IMG/VR virus record: IMGVR_UViG_3300042509_000399
Span: 1-36,340 of that record
Length of the DNA: 36,340 bases
Direction: 5' to 3' (one strand)
From: a virus
Of the stretch, positions 1 to 36,340 are shown one piece after another (positions within the stretch are counted from its first letter, which is position 1; every line of letters starts with the position of its first letter). Position numbers and translations under genes: made by a program. The notes beneath the pieces are model-generated. The model was not told the origin of the DNA, did no database searches, and saw nothing but the letters and a program-made list of their open reading frames with translations.

Positions 1-84
1 GCTGGACTTAAAGCTTTGATAGCGCCTTCTGGCAGGTACCTTTCGCCAGTCTTCGACGATGGCTTGCCACTCTTTGTGCGCCAT
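1..84 (-). CDS. Hypothetical protein, N-terminal fragment (runs off left edge)
   Basis: Reading leftward from an ATG at 84, 28 codons stay open to the window edge, giving MAHKEWQAIVEDWRKVPARR and a basic continuation. A GGAG ribosome site lies about six bases before the ATG. It follows the 57-residue gene at 130-303 in the same direction, so it continues the late operon. Its function cannot be judged from this fragment; the reading frame and ribosome site are what support it. Confidence 0.55.
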   Translation of the reverse strand, partial: MAHKEWQAIVEDWRKVPARRRYQSFKSS

Positions 85-129
85 TTTTGCTCCGTCCAAG
101 CCTTCAGGCTCTGTTGTGGGGCTTTCTTC

Positions 130-303
130 TCACTTCATCTTCTTTAGCGTCTGGGCCAGTCTTGCTCTCTGGCCTAGCTTGCCGGGTTTCTTTGCTGCCG
201 CTGCGAGCTTCTTGGCTGGGATTGGCTTGCCTTCTTTTGCGCCAAGCTGAGCACGCAACGCGCCGGGTTTCTTGATCGCGTTCTGTATCCATTTTTCAGC
301 CAT
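130..303 (-). CDS. Small basic conserved phage protein
   Basis: A 57-residue protein beginning MAEKWIQNAIKKPGALRAQL, very rich in Lys and Ala, with the repeated patterns PAKKLAAAAKK and KPGKLGQRARLAQTLKK. The ATG at 303 is preferred over an in-frame ATG at 321 because GGATGGTGTGAG precedes it and the upstream gene stops at 305-307. As I recall, similar short Lys-rich proteins occur in structural regions of aquatic phages. The charge suggests binding to DNA or acidic partners inside the virion, but this is inference. No catalytic motif is visible. Confidence 0.7.
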   Translation of the reverse strand: MAEKWIQNAIKKPGALRAQLGAKEGKPIPAKKLAAAAKKPGKLGQRARLAQTLKKMK

Positions 304-304
304 C

Positions 305-805
305 TCACACCATCCTTCCACGGGTCTTACCGCGCTGGGCTATGCCGTCTGCACGGGCTGATGCTGACTTTACAGCACCGCCTTTTTTGTACACCTTCTG
401 CGGGTTCATCTCGCGGAGCAGACTACCTGCGCCGCTTTCACCCCTACCACCACGAGCCTGCGCCGTAGGGCGTCGCTCAACTTCGTCAACCGCAGGGTAC
501 TCCGTTACCTTAACACCGCCAACCATCTTTGTGACTGCGCCCTTTTCCGCTTGGTCTCGGGCCGTCTTACGCTCGTCGTACAACGGGTCGGCTTTACGAG
601 CCTTACGTTCCTCTTCCGCTGCAAGCTTGGCTTTACGTTCTGCTACAGCCGCAGCAGTTCGTTGTCGGCCTTCTTCCATTTGTCGGGTAAGATCACGAAT
701 CAAAAACTCTTTATCGAGCTTAGACTCGGTTTCAGCAAAAGCTTTCTCTGAACGAGTTTGCTCCGCCTTATCCGCTGGCGTACGCTTACCCACGATACCC
801 GCCAC
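305..805 (-). CDS. Basic coiled-coil protein with shared C-terminal tag
   Basis: About 166 residues. The middle is charged and helical (KAFAETESKLDKEFLIRDL, then RQMEEGRQRTAAAVAERKAK), and the end carries the tag SASARADGIAQRGKTRGR followed by MV. The start is uncertain: no ATG fits after the upstream stop at 786-788, but a GTG at 805 follows AAGGA and a second GTG lies at 793. Either start slightly overlaps the upstream gene, as elsewhere in this operon. The same tag ends the proteins at 1473-1814 and 1814-2626. Function is unknown; an internal or minor virion protein is plausible from position. Confidence 0.65.
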   Translation of the reverse strand: MAGIVGKRTPADKAEQTRSEKAFAETESKLDKEFLIRDLTRQMEEGRQRTAAAVAERKAKLAAEEERKARKADPLYDERKTARDQAEKGAVTKMVGGVKVTEYPAVDEVERRPTAQARGGRGESGAGSLLREMNPQKVYKKGGAVKSASARADGIAQRGKTRGRMV

Positions 806-1070
806 CTTTTTCCTTGTACTTCTTTGCCAGCAACTGAGCCTTACGTGCTGACCATTGGCCTGCCGCCGTGCCCTGCACCGCTTGCGCCTTGATGCTTTCA
901 AACATCGACTTGCGCATGCCCGGCTTGGTGTAGTTGCCAGCTTCGTTCACGCGAGACTTGACCTTGCCGCCTTCTTTGTACTGCGTAAAGTCGGTGTCAT
1001 CCCGTCGGGCCTTCTTCTTGGCCTTTGGCATCTTCGACGGGTTAATTGCACCCATCCCGCGTGAGGCCAT
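786..1070 (-). CDS. Conserved small phage structural-region protein
   Basis: A 94-residue basic protein starting MASRGMGAINPSKMPK, then GGKVKSRVNEAGNYTKPGMR and a C-terminal QWSARKAQLLAKKYK segment. The phrases VNEAGNYTKPGMRK and GQWSARKAQ.LAK recur, as I recall, in small proteins of marine and freshwater phages, so the reading frame is secure. Two adjacent ATGs at 1073 and 1070 follow the upstream stop (1075-1077); I chose 1070, which gives the usual MASRGMGAI beginning. It shares the GGKVKS element with its neighbours but lacks the full C-terminal tag. Function unknown. Confidence 0.75.
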   Translation of the reverse strand: MASRGMGAINPSKMPKAKKKARRDDTDFTQYKEGGKVKSRVNEAGNYTKPGMRKSMFESIKAQAVQGTAAGQWSARKAQLLAKKYKEKGGGYRG

Positions 1071-1074
1071 CATG

Positions 1075-1473
1075 TCAGCAAGCCTTGCCGCCGTAAGCCA
1101 TCTTGACCATCTTGCCTTTGGTTTTGCCTTTAACAGCAACACCATCACGGCTAGGAGCAGCAGTCTTCACAGCGCCCATCTTCGATGCAGCGACACCGCC
1201 CTTAGCCATCTTCTTCATGCCAGTCTTGAGTTCGCCAACGATGCGCTTCTTTTCAGCCATCAGGTTGCTCTTGCCTTTAGATGTCTTCGCCTTCTCAGCG
1301 TTAACACGGCCCAGTTCTTCCAATTTATTCATACGTGATGTGTTAGCCATACCGCCTCCTGATTTAGTGAACTCACGCCCCACTGATTGAGGCACGCCTA
1401 CCTTTTTGGCGAACTTAGGATTCTCAGCCACAGCCCGCATGAACTTCTCTTGCTTGTTGCTAACCGCAGGCAT
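1075..1473 (-). CDS. Conserved basic protein, MPAVSNKQEKFM family, variant C-terminal tag
   Basis: 132 residues. The N-terminus MPAVSNKQEKFMRAVAENPK with a following P..VGREF pattern resembles short phage proteins of the DUF3008-like type (inference from memory of the pattern). The C-terminus, SRDGVAVKGKTKGKMVKMAYGG, is a diverged version of the DGIAQRGKTRGR tag of its neighbours, preceded by the shared linker ASKMGAVKTA. The ATG at 1473 overlaps the upstream stop as TGATG, indicating translational coupling. Its role in the virion or in assembly is unknown. Confidence 0.75.
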   Translation of the reverse strand: MPAVSNKQEKFMRAVAENPKFAKKVGVPQSVGREFTKSGGGMANTSRMNKLEELGRVNAEKAKTSKGKSNLMAEKKRIVGELKTGMKKMAKGGVAASKMGAVKTAAPSRDGVAVKGKTKGKMVKMAYGGKAC

Positions 1474-1814
1474 CAGACAATCTTCCCGCGAGTCTTACCA
1501 CGTTGAGCGATACCGTCAGCTCGTGCCGACGCTGAACTAACTTTGCCGCCAGCTTTCATGCCGCTTTCCTTGGATTTTTTTAAACTTTCAAGTGCAGCTT
1601 TGCCAGCTGATTCCGCAAAACTCTTTTCTTTTTCTTTTACAGGCGGCTTTGAAGGCGCCATCTTTAAACCAAGCCCAAGTAATGCCTCACGAACGCTTTT
1701 GCGCGGAGCTTCATTCTCCTCGCGCTCTTTCTTTAACTGCTTCTCGTACTCCTCGTATTCTTTCTTTACGAGTGCGTCTCTACGAGCGTTTTCAATTTCG
1801 TTTTCCATAGGCAT
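1473..1814 (-). CDS. Charged coiled-coil protein with shared C-terminal tag
   Basis: 113 residues beginning MPMENEIENARRDALVKKEY. The first half is a predicted charged coiled coil (EEYEKQLKKEREENEAPRK), followed by a Lys/Pro-rich linker and the tag SASARADGIAQRGKTRGK ending in IV. The ATG at 1814 overlaps the stop of the preceding gene (TAATG), and GGGAGG lies about eight bases upstream, so the in-frame TTG six bases earlier is unlikely to be the start. Function unknown; it is one of four neighbouring proteins with this tag or a diverged version. Confidence 0.75.
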   Translation of the reverse strand: MPMENEIENARRDALVKKEYEEYEKQLKKEREENEAPRKSVREALLGLGLKMAPSKPPVKEKEKSFAESAGKAALESLKKSKESGMKAGGKVSSASARADGIAQRGKTRGKIV

Positions 1815-2626
1815 TAGCAAATCCTCCCGCGAGTCTTGCCGCGTTGTGCGATGCCGTCAGCACGCTTGGATGCTGAACCCATAGAAGGTTTAGCTTGCTT
1901 AACTGTACCCATCTTCGATGCTTTGACTGCGCCACCGCGTTTCATGATTGGGTTGCCCATAGCGTCGTACTCAGTATCAGCAACGCCCTTGCGTCTAGCG
2001 GCTTTGGCTTTTTCTTCCGCAGCCATTCTTTCTTTACCTTCCGCAGCGAGGCGCTCACGGAATGATTTACCTGCTTGAGCACGCTCGTTCAAACCTAAGT
2101 TCAGAGATGGGCGCTGATACGGATCAGTCGTAGTGCCTTTTACGCCTTTCGGGTACGGCTTTGATGGGCGCTCGTCGTTTGGTTTAGCTGTACCTGAACT
2201 AATCGGGATGCCAGTCATACCAACCGATGCGGGCTTGTCTTCAGTTTTTGCAGCTGGCTTTGCGCCGCCACCCGACGTGGTTCGCTTCGGTGCAGGCATG
2301 GCACGCTTAGCCCCTACGTCACTACGCATCGCCGCTTCATCAGCACCTTCAGGGACGAGTTCTGGACGACCTTTGGAAGCAGCCATAGCGCGTTTTACTT
2401 CAGCACTTGGCTCTTCGTCGCCTCTGCCCTCGATCATGCTACGAACGTCTACCGGGCCCGAGGAATACCCAGACTTATCTTTAGGGGCGGAACCTTCGCT
2501 TTCACCCTTCTTCTTACGCATCATGTACGCAAGAGCGCCTAGACCTGCTAGTGCAGCCAGACCACCTGCATCAAACTTCTTAGCGCGAGCCGAACCTTTA
2601 ACCGGCTTTGCTTTCGTCTTCTTCAT
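1814..2626 (-). CDS. Large low-complexity basic protein with hydrophobic segment and C-terminal tag
   Basis: 270 residues starting MKKTKAKPVKGSARAKKF. A short hydrophobic stretch (GGLAALAGLGALAYMM) sits near residues 21-36, followed by RKKK. The rest is Pro/Lys/Ala-rich and probably disordered until the end, where ASKMGTVKQAKPSMGSASKR leads into ADGIAQRGKTRGRIC. The start at 2626 is fixed by an AAGGAGA ribosome site six bases upstream; longer in-frame starts lie inside the holin-like gene. A membrane-touching or ejected virion protein is possible, but nothing identifies a function. Confidence 0.75.
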   Translation of the reverse strand: MKKTKAKPVKGSARAKKFDAGGLAALAGLGALAYMMRKKKGESEGSAPKDKSGYSSGPVDVRSMIEGRGDEEPSAEVKRAMAASKGRPELVPEGADEAAMRSDVGAKRAMPAPKRTTSGGGAKPAAKTEDKPASVGMTGIPISSGTAKPNDERPSKPYPKGVKGTTTDPYQRPSLNLGLNERAQAGKSFRERLAAEGKERMAAEEKAKAARRKGVADTEYDAMGNPIMKRGGAVKASKMGTVKQAKPSMGSASKRADGIAQRGKTRGRIC

Positions 2627-2804
2627 TTGGTTTCTCCTTGCCGAGCAGCTTCTGCACGGTTGCGGTTTCGTAGATACGGATAGCGGTCCACACAATCGTA
2701 AACAGCGCAGCTACAGCCGGAAGCAGTTGCACCAGCGTGCCTACCACCGTCACGAGTGACAGAGCATCAACGACGTGTTTTGCGGTTTCGTGTTGTTCAG
2801 ACAT
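2598..2804 (-). CDS. Putative holin
   Basis: 68 residues starting MSEQHETAKHVVDALSLVTV. Two hydrophobic stretches (about residues 11-30 and 34-46, including VVGTLVQLLPAVAALFTIVW) are followed by a charged C-terminal tail (KEKPNEEDESKAG). Short length, paired membrane segments and a charged tail are typical of small phage holins, which make the inner-membrane lesions that begin lysis. Its position near structural genes fits, though no endolysin is visible in the window. The start at 2804 has GGAAG upstream, and the gene begins two bases after its neighbour's stop. It could also be another small membrane protein. Confidence 0.65.
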   Translation of the reverse strand: MSEQHETAKHVVDALSLVTVVGTLVQLLPAVAALFTIVWTAIRIYETATVQKLLGKEKPNEEDESKAG

Positions 2805-2805
2805 G

Positions 2806-3060
2806 TCAGCACTTCCACGCACGTAGTGATTTATTGATCCGGCTATTTGGGTCGTTCGCGGTCTTAGCTGAAGTTAGCTTCTTCTTCATACCCGACATAC
2901 GAGCGCAGAATGACTTCTTCCTAGCCCCGCCTTCCGGCTGTGGGGCTTTCAGACCGGGCTTCCCCGGATTGGCTGCGTTATAAGAGGCACGTCCTTTGGC
3001 GTTCAAACCGCCCTTCTCGGACTTACCTTCCTTGCGCTGCCATGCCGGGGTCTTAGCCAT
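2806..3060 (-). CDS. DUF6321-like conserved phage protein
   Basis: 84 residues: MAKTPAWQRKEGKSEKGGLN, then AKGRASYNAANPGKPGLKAP and the block EGGARKKSFCARMSGMKKK, ending SLRAWKC. The sequence SYN..NPGKPGLK.P.PEGG.RKKSFCARMSGM is the signature I associate with DUF6321, a family of unknown function seen in phage structural regions. The ATG at 3060 overlaps the end of the upstream gene by eight bases. It has no strong ribosome site of its own, so coupling is likely. Biochemical role unknown. Confidence 0.8.
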   Translation of the reverse strand: MAKTPAWQRKEGKSEKGGLNAKGRASYNAANPGKPGLKAPQPEGGARKKSFCARMSGMKKKLTSAKTANDPNSRINKSLRAWKC

Positions 3061-3325
3061 AGAACACCACAATAGTTGCGGACGACAGGGTAGCGTGAAC
3101 ATCCGTGTTGAACTTGATGCCTTCGCCGGGGAACAGGATGTGCTCTGATCCAGCCGCTGCTGGGGCAGTAAACGAGAAACGCGTAGTGCCGCTTGCGCCC
3201 CCGTCTTTCAAGACAACCGTACCACCAGTAGCGTAGCTAACAGTCACCGCTTTTACACGGGTCGTATCAGCATACGCAGTGTTGGTCGAAGTTACCTGCG
3301 CCGATTTAACGTCTGTTTGCATCAT
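3053..3325 (-). CDS. Small beta-rich virion structural protein
   Basis: 90 residues beginning MMQTDVKSAQVTSTNTAYAD. The body alternates Thr/Val/Gly in a beta-strand pattern (VKAVTVSYATGGTVVLKDGG) and ends in a compact ATIVVFYG strand. This composition is typical of minor head or tail surface proteins. The ATG at 3325 has a strong AGGAGG site seven bases upstream. It follows the 147-residue structural gene at 3341-3784 closely. Exact location in the virion is not determinable from sequence. Confidence 0.75.
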   Translation of the reverse strand: MMQTDVKSAQVTSTNTAYADTTRVKAVTVSYATGGTVVLKDGGASGTTRFSFTAPAAAGSEHILFPGEGIKFNTDVHATLSSATIVVFYG

Positions 3326-3340
3326 GGTGATGCCTCCTTA

Positions 3341-3784
3341 TTAGACGTTCTGCTGGCCTACCAGCGGATCAGCAACAAAATAAGTGATGAAGCCAGCCAC
3401 AGGGTTGTTACCGCTTGTGTCGATACGCGAGGTCACATACGCCAACTCAGTAGTTGCAGTCAGGGTCAGGCCCGATGTAACCAAGCCAGCCGAAGCAACC
3501 GACAGGTTGTTAGCGATAGACGCAGGGGCGGCTGTGCCGGAGTTCACACCGGTGGTGCCGATGTCGATAGAACCAGCGCCAGCGGTAACGATGTTTACCG
3601 AAAGGACAACAGCACCAGCTGGGAGAATTAGGTTTGCGCCGCCTTGCTCAATAAGAACATTAGCGGATTCAGATGCGTCAGGGATGTAGAACTGAGCAGC
3701 CATGACGCCGGAGCCACAATACGCGGTGCGAGTCTGATCGCCGCCGCCCGAACGCCAAATACTTTGGGTGGTAGAAAGAGCCAT
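3341..3784 (-). CDS. Virion structural protein, beta-rich
   Basis: 147 residues beginning MALSTTQSIWRSGGGDQTRT. Ala/Thr/Ser/Gly-rich beta-strand composition (GAVVLSVNIVTAGAGSIDIG; TLTATTELAYVTSR) without charged helices or enzyme motifs matches phage surface or decoration proteins. It is the first leftward gene after the oxygenase cassette, and a candidate extended -10 promoter lies 94-122 bases upstream. It is distinct from the 217-residue structural protein at 5418-6071, although both have the same composition. Confidence 0.7.
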   Translation of the reverse strand: MALSTTQSIWRSGGGDQTRTAYCGSGVMAAQFYIPDASESANVLIEQGGANLILPAGAVVLSVNIVTAGAGSIDIGTTGVNSGTAAPASIANNLSVASAGLVTSGLTLTATTELAYVTSRIDTSGNNPVAGFITYFVADPLVGQQNV

Positions 3785-3877
3785 TTGAATTTTCCCTCAT
3801 GCGGTTAGGCACGTCAATCTGCATGAAGTCAGGCCGGGAGCCTGTTTGACGTACCGGATAAATCCCGGATTGCTGCT

Positions 3878-3906
3878 TTTATAGCATACTATGCGTAACG
3901 CAACAA
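3878..3906 (-). promoter_or_regulatory. Candidate leftward extended -10 promoter
   Basis: On the minus strand TTGTTG (3906-3901) and TATAAA (3883-3878) are separated by 17 bases, with TGC immediately before the -10 element (an extended -10). This would restart leftward transcription of the minor structural genes after the bidirectional terminator at 4475-4494. The -35 box is weak (three of six consensus bases). The 140-base gap also holds a CCGG-ATAAATC-CCGG inverted repeat. I found no convincing rightward promoter for the oxygenase. Confidence 0.45.
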
Positions 3907-3924
3907 CAATTGGAGAGCCCCTAC

Positions 3925-4470
3925 ATGCGAATAGTCCCGTTCAAAACCCCTTTGTGGAGCTTTAGCTTAGGAGACATTCAAGACTCGACTATCGATAAAT
4001 GTTATGCGCTAGAACAACAATTGCCAAACATAGAAATGTCGAACAGAGGCGGGTATCAAAGCCCTAATATTTCTTTATCGGCAACATTTCCCGAGTTGTA
4101 CCAAAATGTGTGTTTATTAAAAAGTGTCATTGAAGACGAAGCAGGGTTCAGATTAAATATCACGGACGCGTGGCTAAACATAAACAGAAAACACAGCTAC
4201 AACATCGAACACATACACCCACAGTCTGTATTTAGTGGTGTTATCTATCTAAAAGTTCCGGCAGATTCAGGTGCAGTGATGTTTAAGAACCCCACTCCTG
4301 TAGCACTTTTTCCCGCGCATCATGACTCCCCACTGTTTACACCTTACTGTTCGTACCAACCAAACGTAGGTGCCGTTGTATTCTTCCCCTCATACCTGCC
4401 TCATTTTGTTGAGGCTAACAAAAGCGACGAAGCAAGAATATCAATAGCTTTTAATACAGAGCCGATGTAA
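3925..4470 (+). CDS. Putative 2-oxoglutarate/Fe(II)-dependent oxygenase
   Basis: 181 residues. The core reads WLNINRKHSYNIEHIHPQS (residues 83-101), SGVIYLKVP, SGAVMFKNP, then GAVVFFPSYLPHFVEAN and ARISIAFN. This order matches the phage 2OG-Fe(II) oxygenase family (2OG-FeII_Oxy_5/TIGR02466 type): H96/H98 and H160 are candidate metal ligands and R171 a candidate 2-oxoglutarate contact. Such enzymes hydroxylate unknown protein or small-molecule targets. The gene runs against all surrounding late genes, is visibly AT-richer, and shares a terminator with the capsid gene, so it looks like an acquired cassette. The ATG at 3925 follows GGAG; the in-frame TTG at 3910 is less likely. Confidence 0.8.
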   Translation: MRIVPFKTPLWSFSLGDIQDSTIDKCYALEQQLPNIEMSNRGGYQSPNISLSATFPELYQNVCLLKSVIEDEAGFRLNITDAWLNINRKHSYNIEHIHPQSVFSGVIYLKVPADSGAVMFKNPTPVALFPAHHDSPLFTPYCSYQPNVGAVVFFPSYLPHFVEANKSDEARISIAFNTEPM

Positions 4471-4474
4471 AAAA

Positions 4475-4494
4475 GGGGGCCGAAGCCCCCTTTT
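4475..4494. terminator. Bidirectional rho-independent terminator
   Basis: GGGGGC-CGAA-GCCCCC stem-loop preceded by a run of A and followed by TTTT, so it can end transcription in both directions. It lies between the convergent oxygenase (ends 4470) and major capsid (ends 4497) genes. It would also block most leftward late transcripts after the capsid gene. Confidence 0.9.
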
Positions 4495-4496
4495 CT

Positions 4497-5405
4497 TTAG
4501 GCACCCTGCGAACCAAACATGCCCAGCGGGTCAGACCAGCCGAACGAGTAACGCTCACGAGCCTTGTAACGGACGTTGCCAGTGTCGAAGTCACCATCCA
4601 TTCCGGTAGACATCGGCGTACGAACAAAGTGCTTCATGCCGTTAGGAACATCAGTGGTCAGGAACCATGCGTTCGGATCGGTCAGGAAGTGGTTGATCGT
4701 GTAGCCCTCTGGGATCGAACCGTTGTTCTTCAGAGCGTTGATGTCGTTGTCGTTAGTGCCAACACGGAGGCTGGTTTCCAACAGACGAGTAGCAACGAAC
4801 TGGAGCTGTGGCGGAACAACCAGTTTACGAGGCTTAGCTGCGATCAGCAGGCCACGTTCGTCGGTCCAAGCAGCGATCTGGATAACGGCGGCTTCAAGCG
4901 AAGTCTCGTTCAGATCGGCAGGAGTTGCTGGGACGTTAGAGTTAACGCCACCAGAAACGAGTGGGTGGTTAGCCGAGAACAGAGCCTGACCATCACCGCC
5001 CGGATAGGACGATGAGAAGCCATTGTTCAGGACGTTAGCCGCCTTAACCTGCTTGGTGTACGACATAGCACGAGCCAGCCCTTTGGTATAACGAGCCGAC
5101 AGGCTGTCATACAGGTTGTCTTCGATGGCCTCTTCGGTCAGCGAGAAACCCAGAGCGATGGTTTCGTGGTTGTAGCGAGCAGTCCATGCTTCTTGTGCGT
5201 TGTCGTACGCGATTGCAGAACCTTCGTTCTTAACCGGTGCGGCACTGAAGCCAGACAGCTTGGTTTCTTCTTCGAATGAACGCTCGGAAGTCTCGGTTTC
5301 GTAGATTTCCTTGTGCTCTTCGCCGTAGCGAGCGTACTCCATGCCGAACAGGGCGTTCAAGCCGGGGAGCAGCTCTTTCAGTAGTTGTGCGCGTGAAATA
5401 GCCAT
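4497..5405 (-). CDS. Major capsid protein (Mu gpT-like, HK97-fold expected)
   Basis: 302 residues starting MAISRAQLLKELLPGLNALF. Features such as YETETSERSFEEE, LTEEAIEDNLYD, the AKPRKLVVPPQL strand, RVGTNDNDINALKN, LTDPNAWFLTTDVPNGMKHF and the closing RYSFGWSDPLGMFGS match the Mu-like gpT major head subunit family, which adopts the HK97 fold and forms the icosahedral shell. Length is usual for the family. No N-terminal delta domain is obvious, and a separate scaffold gene lies upstream. AAGGAG sits eight bases before the ATG. It is the last gene before the bidirectional terminator. Confidence 0.9.
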   Translation of the reverse strand: MAISRAQLLKELLPGLNALFGMEYARYGEEHKEIYETETSERSFEEETKLSGFSAAPVKNEGSAIAYDNAQEAWTARYNHETIALGFSLTEEAIEDNLYDSLSARYTKGLARAMSYTKQVKAANVLNNGFSSSYPGGDGQALFSANHPLVSGGVNSNVPATPADLNETSLEAAVIQIAAWTDERGLLIAAKPRKLVVPPQLQFVATRLLETSLRVGTNDNDINALKNNGSIPEGYTINHFLTDPNAWFLTTDVPNGMKHFVRTPMSTGMDGDFDTGNVRYKARERYSFGWSDPLGMFGSQGA

Positions 5406-5417
5406 GATTTAAGCTCC

Positions 5418-6071
5418 TTATGCTACGCCGACGGCGTTGTTATACGAGTGGTAACCGAAGTTGAACTTGACGATCAGTTCGGTGTAACCGCTTGAAGTTG
5501 CGGTGTCAGGAACACCATCAACCACTCGCATCGGCAGTGACGAGCTAACAGCGTTAGCAAACACACCGATCTTCGAATTACCAGTAGTGGCGGAACCCGT
5601 GTTCAAGATCAGAGTGGCGTTATTACCCACAACGACTTGAGATACGGCGCTAATTACCAAACCAGTGGTGTTGACCGTGTTGCCAACCGAAGCAGCTTTG
5701 TAGAGCTGGTCGGGATCGTCAGCAACGTATGCGTAAGCATCAGTCACGCCAGAAGAGAAACCGGGCCAGTACTGGCTGAAGGTTTTCTGCTTGGTTACAG
5801 GGTTAGTGTAGGTGCAACCGAGGAACACGCCAACAACACCAGCGACTGGCGAAGTATCAGTATCCAGAGTTGAAACGATAATGGTGCTATTTGCTTGGCT
5901 CAGCTGAACCACATCACCGTAATAAATAGGGGTGTTGTAGTTAATTGAGCCGCCGCCGTTACCGATAGTAGGGGTAATAGGCAGCTGACGAGTTGCACCT
6001 GCGAAGACCTGACCACCAATCAAGTTGATTGGCTGTAGGCCGTAAGGAGCACTTACAGTAGGATAAGCCAT
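5418..6071 (-). CDS. Abundant structural protein, likely head decoration/fibre-type
   Basis: 217 residues beginning MAYPTVSAPYGLQPINLIGG. It is rich in Thr, Val, Gly, Asn and Ala, with beta-strand patterns (TGLVISAVSQVVVGNNATLI) and ends IVKFNFGYHSYNNAVGVA. The start APYGL.P.NLIGGQVFAG occurs in phage proteins found beside capsid genes. It lies immediately upstream of the major capsid gene, with TGGAG seven bases before the ATG. I infer a decoration or second capsid-surface role; a head-fibre role cannot be excluded. Confidence 0.7.
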   Translation of the reverse strand: MAYPTVSAPYGLQPINLIGGQVFAGATRQLPITPTIGNGGGSINYNTPIYYGDVVQLSQANSTIIVSTLDTDTSPVAGVVGVFLGCTYTNPVTKQKTFSQYWPGFSSGVTDAYAYVADDPDQLYKAASVGNTVNTTGLVISAVSQVVVGNNATLILNTGSATTGNSKIGVFANAVSSSLPMRVVDGVPDTATSSGYTELIVKFNFGYHSYNNAVGVA

Positions 6072-6088
6072 GATTAAACTCCAAAAAA

Positions 6089-6541
6089 TTATTTTCCAGA
6101 GCCAAAGGTCGTTGTAGATTTTCGCTCATTAAAGAGCGGCATCCGGGCGTCACTTTGGCGCATGAAGCTGTTGTCTACAGCCGTCATCTGATCGTTAGCC
6201 TGCTTCGAGTAGTACCCGTTGCGTTGCGTAACGAATTCTTCAGGCGTCTTGCAGAGCATCAGCCCACCAATCACAACAACGTCCTTACTGGCGTTGTCGG
6301 GGTCAGTAATATGCAAATGCAGTTCAGGATGTTCAGAAGCCTTTACGGGCTCCCAGCCTTCACGTCGTTTAGCAGAGAGATTAATCGGATCAGGCGTGTT
6401 CAAAGTAGAGACACGAACCCAATGGAATTTATAGCCGGGCTCAGGATCAGGCACAGGGAGTAACTCTGGGGGTCTCCAAGACTCCTTGCGTTGGGCCTTA
6501 TTGCGCGTGCTGTGTTCACGACTTACACGTGTTTCATCCAT
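6089..6541 (-). CDS. Conserved head-operon protein of unknown function
   Basis: 150 residues starting MDETRVSREHSTRNKAQRKE. Recognisable blocks are SWRPPELLPVPDPEPGYKFH, REGWEPVKASEHPEL, VVVIGGLMLCKTPEE and QRNGYYSKQANDQMTAVDN, ending RKSTTTFGSGK. I recall this arrangement between scaffold and capsid genes in aquatic podo-like phages, but no function is known to me. It overlaps the scaffold stop as TAATG (ATG 6541), so it is translationally coupled. A virion or assembly role is inferred from position only. Confidence 0.75.
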   Translation of the reverse strand: MDETRVSREHSTRNKAQRKESWRPPELLPVPDPEPGYKFHWVRVSTLNTPDPINLSAKRREGWEPVKASEHPELHLHITDPDNASKDVVVIGGLMLCKTPEEFVTQRNGYYSKQANDQMTAVDNSFMRQSDARMPLFNERKSTTTFGSGK

Positions 6542-7533
6542 TACCGATTCTCCTGTTGTTCAGCAACCTTTTTGGCGTAAAGTTCCAGAGGTACACCTAA
6601 ACGCTTAGCAATAGCTATCTGAGAAGCGCTTAACTTTACCTTCTTGGGCGACGTGCTACGAGTAGCCGGAGCTACAACTGTAGTCTGTTTGGCTCGGGGC
6701 GCTGCCTGTTGAGGCTGCTCCTCCGGTTCTTCCTGACTTTCTTGGCTCCCGAAGTAATCGGGGAAACTTCTTTGCATACGAGAATTGATCTTCTCGTAGT
6801 ATTCATCTGTCCCAACATAGCCCTGACCATACTGTTTGACTAGAGCGTTGTGCACGCCAAGGGCGGTAGCACTCATAATCGTGGTCTCGGGAGATGACTC
6901 ATCTCCGTACCAAGGGTTGTCCTCCAGCCACTGATTTAGCTTTTGGTCAGCCTTGGGAGCTGCCGAGTTGGGTGGACTATACTCGGGTTTTTCCTGTACT
7001 TCAATAGGTCTAAGGTTTTCAGCCTTGTCAAGCTTCAGGGTTGCCTGTGCGATCTTAGCTTGCGCTTCCGCCACAGCATCGACATCCCCGTTCTCATAGG
7101 CATCCTTGTACTGCTTCTTAGCCTGTTCAAGTTCCAGTTGAGCGGTTGACTTACCCTGCTCAATAAAAATCTTAGAGCCTTCAGAGAGTTGCTTCTGGAG
7201 AGTAAGGTTCTCTTCATAGAGCCGCTTGGCGAACTCTTCAGCAGCCTGACGTTCCCGTAGGGCTTCTTCTTTGGCTCGTCGCTCATCGTGATAGCCTTTT
7301 GTAAACTTTTTAAGGCGCTTCTGGACTTTTTCGTCATACGAAGCCAGCTCATCCTCAGTTACCTCCTCCGGTGGCTCAGCCATAGGCTTGCGACCACGAT
7401 CTTGTGGTGGAGTGTCGTCTACAACCTCAATATTGAACTCCTCGTCCGAGGAAGCCTGCTTGGGAGCAGCTTTAGCCTTCTCTTCTTTCTCGTCGGGAAA
7501 CTCAAACTCAGCTAATTCCATGTTGTTTTTCAT
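6541..7533 (-). CDS. Scaffolding protein
   Basis: 330 residues, highly charged and Gln/Glu/Lys-rich. The N-terminus is acidic (ELAEFEFPDEKEEKAKAAP). The centre is a long coiled coil (KRLKKFTKGYHDERRAKEEA through KIAQATLKLDKAENL). A W-rich patch (QWLEDNPWYG) precedes a disordered Gln/Pro region and a basic helical end (VKLSASQIAIAKRLGVPLEL). Position between portal and capsid, coiled coil and basic C-terminal helices are typical of phage scaffolds, which direct procapsid assembly through a C-terminal coat-binding domain. That C-terminus resembles the 55-residue early protein at 29690-29857. Confidence 0.8.
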   Translation of the reverse strand: MKNNMELAEFEFPDEKEEKAKAAPKQASSDEEFNIEVVDDTPPQDRGRKPMAEPPEEVTEDELASYDEKVQKRLKKFTKGYHDERRAKEEALRERQAAEEFAKRLYEENLTLQKQLSEGSKIFIEQGKSTAQLELEQAKKQYKDAYENGDVDAVAEAQAKIAQATLKLDKAENLRPIEVQEKPEYSPPNSAAPKADQKLNQWLEDNPWYGDESSPETTIMSATALGVHNALVKQYGQGYVGTDEYYEKINSRMQRSFPDYFGSQESQEEPEEQPQQAAPRAKQTTVVAPATRSTSPKKVKLSASQIAIAKRLGVPLELYAKKVAEQQENR

Positions 7534-7543
7534 TTAACTCTCC

Positions 7544-7948
7544 TTAAGCACGCGAAATACCACGCGGGTCTTGGACGACAGCCTCTACCGAGTCATCGTT
7601 GATAAGCCGGAACTCCCGCCCATGAATCTTCAGTCGGGTTCCAGTGTTGGGGCGGGCGAGGATAAAGTCACCCTTCTTGCACCAAGGACCGGTCGGAAAC
7701 TTCTTTTCATCTTTATAACAGTCAGGGCCAAGGGCAACCACGAAGAACACCGTGGACAACACCTCTTCATACCGCCGGGTCTCATCAGCCTTAATTAGGC
7801 CGCTCTCATAGGTCTCCTCAGACTCAGGTAGCGCCACAAGAACGTGATACCCAGCAGGGTCCGGCAGTTGCTTTGCTTTCTCTTCAGCCGACTTGTCCAA
7901 TACAGCAGACAGGTCTACAGCTTGTGAAAGATCAACAGCACTATTCAT
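7544..7948 (-). CDS. GroES-like co-chaperonin
   Basis: 134 residues. After a charged N-terminus come AGYHVLVALPESEETYESGL, VVALGPDCYKDEKKFPTG, KKGDFILARPNTGTRLKIHG and REFRLINDDSVEAVVQDP. This reproduces the Cpn10 order: opening strand, a mobile-loop-like ETYESGLIKADE segment, the LGP turn, KKGD and the closing strand. Phage versions (for example T4 gp31) replace GroES to help GroEL fold the capsid protein. It is longer than bacterial GroES (about 97 residues), mostly at the N-terminus. The ATG at 7948 has GGAG upstream and overlaps the preceding gene by eight bases. Confidence 0.8.
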   Translation of the reverse strand: MNSAVDLSQAVDLSAVLDKSAEEKAKQLPDPAGYHVLVALPESEETYESGLIKADETRRYEEVLSTVFFVVALGPDCYKDEKKFPTGPWCKKGDFILARPNTGTRLKIHGREFRLINDDSVEAVVQDPRGISRA

Positions 7949-8138
7949 CAGATTTCTCCAGTCGTTGCACGAGGTCATCTAGGATTTCCGTAGCCATTGC
8001 CAGACCCCGGATCACTCCGGCTACGTGTTTGTACTCTTCCAAACTGACTGCTTTGCCAGTTGCAAGGAACTCAACTCTGCTCTGCTGCTCTTCGGTAAAC
8101 TTAGTTTTTAAGTACCCAAGGACGGTTCCATCGTTCAT
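7941..8138 (-). CDS. Small acidic head-operon protein
   Basis: 65 residues: MNDGTVLGYLKTKFTEEQQS, then an all-helical remainder (AVSLEEYKHVAGVIRGLAMA and ILDDLVQRLEKSDE). Such small helical proteins directly after portal genes are common, and I cannot assign a function. GAAGGAG precedes the ATG, which overlaps the portal stop as ATGA, and the end overlaps the co-chaperonin start. The coupling suggests stoichiometric expression with the portal and chaperonin. Confidence 0.7.
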   Translation of the reverse strand: MNDGTVLGYLKTKFTEEQQSRVEFLATGKAVSLEEYKHVAGVIRGLAMATEILDDLVQRLEKSDE

Positions 8139-10621
8139 CTAGTCTCCTTCTTAGGTGACTGGTTAGGCTGTGGTCGTTGCGCACGTGCGGTTTCCTGACG
8201 TTGTTTAGCGCCTTGCAGACCAAGCTTGACCCCTTCAACCTCCATCCGCGCCCTAAGCTCGCTCTGCGCATGGGTGGTCTTAGCACCAACTTGCAACCCT
8301 GCGATCTTCTCTTGAGCTGCGATGCGAGCCTGCTCGACTTGTAGCTGCTGCTGTTTAAGCTGCGCATCGACACGGTCTTTGTCCACCTTCCGCTGGATTT
8401 CCTGTTGCTTGAGCTGAAGCTCCTGCATCTGCATTTGCACGATGGGGTCTTGTGCGGCTTGCTGAGCTTGCTCTTGTGCAGCTTGCTGCTGGTTCATCAT
8501 CAACAGGCGTTGTGCAGCTTGCGCTGACATCTGAGCGACTTGTGCTGCAACCTCTGGAGGCATCTGCTTGTTCTGCTCCTCGGTCGGTAGCGTGACACCA
8601 AGTATCCGCTCGATCTCTTTGCGGTACTGGAAGCCTAAGTGCTCGTTGATATGGGCCATAGCTGCGGCTTGTACCGCTCCTGCCATAGGATTACTCTGCA
8701 TCATCTGTTGAAGCTTAGGGTCTTGCATCGCTGCCATGTGCACAGCGATATGCGCCTCGTGATCCTGCTCGATGAATGCTTTGATGGGTTTGCCCATCAG
8801 CACGTTCTGGTTCTCCTGCACCGGGTCGGTTGGAACAGCGTCGTCCTCGACCGGCACCAGCTTGGCTGCGTTCTTAATGCCCAACACCTCGATCATCTGA
8901 CGATGCAACAGCGGCAGGTCGTACAACTGTGGAGCCTGTTGTGCCAGTTGGATCACAGCCTGATACTGCGTGATCTTCTGAGCCATCGTCGCAGCGTTTG
9001 GATCACTGACCGGGATGATGTCCACTTGGTCGTAGTCAGACTGCTTGACCTGACGATCTCCGTCTACTGGTGTGTAGCTGTACTCTTCTGGCGTGTAGTC
9101 ACGGATGATGGCCTTCAAGAGCTTGAACTCACCACGCATCGCATAGTGCAGGCGAGCCTGAACAGCGGTTGAGATTTTGAGTGTGCGCTCAAGGATTGCC
9201 AATGTTGTGCCTACCGGTGCCTGCGTAGACATATCCGACACATTAATATCACCAGCAGAGGCGAAGCTGCGACCCTCTTGGATGATCTGATTAAGCAGTT
9301 GGAACAGTGTCTGGCTTGGCTCTTTATATGGCAGCGGCAGGATGTTGTCGCGTATGGTGCCTGACGCCACATCCACATCTCTAAACTCACCCGGAGCAAT
9401 CGGCGTGTCATCACCTTTGATGCGCAAGCCTTTACTCTTCATACCACCCGGCAGGTTAGACAGCGTACCCGCGTCTACCAGTTGCCGCATGATTGACGTA
9501 GCAGCCTTAGCGTAACCACCGATCAAGTGAATGAACCCAAAGCCATAGAACCCAAACCCCGGCACATACACATAGTGCACGAAGTGGTTCCGTTTTAGCT
9601 TGAGTGTGTCGTCCTCGTACCAGTTGCGTCTGATAGCAAGCACGGTACCCGTGCCCTTCTCAATAGTCACAACGTAAGGCAACGCTATACCTGTCGGCTC
9701 ACCCTTCTTATCTACATCTTCAAAGCCCGGCAGATCAAGCTCGACGTGCATCTCAAGGATGCGGAACCTGTCGTCCATACTGCCTGTGTAGCCCTGATCC
9801 TTCTCCTTCTCTTTCTCGATGTCGTCTAAGACGTTCTGCGGCTCACCGAGTTCAACATCTCTATAAAACCCCGCTACCTGTAGCTTGCGCACTTCGTTAG
9901 GAGTCTTACGCATTACATGAGTCACACGCTCTGCTGTCTCCAGACTAGATGCGCCATACGGCACAATCATGTCTTCAGCGGGCACGAACATCGATACTTG
10001 TCGTCCAAGCGCCGGATCGTAGTAGACCTTCTTGAACGCCGAACCTGCCAGAGGCAAAGCAAACAACATCTTCTCGTGCTCGGGGCGATACTCAACCATC
10101 TCTTCAGTCAGACGGTAGTTCATATCCTCGCGCACGCGTGTCGCTGCGTCTTCCTTCATCTTGTCGATAGCGCCGACAATCTGCGTCTTAACCGGGCCCA
10201 TCGCTGGGAACGTCTCAACGATTGCTTCTGATTGGAACCGCACAACTGCTTCAGTTAGCATCGGATGGAACACACCGCACGCACCAGACCACGGCTCGCT
10301 GCGCTCTTCCACTTTCAAACCAAGCAGTTTGATGCCTTTGACGTACGCATCAACCCAGTCTTTGCGAGAGTCTTGGTCAGCAGTAAAGTCACCAATTAAT
10401 TCGTCGCCCAAGCTTTGCAACGCACCGTCATCTATAAAGTCAGCGAGGTTTGCATCAAAATCTTCTGCGGTAGGCTCGCTCTTCTCGATCTCTATCTCAA
10501 CACCATCCATGCCGATACGTACGGCCTCTGGGTCTTCGATCTCAATTTCCAAGTCCGGCTCCGCCGCAGCTGCGTCGGCTATACCGAGAGGCGCTGCATA
10601 CAGTCCTTTATCAATTGCCAT
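8135..10621 (-). CDS. Portal protein (P22-like)
   Basis: 828 residues. It forms the dodecameric ring at one capsid vertex through which DNA enters and leaves. After an acidic N-terminus (DLEIEIEDPEAVRIGMDG) come SRKDWVDAYVKGIKLLGL, EPWSGACGVFHPMLTEAVVR, FKKVYYDP, PGFGFYGFGFIHLIGGYAKA and INVSDMSTQAPVGTTLAILE, all typical of P22-type portals. The last ~150 residues are a Gln-rich coiled coil (QQQAAQEQAQQAAQD; LKQQQLQVEQARIAAQEK), which fits the long C-terminal barrel of P22 portals. It lies after TerL and the cupin gene, as expected in a head module. Confidence 0.9.
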   Translation of the reverse strand: MAIDKGLYAAPLGIADAAAAEPDLEIEIEDPEAVRIGMDGVEIEIEKSEPTAEDFDANLADFIDDGALQSLGDELIGDFTADQDSRKDWVDAYVKGIKLLGLKVEERSEPWSGACGVFHPMLTEAVVRFQSEAIVETFPAMGPVKTQIVGAIDKMKEDAATRVREDMNYRLTEEMVEYRPEHEKMLFALPLAGSAFKKVYYDPALGRQVSMFVPAEDMIVPYGASSLETAERVTHVMRKTPNEVRKLQVAGFYRDVELGEPQNVLDDIEKEKEKDQGYTGSMDDRFRILEMHVELDLPGFEDVDKKGEPTGIALPYVVTIEKGTGTVLAIRRNWYEDDTLKLKRNHFVHYVYVPGFGFYGFGFIHLIGGYAKAATSIMRQLVDAGTLSNLPGGMKSKGLRIKGDDTPIAPGEFRDVDVASGTIRDNILPLPYKEPSQTLFQLLNQIIQEGRSFASAGDINVSDMSTQAPVGTTLAILERTLKISTAVQARLHYAMRGEFKLLKAIIRDYTPEEYSYTPVDGDRQVKQSDYDQVDIIPVSDPNAATMAQKITQYQAVIQLAQQAPQLYDLPLLHRQMIEVLGIKNAAKLVPVEDDAVPTDPVQENQNVLMGKPIKAFIEQDHEAHIAVHMAAMQDPKLQQMMQSNPMAGAVQAAAMAHINEHLGFQYRKEIERILGVTLPTEEQNKQMPPEVAAQVAQMSAQAAQRLLMMNQQQAAQEQAQQAAQDPIVQMQMQELQLKQQEIQRKVDKDRVDAQLKQQQLQVEQARIAAQEKIAGLQVGAKTTHAQSELRARMEVEGVKLGLQGAKQRQETARAQRPQPNQSPKKETR

Positions 10622-10623
10622 GA

Positions 10624-11073
10624 TTATTCCTTAAGTAAAGAAGCCGCCCCAAACCTGTTGTTGCTTGCGTCATGCCAGTCATCACCTACCGTAGTAGGCT
10701 CTTTGCCGTTAAGCCATTTCTGCACTGACAAGAACGACCCGCCACGTGGCCCAAACAGACCGCCGTGCCAACAGTTGGGTTTAACTCTGATGTACGTACC
10801 TAATGCTTCGGGCGCGAACATCTCTCCATCAAACCTAAAATTTATATCCCCGCCTAAGTAGACCTCATAGCTATCCACGTTGGGGTGAATGTGATCGTCA
10901 ATCGTAGAGTTAGGCGGCATGATGAACAGCTGCACTTGATAAGGCCCCTGTCTGTACAACACCAAGCCGTAGATGACACCAGCCTGCGTGATCGCGTTGT
11001 TCTGCGGCACGTTGATAGGCCGATTCATCAACCACCACTCTAAAAACTGCGCAAGATCGTCAAATTCACTCAT
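10624..11073 (-). CDS. Cupin-fold protein of the head operon
   Basis: 149 residues. HIHPNVDSYEVYLGGDINFR (from about residue 61) contains cupin motif 1-like metal ligands (H.H and a later E). GTYIRVKPNCWHGGLFGPRG supplies a motif 2-like P..WH. Phage-borne cupins of this type have no established function; a sugar- or metal-binding structural or assembly role is possible. It is inserted between TerL, whose stop it overlaps (ATG 11073, TerL ends 11070), and portal, only two bases away. The tight fit argues for a maintained role rather than a random insertion. Confidence 0.7.
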   Translation of the reverse strand: MSEFDDLAQFLEWWLMNRPINVPQNNAITQAGVIYGLVLYRQGPYQVQLFIMPPNSTIDDHIHPNVDSYEVYLGGDINFRFDGEMFAPEALGTYIRVKPNCWHGGLFGPRGGSFLSVQKWLNGKEPTTVGDDWHDASNNRFGAASLLKE

Positions 11074-12599
11074 ACGTTGTAATAGCCCGCATTACGCTGG
11101 GACTTGAACCATTTAATCTCTTCCGGCTCGTCGCTGGGTAGACGGATAAAACCCCCAGCACGGAAACGCATTAATGCAAGTGTCGTCGCATCGACCAAGT
11201 CATCGTGCTCACCACTGGGGAAGCTTGCGATCTCATCGACCAACTCTTCAGCCCAGCGAGTCTGTGGCACCCAGACCTTGCCAGAGGCAATGATGTCCGA
11301 CACCGAGTTCAACCTAGTAATCTTGTCGTTCCCCTTTGACGGGGTGTACTCCTGCACGGGTATGCCCATCGCCCTGAACTCATATATAAGAGGGGCCCCG
11401 GTTGCTTTTTTCTCGATCATCACGCTATCCGGCTCCCACTCTTGGTAGTGCCGGAACGCGGTCTCCTTCAACTCAATCCACTGCATCCGCTCCCTGAACG
11501 CATTGAGCAGAATAATGTTAGGTAGCCCGTGATCCTCGTCGTTGTACCAGACACCCCACGTCGTACAGGCTGAAAAGTCAGCGCGGCTGTTCTTCTCGAA
11601 CGCCGTATCCCACGTCTGCAAGATGTAGTCGCACGGGGGCGGGCGGTCTTCTTCCCATATCTTCCACCACTCCCGCTTGATGATCGCCGCACTGTCCGAA
11701 GTCGGCTGCTGCATGTACTGCGCTTGCCATTTAAGGTTCGGCAGTTCAGTTCTCAGCGCCTCTAGCTCGCTCAGCGACCAAAACTCAGGCCAAAGTGGAT
11801 TACCAGATGGCAGGATAGCTGGAAACTCAATAACTTCCCACTCATCCCCGCCTCTTTGTGCACTCGACTTAACTACTTGCCCAGTAAGATCGCGCATAGA
11901 CCAGCGCGTCATCACAATAATGATCGACCCACCCGGCTGGAGACGCTGACGCGGACCGGATGTGTACCACTCATACACCTTGTCGTAGATGTCGGGGTTC
12001 ACTTGGGCGAGCGCCGCCTCCTGTTCAGAGTGCGGGTCATCAATTATTAGTAGATCAGCACCCTTACCAGTCACGGCACCGCCCACACCGATAGCGAAGT
12101 AGTCGCCGCCCTTACTTGTGTTCCATCGACCCGCCGCTTTTGAGTCCGCAGACAGGGAAAGATTAGGGAAAATGTTGCGGTAGACCTCAGAATCGACCAA
12201 ATTTCGGACTTTTCGACCGAAACCCACCGACAATTCAGCTGTGTGGGCCGTCTGAATCACTTTTTTGTGAGGAAACTTGCCCAAAAACCATGCTGGCAGC
12301 AAGTATGAGGCGAATTCGGACTTCGTGTGCCGTGGTGGCATGTTGATGATGAGTCGTTTGCACTCCCCACGAGCCACCCTTTCAAACGCATCAGCCATTC
12401 TCGCATGGTGCCGCCCCCCAATAAACGTAGGCCACACCGCTTCGACGAACTTTAGGAACTTATCACGCTGTAGCTCCTTAGCCTTCATCGTCTCCAGCGT
12501 GTCCAACTCGAACAAGACCTGCCGCATCTCCTGTTCAGAGAGCTTTGGCAGCACTTTCAGCAAGTCAAGCAGAGCTACATTGTCAGTTTGGAGGCTCAT
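11070..12599 (-). CDS. terL: Terminase large subunit
   Basis: 509 residues. This is the DNA-packaging ATPase/nuclease. The ATPase half has a variant P-loop MPPRHTKSEF (about residues 87-96) and Walker B LLIIDDPHSE (183-192), followed by MTRWS. The nuclease half has QTWDTAFEKN with DFSACTTWGV, MIEKKATG, and a terminal GEHDDLVDATTLAL block supplying acidic residues. These features match phage TerL proteins with a C-terminal RNase H-like domain. I chose the ATG at 12599, preceded by a GAGGGGG site; upstream in-frame codons lie inside TerS. The 17-base overlap with TerS indicates coupling. Confidence 0.92.
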   Translation of the reverse strand: MSLQTDNVALLDLLKVLPKLSEQEMRQVLFELDTLETMKAKELQRDKFLKFVEAVWPTFIGGRHHARMADAFERVARGECKRLIINMPPRHTKSEFASYLLPAWFLGKFPHKKVIQTAHTAELSVGFGRKVRNLVDSEVYRNIFPNLSLSADSKAAGRWNTSKGGDYFAIGVGGAVTGKGADLLIIDDPHSEQEAALAQVNPDIYDKVYEWYTSGPRQRLQPGGSIIIVMTRWSMRDLTGQVVKSSAQRGGDEWEVIEFPAILPSGNPLWPEFWSLSELEALRTELPNLKWQAQYMQQPTSDSAAIIKREWWKIWEEDRPPPCDYILQTWDTAFEKNSRADFSACTTWGVWYNDEDHGLPNIILLNAFRERMQWIELKETAFRHYQEWEPDSVMIEKKATGAPLIYEFRAMGIPVQEYTPSKGNDKITRLNSVSDIIASGKVWVPQTRWAEELVDEIASFPSGEHDDLVDATTLALMRFRAGGFIRLPSDEPEEIKWFKSQRNAGYYNV

Positions 12600-13251
12600 C
12601 GTCCCCCTCGTCTGACTCCTCAACCTGCTCTTCTTCTGTTTCCTCGACCGGGTCGAGCGCCTCATTCACGATTTTCCGGCTGCGCACGTCCCCATCCAGC
12701 TCAATTACACCTAACTCAGTATCCAGAGTGTCTGTTAGGGGGACCACGTCAACCACGTCACTATTAAGTAAGCGCTTGATACGCTCCTTAATTGCAGCTT
12801 CTAAAGTATCTGAGTTCTTGTGAGTAACCGTTATCTCGCTGCGCTCGGTGAAGAGGCCCACATCGCTGTGCTTGCCTAGCAACTCTAGGGCTTTTAGCTC
12901 ATACCGGGGGTCGCCGCAGTTCGCGATTTCCATCAGTTTTGCCGTAATAGCACTGCGCACCTCGTGCACATCGGTAGCTACCTGATTGGCGTACGACTTC
13001 AAAAACATAGCCGCCGCGCTTGCGGTACTGGGATCGCGGAGAGCGACGCTTGCCTTCTTGCGGTTGCGGGACTCAGTCAGCTCCTTGACCTTATCTAGGT
13101 CTTCCGGGCTCAAGTCGATGGTGGCACCTAGCTCTTGCAGTACATCCGCCGTATTTGCGGCAATAGCTAACTCATCGTGAAAAGTCTTAGGCTTCTCATC
13201 GCTAGTGTCGTACGGGAGAGGGAACTCCGCTGTCGGCTCCACTTTAATCAT
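12583..13251 (-). CDS. terS: Terminase small subunit
   Basis: 222 residues. The centre, KLMEIANCGDPRYELKALEL followed by LGKHSDVGLFTERSEITV, matches phage small-terminase proteins, and the C-terminal third is very acidic (EALDPVEETEEEQVEESDEG). TerS recognises the packaging site and loads TerL. It is the first gene of the leftward late operon; an extended -10 promoter lies 30-58 bases upstream. A ribosome site is weak (GTGGTG). I see no obvious helix-turn-helix, so the assignment rests on this pattern and on its position beside TerL. Confidence 0.8.
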   Translation of the reverse strand: MIKVEPTAEFPLPYDTSDEKPKTFHDELAIAANTADVLQELGATIDLSPEDLDKVKELTESRNRKKASVALRDPSTASAAAMFLKSYANQVATDVHEVRSAITAKLMEIANCGDPRYELKALELLGKHSDVGLFTERSEITVTHKNSDTLEAAIKERIKRLLNSDVVDVVPLTDTLDTELGVIELDGDVRSRKIVNEALDPVEETEEEQVEESDEGDDEPPN

Positions 13252-13280
13252 TTAGCACCACGTTTGTGGGTATGGGCGGG

Positions 13281-13309
13281 GTTATATCAGTGTAGTGCCG
13301 TTTTGTAAA
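13281..13309 (-). promoter_or_regulatory. Leftward late promoter, extended -10
   Basis: On the minus strand TTTACA (13309-13304), a 17-base spacer and TATAAC (13286-13281), with TGA directly before the -10 hexamer. Both hexamers match five of six consensus bases. The expected transcript start near 13274 leaves a short leader before TerS at 13251. Confidence 0.6.
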
Positions 13310-13529
13310 GGAGGTCTAGGTACCATTGACGGGGGGTGTTTGCAGAGTAAAGCGCAGATGTGTTGTGGATATTTTAGTAGGGGGTGGGGGTACTACTTAG
13401 TCTATCCTTGACGTACCTTGTTATTTTAACAAGAAGCAGCACCCCCTGTAGCTAGTCTAACGTAAAACGCGGTATCGACTGTGCAGATTAGTGTGTAGTA
13501 GCTGGCGTCGGAGTCCCGTTTTGCCGTTT

Positions 13530-13554
13530 GGGGGGTGGGGTAGTGGGTGGGGGG
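13530..13554 (+). other. G-quadruplex-capable G-tract cluster
   Basis: G6-T-G4-TAGT-G3-T-G6: four runs of at least three G with loops of one, four and one bases, which satisfies the usual G4 folding pattern. It lies 15 bases before a copy of the 13-bp palindrome. Confidence 0.6.
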
Positions 13555-13568
13555 TTATCAAATTGATA

Positions 13569-13581
13569 CTAACATTGTTAG
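13569..13581 (-). repeat. 13-bp palindrome site 1 (intergenic)
   Basis: CTAACATTGTTAG, exact, in the divergent region upstream of the gene at 13703. Confidence 0.9.
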
Positions 13582-13702
13582 ATTTCATTCTGTTTACCGT
13601 ATTTGAAGGGTTTTGATTATTTTGTAGTACATTTAACTCGTCGCAGGAAACAAGCCGCGACAATAACCCTAAGTAGTCCAACCTAGTAGAAAAGGAAATA
13701 TC

Positions 13703-14242
13703 ATGGAAAACAAAGTAACCTCCCCCGCCCCTGCTGCGTTGCCTTTGTCGGTCATTGAGGCGCGCAACGAAGTAGTCAAAGCTGAGACCGGTAGCTACGG
13801 CGCGAAGCGGAAGTACGCAGGTGAGCTCAACAATATGATGTCCGCCGCTTGGTATCACAAAGATTCGGAAAAATCGCCGCTGATCGAATCTGAACGTCAA
13901 AACCTAATGGCTGCGTTGAAAGCTGTAAACCACAGCAACCCGCATAAGATTTGGGCGGACGTGAAGGGTTACGCGCTGCAAGATGCTCAAGAGCGCGGAT
14001 TGTTTGGCGAGACTAAGCCGGAACCGGTACAAGCGGGTGAAGGCGAATCGACGGGCAACGCTAATATCAACGCGCCCCGCCCGCTGCAATTACGCCTAGT
14101 CGAGGAGTTGACCGCGCTCTACAAGGTTTGCGAAAAAGAGAAGGCGTTCTTGACAGATAAGCAACGCAGCGCATCCTTGCACATTACTAAGGCGCTGGAA
14201 TCCCTCGGCGTACAAGTAGGCATGATCAAGGTAGGTAAGTAA
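13703..14242 (+). CDS. Unknown early protein, first gene of rightward arm
   Basis: 179 residues beginning MENKVTSPAPAALPLSVIEA. It is soluble and mostly helical, with a central linker rich in Gly, Glu and Asn (EPVQAGEGESTGNANINAP) separating two helical parts, the second being LRLVEELTALYKVCEKEKAF and SASLHITKALESLGVQVGMI. AAAAGGAAATATC precedes the ATG. I do not recognise a family. It stands alone, with its own hairpin after the stop, close to a palindrome site upstream, so it may be expressed separately from the 15.2-kb operon. Confidence 0.75.
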   Translation: MENKVTSPAPAALPLSVIEARNEVVKAETGSYGAKRKYAGELNNMMSAAWYHKDSEKSPLIESERQNLMAALKAVNHSNPHKIWADVKGYALQDAQERGLFGETKPEPVQAGEGESTGNANINAPRPLQLRLVEELTALYKVCEKEKAFLTDKQRSASLHITKALESLGVQVGMIKVGK

Positions 14243-14250
14243 TCCTAACT

Positions 14251-14268
14251 GCCCCGCTTCGGCGGGGC
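14251..14268 (+). other. UUCG-loop hairpin after early gene
   Basis: GCCCCGC-TTCG-GCGGGGC is a perfect seven-base stem with a stable UUCG tetraloop, nine bases after the stop at 14242. It lacks a T-run, so it may protect the mRNA 3' end or pause polymerase rather than terminate transcription. Confidence 0.6.
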
Positions 14269-14276
14269 ATCAAAAC

Positions 14277-14289
14277 CTAACATTGTGAG
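14277..14289 (-). repeat. 13-bp palindrome site 2 (one mismatch)
   Basis: CTAACATTGTGAG, one change from consensus; its GTGAGG end also serves as the likely ribosome site of the gene starting at 14296. Confidence 0.75.
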
Positions 14290-14295
14290 GTTGAT

Positions 14296-14460
14296 ATGAA
14301 TGATAATATCTTTGCAATACTCGCCGCGATCATTGGCACAACGCTAACCTGCGTCGCCCTCGATAAGTTAGTACCGGAAGGAATGTGGCTTTACCTGATC
14401 GCCTTAGTAGCAGGAACTCAGATAACGATGATGAGCATACGCGCAGTAATCAAACAGTGA
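14296..14460 (+). CDS. Small membrane protein (54 residues)
   Basis: Translates as MNDNIFAILAAIIGTTLTCV, then ALDKLVPEGMWLYLIALVAG and a short basic end. There are two hydrophobic segments, about residues 5-21 and 30-41, separated by a charged turn, which predicts an inner-membrane hairpin protein. TGAGG at 14286-14290 is its ribosome site. A strong terminator follows 20 bases after the stop. The function is unknown; small phage membrane proteins at this position can act in superinfection exclusion or host takeover, but nothing here proves that. Confidence 0.65.
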   Translation: MNDNIFAILAAIIGTTLTCVALDKLVPEGMWLYLIALVAGTQITMMSIRAVIKQ

Positions 14461-14480
14461 AGCCCGCCCCTCGAAACAAA

Positions 14481-14502
14481 GCCCGCGAAAGCGGGCTTTT
14501 TT
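14481..14502 (+). terminator. Rho-independent terminator
   Basis: GCCCGC-GAAA-GCGGGC stem-loop with a GAAA tetraloop followed by TTTTTT. It ends transcription from the 13703 and 14296 genes and isolates them from the 15.2-kb operon. Confidence 0.9.
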
Positions 14503-14520
14503 ATTGTCGTTTACTTAGAC

Positions 14521-14533
14521 CTAACAATGTTAG
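14521..14533 (+). repeat. 13-bp palindrome site 3 (intergenic)
   Basis: CTAACAATGTTAG, exact, 18 bases after the terminator T-run. Confidence 0.9.
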
Positions 14534-14565
14534 TTTAATGACATCGACTGTTAAGGTTTTCTTGG

Positions 14566-14594
14566 TGATAGTTCTCGGGGTCGCTCGGCGGCGT
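14566..14594 (+). repeat. 29-bp direct repeat, copy 1
   Basis: Begins TGATAGTTCTCGGGG and ends CTCGGCGGCGT. It matches 14654-14682 with a single mismatch (C versus T at the ninth base). The copies are 88 bases apart and flank the inverted repeat at 14600-14621. Confidence 0.85.
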
Positions 14595-14599
14595 TACCT

Positions 14600-14621
14600 G
14601 TTATGCTGCGTGCAGCATAAC
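14600..14621. repeat. 22-bp inverted repeat
   Basis: GTTATGCTGC and GCAGCATAAC are perfect ten-base arms separated by GT. The two-base centre favours a protein-bound DNA site, or a cruciform, over an RNA hairpin. No T-run follows. It sits between the two 29-bp direct repeats. Confidence 0.85.
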
Positions 14622-14653
14622 ACCCAGAGTTTCGCTTGTCAAGCCCTAGTTGA

Positions 14654-14682
14654 TGATAGTTTTCGGGGTCGCTCGGCGGCGT
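14654..14682 (+). repeat. 29-bp direct repeat, copy 2
   Basis: Begins TGATAGTTTTCGGGG; 28 of 29 bases match the copy at 14566-14594. It runs straight into GTTAGGTTTTTG (14683-14694), which is itself repeated at 14705-14716. Confidence 0.85.
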
Positions 14683-14696
14683 GTTAGGTTTTTGGC

Positions 14697-14709
14697 CTAA
14701 CAATGTTAG
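14697..14709 (+). repeat. 13-bp palindrome site 4 (intergenic)
   Basis: CTAACAATGTTAG, exact, extended to 15 bases by flanking C and G. An extra half-site GTTAGG lies 14 bases upstream. Confidence 0.9.
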
Positions 14710-14784
14710 GTTTTTGCCGTTAACATTACAATAACATTACAAAACAAAGTCAATCGAATCAACGAGTTACGTTGTTCTGTTAAT

Positions 14785-15138
14785 TTGTTAAGGATTTTTC
14801 GGGAAGTATGAAAAAATTTAGCGAGGTCGAGCACCCTCGCAAGTGCAACAATACCAATATAGCAATTTTTCGGGTGGTTACATAAAACCAAAACTATACA
14901 TAACAAATTAACATAATAAATAAATAGAAACAAAAAAATGAGGCTTTATGCGGGTTTTCAGCGATCTTGCTTTGTTAAGTTTTGAAAAATCCGATTCTTA
15001 ACAATATAACTCAAAATCCTTAACAATACCCAATTCCTTAACATCACAAAACTTAACAATACTCCGTGCGCACCACCCGTGCCAAAATACTTGACATTGT
15101 CAAGGAAATATGCTATAATAAAGGAAAAACTTAACAAT
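14785..15138. repeat. CTTAACAAT iteron-like repeats in AT-rich DNA
   Basis: Forward copies of CTTAACAAT occur at 14997, 15019, 15052 and 15130, with a variant CTTAACATC at 15037. Spacings between the first four are 22, 18 and 15 bases. Inverted copies lie at 14785-14793 (TTGTTAAGG) and about 14972-14979 (TTGTTAAG). Longer arms also match: TTGTTAAGGATTTT pairs with AAAATCCTTAACAA near 15014. The repeats resemble half of the 13-bp palindrome with one added T. Iterons in an AT-rich tract fit an origin or a multi-site operator. Confidence 0.65.
15091..15119 (+). promoter_or_regulatory. Strong extended -10 early promoter with overlapping operator
   Basis: TTGACA (15091-15096), a 17-base spacer, TGC and TATAAT (15114-15119): perfect -35 and -10 hexamers plus an extended -10. 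The -35 box is inside the palindrome TTGACATTGTCAA (15091-15103), so a bound repressor would block it. The expected start near 15126 drives the operon from 15199, with a leader of about 73 bases that carries a CTTAACAAT repeat and palindrome site 5. Confidence 0.9.
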
Positions 15139-15173
15139 ACATATCAACCAAGCAACAAAGCCGCAACAAAAAC

Positions 15174-15186
15174 CTAACAATGTTAG
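15174..15186 (+). repeat. 13-bp palindrome site 5 (leader)
   Basis: CTAACAATGTTAG, exact, in the 5' leader of the first early operon; ATGGAGG with the ribosome site begins directly after it. Confidence 0.9.
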
Positions 15187-15198
15187 ATGGAGGATGTG

Positions 15199-15423
15199 AT
15201 GGGCGCAATCAAACGCTATTACCACGATGAACTCATGCTTCAGCAAGAGCAGCACCCACTCGACCAGCAAATGAGCGAGGCAGAGATCGAGGACTACCTT
15301 GACCGGCTTTACGATGAATGGATCACAACACAGGAGGCTTACCGTTACGAAGATAACTACAAGCCATTCGAGTTGGAAAAGGCACGTGCGGTTAAAAATA
15401 CGAAAGCTAACAATGTTAGATGA
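15199..15423 (+). CDS. Small acidic early protein
   Basis: 74 residues starting MGAIKRYYHDELMLQQEQHP, acidic and helical (SEAEIEDYLDRLYDEW). The ATG at 15199 is chosen over an in-frame ATG at 15187 because GGAGG lies five bases before it and overlaps the earlier ATG. Its last codons (AAC AAT GTT AGA TGA) run through palindrome site 6, so the site shapes its C-terminus. First gene behind the strong promoter at 15091. Function unknown. Confidence 0.7.
   Translation: MGAIKRYYHDELMLQQEQHPLDQQMSEAEIEDYLDRLYDEWITTQEAYRYEDNYKPFELEKARAVKNTKANNVR
15407..15419 (+). repeat. 13-bp palindrome site 6 (over stop/start junction)
   Basis: CTAACAATGTTAG, exact. Its internal ATG (15413-15415) is the likely start codon of the next gene, while the previous gene reads through it in another frame. 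Confidence 0.9.
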
Positions 15424-15607
15424 GGACATTGAACTAACGAAGGAGTACATCAAGCAAGTGATACTGGCGACTAAGCTAAAAGTGCAAATCCCGTGGGAGC
15501 TTATTTACGCGATAGAGAAGATGTGGGATTTACAAGACGACGCTGTACGCCACGAGTACCGGATGCTGTACCAACAGGTAGAAAAGGAGATGCGAGATGC
15601 ACCATGA
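15413..15607 (+). CDS. Small helical early protein starting inside a palindrome
   Basis: 64 residues: MLDEDIELTKEYIKQVILAT, then KVQIPWELIYAIEKMWDLQD and HEYRMLYQQVEKEMRDAP. It is helical and charged. The start ATG is the centre of palindrome site 6, so a protein bound to the DNA there would sit on the initiation codon. No clear Shine-Dalgarno sequence is visible; the 11-base overlap with the previous gene suggests coupling. I do not recognise a family. Confidence 0.65.
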   Translation: MLDEDIELTKEYIKQVILATKLKVQIPWELIYAIEKMWDLQDDAVRHEYRMLYQQVEKEMRDAP

Positions 15608-15812
15608 CGAGGACAAGCGGTATCTGTGCGTAGTGTGTGGCGGGTTCATCGACCATGCACGTTACAAACTTGGCTACAACACGTGCTTGCCATGCGGTGA
15701 GGCCGCAGCCAAAAAGGTAAAGCACACCATCGCACCATTAAACAAGAGCAACTATTACTACATTAGCAGCATGGAAACACTACGCCAACTCAACCCAAAG
15801 AGGACAACATGA
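15597..15812 (+). CDS. Small zinc-ribbon-like protein
   Basis: 71 residues: MHHDEDKRYLCVVCGGFIDH, GYNTCLPCGEAAAKKVK, then TIAPLNKSNYYYISSMETLR. The two C-x2-C pairs (CVVC and CLPC) about 20 residues apart form a likely zinc ribbon, suggesting nucleic-acid or protein binding. I recall similar short proteins with an API/APL-NKSNY segment in phages of proteobacteria. AGGAG precedes the ATG. It overlaps its neighbours by 11 bases upstream and four downstream. Confidence 0.75.
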   Translation: MHHDEDKRYLCVVCGGFIDHARYKLGYNTCLPCGEAAAKKVKHTIAPLNKSNYYYISSMETLRQLNPKRTT

Positions 15813-16063
15813 AAGACCTGACCAACGAAGTAACAGTATTTGCCAAGAGCCTCGAAGTGGGCTTGTTCGGCACAGCAGAGAATATGCAAGAGGCGATCAA
15901 GTATGCCTACATGGGCATCGAGTCGCTGAAAGACCAAGCCGATAAGATCGGTGCGTACACAGCCCTGCACGTGGTGCTGAACACCGTCGCGCTAGAGCTG
16001 CGCAGACTGGCGGGGAAGGACACAGACCTAACAATGTTAGGAGGCAGCGATGAGAACAAGTGA
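15809..16063 (+). CDS. Small early protein with palindrome-encoded tail
   Basis: 84 residues: MKDLTNEVTVFAKSLEVGLF, then a helical body (ENMQEAIKYAYMGIESLKDQ, VLNTVALELRRLAGKD). Its C-terminal LTMLGG is encoded by palindrome site 7, the same peptide found at or near the ends of two downstream proteins. This suggests that the DNA site, not the peptide, is what is kept. GAGG lies eight bases before the ATG. Function unknown. Confidence 0.7.
   Translation: MKDLTNEVTVFAKSLEVGLFGTAENMQEAIKYAYMGIESLKDQADKIGAYTALHVVLNTVALELRRLAGKDTDLTMLGGSDENK
16028..16040 (+). repeat. 13-bp palindrome site 7 (end of gene, before ribosome site)
   Basis: CTAACAATGTTAG, exact. It codes LTML in the upstream gene, and its last bases run into GGAGG, the ribosome site of the gene at 16050. 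Confidence 0.9.
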
Positions 16064-16385
16064 ACTAAAAGGAGCCGCGCTGGATTGGGCGGTGGCTAAG
16101 TGTGAAGGGGTTATCAATGGTGACGATCTCGACATCGGGTTTATTTTGGAGCGCGGTTACACCCCATCAACCGACTGGGCACAGGGCGGGCCGATCATTG
16201 AGCGCGAGAAGATCAGCTTATGGTCAAGGGGCAACGAGTGGGCAGCGGAATCGTTTACGCCTAACGAACAAGGGCACGAAGAAACCGGCACAACCCCACT
16301 CATTGCAGCCATGCGCTGCTACGTGGCAAGCAAGCTGGGCGACGAGGTTGAGATACCGGAGGGACTAACAATGTTAGGAGAGTGA
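16050..16385 (+). CDS. NinX-like protein (DUF2591)
   Basis: 111 residues: MRTSELKGAALDWAVAKCEG, YTPSTDWAQGGPIIEREKIS and TPLIAAMRCYVASKLGDEVE. These three blocks are the signature of the DUF2591/NinX family found in lambdoid and other proteobacterial phages; its biochemical role is not established. The ribosome site GGAGG is attached to palindrome site 7, and the protein ends LTMLGE because palindrome site 8 forms its last codons. It overlaps the upstream gene by 14 bases. Confidence 0.85.
   Translation: MRTSELKGAALDWAVAKCEGVINGDDLDIGFILERGYTPSTDWAQGGPIIEREKISLWSRGNEWAAESFTPNEQGHEETGTTPLIAAMRCYVASKLGDEVEIPEGLTMLGE
16365..16377 (+). repeat. 13-bp palindrome site 8 (end of gene, before ribosome site)
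   Basis: CTAACAATGTTAG, exact. It codes LTML at the end of the NinX-like protein and runs into AGGAG, the ribosome site for 16387. Confidence 0.9.
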
Positions 16386-16386
16386 G

Positions 16387-16659
16387 ATGCGGTGGGTGCT
16401 TGATCCAAACGGGTGCTACTACACCGGCGCGTGGTGGGACTGCGTGGATGGCGAACATGATGAGTGCGTTGGGTCGTACCGGATGACCGAGCACGGGCGG
16501 TGGGATGTGCGGAGTTGGTACTTTACCTTAGAGTTTGCAAAGAAGAACGAGGCGAAGCTGGTGTTCCTATCCCCGACCGAGTACACCGAGACCGAGGTGC
16601 GACGCATCGTCGAAACAGCGTGGAGGGTTGGTAAAAATGAGGAGAACGAGAATGAGTAA
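16387..16659 (+). CDS. Conserved early protein of unknown function
   Basis: 90 residues: MRWVLDPNGCYYTGAWWDCV, then DGEHDECVGSYRMTEHGRWD and a helical C-terminus TEVRRIVETAWRVGKNEENE. Rich in Trp, with scattered Cys and His but no tidy metal site. AGGAG nine bases before the ATG comes from the tail of palindrome site 8. The final codons overlap the start of the tiny membrane protein at 16652. No family recognised. Confidence 0.7.
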   Translation: MRWVLDPNGCYYTGAWWDCVDGEHDECVGSYRMTEHGRWDVRSWYFTLEFAKKNEAKLVFLSPTEYTETEVRRIVETAWRVGKNEENENE

Positions 16660-16735
16660 CTACGACATAGTCGAGTGGATATGCGGCTTAGTGATGGCAA
16701 TGATGCTGGCACTTCTCTATATGGGGGTGATATGA
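16652..16735 (+). CDS. Tiny membrane protein (27 residues)
   Basis: MSNYDIVEWICGLVMAMMLA followed by LLYMGVI: essentially one transmembrane helix (about residues 8-27) with an acidic N-terminus. GAGG and GAGAACGAG lie upstream, and it overlaps the previous gene by eight bases and the next by four (ATGA). The exact packing between two genes supports a real gene, but at this length the evidence is modest. Function unknown. Confidence 0.55.
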   Translation: MSNYDIVEWICGLVMAMMLALLYMGVI

Positions 16736-16944
16736 CCGCGTCGCGTAAAGAATACTGGGCAGACCTGATATGGGACTGCGACGAGATGCTCAAGGACTTT
16801 GAAGGGCTTGACCCTGAGTGTTACGAGGGCGAAGGTAGGGCGTTAATTATCTCTGCGCTTATCTTATCCGACGCAATCAACGGTCTACGTAAGAGCCTGT
16901 TACAAACCATGAACCAGAAAGTACCAAATGACACCCGAGACTAA
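16732..16944 (+). CDS. Small acidic early protein
   Basis: 70 residues beginning MTASRKEYWADLIWDCDEML, acidic N-terminal half, then a hydrophobic helix (ALIISALILSDAINGLRKSL). The ATG at 16732 overlaps the previous stop as ATGA and has GGGGGTG upstream. An in-frame ATG further upstream at 16675 lies inside the membrane-protein gene and is not used here. Not recognised. Confidence 0.65.
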   Translation: MTASRKEYWADLIWDCDEMLKDFEGLDPECYEGEGRALIISALILSDAINGLRKSLLQTMNQKVPNDTRD

Positions 16945-17170
16945 TCCGTTCTACGCCGAGGTAGCTAGGCTTATTAAGCTACTGGCAAAGAAGAAACTGG
17001 ATGACGCAACAGCCCACAGGTGCGTACAAGACCTGCGCAAACTCTTGACATTGTCAAGTAATTCTGTTATAATATATGAAACTGGGAAATTAACTCACAT
17101 GAGGGGGGACATAAGCAAGGCGAGACAAAGAAAAAACCTAACAATGTTAGGCGTAGCAAAGCAACAGTAA
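16928..17170 (+). CDS. Small early protein whose gene contains the next promoter
   Basis: 80 residues. The first 40 (MTPETNPFYAEVARLIKLLA, LDDATAHRCVQDLRKLL) look like a normal helical phage protein. The rest (TLSSNSVIIYETGKLTHMRG...LTMLGVAKQQ) is encoded by promoter and operator DNA: the -35/-10 at 17045-17073 and palindrome site 9. The reading frame has probably drifted through regulatory sequence, so the C-terminal half may have no function. It has no clear ribosome site; the start overlaps the previous gene by 17 bases. Confidence 0.6.
   Translation: MTPETNPFYAEVARLIKLLAKKKLDDATAHRCVQDLRKLLTLSSNSVIIYETGKLTHMRGDISKARQRKNLTMLGVAKQQ
17045..17073 (+). promoter_or_regulatory. Strong extended -10 promoter with operator, drives MoxR operon
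   Basis: TTGACA (17045-17050), a 17-base spacer, TGT and TATAAT (17068-17073). As at 15091, the -35 box is part of TTGACATTGTCAA (17045-17057). The expected start near 17080 gives a leader of about 137 bases before the AAA ATPase at 17217, with palindrome site 9 in the leader. Confidence 0.9.
17138..17150 (+). repeat. 13-bp palindrome site 9 (leader of MoxR operon)
   Basis: CTAACAATGTTAG, exact, about 60 bases downstream of the transcript start predicted from the 17045 promoter; codes LTML near the end of the 16928 gene. Confidence 0.9.
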
Positions 17171-17216
17171 TGTATCTAACGAAATATAAACAACGTGTAA
17201 CTTACTAGGAGAAACC

Positions 17217-18281
17217 ATGTCTGAAATCAACTTTGGCAAGACCGTCACACTCGACCAAGCTGCCAACATCATCCTGCGCACCCCGATGAACCGCTACATG
17301 CTGCAAGGCGAACCTGGGATTGGCAAATCGACACTAATTAAAGCCATCGCATCCAAGCTACCTACACATGAGGTGGCGTACATCGACGTGCCTAACATGG
17401 ACTTGGGTGACATCGCCATGCCGGTGATCGACCACGAGACCAAGACTACCCGCTACTACCCCAATGCTCGCTTCAAGATGCACACAGGTAAGCCGGTGAT
17501 CATCATGCTCGACGAGTATACGAAGGGCGCACAACCTATTAAGAACATGCTCCACCCACTGCTTGAGGTGACTAGCCCTCGCTTGGGTGACGTGCCGGTG
17601 CATCCTGATTCCGTCATCTTTCTGACTGGTAACTTAACCACAGATGGCGTAGGCGATCAGCTACCCGCACACTCCCGCAACCGCATCATTCCGCTGACCG
17701 TACAGAAGCCGGACGCCGAGGCTTGGATTAACTGGGCGCTGAACAACGACATCGAGGCCGAGGTCATCGCTTGGGCTAAGCAGTACCCGCATGCCTTCGC
17801 GTCATATACAGATGGTGGGCAAGCTGAGAACCCGTACATCTTCAACCCACGTAAGCAGCAGCAAGGCTTTGTGTCGGGTCGCTCGTTGGAACGCGTGTCT
17901 CACATTGTTAGGATTCGCAAGGAGCTAGATGGTGACACGCTGATCGCTGCAATGAGTGGTGCGGTGGGCGAGGCAGCAGCACGTGACATCCAAGCGTACA
18001 TCGACTTCTCTGACCAGCTACCGACGTGGGAGCAGACCATAACTAACCCGATGACTGCACTTGTACCGACTTCAGCAGGTGCATGCGCCATCATCGCTTA
18101 CGGTGCTATCCAGAAGGTAGACAACAAGACCATCACACCATTCATGCAGTACATCGAGAGGTTTGATGCCGAGTGGCAAGCATGCTTTGCGATCAACATC
18201 GCCAAGAGCCCGAAGCAGCAGGTGGCATTTAGCTGCAAGGCATTCTCTGACTGGGTGGCTAAGAACGAGGACTTGCTGTGA
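17217..18281 (+). CDS. MoxR-type AAA+ ATPase
   Basis: 354 residues. The AAA+ core shows Walker A GEPGIGKST (31-39), Walker B VIIMLDE (94-100), sensor 1 VIFLTGN (133-139) and candidate arginine fingers in HSRNR (152-156). The C-terminal part is helical. MoxR ATPases act as chaperone-like remodelling motors, usually with a VWA-domain partner. Here the partner is encoded 215 bases downstream, and a DUF3150-like gene follows in the same operon. AGGAG precedes the ATG. It has its own operator-controlled promoter. The substrate is unknown. Confidence 0.88.
   Translation: MSEINFGKTVTLDQAANIILRTPMNRYMLQGEPGIGKSTLIKAIASKLPTHEVAYIDVPNMDLGDIAMPVIDHETKTTRYYPNARFKMHTGKPVIIMLDEYTKGAQPIKNMLHPLLEVTSPRLGDVPVHPDSVIFLTGNLTTDGVGDQLPAHSRNRIIPLTVQKPDAEAWINWALNNDIEAEVIAWAKQYPHAFASYTDGGQAENPYIFNPRKQQQGFVSGRSLERVSHIVRIRKELDGDTLIAAMSGAVGEAAARDIQAYIDFSDQLPTWEQTITNPMTALVPTSAGACAIIAYGAIQKVDNKTITPFMQYIERFDAEWQACFAINIAKSPKQQVAFSCKAFSDWVAKNEDLL
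17899..17911 (-). repeat. 13-bp palindrome site 10 (inside ATPase gene, one mismatch)
   Basis: CTCACATTGTTAG; codes part of SHIVR in the AAA ATPase. Confidence 0.6.
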
Positions 18282-18493
18282 TGGCTATATCCAACTCAAC
18301 AACAGCGTTCACAAACTATATACACGAGCGGTACAAGGGCAAGGTGTACAAGATGGAGCGACTGAACAGACCGGAGTTCGCGGGAGTTGAGGTGCACGTG
18401 ATGTTCCGTATACCTGATGGTGATGCCGACGAGCTTACGCTGTACAAGCGCATCCTCGGGGTGATCGACGTGATAGCGGAAGGGGAGAACTAA
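18281..18493 (+). CDS. Small protein between MoxR and VWA genes
   Basis: 70 residues: MAISNSTTAFTNYIHERYKG, then KVYKMERLNRPEFAGVEVHV and MFRIPDGDADELTLYKRILG. It has a mixed alpha/beta pattern and no known motif. The ATG at 18281 overlaps the ATPase stop (TGATG), so it is coupled, and it ends two bases before the VWA gene. The tight position suggests an accessory subunit of the ATPase-VWA module, but this is inference. Confidence 0.7.
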   Translation: MAISNSTTAFTNYIHERYKGKVYKMERLNRPEFAGVEVHVMFRIPDGDADELTLYKRILGVIDVIAEGEN

Positions 18494-18502
18494 CAATGTT
18501 AG
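18490..18502 (+). repeat. 13-bp palindrome site 11 (over VWA start codon)
   Basis: CTAACAATGTTAG, exact. The internal ATG (18496-18498) is the start codon of the VWA gene, nine bases after GGGGAG. Confidence 0.9.
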
Positions 18503-19692
18503 ATACCGACAAGGACAAGGACGAGCGCAAGCTGAAGAAGGTCAAGATCGCGTTGATGCGTAACAAGCTATTCGCTTTGTATCAGGGCGTGATGATGGTG
18601 GGCAAGACTACGGTGAGTGATGACGTGCCGACCGCGTATACCAACGGACGCGACGAGGTGTATGGGCGCAAGTTTATCCGTGAGCTTGACGAGAAAGAGC
18701 TGGCCTTCGTCGTGATGCACGAGTGTATGCACAAGATATACCGGCACATCACTACATGGAAGAAGCTGGCTGAGGAGAATGCGTTGTTGACTAACGCAGC
18801 TTGCGACTACGTGATTAACCTGAAGCTTAAAGACATCGACCCTAACGGTAGCCACATCCGCATGCCGATGAAGGATGGCAAGGTGATCGGCTTGATCGAT
18901 GAGAAGTATCGGGGCATGCACGTCAAGCAAGTCTACGACTCAATCAAGCAGGAGTTTGGTGGGCAAGGTGGAGGGGGCGAGGGCTTCGATGAGCATGGGT
19001 GGGACGATGCCGACAGCATGACCGAGAAGGAGAAGGAGGAGCTTGCCAAAGAGATTGATCGGGCTATCCGTCAAGGTCAGATTGCAGCTAAGAAGGTAGG
19101 TGCAGGTGCAGGTGGCATGGATCGTGACTTGCAAGACTTGATCGAGCCTAAAGTGGACTGGCGTGAGGTGCTGCGCGAGTTCGTCAAATCAATCTGTAAC
19201 GCAAAGGATGTTTCATCATGGAGACGAGTAAACCGCAGATTCCTCGCAGGGGATACGTACCTGCCCACGCTGATCGGAGAACGAGTAGGACATATCGTGA
19301 TCGGTATAGATACGTCTGGGTCTATCGGGGGCAAGGAGTTAAGCGAGTTCCTTTCTGAAGTGAAGGGGATTGCTGATGAGGTTCGACCTGAGCGCGTTGA
19401 CTTGCTGTACTGGGATTGTGAGGTGGCGAGGCATGAGGAGTATGACGAGCTTACCGTCTCTAACATTGTTAGTAGTACGAAACCACGTGGAGGTGGTGGC
19501 ACTAGCCCTTCGTGTGTCACTAAATACATTAAAGATAAAGCGATCAAACCCGAGTGCGTCATCATGCTCACCGATGGATATGTCGGTGCGGATTGGGGTG
19601 GAGACTGGGAGTGTCCGGTTCTCTGGGTTATCGTGGGTAGCAACGATGCCGTTGCGCCTGTTGGGAAAACTATTCGAATCGATGGGAGATGA
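18496..19692 (+). CDS. VWA-like / putative metallopeptidase protein (DUF2201-type)
   Basis: 398 residues. The N-terminal half has a zinc-peptidase-like HECMH (75-79) and a following ACDYVIN (102-108) that could supply a third ligand. A Gly/Asp/Glu-rich linker spans about 155-210. The C-terminal half has the VWA MIDAS motif GIDTSGS (270-276) and MLTDGY, typical of VWA-like DUF2201 proteins. Partnering with a MoxR ATPase is a known arrangement: the ATPase remodels targets selected by the VWA protein. Whether HECMH is catalytic is unproven. The start codon lies inside palindrome site 11, and palindrome site 12 lies within the gene. Confidence 0.85.
   Translation: MLDTDKDKDERKLKKVKIALMRNKLFALYQGVMMVGKTTVSDDVPTAYTNGRDEVYGRKFIRELDEKELAFVVMHECMHKIYRHITTWKKLAEENALLTNAACDYVINLKLKDIDPNGSHIRMPMKDGKVIGLIDEKYRGMHVKQVYDSIKQEFGGQGGGGEGFDEHGWDDADSMTEKEKEELAKEIDRAIRQGQIAAKKVGAGAGGMDRDLQDLIEPKVDWREVLREFVKSICNAKDVSSWRRVNRRFLAGDTYLPTLIGERVGHIVIGIDTSGSIGGKELSEFLSEVKGIADEVRPERVDLLYWDCEVARHEEYDELTVSNIVSSTKPRGGGGTSPSCVTKYIKDKAIKPECVIMLTDGYVGADWGGDWECPVLWVIVGSNDAVAPVGKTIRIDGR
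19460..19472 (-). repeat. 13-bp palindrome site 12 (inside VWA gene)
   Basis: CTAACATTGTTAG, exact; codes SNIVS in the VWA protein. Confidence 0.85.
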
Positions 19693-19693
19693 C

Positions 19694-19945
19694 ATGAGCA
19701 AAGTGATCATTGAGTTGGGGTATCGCAGCTACGTGCTGGACGCCAAAGATGCGGTGGCGTTGGCTGATATGTTTGGCAAGGCTGAACGGTACGAGGCTAA
19801 GTGGCACAACAAGACCGAGGAGAGAGACTCGCACTACACGCACCACGTCTACCCCGACTCTGCATCCGATGCACCTACGATGAGGATACTAAGCGACGCG
19901 ACCTACCAGATGTACAAGCTGGCAGGTAAGCCGGAGGGGGACTGA
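19694..19945 (+). CDS. Small protein of the MoxR-VWA operon
   Basis: 83 residues: MSKVIIELGYRSYVLDAKDA, VALADMFGKAERYEAKWHNK, then a His/Asp-rich stretch and LSDATYQMYKLAGKPEGD. GGGAG precedes the ATG at 19694, which follows the VWA stop by one base. It overlaps the next gene as TGATG. The ELGY.SYVLDAKDAVALADM segment resembles small phage proteins of unknown function. No enzyme motif. Confidence 0.7.
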   Translation: MSKVIIELGYRSYVLDAKDAVALADMFGKAERYEAKWHNKTEERDSHYTHHVYPDSASDAPTMRILSDATYQMYKLAGKPEGD

Positions 19946-20145
19946 TGGGGGAGCTAACAGTAGCGGACGTAACACGCGAAGCATTGAAGGTGCTGGAGCG
20001 GGAGATGAGGCCGCATTACTACAAGATAAGGATGATGGACGGTGAGTATGCGATAAGCACGAGCCTGAAGTTATACGACGTGGTGAAGATGGGGCTAACT
20101 GAAGCAGAAGCAGACGCTTACCTAAAACTACTTAAGGAGAATTGA
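19945..20145 (+). CDS. Small protein of the MoxR-VWA operon
   Basis: 66 residues: MGELTVADVTREALKVLERE, MRPHYYKIRMMDGEYAISTS and KMGLTEAEADAYLKLLKEN. Compact alpha/beta pattern. GGAGGGGG lies close upstream and the ATG overlaps the previous stop. It ends one base before the DUF3150-like gene. Not recognised. Confidence 0.65.
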   Translation: MGELTVADVTREALKVLEREMRPHYYKIRMMDGEYAISTSLKLYDVVKMGLTEAEADAYLKLLKEN

Positions 20146-20146
20146 C

Positions 20147-21007
20147 ATGGGTATTTCATCAAGCGCAGTACTGGTAGAACTGAACGTCTCGGTGTGGGGT
20201 GCGAGTAAGGTAGATCGTGACGCCACCGATGATGTCAATGTACGTAACAACGCAACAGCAGATGCAGCTAAGGTCTACAAGAACCTAACTGCAGGTACAT
20301 CGTTGCGCAAGGAGATCAGCGACTACGCTGCGAAGATACGTCAGTATCACAACCGACAGACTTTGCCGTGGACGCACAAGGGCGCCCGCTTGTTGCCTAC
20401 TTCCAACGTACTAGCGTACAAGCAAGACATGAACGTGATGGCGCACCACTTCAAAGCATTGCTGACTAAGTTCTACAACGACTACCCTAACATTGTTATG
20501 CAAGCCCAGAGCCACTTGCAGTCTATGTTCAACCCCGCTGACTACCCGACACTTGAGGAGGTCAAGGAGAAGTTTGGCTACAAGCTGGTGTTCTCGCCAC
20601 TACCCGAGGCTGGCGACTTCCGCTTAGACGTAGCAAGCGAGGAGCTTGCAGAACTATCACGCTCTTACGAAGCCGATTTTCAGCAGCGGCTTGACCGTGC
20701 GATGCGTGAGCCGTGGAAGCGTTTGCATGAGGAGCTTACGCATATCAGCGAGAAGCTAACCGATGCAAAGGAAGGCAGCGATGAAACCAAGAAGCGTTAC
20801 CACGACAGCCTCGTGACCAACGCGCAAGCACTATGCGGTCTGCTTACTAAGCTAAACATTACGAACGACCCGAAGCTAGAGCAAGCACGTCGCGAGTTGG
20901 AACTAACAATGTTAGGTGTAGACATCGACACAATCAAAGAATCGCCCGAGGTGCGTAGCAGCGTGAAGTCACGGGTAGATGCAATCCTTGATAAGTTTGA
21001 ATGGTGA
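20147..21007 (+). CDS. DUF3150-like protein, third member of MoxR-VWA module
   Basis: 286 residues: MGISSSAVLVELNVSVWGAS, then ATADAAKVYKNLTAGTSLRK, IRQYHNRQTLPWTHKGARLL and a long helical C-terminal half. The opening strand (S.A.LVELN.SVW) plus the Q.TLPW...GARLLP block match what I recall of DUF3150, a family often encoded beside MoxR/VWA genes in phages. The rest is coiled-coil-like (LDRAMREPWKRLHEELTHIS). AAGGAG precedes the ATG. Two palindrome sites lie inside the gene, giving PNIV and LTML peptides. Function unknown; likely a structural partner of the ATPase pair. Confidence 0.72.
   Translation: MGISSSAVLVELNVSVWGASKVDRDATDDVNVRNNATADAAKVYKNLTAGTSLRKEISDYAAKIRQYHNRQTLPWTHKGARLLPTSNVLAYKQDMNVMAHHFKALLTKFYNDYPNIVMQAQSHLQSMFNPADYPTLEEVKEKFGYKLVFSPLPEAGDFRLDVASEELAELSRSYEADFQQRLDRAMREPWKRLHEELTHISEKLTDAKEGSDETKKRYHDSLVTNAQALCGLLTKLNITNDPKLEQARRELELTMLGVDIDTIKESPEVRSSVKSRVDAILDKFEW
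20487..20499 (-). repeat. 13-bp palindrome site 13 (inside gene, one mismatch)
   Basis: CTAACATTGTTAT; codes PNIV in the DUF3150-like protein. Confidence 0.7.
20903..20915 (+). repeat. 13-bp palindrome site 14 (inside gene)
   Basis: CTAACAATGTTAG, exact; codes LTMLG near the end of the DUF3150-like protein. Confidence 0.88.
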
Positions 21008-21015
21008 GGTGTGAG

Positions 21016-21429
21016 ATGAAAGAGCTTATAGATAAGAAGGTGCTAGGTGTGATGGCTAACCCTGACAAGACTTACTGGCGGTTTATCACAGATCAGGGTG
21101 ATGTGGATTACTACTGCTTCGCTGACTGTTGTAGTGACTCTTGGATCAACCACATCAATGGCGTGGACGAGCTGATCGGCGGCACTGTTGCGGACGTGGA
21201 GGACATAGACTTTTACGCACTGCTTAAAGTGGAGCCGGAACCTACCAAACAAGAATCAGACGAAGTGATGTTTCACCGCATCAAGACTGAGAAGGGTATG
21301 TGTACGTTTGAATTCCGTAACTCAAGCAATGGTTACTACGGTGGTTCGCTTGACTACGTTGAACCAGACGATACGCGGGGGTTTAAAGAATTGACCGCAG
21401 ACTTAGCACATATTAAAGAGGACTTTTAA
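21016..21429 (+). CDS. Conserved phage protein (DUF7448-like pattern)
   Basis: 137 residues: MKELIDKKVLGVMANPDKTY, then DYYCFADCCSDSWINHINGV, ELIGGTVADVED and CTFEFRNSSNGYYGGSLDYV. The order CCSDSWI..I.G...LIG..V..VE followed by F.FRN.SNGYYGGSL fits a small phage domain I associate with DUF7448; the family name is from memory. The ATG at 21016 follows GTGAG, and an in-frame ATG at 21001 overlaps the previous gene. No enzymatic role is known. Confidence 0.7.
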   Translation: MKELIDKKVLGVMANPDKTYWRFITDQGDVDYYCFADCCSDSWINHINGVDELIGGTVADVEDIDFYALLKVEPEPTKQESDEVMFHRIKTEKGMCTFEFRNSSNGYYGGSLDYVEPDDTRGFKELTADLAHIKEDF

Positions 21430-21442
21430 CTGTGGAGGATGT

Positions 21443-21823
21443 ATGGGGTACAGAAGCGACGTGGTAGCAGCGTTCTATGTGAAAGATAAGAAGCATCTGC
21501 CTGTGCTAAAGCTGTGGATGCAAGAAAACTTTCCTATGAGCGACTTTGATAACGCACTGGAATGGTTTGATCGTGGCGTGATCTTCAAAGACTACAACAC
21601 CAAGTGGTACGACGATTACGAGGATGTGAAAGCTTTTAACACAGCAGTGGAAAAGTATAACGGGCTGGTGCACATGAGCGCACCGGAGGGCGATGACCCA
21701 CCTATGTTTTCTTACGAGTACGTGCGCATAGGTGAGAGCTACGATGACGTTGATACTCAATACGACGGTGATGCGTGTGAGTTCATTCTAGGTGTGCATC
21801 GGCAAATAACCGTGGAGGTGTGA
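21443..21823 (+). CDS. Conserved hypothetical phage protein (MGYRSDV family)
   Basis: 126 residues starting MGYRSDVVAAFYVKDKKHLP. It is acidic and aromatic-rich (NALEWFDRGVIFKDYNTKWY; EYVRIGESYDDVDTQYDGD), with an alternating alpha/beta pattern. The MGYRSDV.A.FY start recurs in phage proteins without known function. GTGGAGG lies seven bases before the ATG. It ends one base before the next gene. Confidence 0.75.
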   Translation: MGYRSDVVAAFYVKDKKHLPVLKLWMQENFPMSDFDNALEWFDRGVIFKDYNTKWYDDYEDVKAFNTAVEKYNGLVHMSAPEGDDPPMFSYEYVRIGESYDDVDTQYDGDACEFILGVHRQITVEV

Positions 21824-21824
21824 G

Positions 21825-22133
21825 ATGACTATAGATAAGCAAGCGCAAGAAACATTCAACGTGTGGAAAGAGCGGATTGTGCGTGAAGGTGGCGCATTCT
21901 GGAAGCACGGCAACTTAACTGACGAAGATGAGGATGCGTGGCTACGAGGTTACTTCTTGGGTGTTGAGCACAGACTCGAAGGTAGACACGACGCTGGCCC
22001 TAGCGACCAGCAGTTGTGGGACTACGGCGAAGACATGGAGTATTTTGGTAGCGACACCGTGCCTAGCGAGATGATGGGTAAGTGCCATGCAGCGGGTTAC
22101 ACGGCGGGTTACAGACTAACAAGATGGAGCTAA
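21825..22133 (+). CDS. Hypothetical acidic protein
   Basis: 102 residues: MTIDKQAQETFNVWKERIVR, WLRGYFLGVEHRLEGRHDAG and YTAGYRLTRWS. The pattern WLRGYFLG...L and the Gly-Tyr-rich end could form a small helical fold. GGAGG precedes the ATG by six bases. Followed four bases later by a 38-residue membrane protein. Not recognised. Confidence 0.65.
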   Translation: MTIDKQAQETFNVWKERIVREGGAFWKHGNLTDEDEDAWLRGYFLGVEHRLEGRHDAGPSDQQLWDYGEDMEYFGSDTVPSEMMGKCHAAGYTAGYRLTRWS

Positions 22134-22137
22134 CACT

Positions 22138-22254
22138 ATGGACAATGAAGAATGGCTTGTTTTAGCAGCAGCAATACTCGGTGCAGTCATGGGCTGCGTT
22201 CTCGGTGCAACCTTGATGATTATCTTTGGAGATGCGTATGTATGGAAGTCTTAA
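22138..22254 (+). CDS. Small membrane protein (38 residues)
   Basis: MDNEEWLVLAAAILGAVMGC continuing VLGATLMIIFGDAYVWKS: an acidic N-terminus followed by one long hydrophobic, Gly/Ala-rich helix (about residues 7-31) with small-residue packing motifs. GGAG lies about nine bases upstream. It overlaps the next gene by 17 bases. One of several tiny membrane proteins in this arm; function unknown. Confidence 0.6.
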   Translation: MDNEEWLVLAAAILGAVMGCVLGATLMIIFGDAYVWKS

Positions 22255-23245
22255 GAACACGGGGATTCCGTCGCTTCGTGATTACAAAGAAGCACTAGCC
22301 CACTGGAACAGCATCAAGCCTATTCGTGGCAGGACTAATGACGAGCGTCCGATTGGTGCGCGGCGTAAGAACTACATGCAGATTTTCCAAGACGCAGCGG
22401 GGAACATGGTGTGCAAGCTATACAACACCAACGTGATTACGTTCTATCCAGATAACAAAGTTAGGTTACACGTGCCAGAGCAATGGCGCACCAGTACTAC
22501 GGCTAGTTTCATCAAAGACGTGCTCGGGTGGCATCGTGTGTACACAGGTGTGTACGACCATGACGTGTGCTTAGGGATCAAGGGGGATGACGCAAGGCAG
22601 ATTCGGATCGGGGAGAACACCATGCTAGAGGTGGCTCATGATGGCTCATTTAAGTTGGTTAGTAATGACAACGTAGGTGTAATGCTCTCAGTGGATCGAA
22701 GCAAGATGAACGCCGTTCGTAAGTCGGTAGCTCCGTTTATGAAGTTTGCAACAGGGGCTATCAAGCTGCGCGAAGCTGAGTTTCAGACTGACTTCATGGT
22801 GGACATGATGAGTTACCTAGCTGACAACGCGAACGTAGGCATACAAAGCGTCGAGCGGAACTGGCACGAGCGGGTCAAGTGGACGCTGGTAGTCCCTGAT
22901 CAACAGCGTTGGTGGAAGCGAGGTGATGCGGAGGAAAGCCGCCGGTTGCATACATTCTTTCTTGACCGAGTGCGTAACGGTGACACGGGAGATTGGAACC
23001 ACATGCTGAACTGGGCAGCTGCGTCGTTTGGGCATTTGCGAACGGGGAGGTTCGGCGACCCTAACAAGTACCGCATGACGGTAGAAGTATTTAACACAGG
23101 CATGAGTGAGTTACTACTAGCAGCGCATCCCGAGGTGTTTGTTCAACGTAACGAGACACGCGAGAAAGTGGAACGCAACCGCTATCGTAAGTACATGCCA
23201 TTCGTAGAACTAACTAACAAGGAGAAAAGCAATGATGCAAATTAA
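22238..23245 (+). CDS. Conserved phage protein of unknown function (MYGSL family)
   Basis: 335 residues: MYGSLKNTGIPSLRDYKEAL, KPIRGRTNDERPIGARRKNY, VCKLYNTNVITFYPDNKVRL and a large C-terminal domain (AAASFGHLRTGRFGDPNKYR). The N-terminal MYGSL.NTG..S.R.Y and PIRGR...RP.GARR blocks recur in proteobacterial phages without an assigned role. The ATG at 22238 is preferred since GGAG sits six bases upstream; ATG 22232 has no spacing. Positive charge and aromatics could suit nucleic-acid binding (inference). Confidence 0.75.
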   Translation: MYGSLKNTGIPSLRDYKEALAHWNSIKPIRGRTNDERPIGARRKNYMQIFQDAAGNMVCKLYNTNVITFYPDNKVRLHVPEQWRTSTTASFIKDVLGWHRVYTGVYDHDVCLGIKGDDARQIRIGENTMLEVAHDGSFKLVSNDNVGVMLSVDRSKMNAVRKSVAPFMKFATGAIKLREAEFQTDFMVDMMSYLADNANVGIQSVERNWHERVKWTLVVPDQQRWWKRGDAEESRRLHTFFLDRVRNGDTGDWNHMLNWAAASFGHLRTGRFGDPNKYRMTVEVFNTGMSELLLAAHPEVFVQRNETREKVERNRYRKYMPFVELTNKEKSNDAN

Positions 23246-24080
23246 CGACGGCACAGCACCACCTAACATTGTTATAGATAGCAACGTGCACCTACCGGCG
23301 GGAGAGAGGTTGGTGTTACCTGCTTCTTTGGAGTTTATTCCGAAGGCGGCGCTTATCTTCCCGCGATGGACTTTCGAGATCGTTCGCGCTAATGACGTTA
23401 GCAAACCGCACCACGGTAAGTTCTACGTAGCTAAGCGCATCGTGGTTAAGGATGAGCGTAGCACTCTACTAGGTCGCATTGAGTGTCAGGCTTGGGGTGC
23501 GCAGGGGGTAGATGCGTACTTCTCGAATGATCGAATCAGCCGTGCCGCTGAGCGTGGGGATTGCAAGCGAACATCAAAGCCGGACGTAGCGATAAAGATA
23601 CTAAAGAAGTGGTTCACACAGCCGCCAGTATCTGAGATCGCTGAGGTTGCATACGAGAAAGTAGCCCGTGACTACATGAGTCGAGTGTCATCTATTACAC
23701 GTGCGTACAGGGACAACGTGCATGACGTAATGGAGGGGCTAGAGAAATATGTAATGGACAACATCGATGAGTACTGGAACAAGATACACCCAAACCACGT
23801 CCCTCGGTTTACTTTAGAACAACTAAAGGTAGCGAAGCAGGATATGGAAATCGCTGGTTCGATGGATGCCCAGAAATTCTTGACAGTAGTTATTCACGAT
23901 GGTAAATATATCGTTCGCACGCCTAATGGTGGACATCAAGTAATGCTGCACGAGGACTTATCTGAACACATGCGCAGATCGATAGGCTTACTAAAGCTGG
24001 TAGAGCCTAGCCAGTTTGTCGGGGGCGCAGGGTTCAAAGGTAGGGACGACGTGTACTTTGTATCTAACTCACAAGCATAA
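23232..24080 (+). CDS. Hypothetical protein
   Basis: 282 residues: MMQINDGTAPPNIVIDSNVH, IFPRWTFEIVRANDVSKPHH, a helical middle (YEKVARDYMSRVSSITRAYR) and a C-terminal part with VIHDGKYIVRTPNGGHQVML. AAGGAG precedes the ATG, which overlaps the previous gene by 14 bases. Palindrome site 15 lies near its start and codes PNIV. I recognise no family. It is expressed with the 335-residue gene before it. Confidence 0.7.
   Translation: MMQINDGTAPPNIVIDSNVHLPAGERLVLPASLEFIPKAALIFPRWTFEIVRANDVSKPHHGKFYVAKRIVVKDERSTLLGRIECQAWGAQGVDAYFSNDRISRAAERGDCKRTSKPDVAIKILKKWFTQPPVSEIAEVAYEKVARDYMSRVSSITRAYRDNVHDVMEGLEKYVMDNIDEYWNKIHPNHVPRFTLEQLKVAKQDMEIAGSMDAQKFLTVVIHDGKYIVRTPNGGHQVMLHEDLSEHMRRSIGLLKLVEPSQFVGGAGFKGRDDVYFVSNSQA
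23263..23275 (-). repeat. 13-bp palindrome site 15 (inside gene, one mismatch)
   Basis: CTAACATTGTTAT, 31 bases after the start of the 23232 gene; codes PNIV. Confidence 0.7.
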
Positions 24081-24085
24081 ACATA

Positions 24086-24334
24086 ATGAGCATACTAAAA
24101 CGCAACCCGCAGGGCAGACCGAAGTTGAACGATCACCCACTCCTCGACCACTTGATAGCGAAGGGGTGGGCAGAGAACGATAGGGGTATCGCCATATTGT
24201 TGGGGCTTAGCCCGTCTACGGTTAGTAAAGTGCGCAGTGGAATTAGAGTTGCGACAAGCGACTTTATCCTCGCTGTGCATGACGCTACCCGCATGCCTAT
24301 CAAAGAGATACGGAGGTTAGCCTATGAGATATGA
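24086..24334 (+). CDS. Small helix-turn-helix regulator
   Basis: 82 residues: MSILKRNPQGRPKLNDHPLL, then DHLIAKGWAENDRGIAILLG, LSPSTVSKVRSGIRVATSDF and AVHDATRMPIKEIRRLAYEI. GIAILLGLSPSTVSKVRSG is a clear helix-turn-helix, and the tail MPIKEIRRL resembles the end of phage Cro/YdaS-like domains. It is a candidate transcription regulator and possible binder of the dispersed palindromes. It has no clear ribosome site and follows the previous stop by five bases. Confidence 0.72.
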   Translation: MSILKRNPQGRPKLNDHPLLDHLIAKGWAENDRGIAILLGLSPSTVSKVRSGIRVATSDFILAVHDATRMPIKEIRRLAYEI

Positions 24335-24485
24335 GGTCTACGACGAGGACGGGAAGTTATTCCGCAAGTTCTGGACTAAAGAAGAAGCACAAAGATTTTT
24401 GCAGCAAGGCTGGAAGTTAGTAACCAAGGCTAAGCAAATAGAAACTAAACCTAACATTGTTAGTCATGGAGAAGCACGATGGTAA
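24324..24485 (+). CDS. Small basic protein (53 residues)
   Basis: MRYEVYDEDGKLFRKFWTKE, then EAQRFLQQGWKLVTKAKQIE and TKPNIVSHGEARW. The strand-then-helix pattern (YEVYDEDGKLFRKF.T.EEA..F) looks like a small folded domain. CGGAGG precedes the ATG at 24324, which overlaps the HTH gene by 11 bases. Palindrome site 16 codes the PNIVS near the end. The stop overlaps the next gene's start region. Function unknown. Confidence 0.6.
   Translation: MRYEVYDEDGKLFRKFWTKEEAQRFLQQGWKLVTKAKQIETKPNIVSHGEARW
24451..24463 (-). repeat. 13-bp palindrome site 16 (gene end, upstream of next start)
   Basis: CTAACATTGTTAG, exact; 16 bases before the ATG at 24479 and beside its GGAG ribosome site. Confidence 0.9.
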
Positions 24486-24679
24486 TTGCAAGAAAAGCTG
24501 AACGGTTTGCGAATGCGTTATTAGAGATGCCGATGCGCGAGAACGACCTAGAGATAGCAGCACTACTGAAAGACTTAACTAAGGTCTACGAAGCCGCATT
24601 TGACATGGTCTATGCAGACACGCACGAGCAAAGCAAAAAAGCTTACCTTGCTATGTTCAAACTAATAAAAGGAGAATGA
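24479..24679 (+). CDS. Small helical protein
   Basis: 66 residues: MVIARKAERFANALLEMPMR, then ENDLEIAALLKDLTKVYEAA and SKKAYLAMFKLIKGE. All-helical amphipathic pattern, no motif. GGAGAAGC precedes the ATG. It ends one base before the next gene. Not recognised. Confidence 0.6.
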   Translation: MVIARKAERFANALLEMPMRENDLEIAALLKDLTKVYEAAFDMVYADTHEQSKKAYLAMFKLIKGE

Positions 24680-24680
24680 C

Positions 24681-24887
24681 ATGAGTGATGGAATCGACTA
24701 CCGCCGTGAGATCAAAGCGTTCATTGCAGCTAACAGCGAGATGCTAGGCGGCATTACAAGCGTGGTCACACGCACAGGCGAGAACATAGACCTGAACAAC
24801 ATGACAGACGAGCAAGCTAAACGTGCTGCTGAGACGCTGTTCATCATAGGTATGCCAACGAGACTTGGCGCGTTAGCTAAGCGGTAG
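24681..24887 (+). CDS. Small early protein
   Basis: 68 residues: MSDGIDYRREIKAFIAANSE, MLGGITSVVTRTGENIDLNN and MTDEQAKRAAETLFIIGMPT. AAAGGAG precedes the ATG by seven bases. Mixed helix/strand; no known family. It lies between the HTH gene and the zinc-ribbon protein. Confidence 0.6.
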   Translation: MSDGIDYRREIKAFIAANSEMLGGITSVVTRTGENIDLNNMTDEQAKRAAETLFIIGMPTRLGALAKR

Positions 24888-24896
24888 GGGGAAACA

Positions 24897-25052
24897 GTGG
24901 ATACGAAGTTTTGCACAAGCTGCCAAGCGACGAGATCGACTGAAGGTGGGGAGAACAGGGTCACACGCGGCGTGACGCGGTGGATATGCCGACCATGTCT
25001 GGAGCGCAAGGCTGTCAGCATCTACCGCAATGTAAGTAAGGAGAAGCGATGA
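24897..25052 (+). CDS. Small zinc-ribbon protein (GTG start)
   Basis: 51 residues, MDTKFCTSCQATRSTEGGEN, then basic sequence with WICRPCLERK. Two C-x2-C pairs (CTSC near residue 6 and CRPC near 31) form a classic zinc ribbon; many phages encode such KFC..CQ proteins of unknown role. The GTG at 24897 has AGGGGGAAACA upstream, and the stop overlaps the next start as ATGA, both supporting the gene. Confidence 0.68.
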   Translation: MDTKFCTSCQATRSTEGGENRVTRGVTRWICRPCLERKAVSIYRNVSKEKR

Positions 25053-25375
25053 GAAAAGCTAAGCCTCCTAGCGAAGAACACATAGCCGAGAGCCAAAGAC
25101 TCCATGCGATATGGAAGGAAAAAACAACGCTAAGTCAAACCCAGTTTGGTAAACAGTATGCCCTCGGAATTCAGTCTTACGTACACCAGTGTTTAACGGG
25201 TAAAACAATTTTGACATTGAAAGCCGGTATCGCTTTTGCAAGGCATCTAAATTGCCACCTTTCGGAGTTCAGTCCAAGACTCGACGATGAACTGGCAAAG
25301 CTTGTGGATTTTGATAATGAGCAGAAAGCCTTGTTAGTGACTAACAGACTATTTAGCAAGCGAGGTGCGCCGTGA
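25049..25375 (+). CDS. Cro/CI-type (XRE) HTH regulator, truncated repressor form
   Basis: 108 residues. After a basic N-terminus, KTTLSQTQFGKQYALGIQSY and VHQCLTGKTILTLKAGIAFA match the phage CI-type HTH domain (SQ..FG..Y..G.QS.V...L.GK..L....AI.FA), ending LSEFSPRL. There is no C-terminal LexA-like peptidase domain, so it would not be cleaved through RecA. It is a prime candidate for binding the 13-bp palindromes or the TTGACATTGTCAA operators. AAGGAG precedes the ATG at 25049. Regulation of its own gene is not evident. Confidence 0.78.
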   Translation: MRKAKPPSEEHIAESQRLHAIWKEKTTLSQTQFGKQYALGIQSYVHQCLTGKTILTLKAGIAFARHLNCHLSEFSPRLDDELAKLVDFDNEQKALLVTNRLFSKRGAP

Positions 25376-25557
25376 CTACATTTGTTCTGGCTTGGGTGTT
25401 GGTGACATTTGATTCATTTAACTCTGGTATGCAGTATTCACCACCGCTTCACACGCTAGAGGATTGCAAGCGGCTTCAAGAAGTAAGAAAACAACTCAAG
25501 ATAGATGGGCGCGATCAATGTGTGCAGTTGAACGTAATGAGAGGAGCGCAGCGATGA
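25372..25557 (+). CDS. Small protein with N-terminal membrane/signal segment
   Basis: 61 residues from a GTG at 25372 that overlaps the HTH stop (GTGA). MTTFVLAWVLVTFDSFNSGM is hydrophobic for about 12 residues, then THLEDC-like sequence TLEDCKRLQEVRKQ and a second Cys (DQCVQL). A hydrophobic N-terminus plus two Cys suggests a membrane-anchored or periplasmic peptide with a possible disulfide. Similar short proteins exist in phages, with unknown function. Confidence 0.58.
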   Translation: MTTFVLAWVLVTFDSFNSGMQYSPPLHTLEDCKRLQEVRKQLKIDGRDQCVQLNVMRGAQR

Positions 25558-25964
25558 TCACACTAACCCGCGAGGAAGCGCAGCAGGTGCTGGATGCGTT
25601 GGAAAAAATTATCCAAGGATGTAACGACGTTGAACGCGATGAGCATATACACAAAGACGGTAAAGATGTAGCGAGACTAGTGCGAATTGATTGTCGAGAA
25701 CCAGCAGAAACTCTTCGCGCCCGACTCGCACAGCCTGAACCGGAGCCGCAAGAGGCAATAGCCAAATGGATAAAAACAAACACTGAACACAGAGAGTGGT
25801 ACATCTGCCCTAAGTGTAGCTATCAAGCGCCACGATTTAAAGATGAATGGCAGGGGCTGACGGATGAGGAACTGAAAGAAATTTGCAGGCAAGACGGTCT
25901 CATTTTCAAGCCATTAAAGTTTTATCGCGCCATCGAAGCCAAGCTGAAGGAGAAGAACACATGA
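25554..25964 (+). CDS. Unknown early protein with CPKC motif
   Basis: 136 residues: MITLTREEAQQVLDALEKII, a helical acidic body, then LRARLAQPEPEPQEAIAKWI, REWYICPKCSYQAPRFKDEW and RAIEAKLKEKNT. The first 75 residues resemble phage LT..EA..VLDALE...-type helical domains followed by a RLAQPEPEP linker. The CPKC pair alone is not a full zinc site. GAGGAGCG precedes the ATG at 25554, which overlaps the previous stop. Confidence 0.65.
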   Translation: MITLTREEAQQVLDALEKIIQGCNDVERDEHIHKDGKDVARLVRIDCREPAETLRARLAQPEPEPQEAIAKWIKTNTEHREWYICPKCSYQAPRFKDEWQGLTDEELKEICRQDGLIFKPLKFYRAIEAKLKEKNT

Positions 25965-26185
25965 AAGCGTTTCCAAACGTAACGAACGAGAAGGGCATGG
26001 ACTTGCGCGATTACTTTGCAGCTAAGGCGATGCAAGCAATACTGTCGTCGGGTAAGTGGGGCCCCGCAACAGCGGATAAACTGCATTACGACGACGACCA
26101 CGAAAGTAATTTGCACACCGCAACGTGTTTAGCTGAAGGTGCTTATGAAATGGCGGATGCAATGTTAGCCGCGAGGGGGTTTTGA
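25961..26185 (+). CDS. Small early protein
   Basis: 74 residues: MKAFPNVTNEKGMDLRDYFA, AKAMQAILSSGKWGPATADK and a C-terminal TCLAEGAYEMADAMLAARGF. The GMDLRDYFAAKAMQA...A..AY.MADAMLAAR arrangement is a familiar small phage-protein pattern with no known function. AAGGAG precedes the ATG, and the stop of the previous gene overlaps as ATGA. Confidence 0.72.
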   Translation: MKAFPNVTNEKGMDLRDYFAAKAMQAILSSGKWGPATADKLHYDDDHESNLHTATCLAEGAYEMADAMLAARGF

Positions 26186-26190
26186 TGAAC

Positions 26191-26203
26191 CTAACAATGT
26201 TAT
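26191..26203 (+). repeat. 13-bp palindrome site 17 (before start codon, one mismatch)
   Basis: CTAACAATGTTAT; its last A-T overlaps the start codon of the gene at 26202. Confidence 0.75.
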
Positions 26204-26567
26204 GTCTACTGAAATAAAAGTAAGACGAGGGCGGGGGCTCGGTAAAAAGCCTCGGCATGCACTCACGAGCATACGCATACCGGTATATGTTCTTGAGTAT
26301 TTCAAAGAGAACTTCGACAACAGCACGTCCAAGATGCGCGAGGTTCTTGAACTTTATGTAGCTACCAAAGGAGAAATGTATGGCAAGAGTAACAGCGAAA
26401 GCTTACATCATCAGAAACCCGAACGCCTCGGCAGCGGAGATCGTCAGGGCAACAGGAGTGACCAAGGCGACAGCCTACAAACAGAAGTGGATACTCAAGA
26501 AACAACTTGCGAGTGGTGTGGACTTGTCATCCCTGAAGGTGCGGCGTGGTCGCCCACGCAAAAATAA
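26202..26567 (+). CDS. Possible ribbon-helix-helix-like protein with long out-of-frame overlap
   Basis: 121 residues. The first 60 (MSTEIKVRRGRGLGKKPRHA, LTSIRIPVYVLEYFKENFDN, STSKMREVLELYVATKG) look like a genuine basic DNA-binding protein with a strand-helix-helix pattern. The remainder (KSNSESLHHQKPERLGSGDR...) is the +1 frame of the DUF3310 gene starting at 26380 and looks like read-through. The overlap is 188 bases. The start touches palindrome site 17, and no clear ribosome site is present. Confidence 0.55.
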   Translation: MSTEIKVRRGRGLGKKPRHALTSIRIPVYVLEYFKENFDNSTSKMREVLELYVATKGEMYGKSNSESLHHQKPERLGSGDRQGNRSDQGDSLQTEVDTQETTCEWCGLVIPEGAAWSPTQK

Positions 26568-26862
26568 GCTTATTGACCTAAGCAAAGCAGGCTCACCGCT
26601 TAACACCCCTGACCCAAGGATGCCTAACTTCACCCCGAAGCATGATCTTGTCAACCACCCTGCGCACTACACCGATGGCGGCATTGAGGTTATTGACTTT
26701 ATTGAAGCTAAGCGCCTTGGATACCATCTGGGTAACGTAGTAAAATATATCTGCCGCGCCGGTAAGAAAGGCACTAACAACGGCTTGGAAGATTTGCGCA
26801 AAGCACAATGGTATTTGAAACGCGCCATTGAACGCAACGAAGTCTACCCATCTAATAAATAG
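26380..26862 (+). CDS. HTH plus DUF3310 (T7 gp1.7-like) protein
   Basis: 160 residues. The N-terminal part MARVTAKAYIIRNPNASAAE with IVRATGVTKATAYKQKW is a helix-turn-helix, followed by a basic linker (VRRGRPRKNK). The C-terminal domain, HPAHYTDGGIEVIDFIEAKR, HLGNVVKYICRAGKKGTN and LEDLRKAQWYLKRAIE, is DUF3310, the domain of T7 gp1.7, which has nucleotide kinase activity. So the protein may combine nucleotide metabolism and DNA binding. AAGGAG precedes the ATG at 26380. It ends just before a terminator. Confidence 0.85.
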   Translation: MARVTAKAYIIRNPNASAAEIVRATGVTKATAYKQKWILKKQLASGVDLSSLKVRRGRPRKNKLIDLSKAGSPLNTPDPRMPNFTPKHDLVNHPAHYTDGGIEVIDFIEAKRLGYHLGNVVKYICRAGKKGTNNGLEDLRKAQWYLKRAIERNEVYPSNK

Positions 26863-26882
26863 CAGCCCCCCGCTGACTTTTG

Positions 26883-26909
26883 GCACGGCTAACCCCCGTG
26901 CTTTTTTTT
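26883..26909 (+). terminator. Rho-independent terminator
   Basis: GCACGG-CTAACCC-CCGTGC stem-loop (26883-26901) followed by eight T (26902-26909), 20 bases after the DUF3310 stop. It closes the regulator operon; a new promoter starts 22 bases later. Confidence 0.88.
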
Positions 26910-26930
26910 CGTCTTTTTGTTTCAACCCCC

Positions 26931-26958
26931 TTGACAAAGTCAAACATGCCTGTAAACT
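26931..26958 (+). promoter_or_regulatory. Promoter with operator-like -35, drives replication block
   Basis: TTGACA (26931-26936), a 16-base spacer and TAAACT (26953-26958). The -35 is part of TTGACAAAGTCAA (26931-26943), a variant of the TTGACATTGTCAA operator with the same arms TTGAC/GTCAA. The expected start coincides with the ATG at 26965, so the mRNA would be leaderless or nearly so. Confidence 0.7.
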
Positions 26959-26964
26959 CAGTGC

Positions 26965-27261
26965 ATGGCCTCTACACCCGAAGCAAAAGTTAAACTCAGC
27001 GTCGTTAAACTGCTCAAGCAGTACGGCGTCTATTTCTTCTTCCCCGCTACGCACGGCTACGGACGCTCAGGCGTACCGGACATAGTCTGCTGCATCAAAG
27101 GCAAGTTCTTAGCTATTGAGTGCAAGGCTGGCAAGAACGAACCTACAGCGTTGCAACAGCGCGAGATTCTACAAATACAACAATCAGGCGGCATGGCAAT
27201 GGTGGTCAAGGAAGACCTAACATTGTTAGAGTTTTTATTAAAGGAGCTAACTTATGAGTGA
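26965..27261 (+). CDS. VRR-NUC domain nuclease
   Basis: 98 residues: MASTPEAKVKLSVVKLLKQY, GVYFFFPATHGYGRSGVPDI, VCCIKGKFLAIECKAGKNEP, TALQQREILQIQQSGGMAMV. GVPDI, FLAIECKAG and the T..Q..EI..IQ..GG order are the VRR-NUC fold: PD-(D/E)XK-type residues D in GVPD, E and K in IECK. Stand-alone phage VRR-NUC proteins can resolve branched DNA such as Holliday junctions. It has no ribosome site and starts at the predicted transcript start. Palindrome site 18 lies near its end. Confidence 0.88.
   Translation: MASTPEAKVKLSVVKLLKQYGVYFFFPATHGYGRSGVPDIVCCIKGKFLAIECKAGKNEPTALQQREILQIQQSGGMAMVVKEDLTLLEFLLKELTYE
27217..27229 (-). repeat. 13-bp palindrome site 18 (end of VRR-NUC gene)
   Basis: CTAACATTGTTAG, exact; codes LTLLE at the nuclease C-terminus. 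Confidence 0.88.
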
Positions 27262-27673
27262 AGAATTTTCTGCGGGTGTGCGCATAGTGTTAGAACGCGC
27301 TAAGTCTAACCCAGAAGAGATGGGCGAAGAGTTTGGTAAGTGGTCGCAGCTGAGAGAAGCAATCTTTGAGTGTAAAGAACGTGGCATACGCAATGCGTGG
27401 ACGCGAGGTTTTACCGAGGAAGAGATTGATGCGCTGTACGACTCGTTTTGTAGTTGCCACCGCAAGACATTTGATGACTGGGTGATGCAGCAGGTGCTAA
27501 CTGAAGACAGCACGGAAGAACGGCAAGTGAGGGAAGCACGGATGCTAACCGCAAACGTGAAGACTCGCATGAAAGGCGTAGATCGGCACGGTACGTGGGA
27601 TAACGTAACAAACCAAATGTCGAATACGTCGCTAGGAAATTTAGTGCACGGGTTAAATCAAGGACGTAAATGA
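27254..27673 (+). CDS. Hypothetical protein before DNA polymerase
   Basis: 139 residues: MSEEFSAGVRIVLERAKSNP, EEMGEEFGKWSQLREAIFEC, YDSFCSCHRKTFDDWVMQQV and a basic end (LGNLVHGLNQGRK). FS.GV.IVLER...NPEEF-type starts occur in phage proteins of unknown function in replication modules. AAAGGAG precedes the ATG at 27254, which overlaps VRR-NUC; the stop overlaps the polymerase start. A replication accessory role is inferred only from position. Confidence 0.7.
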   Translation: MSEEFSAGVRIVLERAKSNPEEMGEEFGKWSQLREAIFECKERGIRNAWTRGFTEEEIDALYDSFCSCHRKTFDDWVMQQVLTEDSTEERQVREARMLTANVKTRMKGVDRHGTWDNVTNQMSNTSLGNLVHGLNQGRK

Positions 27674-29499
27674 AAATAATCGCGTTGGACTTTGAGACGT
27701 ACTACGATAAAGAGTTTAGCCTTAAGAAGCTAACAACTGAGGAGTACATCCGTGATTCGCGTTTTGAAGTTATTGGAGTGGGAGTTAAGGAAGATGATGG
27801 GTCACCTGCCACATGGTTTAGTGGAACACAGACGCAGATTAAGAAGTATCTTGATTCGCTCGACCTCGGACAACATTTGGTATTGGCTCACAACGCTATG
27901 TTTGATGCCGCTATATTGCATTGGCATTTCGGCATTAGTCCTCGGGGTTGGCTCGATACGCTTAGCATGGCTCGGGCACTACACACTATTGAAGTGGGTG
28001 GAAGCCTTGCGGCACTGGCTGAGTACTACGAACTCGGAGCAAAAGGAACCGAAGTCATCAAAGCCGAAGGCAAGCGTCGTACGGATTTCACCGCCGAAGA
28101 ACTAGCTGCGTATGGCGAGTACTGTAAGAACGACTGCGACCTGACGCTAGAGCTGTTCCGTATTCTTAGCCAAGACTACGCGAAGGAAGAGCTGAAGCTA
28201 ATCGACCTGACCATCCGTATGTTTTCGGAGCCGGTGTTGCAGTTAGATGCGAACGCTTTGCTCGACCACATGCACGAGGTGCAGGTAGAAAAGAAGCGGC
28301 TACTAGATGCTGTGACTATGGTGGACAAAGACCAGCTTATGTCGAACGACAAGCTGGCGGCAACGCTGAAGGTGCTGGAGGTAACGCCACCTACGAAGAT
28401 AAGCCCAACTACAGGCAAGGAGACCTACGCCTTTGCCAAGTCAGACGAGGCATTCAAGGCATTGCTTGAGCATGAGGACGTTCGAGTGCAAGCTATTGTG
28501 GCTGCTAGGCTAGGCGTTAAGTCTACGCTGGAGGAGACACGCACCCAACGCTTCATCGAGATCGCCGGACGAGGCACGTTGCCCATACCCCTACGCTACT
28601 ACGCAGCACACACCGGACGCTGGGGTGGGGATGACAAGGTCAACATGCAGAACCTACCGAGAAACTCTCCGCTCAAACACGCAATCATTGCCCCCGAGGG
28701 CTACATGATGATTGACTCGGATTCCTCACAGATCGAAGCGCGGACGCTGGCGTGGCTGGCGGGGCAGGATGACTTGGTTGAAGCATTCGAGCGCGGTGAG
28801 GACGTGTACAAGAAGATGGCCTCGGCTATCTATATGAAGCCCGAAGCGGACATTACTAAAGATGAAAGATTTGTCGGGAAGACAACGATTCTCGGGGCTG
28901 GCTACGGCATGGGGGCGGCGAAGTTCCAGAACCAGCTAAAAGTGTTCGGTGTATCAATCGACCTAGAAGAATGTAAACGCATCATCAACGTGTACCGCGA
29001 GACGTACCCGCGCATACCGGCGCTGTGGCGTGAGGCGGGGAAGGCGCTGGAGACTATGATAGTTCTCCAGTCGGGAACCCTCGGACGCTTGGGCATCATC
29101 GAGGTGCAAGGCAATCGGGGTTTGCGTTTACCAAACGGCATGTATATCAAGTACCCCAACCTGAGACTGATCACTAATAGTGACGGTAAGGCAGAGATGG
29201 TGTACGATACAAAGAGGGGCAGAGCAACTATAGCAAACAGGATATACGGCGGGAAGGTCGTAGAGAACGTCTGCCAAGCCCTAGCAAGGATCATCATTGG
29301 CAAGCAGATGCTTATGATCGCTAAGAAATACAAGGTGGTGATGACGGTGCATGATGCCGTGGCTTGCATTGTGCCGGAAGATGAAGTCGAGACCGCACAG
29401 GAGTTCGTGGAGTTGTGTATGCGCCTACGGCCTGACTGGGCACCTGAGTTACCACTTAACTGCGAAGCTGGACATGGAAGGAGCTATGGAGAATGTTAG
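27670..29499 (+). CDS. DNA polymerase, family A, with 3'-5' exonuclease
   Basis: 609 residues. The exonuclease domain has DFET (7-10), AHNAMFDAAIL (73-83) and YCKNDCDLTLELF, supplying the metal-binding acids. The polymerase domain has the TGRWGGDDKVNMQNLPR block, motif A DSDSSQIEARTLAWLAGQ, motif B region VGKTTILGAGYGMG (O-helix Lys) and motif C TVHDAVACIVPEDE. Motif C has HDA where HDE is common; the catalytic Asp is kept. It is shorter than Pol I because there is no 5' nuclease, as in T7-type phage polymerases. The start overlaps the previous stop as ATGA. Confidence 0.95.
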   Translation: MKIIALDFETYYDKEFSLKKLTTEEYIRDSRFEVIGVGVKEDDGSPATWFSGTQTQIKKYLDSLDLGQHLVLAHNAMFDAAILHWHFGISPRGWLDTLSMARALHTIEVGGSLAALAEYYELGAKGTEVIKAEGKRRTDFTAEELAAYGEYCKNDCDLTLELFRILSQDYAKEELKLIDLTIRMFSEPVLQLDANALLDHMHEVQVEKKRLLDAVTMVDKDQLMSNDKLAATLKVLEVTPPTKISPTTGKETYAFAKSDEAFKALLEHEDVRVQAIVAARLGVKSTLEETRTQRFIEIAGRGTLPIPLRYYAAHTGRWGGDDKVNMQNLPRNSPLKHAIIAPEGYMMIDSDSSQIEARTLAWLAGQDDLVEAFERGEDVYKKMASAIYMKPEADITKDERFVGKTTILGAGYGMGAAKFQNQLKVFGVSIDLEECKRIINVYRETYPRIPALWREAGKALETMIVLQSGTLGRLGIIEVQGNRGLRLPNGMYIKYPNLRLITNSDGKAEMVYDTKRGRATIANRIYGGKVVENVCQALARIIIGKQMLMIAKKYKVVMTVHDAVACIVPEDEVETAQEFVELCMRLRPDWAPELPLNCEAGHGRSYGEC

Positions 29500-29693
29500 A
29501 GCCACTTAAAATTAACAAAGTGTGGGGTGCCATCAACGATTGGTGGGCTAGGTCGATGGTTGCGATACTGCTCTTTCTGATCGGCTGGGTAATCGGCAAC
29601 GTGCAAACCGAAGGGCGTATAGCGTCAGACTGTAAGTTCGCTAATGCGTTTCGCGTAGACATCCAAGCGTTTAGCTGCCAGAGGAAACTATGA
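29493..29693 (+). CDS. Small single-pass membrane protein
   Basis: 66 residues: MLEPLKINKVWGAINDWWAR, then SMVAILLFLIGWVIGNVQTE and GRIASDCKFANAFRVDIQAF. One strong transmembrane helix (about 22-36), with a hydrophilic tail containing two Cys (DCKF, SCQR) that could be periplasmic. GGAG lies upstream, and it overlaps the polymerase end by seven bases. Function unknown. Confidence 0.65.
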   Translation: MLEPLKINKVWGAINDWWARSMVAILLFLIGWVIGNVQTEGRIASDCKFANAFRVDIQAFSCQRKL

Positions 29694-29857
29694 AGATAAC
29701 GCTTACAAAAACTCAAGTACATGTAGCGAAAAAGCTTGGGTTAAGTTTGGAGTTGTACGCTAAAACACTAGCCGAGTTTTACGCATCCGAAGAAAGAGAA
29801 GACAAGAAAAAGCAGCGGCTGTTGGCGTGGTACTGGAAAAAGAAAGGTAAAAGATGA
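29690..29857 (+). CDS. 55-residue basic protein resembling the scaffold C-terminus
   Basis: Translates MKITLTKTQVHVAKKLGLSL, ELYAKTLAEFYASEEREDKK and a basic KQRLLAWYWKKKGKR end. The block TKTQVHVAKKLGLSLELYAK parallels SASQIAIAKRLGVPLELYAK at the end of the scaffold protein (6541-7533), with the same Q..(V/I)AK.LG..LELYAK spacing and a following AE. This looks like a shared small helical domain. GAGG precedes the ATG at 29690, and both ends overlap neighbouring genes by four bases. The role is unknown. Confidence 0.65.
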   Translation: MKITLTKTQVHVAKKLGLSLELYAKTLAEFYASEEREDKKKQRLLAWYWKKKGKR

Positions 29858-30528
29858 GCGTCGCTTGGTCATACAGCAGCATCAAGACGTTCGATCAGTG
29901 CCCGAAGAAGTACTTTCACCTGCGTATCAAGAAGGACTACAAAGATGAGGACTCGACTGCGACGATCTATGGCAAGGAGCTTCATACGGCGGCGGAAGAG
30001 TTCATCAGAGACGGGACGCCAATCCCCCCTCGTTTCGGCTTTATGGCAGAAGTTTTGGAGACGCTTCAAAATATTGAAGGCGAGAAACACTGCGAAATTA
30101 AGCTTGGTATCGCCAAGAGAGACGGGAAGTTCGCGCCATGCGATTTCTTCGCGAAGGATGTCTGGTGGCGAGGGATTGCCGACTTACTGATCATCAACAA
30201 AGAAAAGCGCACAGCGTATCTGGTGGACTACAAGACCAGCAAGAACGCCAAGTACGCCGACACCAAGCAGCTAGACCTACTGGCAGGTGCGGTGTTCGTG
30301 CACTACCCCGAGATCGTAGAGATTAAATCAGCTTTGTTGTTTGTAGTTAGCAACGAGCTTGTAAGAAAGAAGCACGAGTACATAATGAAATCGTCTTACC
30401 TAAACAGCATGGAACCTGAGCTTATCCGGCTGGAAGCGGCGATAAAGAACGATGTCTGGAACCCAGTGTCGGGGCCGCTATGTAGGTTCTGTCCTGTTAC
30501 TGAGTGCGCACACAACAGGGGGAAGTGA
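29854..30528 (+). CDS. RecB/Cas4-type PD-(D/E)XK nuclease with Fe-S cluster Cys
   Basis: 224 residues. SYSSIKTFDQCPKKYFHLRI opens the PDDEXK_1 fold. H44 in GKELH, D110 in RGIADLLI and D125/K127 in VDYKTSK form the active site, and Q139 fits motif QxxxY-like. C16 with C210, C213 and C218 (CRFCPVTEC) match the four-Cys Fe-S cluster of Cas4/AddB-type nucleases. Such enzymes process DNA ends in replication and recombination. No cas genes are near, so a CRISPR role is not suggested. The ATG overlaps the upstream stop. Confidence 0.9.
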   Translation: MSVAWSYSSIKTFDQCPKKYFHLRIKKDYKDEDSTATIYGKELHTAAEEFIRDGTPIPPRFGFMAEVLETLQNIEGEKHCEIKLGIAKRDGKFAPCDFFAKDVWWRGIADLLIINKEKRTAYLVDYKTSKNAKYADTKQLDLLAGAVFVHYPEIVEIKSALLFVVSNELVRKKHEYIMKSSYLNSMEPELIRLEAAIKNDVWNPVSGPLCRFCPVTECAHNRGK

Positions 30529-30890
30529 TGACTCTAAACGAAGCTAAAGACTTAATTAACCTCATAGTCCAAGAAAACCCCGGCTTGTGCGATCACGGAC
30601 TACGAACAATCAGTCCAGAGCAACAGAGTACTCCTATAAACCCAAAAGAATTTATGACGGCGGTTGAGTGGTTACTTGGCTATGACGCATTCGACCGCAG
30701 GAGAACAATCAATACCAGCATGGGGAGTTATGGCTGGAAGCACAGGGTGCAGCGCGATACGGGTTCGTACGTAAGCAACGGTGCTTTCATCTGTGCTGCG
30801 CTTTACCTGAACTACAAAATGAAACCTATTCCTAACTCACCCAACGCATACTTTAACTTACGGAAGGAGTCGAGCTATGCCATACGTTAA
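30528..30890 (+). CDS. Hypothetical protein in replication block
   Basis: 120 residues: MTLNEAKDLINLIVQENPGL, CDHGLRTISPEQQSTPINPK, then YGWKHRVQRDTGSYVSNGAF and LYLNYKMKPIPNSPNAYFNL. The block WKH.......YVSNGAFI.AA...G/Y....  occurs in small phage proteins of unknown role near nucleases. The ATG at 30528 overlaps the nuclease stop (TGATG), with GGGGGAAG upstream. No catalytic signature. Confidence 0.65.
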   Translation: MTLNEAKDLINLIVQENPGLCDHGLRTISPEQQSTPINPKEFMTAVEWLLGYDAFDRRRTINTSMGSYGWKHRVQRDTGSYVSNGAFICAALYLNYKMKPIPNSPNAYFNLRKESSYAIR

Positions 30891-31170
30891 TAAGCCTCGC
30901 CCGTACAAGAAAGAGTACGAGCAGTATCAAGGTACACCCGAGCAGATCAAGAAACGCGCTGAGCGCAACGCTGCACGACGCAAGCTAGAGAAGGATGGCA
31001 AGGTGCACAAAGGTGATGGCAAAGATGTAGCCCACACCAAAGCGCTATCCAAAGGTGGCAGCAACGCAACCGGCTTGAAGGTCGAGAGTGCCGGAGCCAA
31101 CCGGTCATTCCTACGTGGTTCTGATCGTAGCCTGAAGTCCGAAGTCAGCAAGCGCGAACGCAAGAAATGA
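30877..31170 (+). CDS. Basic HNH-like phage protein
   Basis: 97 residues: MPYVNKPRPYKKEYEQYQGT, ERNAARRKLEKDGKVHKGDG, KDVAHTKALSKGGSNATGLK and ANRSFLRGSDRSLKSEVSKR. GDGKDVAHTKALSKGGSN...L.V.S..ANRS resembles a reduced HNH fold (the usual D-H pair appears here as V-A-H). It is small and very basic, so DNA binding is likely. Whether it cuts DNA is uncertain because the usual DH acid is missing. CGGAAGGAG precedes the ATG. Confidence 0.72.
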   Translation: MPYVNKPRPYKKEYEQYQGTPEQIKKRAERNAARRKLEKDGKVHKGDGKDVAHTKALSKGGSNATGLKVESAGANRSFLRGSDRSLKSEVSKRERKK

Positions 31171-31361
31171 AAATGACGATTGAAGAAGCTAGGACAATCT
31201 GGCTAACATTGTTAGGTTCGGGGTGGCTTACTTATATAGAGGTAATGGAACACCCGCAGTACGAAGAAGTTATAGTCCCCGCTTACCGAGTGCTTCGACA
31301 CACGGCTTCGATGGACAGAGACGCAGCACAAGAACTAGTAAAAATTAAATGCAAATCGTAG
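31167..31361 (+). CDS. Small protein containing palindrome site 19
   Basis: 64 residues: MKMTIEEARTIWLTLLGSGW, LTYIEVMEHPQYEEVIVPAY and RVLRHTASMDRDAAQELVKI. Helical, no known family. The start at 31167 overlaps the previous stop (ATGA); a second ATG at 31173 is possible. LTLLG is encoded by the palindrome. It overlaps the helicase gene by 13 bases. Confidence 0.62.
   Translation: MKMTIEEARTIWLTLLGSGWLTYIEVMEHPQYEEVIVPAYRVLRHTASMDRDAAQELVKIKCKS
31203..31215 (-). repeat. 13-bp palindrome site 19 (inside gene)
   Basis: CTAACATTGTTAG, exact; the last copy seen, about 150 bases before the helicase start. Confidence 0.85.
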
Positions 31362-32911
31362 ACAACAAAGTCATCGTCATCAGGACAAGACGCCCTCACT
31401 TAGTCACGGAGAAGATTAAGAAGAGCAAGGTCATTGGTAGATTGCCTGATGGACTGCATGATGTCGCCGTTCACTTTGGGTTAGACGAAGTGCAAGAGTT
31501 AGCTAAACTAAAAATTAAAGACGTGCCTTCTACAATAGACAGAGACTACGACTGGCCCGGACAGTTCACGCCATTCGCACACCAGAAGCAGACCGCTTCG
31601 TTCCTGACGCTACGCAAGAAAGCGTTTTGTTTCAACGAGCAGGGTACGGGTAAGACCGCTGCGGTTATCTGGGCAGCAGACTACTTGATGAAGTTAGGCA
31701 GGGTACGGCGGGCGCTTATCATCTGCCCCCTATCGATCATGAAGTCAGCATGGCAGCAAGACCTGTTCCGCTTTGCAGTGCACAGAAGTTGTGACATTGC
31801 CTACGGCAAACGTGAGCAGCGCAAGGCGGTTATCAACGGCGACGCTGAGTTTGTCATCATTAACTTTGACGGGTTAGAAATAGTTAAGGACGAGGTAATT
31901 AACGGTGAGTTTGATCTGATCGTCGTGGATGAAGCGTCGGCCTATAAGAATATGCAGACCGCGCGATGGAAGACTTTGAAAGCCATCATGAACCACGACA
32001 AGTGGCTGTGGATGCTTACTGGTACGCCAGCAGCACAAGCACCTACAGATGCGTACGGTCTAGCACGGCTCGTTAACCCCGAGGGCATACCAACATTCTT
32101 CGGTCAGTTCCGTGACAAGGTCATGGAGAAGGTTGGGCAGTTCCGCTGGGTACCACGTCAAAATGCAGAAACCATCGTACACAATGCACTCCAGCCAGCT
32201 ATCCGGTTTGAGAAAGCGCAATGCCTTGACCTGCCGGAGGTTACTTATCTTGAGCGCGATGCTCCGCTTACCTCACAGCAAGCTAAGTATTACCAGTTAC
32301 TCAAGCAGCAGATGATCATCCATGCTGGCGGCGAAGAGGTCTCGTCAGTCAACGCTGCGGTCAACCTGAACAAGCTGCTACAGATTTCAGGCGGCGCGGT
32401 CTACTCTGATACCCGCGAGGTTGTTGAGTTTGATGTCAGCAACCGACTGCAAGCTGTGCAAGAGGTTATAGAAGAGGCAAGCCACAAGGTGCTGGTGTTC
32501 GTGCCTTTCACGCATACAATAGAGTTGCTCAAAGCACACTTGGAGAAGTCCAAGATTACGTGCGACGTTATTAGCGGTCAGGTAACAGTCAATAGACGTA
32601 ACGACATTATCCAGCGGTTTCAGAGCGAGAAAGACCCACGAGTGCTTATCATCCAGCCTCAAGCAGCGTCACACGGTCTCACCCTCACCGCAGCAGACAC
32701 AATCATTTGGTACGCACCTGTTACCAGCGTGGAAACTTACCTGCAAGCAAATGCACGGATCAACAGACCCGGACAGAAAAACGCTATGACTATTGTGCAT
32801 ATCAAAGGCAGTGAAGTCGAGACTCGGCTTTACAGAATGCTACGTACCAATATTGCAAACCACACAAAAATAATTGACCTGTACAAACAAGAATTAAACG
32901 GACAAGCTTGA
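31349..32911 (+). CDS. SNF2-like DEAD/H-box helicase
   Basis: 520 residues. The Q-motif-like region FTPFAHQKQTASFLTL is followed by motif I NEQGTGKTAA (96-105), motif Ia LIICPLSIMKSAWQQD, motif II LIVVDEAS (about 190-197), motif III MLTGTPA, motif V ASHGLTLTAADTIIWY and motif VI QANARINRPGQ. This is the SNF2/Swi2-like SF2 arrangement found in many phage replication modules, where it remodels or unwinds DNA using ATP. It ends just before the lipoprotein promoter, whose -35 overlaps its stop. Confidence 0.92.
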   Translation: MQIVDNKVIVIRTRRPHLVTEKIKKSKVIGRLPDGLHDVAVHFGLDEVQELAKLKIKDVPSTIDRDYDWPGQFTPFAHQKQTASFLTLRKKAFCFNEQGTGKTAAVIWAADYLMKLGRVRRALIICPLSIMKSAWQQDLFRFAVHRSCDIAYGKREQRKAVINGDAEFVIINFDGLEIVKDEVINGEFDLIVVDEASAYKNMQTARWKTLKAIMNHDKWLWMLTGTPAAQAPTDAYGLARLVNPEGIPTFFGQFRDKVMEKVGQFRWVPRQNAETIVHNALQPAIRFEKAQCLDLPEVTYLERDAPLTSQQAKYYQLLKQQMIIHAGGEEVSSVNAAVNLNKLLQISGGAVYSDTREVVEFDVSNRLQAVQEVIEEASHKVLVFVPFTHTIELLKAHLEKSKITCDVISGQVTVNRRNDIIQRFQSEKDPRVLIIQPQAASHGLTLTAADTIIWYAPVTSVETYLQANARINRPGQKNAMTIVHIKGSEVETRLYRMLRTNIANHTKIIDLYKQELNGQA

Positions 32912-32935
32912 CATTGTCTAAAACTGGTGTATAGT
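32908..32935 (+). promoter_or_regulatory. Promoter for lipoprotein gene, operator-like -35
   Basis: TTGACA (32908-32913), a 16-base spacer and TATAGT (32930-32935). TTGACATTGTC matches the first 11 bases of the TTGACATTGTCAA operator. The leader carries AGGAGAG, the ribosome site of the lipoprotein at 32965. Confidence 0.75.
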
Positions 32936-32964
32936 AGGTTGACCATCTAACTTAGGAGAGAAAG

Positions 32965-33117
32965 ATGAAATACTTAATCGCTATATGGGCACTTGCCGCA
33001 GCGGGGGTTGTCTACGCTGGCTGCTCTTCACACAGCTACCAATACAATGGTCGGTTTGTGTACTGCACTACTTGCTGCGACGCTTACGGCAACAACTGCA
33101 ACACGTTCTGTAACTAA
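32965..33117 (+). CDS. Small Cys-rich lipoprotein (50 residues)
   Basis: MKYLIAIWALAAAGVVYAGC: a Lys N-terminus, a hydrophobic core and a lipobox-like VYAGC with C20 as the expected lipidated residue. The mature peptide (SSHSYQYNGRFVYCTTCCDA then YGNNCNTFCN) has five further Cys and is rich in Tyr/Asn. AGGAG precedes the ATG. It is a single-gene unit between its own promoter and a hairpin terminator. A surface or periplasmic role such as superinfection exclusion is plausible; it could also be a spanin-like subunit, though no partner is visible. Confidence 0.72.
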   Translation: MKYLIAIWALAAAGVVYAGCSSHSYQYNGRFVYCTTCCDAYGNNCNTFCN

Positions 33118-33160
33118 TAGAAGTAGCCCAGCCGGAGGTGGCGCTAATAACCCCGGCAGT

Positions 33161-33179
33161 AGGGGCCGAAGGTCCTTTT
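33161..33179 (+). terminator. Probable terminator after lipoprotein
   Basis: AGGGGCC-GAA-GGTCCTTTT: a short stem with two G-T pairs followed by TTTT, 44 bases after the lipoprotein stop. Weaker than the other terminators in the window. Confidence 0.55.
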
Positions 33180-33227
33180 CGACGGTTTCCTATACTTCGG
33201 TGACCCTACACTTTCATAGGAGAGAGT

Positions 33228-33629
33228 ATGGACGTGCAGGACTTTCCAGCCGACAAGCTGGCAGATATATACATAAAAATACGCGATAAGCGTGATGAAC
33301 TGAAACGCAACTTCGAAGAAGAGTATGCAAAGCTGGGGACGCAGTTAGATGTCCTATCCGGTGAGATGCTCGAATTGTGCAAGGAAAACAATGCAGACAG
33401 CATTAAAACTCCTGCGGGCACAATCATGCGACGGGTTGAGACTAGGTTCTGGACAAATGACTGGGATTCGTTTTACAGCTTTGTCGAAGACGAGGAGGCG
33501 TTTGGCTTGTTTGAGAAGCGCATCCATCAAGGTAACATGAAGCAGTTCTTAGAAGAAAACCCCGACAAGATGCCCAAAGGTCTGATGTCGGATAGCAAAT
33601 ACAAAATCACTGTAAGGAGAAGCAAATGA
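33228..33629 (+). CDS. Coiled-coil protein upstream of ssDNA-binding protein
   Basis: 133 residues: MDVQDFPADKLADIYIKIRD, a coiled coil KRDELKRNFEEEYAKLGTQL, then DSIKTPAGTIMRRVETRFWT, DWDSFYSFVEDEEAFGLFEK and a KITVRR end. This helix-then-domain layout (TP.GT..R..ETR.W..DWD.F..F) is common beside phage ssDNA-binding genes; some relatives carry Gam-like or host-inhibitor labels, which I cannot confirm here. AGGAGAGAGT precedes the ATG. It overlaps the next gene as ATGA. Confidence 0.72.
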   Translation: MDVQDFPADKLADIYIKIRDKRDELKRNFEEEYAKLGTQLDVLSGEMLELCKENNADSIKTPAGTIMRRVETRFWTNDWDSFYSFVEDEEAFGLFEKRIHQGNMKQFLEENPDKMPKGLMSDSKYKITVRRSK

Positions 33630-34522
33630 GCAACGAAGTCTCTATCTTCAAAAACGCTGACGTAGCACTTGCTAAGAAAGCGCCATCGGCACTGACCCAG
33701 TCTCTGATGAAGAAAACGTCGCGTCTGAAGCGCATCGTCGCCAAGAACGGCATTCTGCGTCGCCAAGCTAACGGCGAAGAAGTAGGTAAGCTGAAAGCAC
33801 CTTTGCGTGTAGTCGTCGTCAACGTAGCACCTGACATCTCGCGCACCTTCTACGCCAAGACCTACGACCCTAACGCTGAAGCTACTGCGCCTGATTGCTG
33901 GTCGCCAGATGGTCGTGTACCTGATGCAAGCGTCAAGAGCCCACAAGGTAAGAACTGCGAGACCTGCCCAAAGAACATCGCTGGTTCGGGTCAAGGTAAT
34001 ACTAAGGCTTGCCGCTACGGTCGCCGCATCGCGCTAGTGCTGCCGGATGATATGGATACCAACGTGGCTGGTGACGTGTATCAGATGCAGTTGTCAGCTA
34101 AGTCGATCTTCGGCAAGGGCAGCGGTCACACTTTCCCGTTCAACGCATACATGGACTACGTGTTTGCTAACGGTAGCGACTTGGAGTCTCTCATTACCGA
34201 GATCAGCTTCAACGAGGACAACGACAATCAGACGGTGCTGTTTAAAGCCGTGGACTTCGTCGGTAAAGACCCGCAGTTGGAAGCCGTTGTTGCGGAGGCC
34301 ATGCAGTCTGTCGAGGCTAAGAAAGCTGTCGAGATGACGGTGTACCAAGTGGACACCCAAGACAAAGATAGCAACGAAGCGTTCGAGACCGTAGCTAAGA
34401 AAGACGAAGAAGCCCCGGTAGCTGAGCCAACCAAACGCGCAGGTAAGAAGCAGCAGGAAGTATCTGACGCACCTAAGAAAAGCCTAGCCGATGTCGTTAA
34501 CGACTGGAGCAGCGAAGACTAA
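33626..34522 (+). CDS. Single-stranded DNA-binding protein
   Basis: 298 residues. LKAPLRVVVVNVAPDISRTF and YAKTYDP open an OB-like core. PDCWSPDGRVPDASVKSP, NCETCPKNIAGSGQGNTKAC and RYGRRIALVLP carry four Cys that probably bind zinc. The C-terminus is a flexible, basic-then-acidic tail ending SLADVVNDWSSED, typical of phage SSBs, whose acidic tip contacts replication partners. It coats single-stranded DNA during replication. AAGGAG precedes the ATG. Confidence 0.82.
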   Translation: MSNEVSIFKNADVALAKKAPSALTQSLMKKTSRLKRIVAKNGILRRQANGEEVGKLKAPLRVVVVNVAPDISRTFYAKTYDPNAEATAPDCWSPDGRVPDASVKSPQGKNCETCPKNIAGSGQGNTKACRYGRRIALVLPDDMDTNVAGDVYQMQLSAKSIFGKGSGHTFPFNAYMDYVFANGSDLESLITEISFNEDNDNQTVLFKAVDFVGKDPQLEAVVAEAMQSVEAKKAVEMTVYQVDTQDKDSNEAFETVAKKDEEAPVAEPTKRAGKKQQEVSDAPKKSLADVVNDWSSED

Positions 34523-34531
34523 GGAGTAGTA

Positions 34532-34765
34532 ATGAGCTACGGATACAGTCAACAACTTGCCGAGCGCAACCGAACAGCGAACGGTAAGTTACTTGGCGTA
34601 GCACTTGGACGTGTGTGCATACGTTACGACATCCCGGTAACAACTGTGGCAAAGACTCTGAAGGTAACGAGAGCTACGGTATATAACTGGTTTGCTGGTA
34701 CGCATGCACCGCACATCAAGTACTCCGACAAGATCAAAGAGCTGATCGAAAAGTATCGCGGTTAA
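34532..34765 (+). CDS. Small HTH protein
   Basis: 77 residues: MSYGYSQQLAERNRTANGKL, LGVALGRVCIRYDIPVTTVA and KTLKVTRATVYNWFAGTHAP. TTVAKTLKVTRATVYNWFAG is a clear helix-turn-helix of the Cro/XRE-like class. AAGGAG precedes the ATG. It is followed by a strong terminator, so it ends the operon. It is a third candidate regulator, though its position fits a middle-gene function. Confidence 0.78.
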   Translation: MSYGYSQQLAERNRTANGKLLGVALGRVCIRYDIPVTTVAKTLKVTRATVYNWFAGTHAPHIKYSDKIKELIEKYRG

Positions 34766-34784
34766 GCAGGTGCAGCGCGACTTC

Positions 34785-34809
34785 GGGGGGTCTCGTACCC
34801 CCCTTTTTT
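34785..34809 (+). terminator. Rho-independent terminator
   Basis: GGGGGGT-CTCGT-ACCCCCC stem-loop followed by TTTTTT, 19 bases after the HTH stop; separates the SSB operon from the primase gene. Confidence 0.9.
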
Positions 34810-34827
34810 ACCCATAAATAATTAGAC

Positions 34828-36340
34828 ATGGCTACATTCGACCTACTAGATGCCGTGCTTCCCGAGGAGGGGTGGTTCTGCGTCATCGGTATTAAGAACG
34901 AGATAGCTTGGCAAAAACTTGTAGAGACTAGAGCAGAGGCAGATGAAGTAGCTAGGGATTATTTGGATGGTGAACGCGATGTGTATTTCGGCTGCGCTAA
35001 GTATGGCACTGGCGAGAACCGCAAAGCAGACAACGCCAAGTATTTCAAAGCAGTTTGGCTCGACATAGACTGCGGCCCCACTAAGGGTGTACCCAACGCC
35101 AAAGGCAAGATTGACGGGTACATCGATCAGGAGACAGGGCTGCAAGAGCTACGGCGCTTTTGCAAAACTATAGGTTTACCCAAGCCAGTGCTCGTTAACT
35201 CGGGGCGCGGCATCCATGTGTATTGGCCTTTGACGGAGACTATCGATAAAGATCGGTGGTGGCCTCTGGCACTACGCATGAAAGAGCTGTGCGGTATTCA
35301 TAACCTGATCGTCGATCCGGCTGTATTTGACGTAGCGCGGGTGCTGCGCATACCGGGGACGCTGAACTATAAAGATGATCCACCCAAGCCGGTGGAGGTG
35401 TTGTCGTCGGCGGAACCCGTCTCTGCTGACGAGCTTACTAAAATTATTGGCGTCTCTGAAGAAACGTCGAAGTCGTTTTTCCCTAAGCGTAAGGGCCCTC
35501 CGTCTGCATTGACTATGGCTCTCATGAAGAACCGCACGGCATCGTTCAAGACGATCATGCTTAAGACGGCACAGGGGGAAGGCTGCAATCAGCTGCTGCA
35601 CTGCTACCAAAACCAAGACAGTATTGACTACAACCTCTGGCGCTCCGGCTTATCTATCGCGGCATTCTGCGAGGATGCGCAATCTGCTGCGCACAAGTTA
35701 TCGAGTAAGTATCCGGGCTATGACGCGAGTGAAGTAGACGAGAAGCTACATAACCTACAGACCACAGGTGGGCCGCATCACTGCGAGACCTTTGAACGCT
35801 GGAACCCCGGCGGCTGCGAAGACTGTCAGTACAAGGGCAAGATCACGTCGCCTATTAGTCTTGGCAAAGAAATAGCAAAAGCTGAAGCTACTGATGGCGC
35901 TTACGAAGTTGAGGTCGAGGACGAAGAAGGCGAAGTCACCCCGCTCTTCATCCCTGAGTTTCCGTACCCATATGTACGAGGCAAAAAGGGCGGTATCTAT
36001 CGAGAGGTGATGGGCGAACCCGACCCAGTGCTGGTCTATGAGCATGACTTATATGTGCACAAGCGCATGTACGACCCGGATATGGGGGAGCTTGCTCTGA
36101 TCAGGCTACACCTACCGCACGACGGTATGAAGGAGTTCAGCATCCCAGCGTCAGCACTGGCGGGGAAGGATGAGCCTAAGAAATTACTAGCTGCTCAGGG
36201 TGTGTTGGCGCACAAAGCGCAGATGGACTCGGTTGTCAGCTTTCTAATTTCTTGCGCAAAGAACATGCAGGTTACAAAAAAGGCAGAGATTATGAGGACG
36301 CAGTTTGGCTGGGTAGATAAAGACAGCAAGTTTATTGTTG
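34828..36340 (+). CDS. Primase-helicase, N-terminal part (AEP/PrimPol-like then DUF927), runs off right edge
   Basis: At least 504 residues, open to the end. The N-terminal domain has VWLDIDCG (77-83; D79 and D81 as catalytic acids), VNSGRGIHVYW (123-133) and DPAVFDVARVLRIPGTLNYK, the archaeo-eukaryotic primase-like signature of phage PrimPols. A Cys/His patch (HHCETFERW; GGCEDCQYKG) may be a zinc site. The last visible residues (MRTQFGWVDKDSKFIV) begin a DUF927-type helicase-associated domain. It would prime and unwind DNA at the fork. It has no clear ribosome site, and no promoter is visible between it and the terminator. Confidence 0.88.
   Translation, partial: MATFDLLDAVLPEEGWFCVIGIKNEIAWQKLVETRAEADEVARDYLDGERDVYFGCAKYGTGENRKADNAKYFKAVWLDIDCGPTKGVPNAKGKIDGYIDQETGLQELRRFCKTIGLPKPVLVNSGRGIHVYWPLTETIDKDRWWPLALRMKELCGIHNLIVDPAVFDVARVLRIPGTLNYKDDPPKPVEVLSSAEPVSADELTKIIGVSEETSKSFFPKRKGPPSALTMALMKNRTASFKTIMLKTAQGEGCNQLLHCYQNQDSIDYNLWRSGLSIAAFCEDAQSAAHKLSSKYPGYDASEVDEKLHNLQTTGGPHHCETFERWNPGGCEDCQYKGKITSPISLGKEIAKAEATDGAYEVEVEDEEGEVTPLFIPEFPYPYVRGKKGGIYREVMGEPDPVLVYEHDLYVHKRMYDPDMGELALIRLHLPHDGMKEFSIPASALAGKDEPKKLLAAQGVLAHKAQMDSVVSFLISCAKNMQVTKKAEIMRTQFGWVDKDSKFIV

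Follow-up and report, generated by a model that had tools for sequence, protein, structure and literature searches.

Downstream of the major capsid protein (MCP) gene in the window analyzed here, a 36,340-nucleotide viral sequence (IMG/VR record IMGVR_UViG_3300042509_000399), several small late proteins with unrelated N-terminal regions end in nearly the same residues, raising the question of what function such a shared tail could serve. All genes of the tagged cluster lie on the minus strand (Table 1), and the tails of the three proteins encoded at 305, 1473 and 1814 follow the consensus S-A-S-x-R-A-D-G-I-A-Q-R-G-K-T-R-G-[KR]-x-x-stop. Pairwise identity over the final 20 residues is 18, 17 and 17 positions, whereas the top agreement in 20,000 composition-preserving shuffles of the tails was 9 positions, bearing out the near identity described in an earlier note on this DNA. 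That note had also described four adjacent proteins with a C-terminal tag, which holds in part: a six-frame search of the window found four copies only (E = 2.5e-8, 4.6e-8 and 1.5e-7, with 0.008 for the diverged copy), but an untagged gene intervenes between the 305 and 1075 genes, and the copy in the 1075 protein is followed by about a dozen residues, making that motif internal rather than terminal. The four window bodies without their tails are mutually dissimilar (best BLASTP E 0.64), confirming that the N-terminal regions are unrelated, and the linker ASKMG.VK does occur in both the 1075 protein and the 1814 protein, besides being frequent in relatives.

Table 1. Features of the tagged gene cluster and neighboring head genes in the window.
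Feature	Position	Strand	Remarks
Tagged late protein, 162 aa	305..793	-	Probable GTG start at 793; C-terminus KKGGAVKSASARADGIAQRGKTRGRMV
Tag copy 1 (SASARADGIAQRGKTRGRMV)	308..367	-	
Putative ribosome-binding site GGAAGG in tag codons G-R	314..319	-	10 nt 5′ of the ATG (303) that starts the next gene
Untagged gene	786..1073	-	Between the 305 and 1075 genes; different basic C-terminal module (phrog_17747) after GG
1075 protein	1075..1473	-	SxKQxxFM three-helix N-terminal domain, ASKMGAVK linker and diverged internal tag copy
Diverged tag copy (..PSRDGVAVKGKTKGK)	1111..1161	-	
Tagged late protein, 113 aa	1473..1814	-	C-terminus KAGGKVSSASARADGIAQRGKTRGKIV
Tag copy 2	1476..1535	-	
Putative ribosome-binding site GGGAAG (codons G-K)	1482..1487	-	8 nt 5′ of the start codon (ATG, overlapping the stop codon) of the 1075-1473 gene
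Tagged late protein, 270 aa	1814..2626	-	Mostly disordered by prediction; C-terminus KRGGAVKASKMGTVKQAKPSMGSASKRADGIAQRGKTRGRIC
Tag copy 3	1817..1876	-	
Putative ribosome-binding site GGGAGG (codons G-R)	1823..1828	-	8 nt 5′ of the start codon (ATG, overlapping the stop codon) of the 1473-1814 gene
DUF6321 protein, untagged in the window	2806..3060	-	With or without tag in relatives
Major capsid protein (MCP), PF25209 match	4497..5405	-	Tag follows the lineage of this gene
Probable scaffolding protein	6541..7533	-	Assigned from position and composition; C-terminus other than the tag

The tag extends well beyond the window. With a tag-bearing protein as query, more than 500 relatives were confirmed among the IMG/VR matches listed; the matches listed for the tag pattern alone are part of a larger set, and the loci analyzed are best-match samples rather than a census. 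Exactly five residues follow GKT in 420 copies and two in 43 (mostly a shortened form ending in GKTRA), with the remaining copies off the standard register belonging mostly to the internal class of the 1075 family; the offset of five is also kept in the 69 copies that have no ATG of a next gene at the stop codon. An HMM of the tails, which is less tied to the search pattern, gave the same core with few departures. By BLASTP, 333 tagged bodies from IMG/VR loci fall into approximately 134 families, a count that depends on the BLASTP thresholds and low-complexity filtering and that may exceed the true number because disordered, biased sequences hide distant homology. The bodies are mostly small, low-complexity proteins, and no more than a handful of 149 representative tagged proteins had a match among the models of Pfam, PHROGs and NCBIfam, these being the DUF6496, DUF6321 and SxKQxxFM families with their PHROGs; two of these families bear the name ‘virion structural protein’ in PHROGs, and the tag itself matched no family in the three collections. 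The SxKQxxFM N-terminus of the 1075 protein occurs in jumbo phages too and is confidently predicted as a three-helix piece, with a disordered tag region, and the prediction for the 1814 protein is mostly disordered and of low confidence. For the tag, neither a fold nor a helix is predicted (pLDDT only about 45-52). The usual C-terminus of DUF6321 proteins is RAWKC, and in some relatives the same protein runs on into the tag, indicating that the tag has been joined to a protein that also exists without it. The number of body families, the fixed stop register and the DUF6321 proteins with and without the tag make the modular C-terminal signal proposed in the earlier note well supported.

Other classifications of the tag and its bodies were considered and rejected. 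Nearly all copies meet the spelling GxxxxGK[ST] of a P-loop (Walker A) NTPase motif through G-I-A-Q-R-G-K-T, but the tag lies at the extreme C-terminus, has no predicted fold and is accompanied by no Pfam NTPase match in the 149 members. Membrane or pore proteins are likewise not indicated, a hydrophobic stretch being present in approximately 9% of body families versus 6% in shuffles.

The cluster contains further short basic C-terminal modules, DUF6321 and phrog_17747, that resemble the tag in being joined to differing N-terminal parts; unlike the tag, they are longer, form separate families and occur in cyanophages and pelagiphages, with no tag in the genomes tested. DUF6321 had matches in 540 records of cultured phages, predominantly cyanophages and pelagiphages, as well as at the C-terminus of much larger PHROG families. 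At one related locus (L297:13530-13802, plus strand), a single protein combines the N-terminal part of the 786 product with the KWIQ..KKPGALR module of the window gene at 130-303, joined at GG, showing that other basic modules are likewise swapped at glycine pairs.

Comparison of codons points to the level at which the tag is conserved. Between window copies, third positions agree at 5-12 of 20 sites while residues agree at 17-18 of 20, and across 113 loci third-position identity is 45% within a locus versus 42% between loci. Because third positions are nearly as different within loci as between them, the tag is kept as a protein and not by recent copying, which rules out a DNA repeat or gene conversion and points to tags that are old and maintained by selection on the peptide. 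Co-evolution of the tags within a genome was also rejected: apart from the variable position -17, greater similarity inside a locus than across loci is clear at just the two final residues, which gives no sign of a genome-specific reader.

Approximately 45 copies stop at GKTRA without the final residues, so the very end of the tag is dispensable. This bears on the idea that the tail marks its proteins for processing or degradation, either as a prohead protease site or as a C-terminal degron limiting free copies. The fixed C-terminal register would be in keeping with a protease that reads the terminus, as would the final two residues, which are mostly hydrophobic or Cys; however, the shortened ends are tolerated, confinement to the head region would be unexpected for a degron, and a search of 24-26 tagged genomes, in which positive controls were matched, revealed no prohead protease homologue of family S78 or S49, the T4-specific S77 family being outside the search. 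The lack of an S78 or S49 protease makes cleavage of the tag unlikely, weakening the proteolytic processing suggested in the earlier note, and a processing or degradation signal of either kind is judged highly improbable.

The last codons of the tag appear to have a second role, as ribosome-binding site for the gene that follows. The last Gly codon is mostly GGA or GGG and the last Lys/Arg codon mostly AAG or AGG, creating GGAAGG-like stretches approximately 8 nt before the next ATG that overlaps the stop codon; all three tags of the window carry such a Shine-Dalgarno-like stretch, a point absent from the earlier note. AGG hardly occurs at the remaining arginines of the tag, and its use falls from 29% to 2% when the stop codon has no ATG. 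Internal tag copies have GGC as the Gly codon instead, and in shortened copies the purine-rich stretch is shifted further upstream, as is the start codon. Translation is probably driven from these putative sites, and each tagged gene end would thereby be a ready-made coupling unit. All of these codon patterns would also suit a gene-junction cassette, in which RNA carrying the Shine-Dalgarno sequence and the stop/start overlap has spread by junction shuffling and the peptide is of little weight. The peptide is nevertheless constant despite free synonymous variation, remains so in the 69 copies without an overlapping next start, and includes a D-G-I-A-x-R part that lies outside the ribosome-binding site, and a cassette of this kind is quite unlikely. 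Since copies that lack the overlap have an unchanged peptide, the ribosome-binding site is an added function of the tag and does not account for the peptide.

The 26 contigs of 46-70 kb contain 74 tag copies, of which 73 are located between the MCP and tail-adaptor genes, within a stretch of about 4.2 kb. The MCPs of all 26 are 83-95% identical to that of the window, and no fewer than 12 of them were retrieved solely through the tag or a tagged protein. When loci were instead fetched by MCP alone and counted only with at least 4 kb downstream, the tag was present in 31 of 36 with MCP identity of at least 80% to that of the window and in 2 of 57 below 80% (Fisher p 4e-17, with kinship between loci uncorrected); a few more distant genomes have single diverged copies. 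Terminase and SNF2 helicase do not track the tag as the MCP does: terminase identity in tagged genomes is 51-90%, some at 51-56% being as distant as untagged cultured phages (37-58%), and the SNF2 helicase of the window is absent from 11 of the 26 tagged genomes. Common descent of the head module can account for the MCP linkage without physical matching, so the linkage is supportive rather than proof.

While the tag is constant, the tagged bodies are the fastest-changing genes. Across 31 loci (window included) with MCPs 87-95% identical, 42 of 46 tagged families are confined to one locus, a count in which one large merged cluster was left unsplit, whereas the adaptor and other head genes recur. 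The three tagged bodies of the window are retained in 0, 0 and 1 of 33 close relatives, versus 33 of 33 for DUF6321. A constant label with changing contents would be expected of cargo and less of structural parts. The place of the tagged genes, between MCP/cement and adaptor, would also suit assembly or tail-joining factors, such as additional scaffolds or neck proteins, that act between head and adaptor and could be missing from the mature virion; however, such extreme turnover of bodies among genomes with near-identical MCPs is unsuited to a structural role and the MCP gene has a separate scaffold-like gene upstream of it, leaving this explanation very unlikely.

The head module of the window has the gene order described for the Pam1-like podoviruses Pag-Yong1 and DSL-LC04, terminase-portal-GroES-(scaffold)-MCP-cement-adaptor (PMC9382816), and a GroES-like co-chaperonin gene (7544-7978, minus strand) lies between portal and scaffold as in those phages. 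Their MCPs are, however, 65-73% identical to that of the window, and they are among eight cultured phages in which no tag was found by a search that detects it easily where present; tblastn with the tag alone or with the 1814 protein also gave no match in cultured phages, and PDB searches with the MCP, the adaptor and the 1814 family gave none. Several features of the surrounding genes were observed in passing. A 2OG-Fe(II) oxygenase-like gene (3910-4470, plus strand; phrog_81, E 2e-40) is located on the opposite strand between the cement-like and MCP genes of the window. The adaptor contains an in-frame insertion in 11 tagged genomes (G002, G007, G010-G013, G017, G018, G021, G023 and G024; ~308-318 aa versus ~240), and on the contig of L024 (G006) the terminase match at 39860-42202 (minus strand) is split by ~880 nt within an open frame of 793 aa, probably by an intein.

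The earlier note had named occurrence of the tag in unrelated cellular contexts as an observation that would speak against a common address. The single match among GTDB genomes lies on a phage contig (L276, CAIMTR010000124.1) that encodes the same MCP (84%) and four tags, so a cellular origin was rejected; the contig was binned with a gammaproteobacterial MAG, a weak indication of the host. No relevant text containing the tag letters was found in the literature, nor any on DUF6321, with subscription papers and preprints outside the search.

The charge of the tail makes nucleic-acid binding, also raised in the earlier note, the main rival to a head-related role. A basic disordered tail would take small late proteins to RNA or to phage DNA, whether packaged or unpackaged, with no capsid recognition. 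Mean net charge is +7 in the last 32 residues, the bodies carry +3.8 per 100 residues, the untagged small neighbor proteins are basic too, and the lack of a predicted fold would agree with such a module. The D-G-x-A-x-x-G-K-T core is, however, far stricter than a generic basic tail requires, the lysine of GKT is almost never R or H although the search pattern permitted both, and the tie to one MCP lineage is unexpected for plain DNA binding; nucleic-acid binding is therefore possible but on balance unlikely.

The explanation that we favor, and to which we give nearly an even chance, is that the tail is a C-terminal head-loading (address) peptide. The basic flexible tail would bind a conserved site on the inner capsid face, or another conserved part of the head, during head assembly and thereby draw into the head a rapidly changing assortment of small proteins, to be ejected with the DNA or to act in assembly, while the last G-[KR] codons would provide the Shine-Dalgarno-like sequence for the next, overlapping gene. 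Head packing was one of the roles suggested in the earlier note, and it fits the data because the tag is confined between MCP and adaptor and is tied to one MCP lineage; that the tagged proteins are present in virions and delivered into the host is what we infer from these sequence patterns.

Encapsulin cargo-loading peptides (CLPs) are short C-terminal peptides on unrelated proteins encoded beside an HK97-fold shell gene (PMC7355545). The tag resembles them as a short conserved terminal peptide on unrelated proteins, encoded beside a shell gene that here matches PF25209, but CLPs have ~10 residues, one of them sitting in a hydrophobic luminal pocket, whereas the tag has ~20 residues, is basic and occurs on several proteins per phage. 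The encapsulin-type CLP may serve as a functional analogy for the tag. The capsid targeting signal of phage T4 is N-terminal and is cut by the prohead protease; unlike it, the window signal is C-terminal and has no S78 or S49 prohead protease found alongside it. Capsid targeting sequences bring accessory, exchangeable proteins, including anti-restriction proteins, into the head in the case of T4 internal protein IPIII and P1 DarB (PMC9024508). In the P22 scaffolding protein gp8, basic C-terminal residues bind acidic coat residues on the inner procapsid face (PMC9965877), and the proposed mode of the tag would be similar in its use of a basic C-terminal tail; gp8 is, however, one dedicated scaffold with a helix-loop-helix, whereas the tag is found on many unrelated proteins, has no predicted helix and coexists with a separate scaffold-like gene. 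As the T4-defining features are absent and shell binding is putative, the tag is not assigned to the encapsulin, T4 or P22 type. Address peptides for shells are already known; what is new here is a putative phage-borne C-terminal address peptide on many unrelated proteins, coupled to a putative ribosome-binding site.

A broader scenario is conceivable, if doubtful, in which a widespread podovirus-like uncultured lineage uses one portable, capsid-matched C-terminal peptide that loads a rapidly changing repertoire of small proteins for host delivery, while the same DNA gives the following gene its ribosome-binding site, such that new cargo would slot into the late operon already tagged and translationally coupled. 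Whatever the function of the tag, its sequence would be a clear instance of two signals in one, encoding a conserved peptide and, judging from codon statistics, providing the next gene with its ribosome-binding site. If the head-loading role is correct, the tag would flag proteins carried into the host by a large uncultured phage group, most of them without known relatives, and would offer a ready list of candidate early-acting or counter-defense proteins; like the encapsulin peptides, it would also be a compact, portable means of directing proteins of choice into a phage head.
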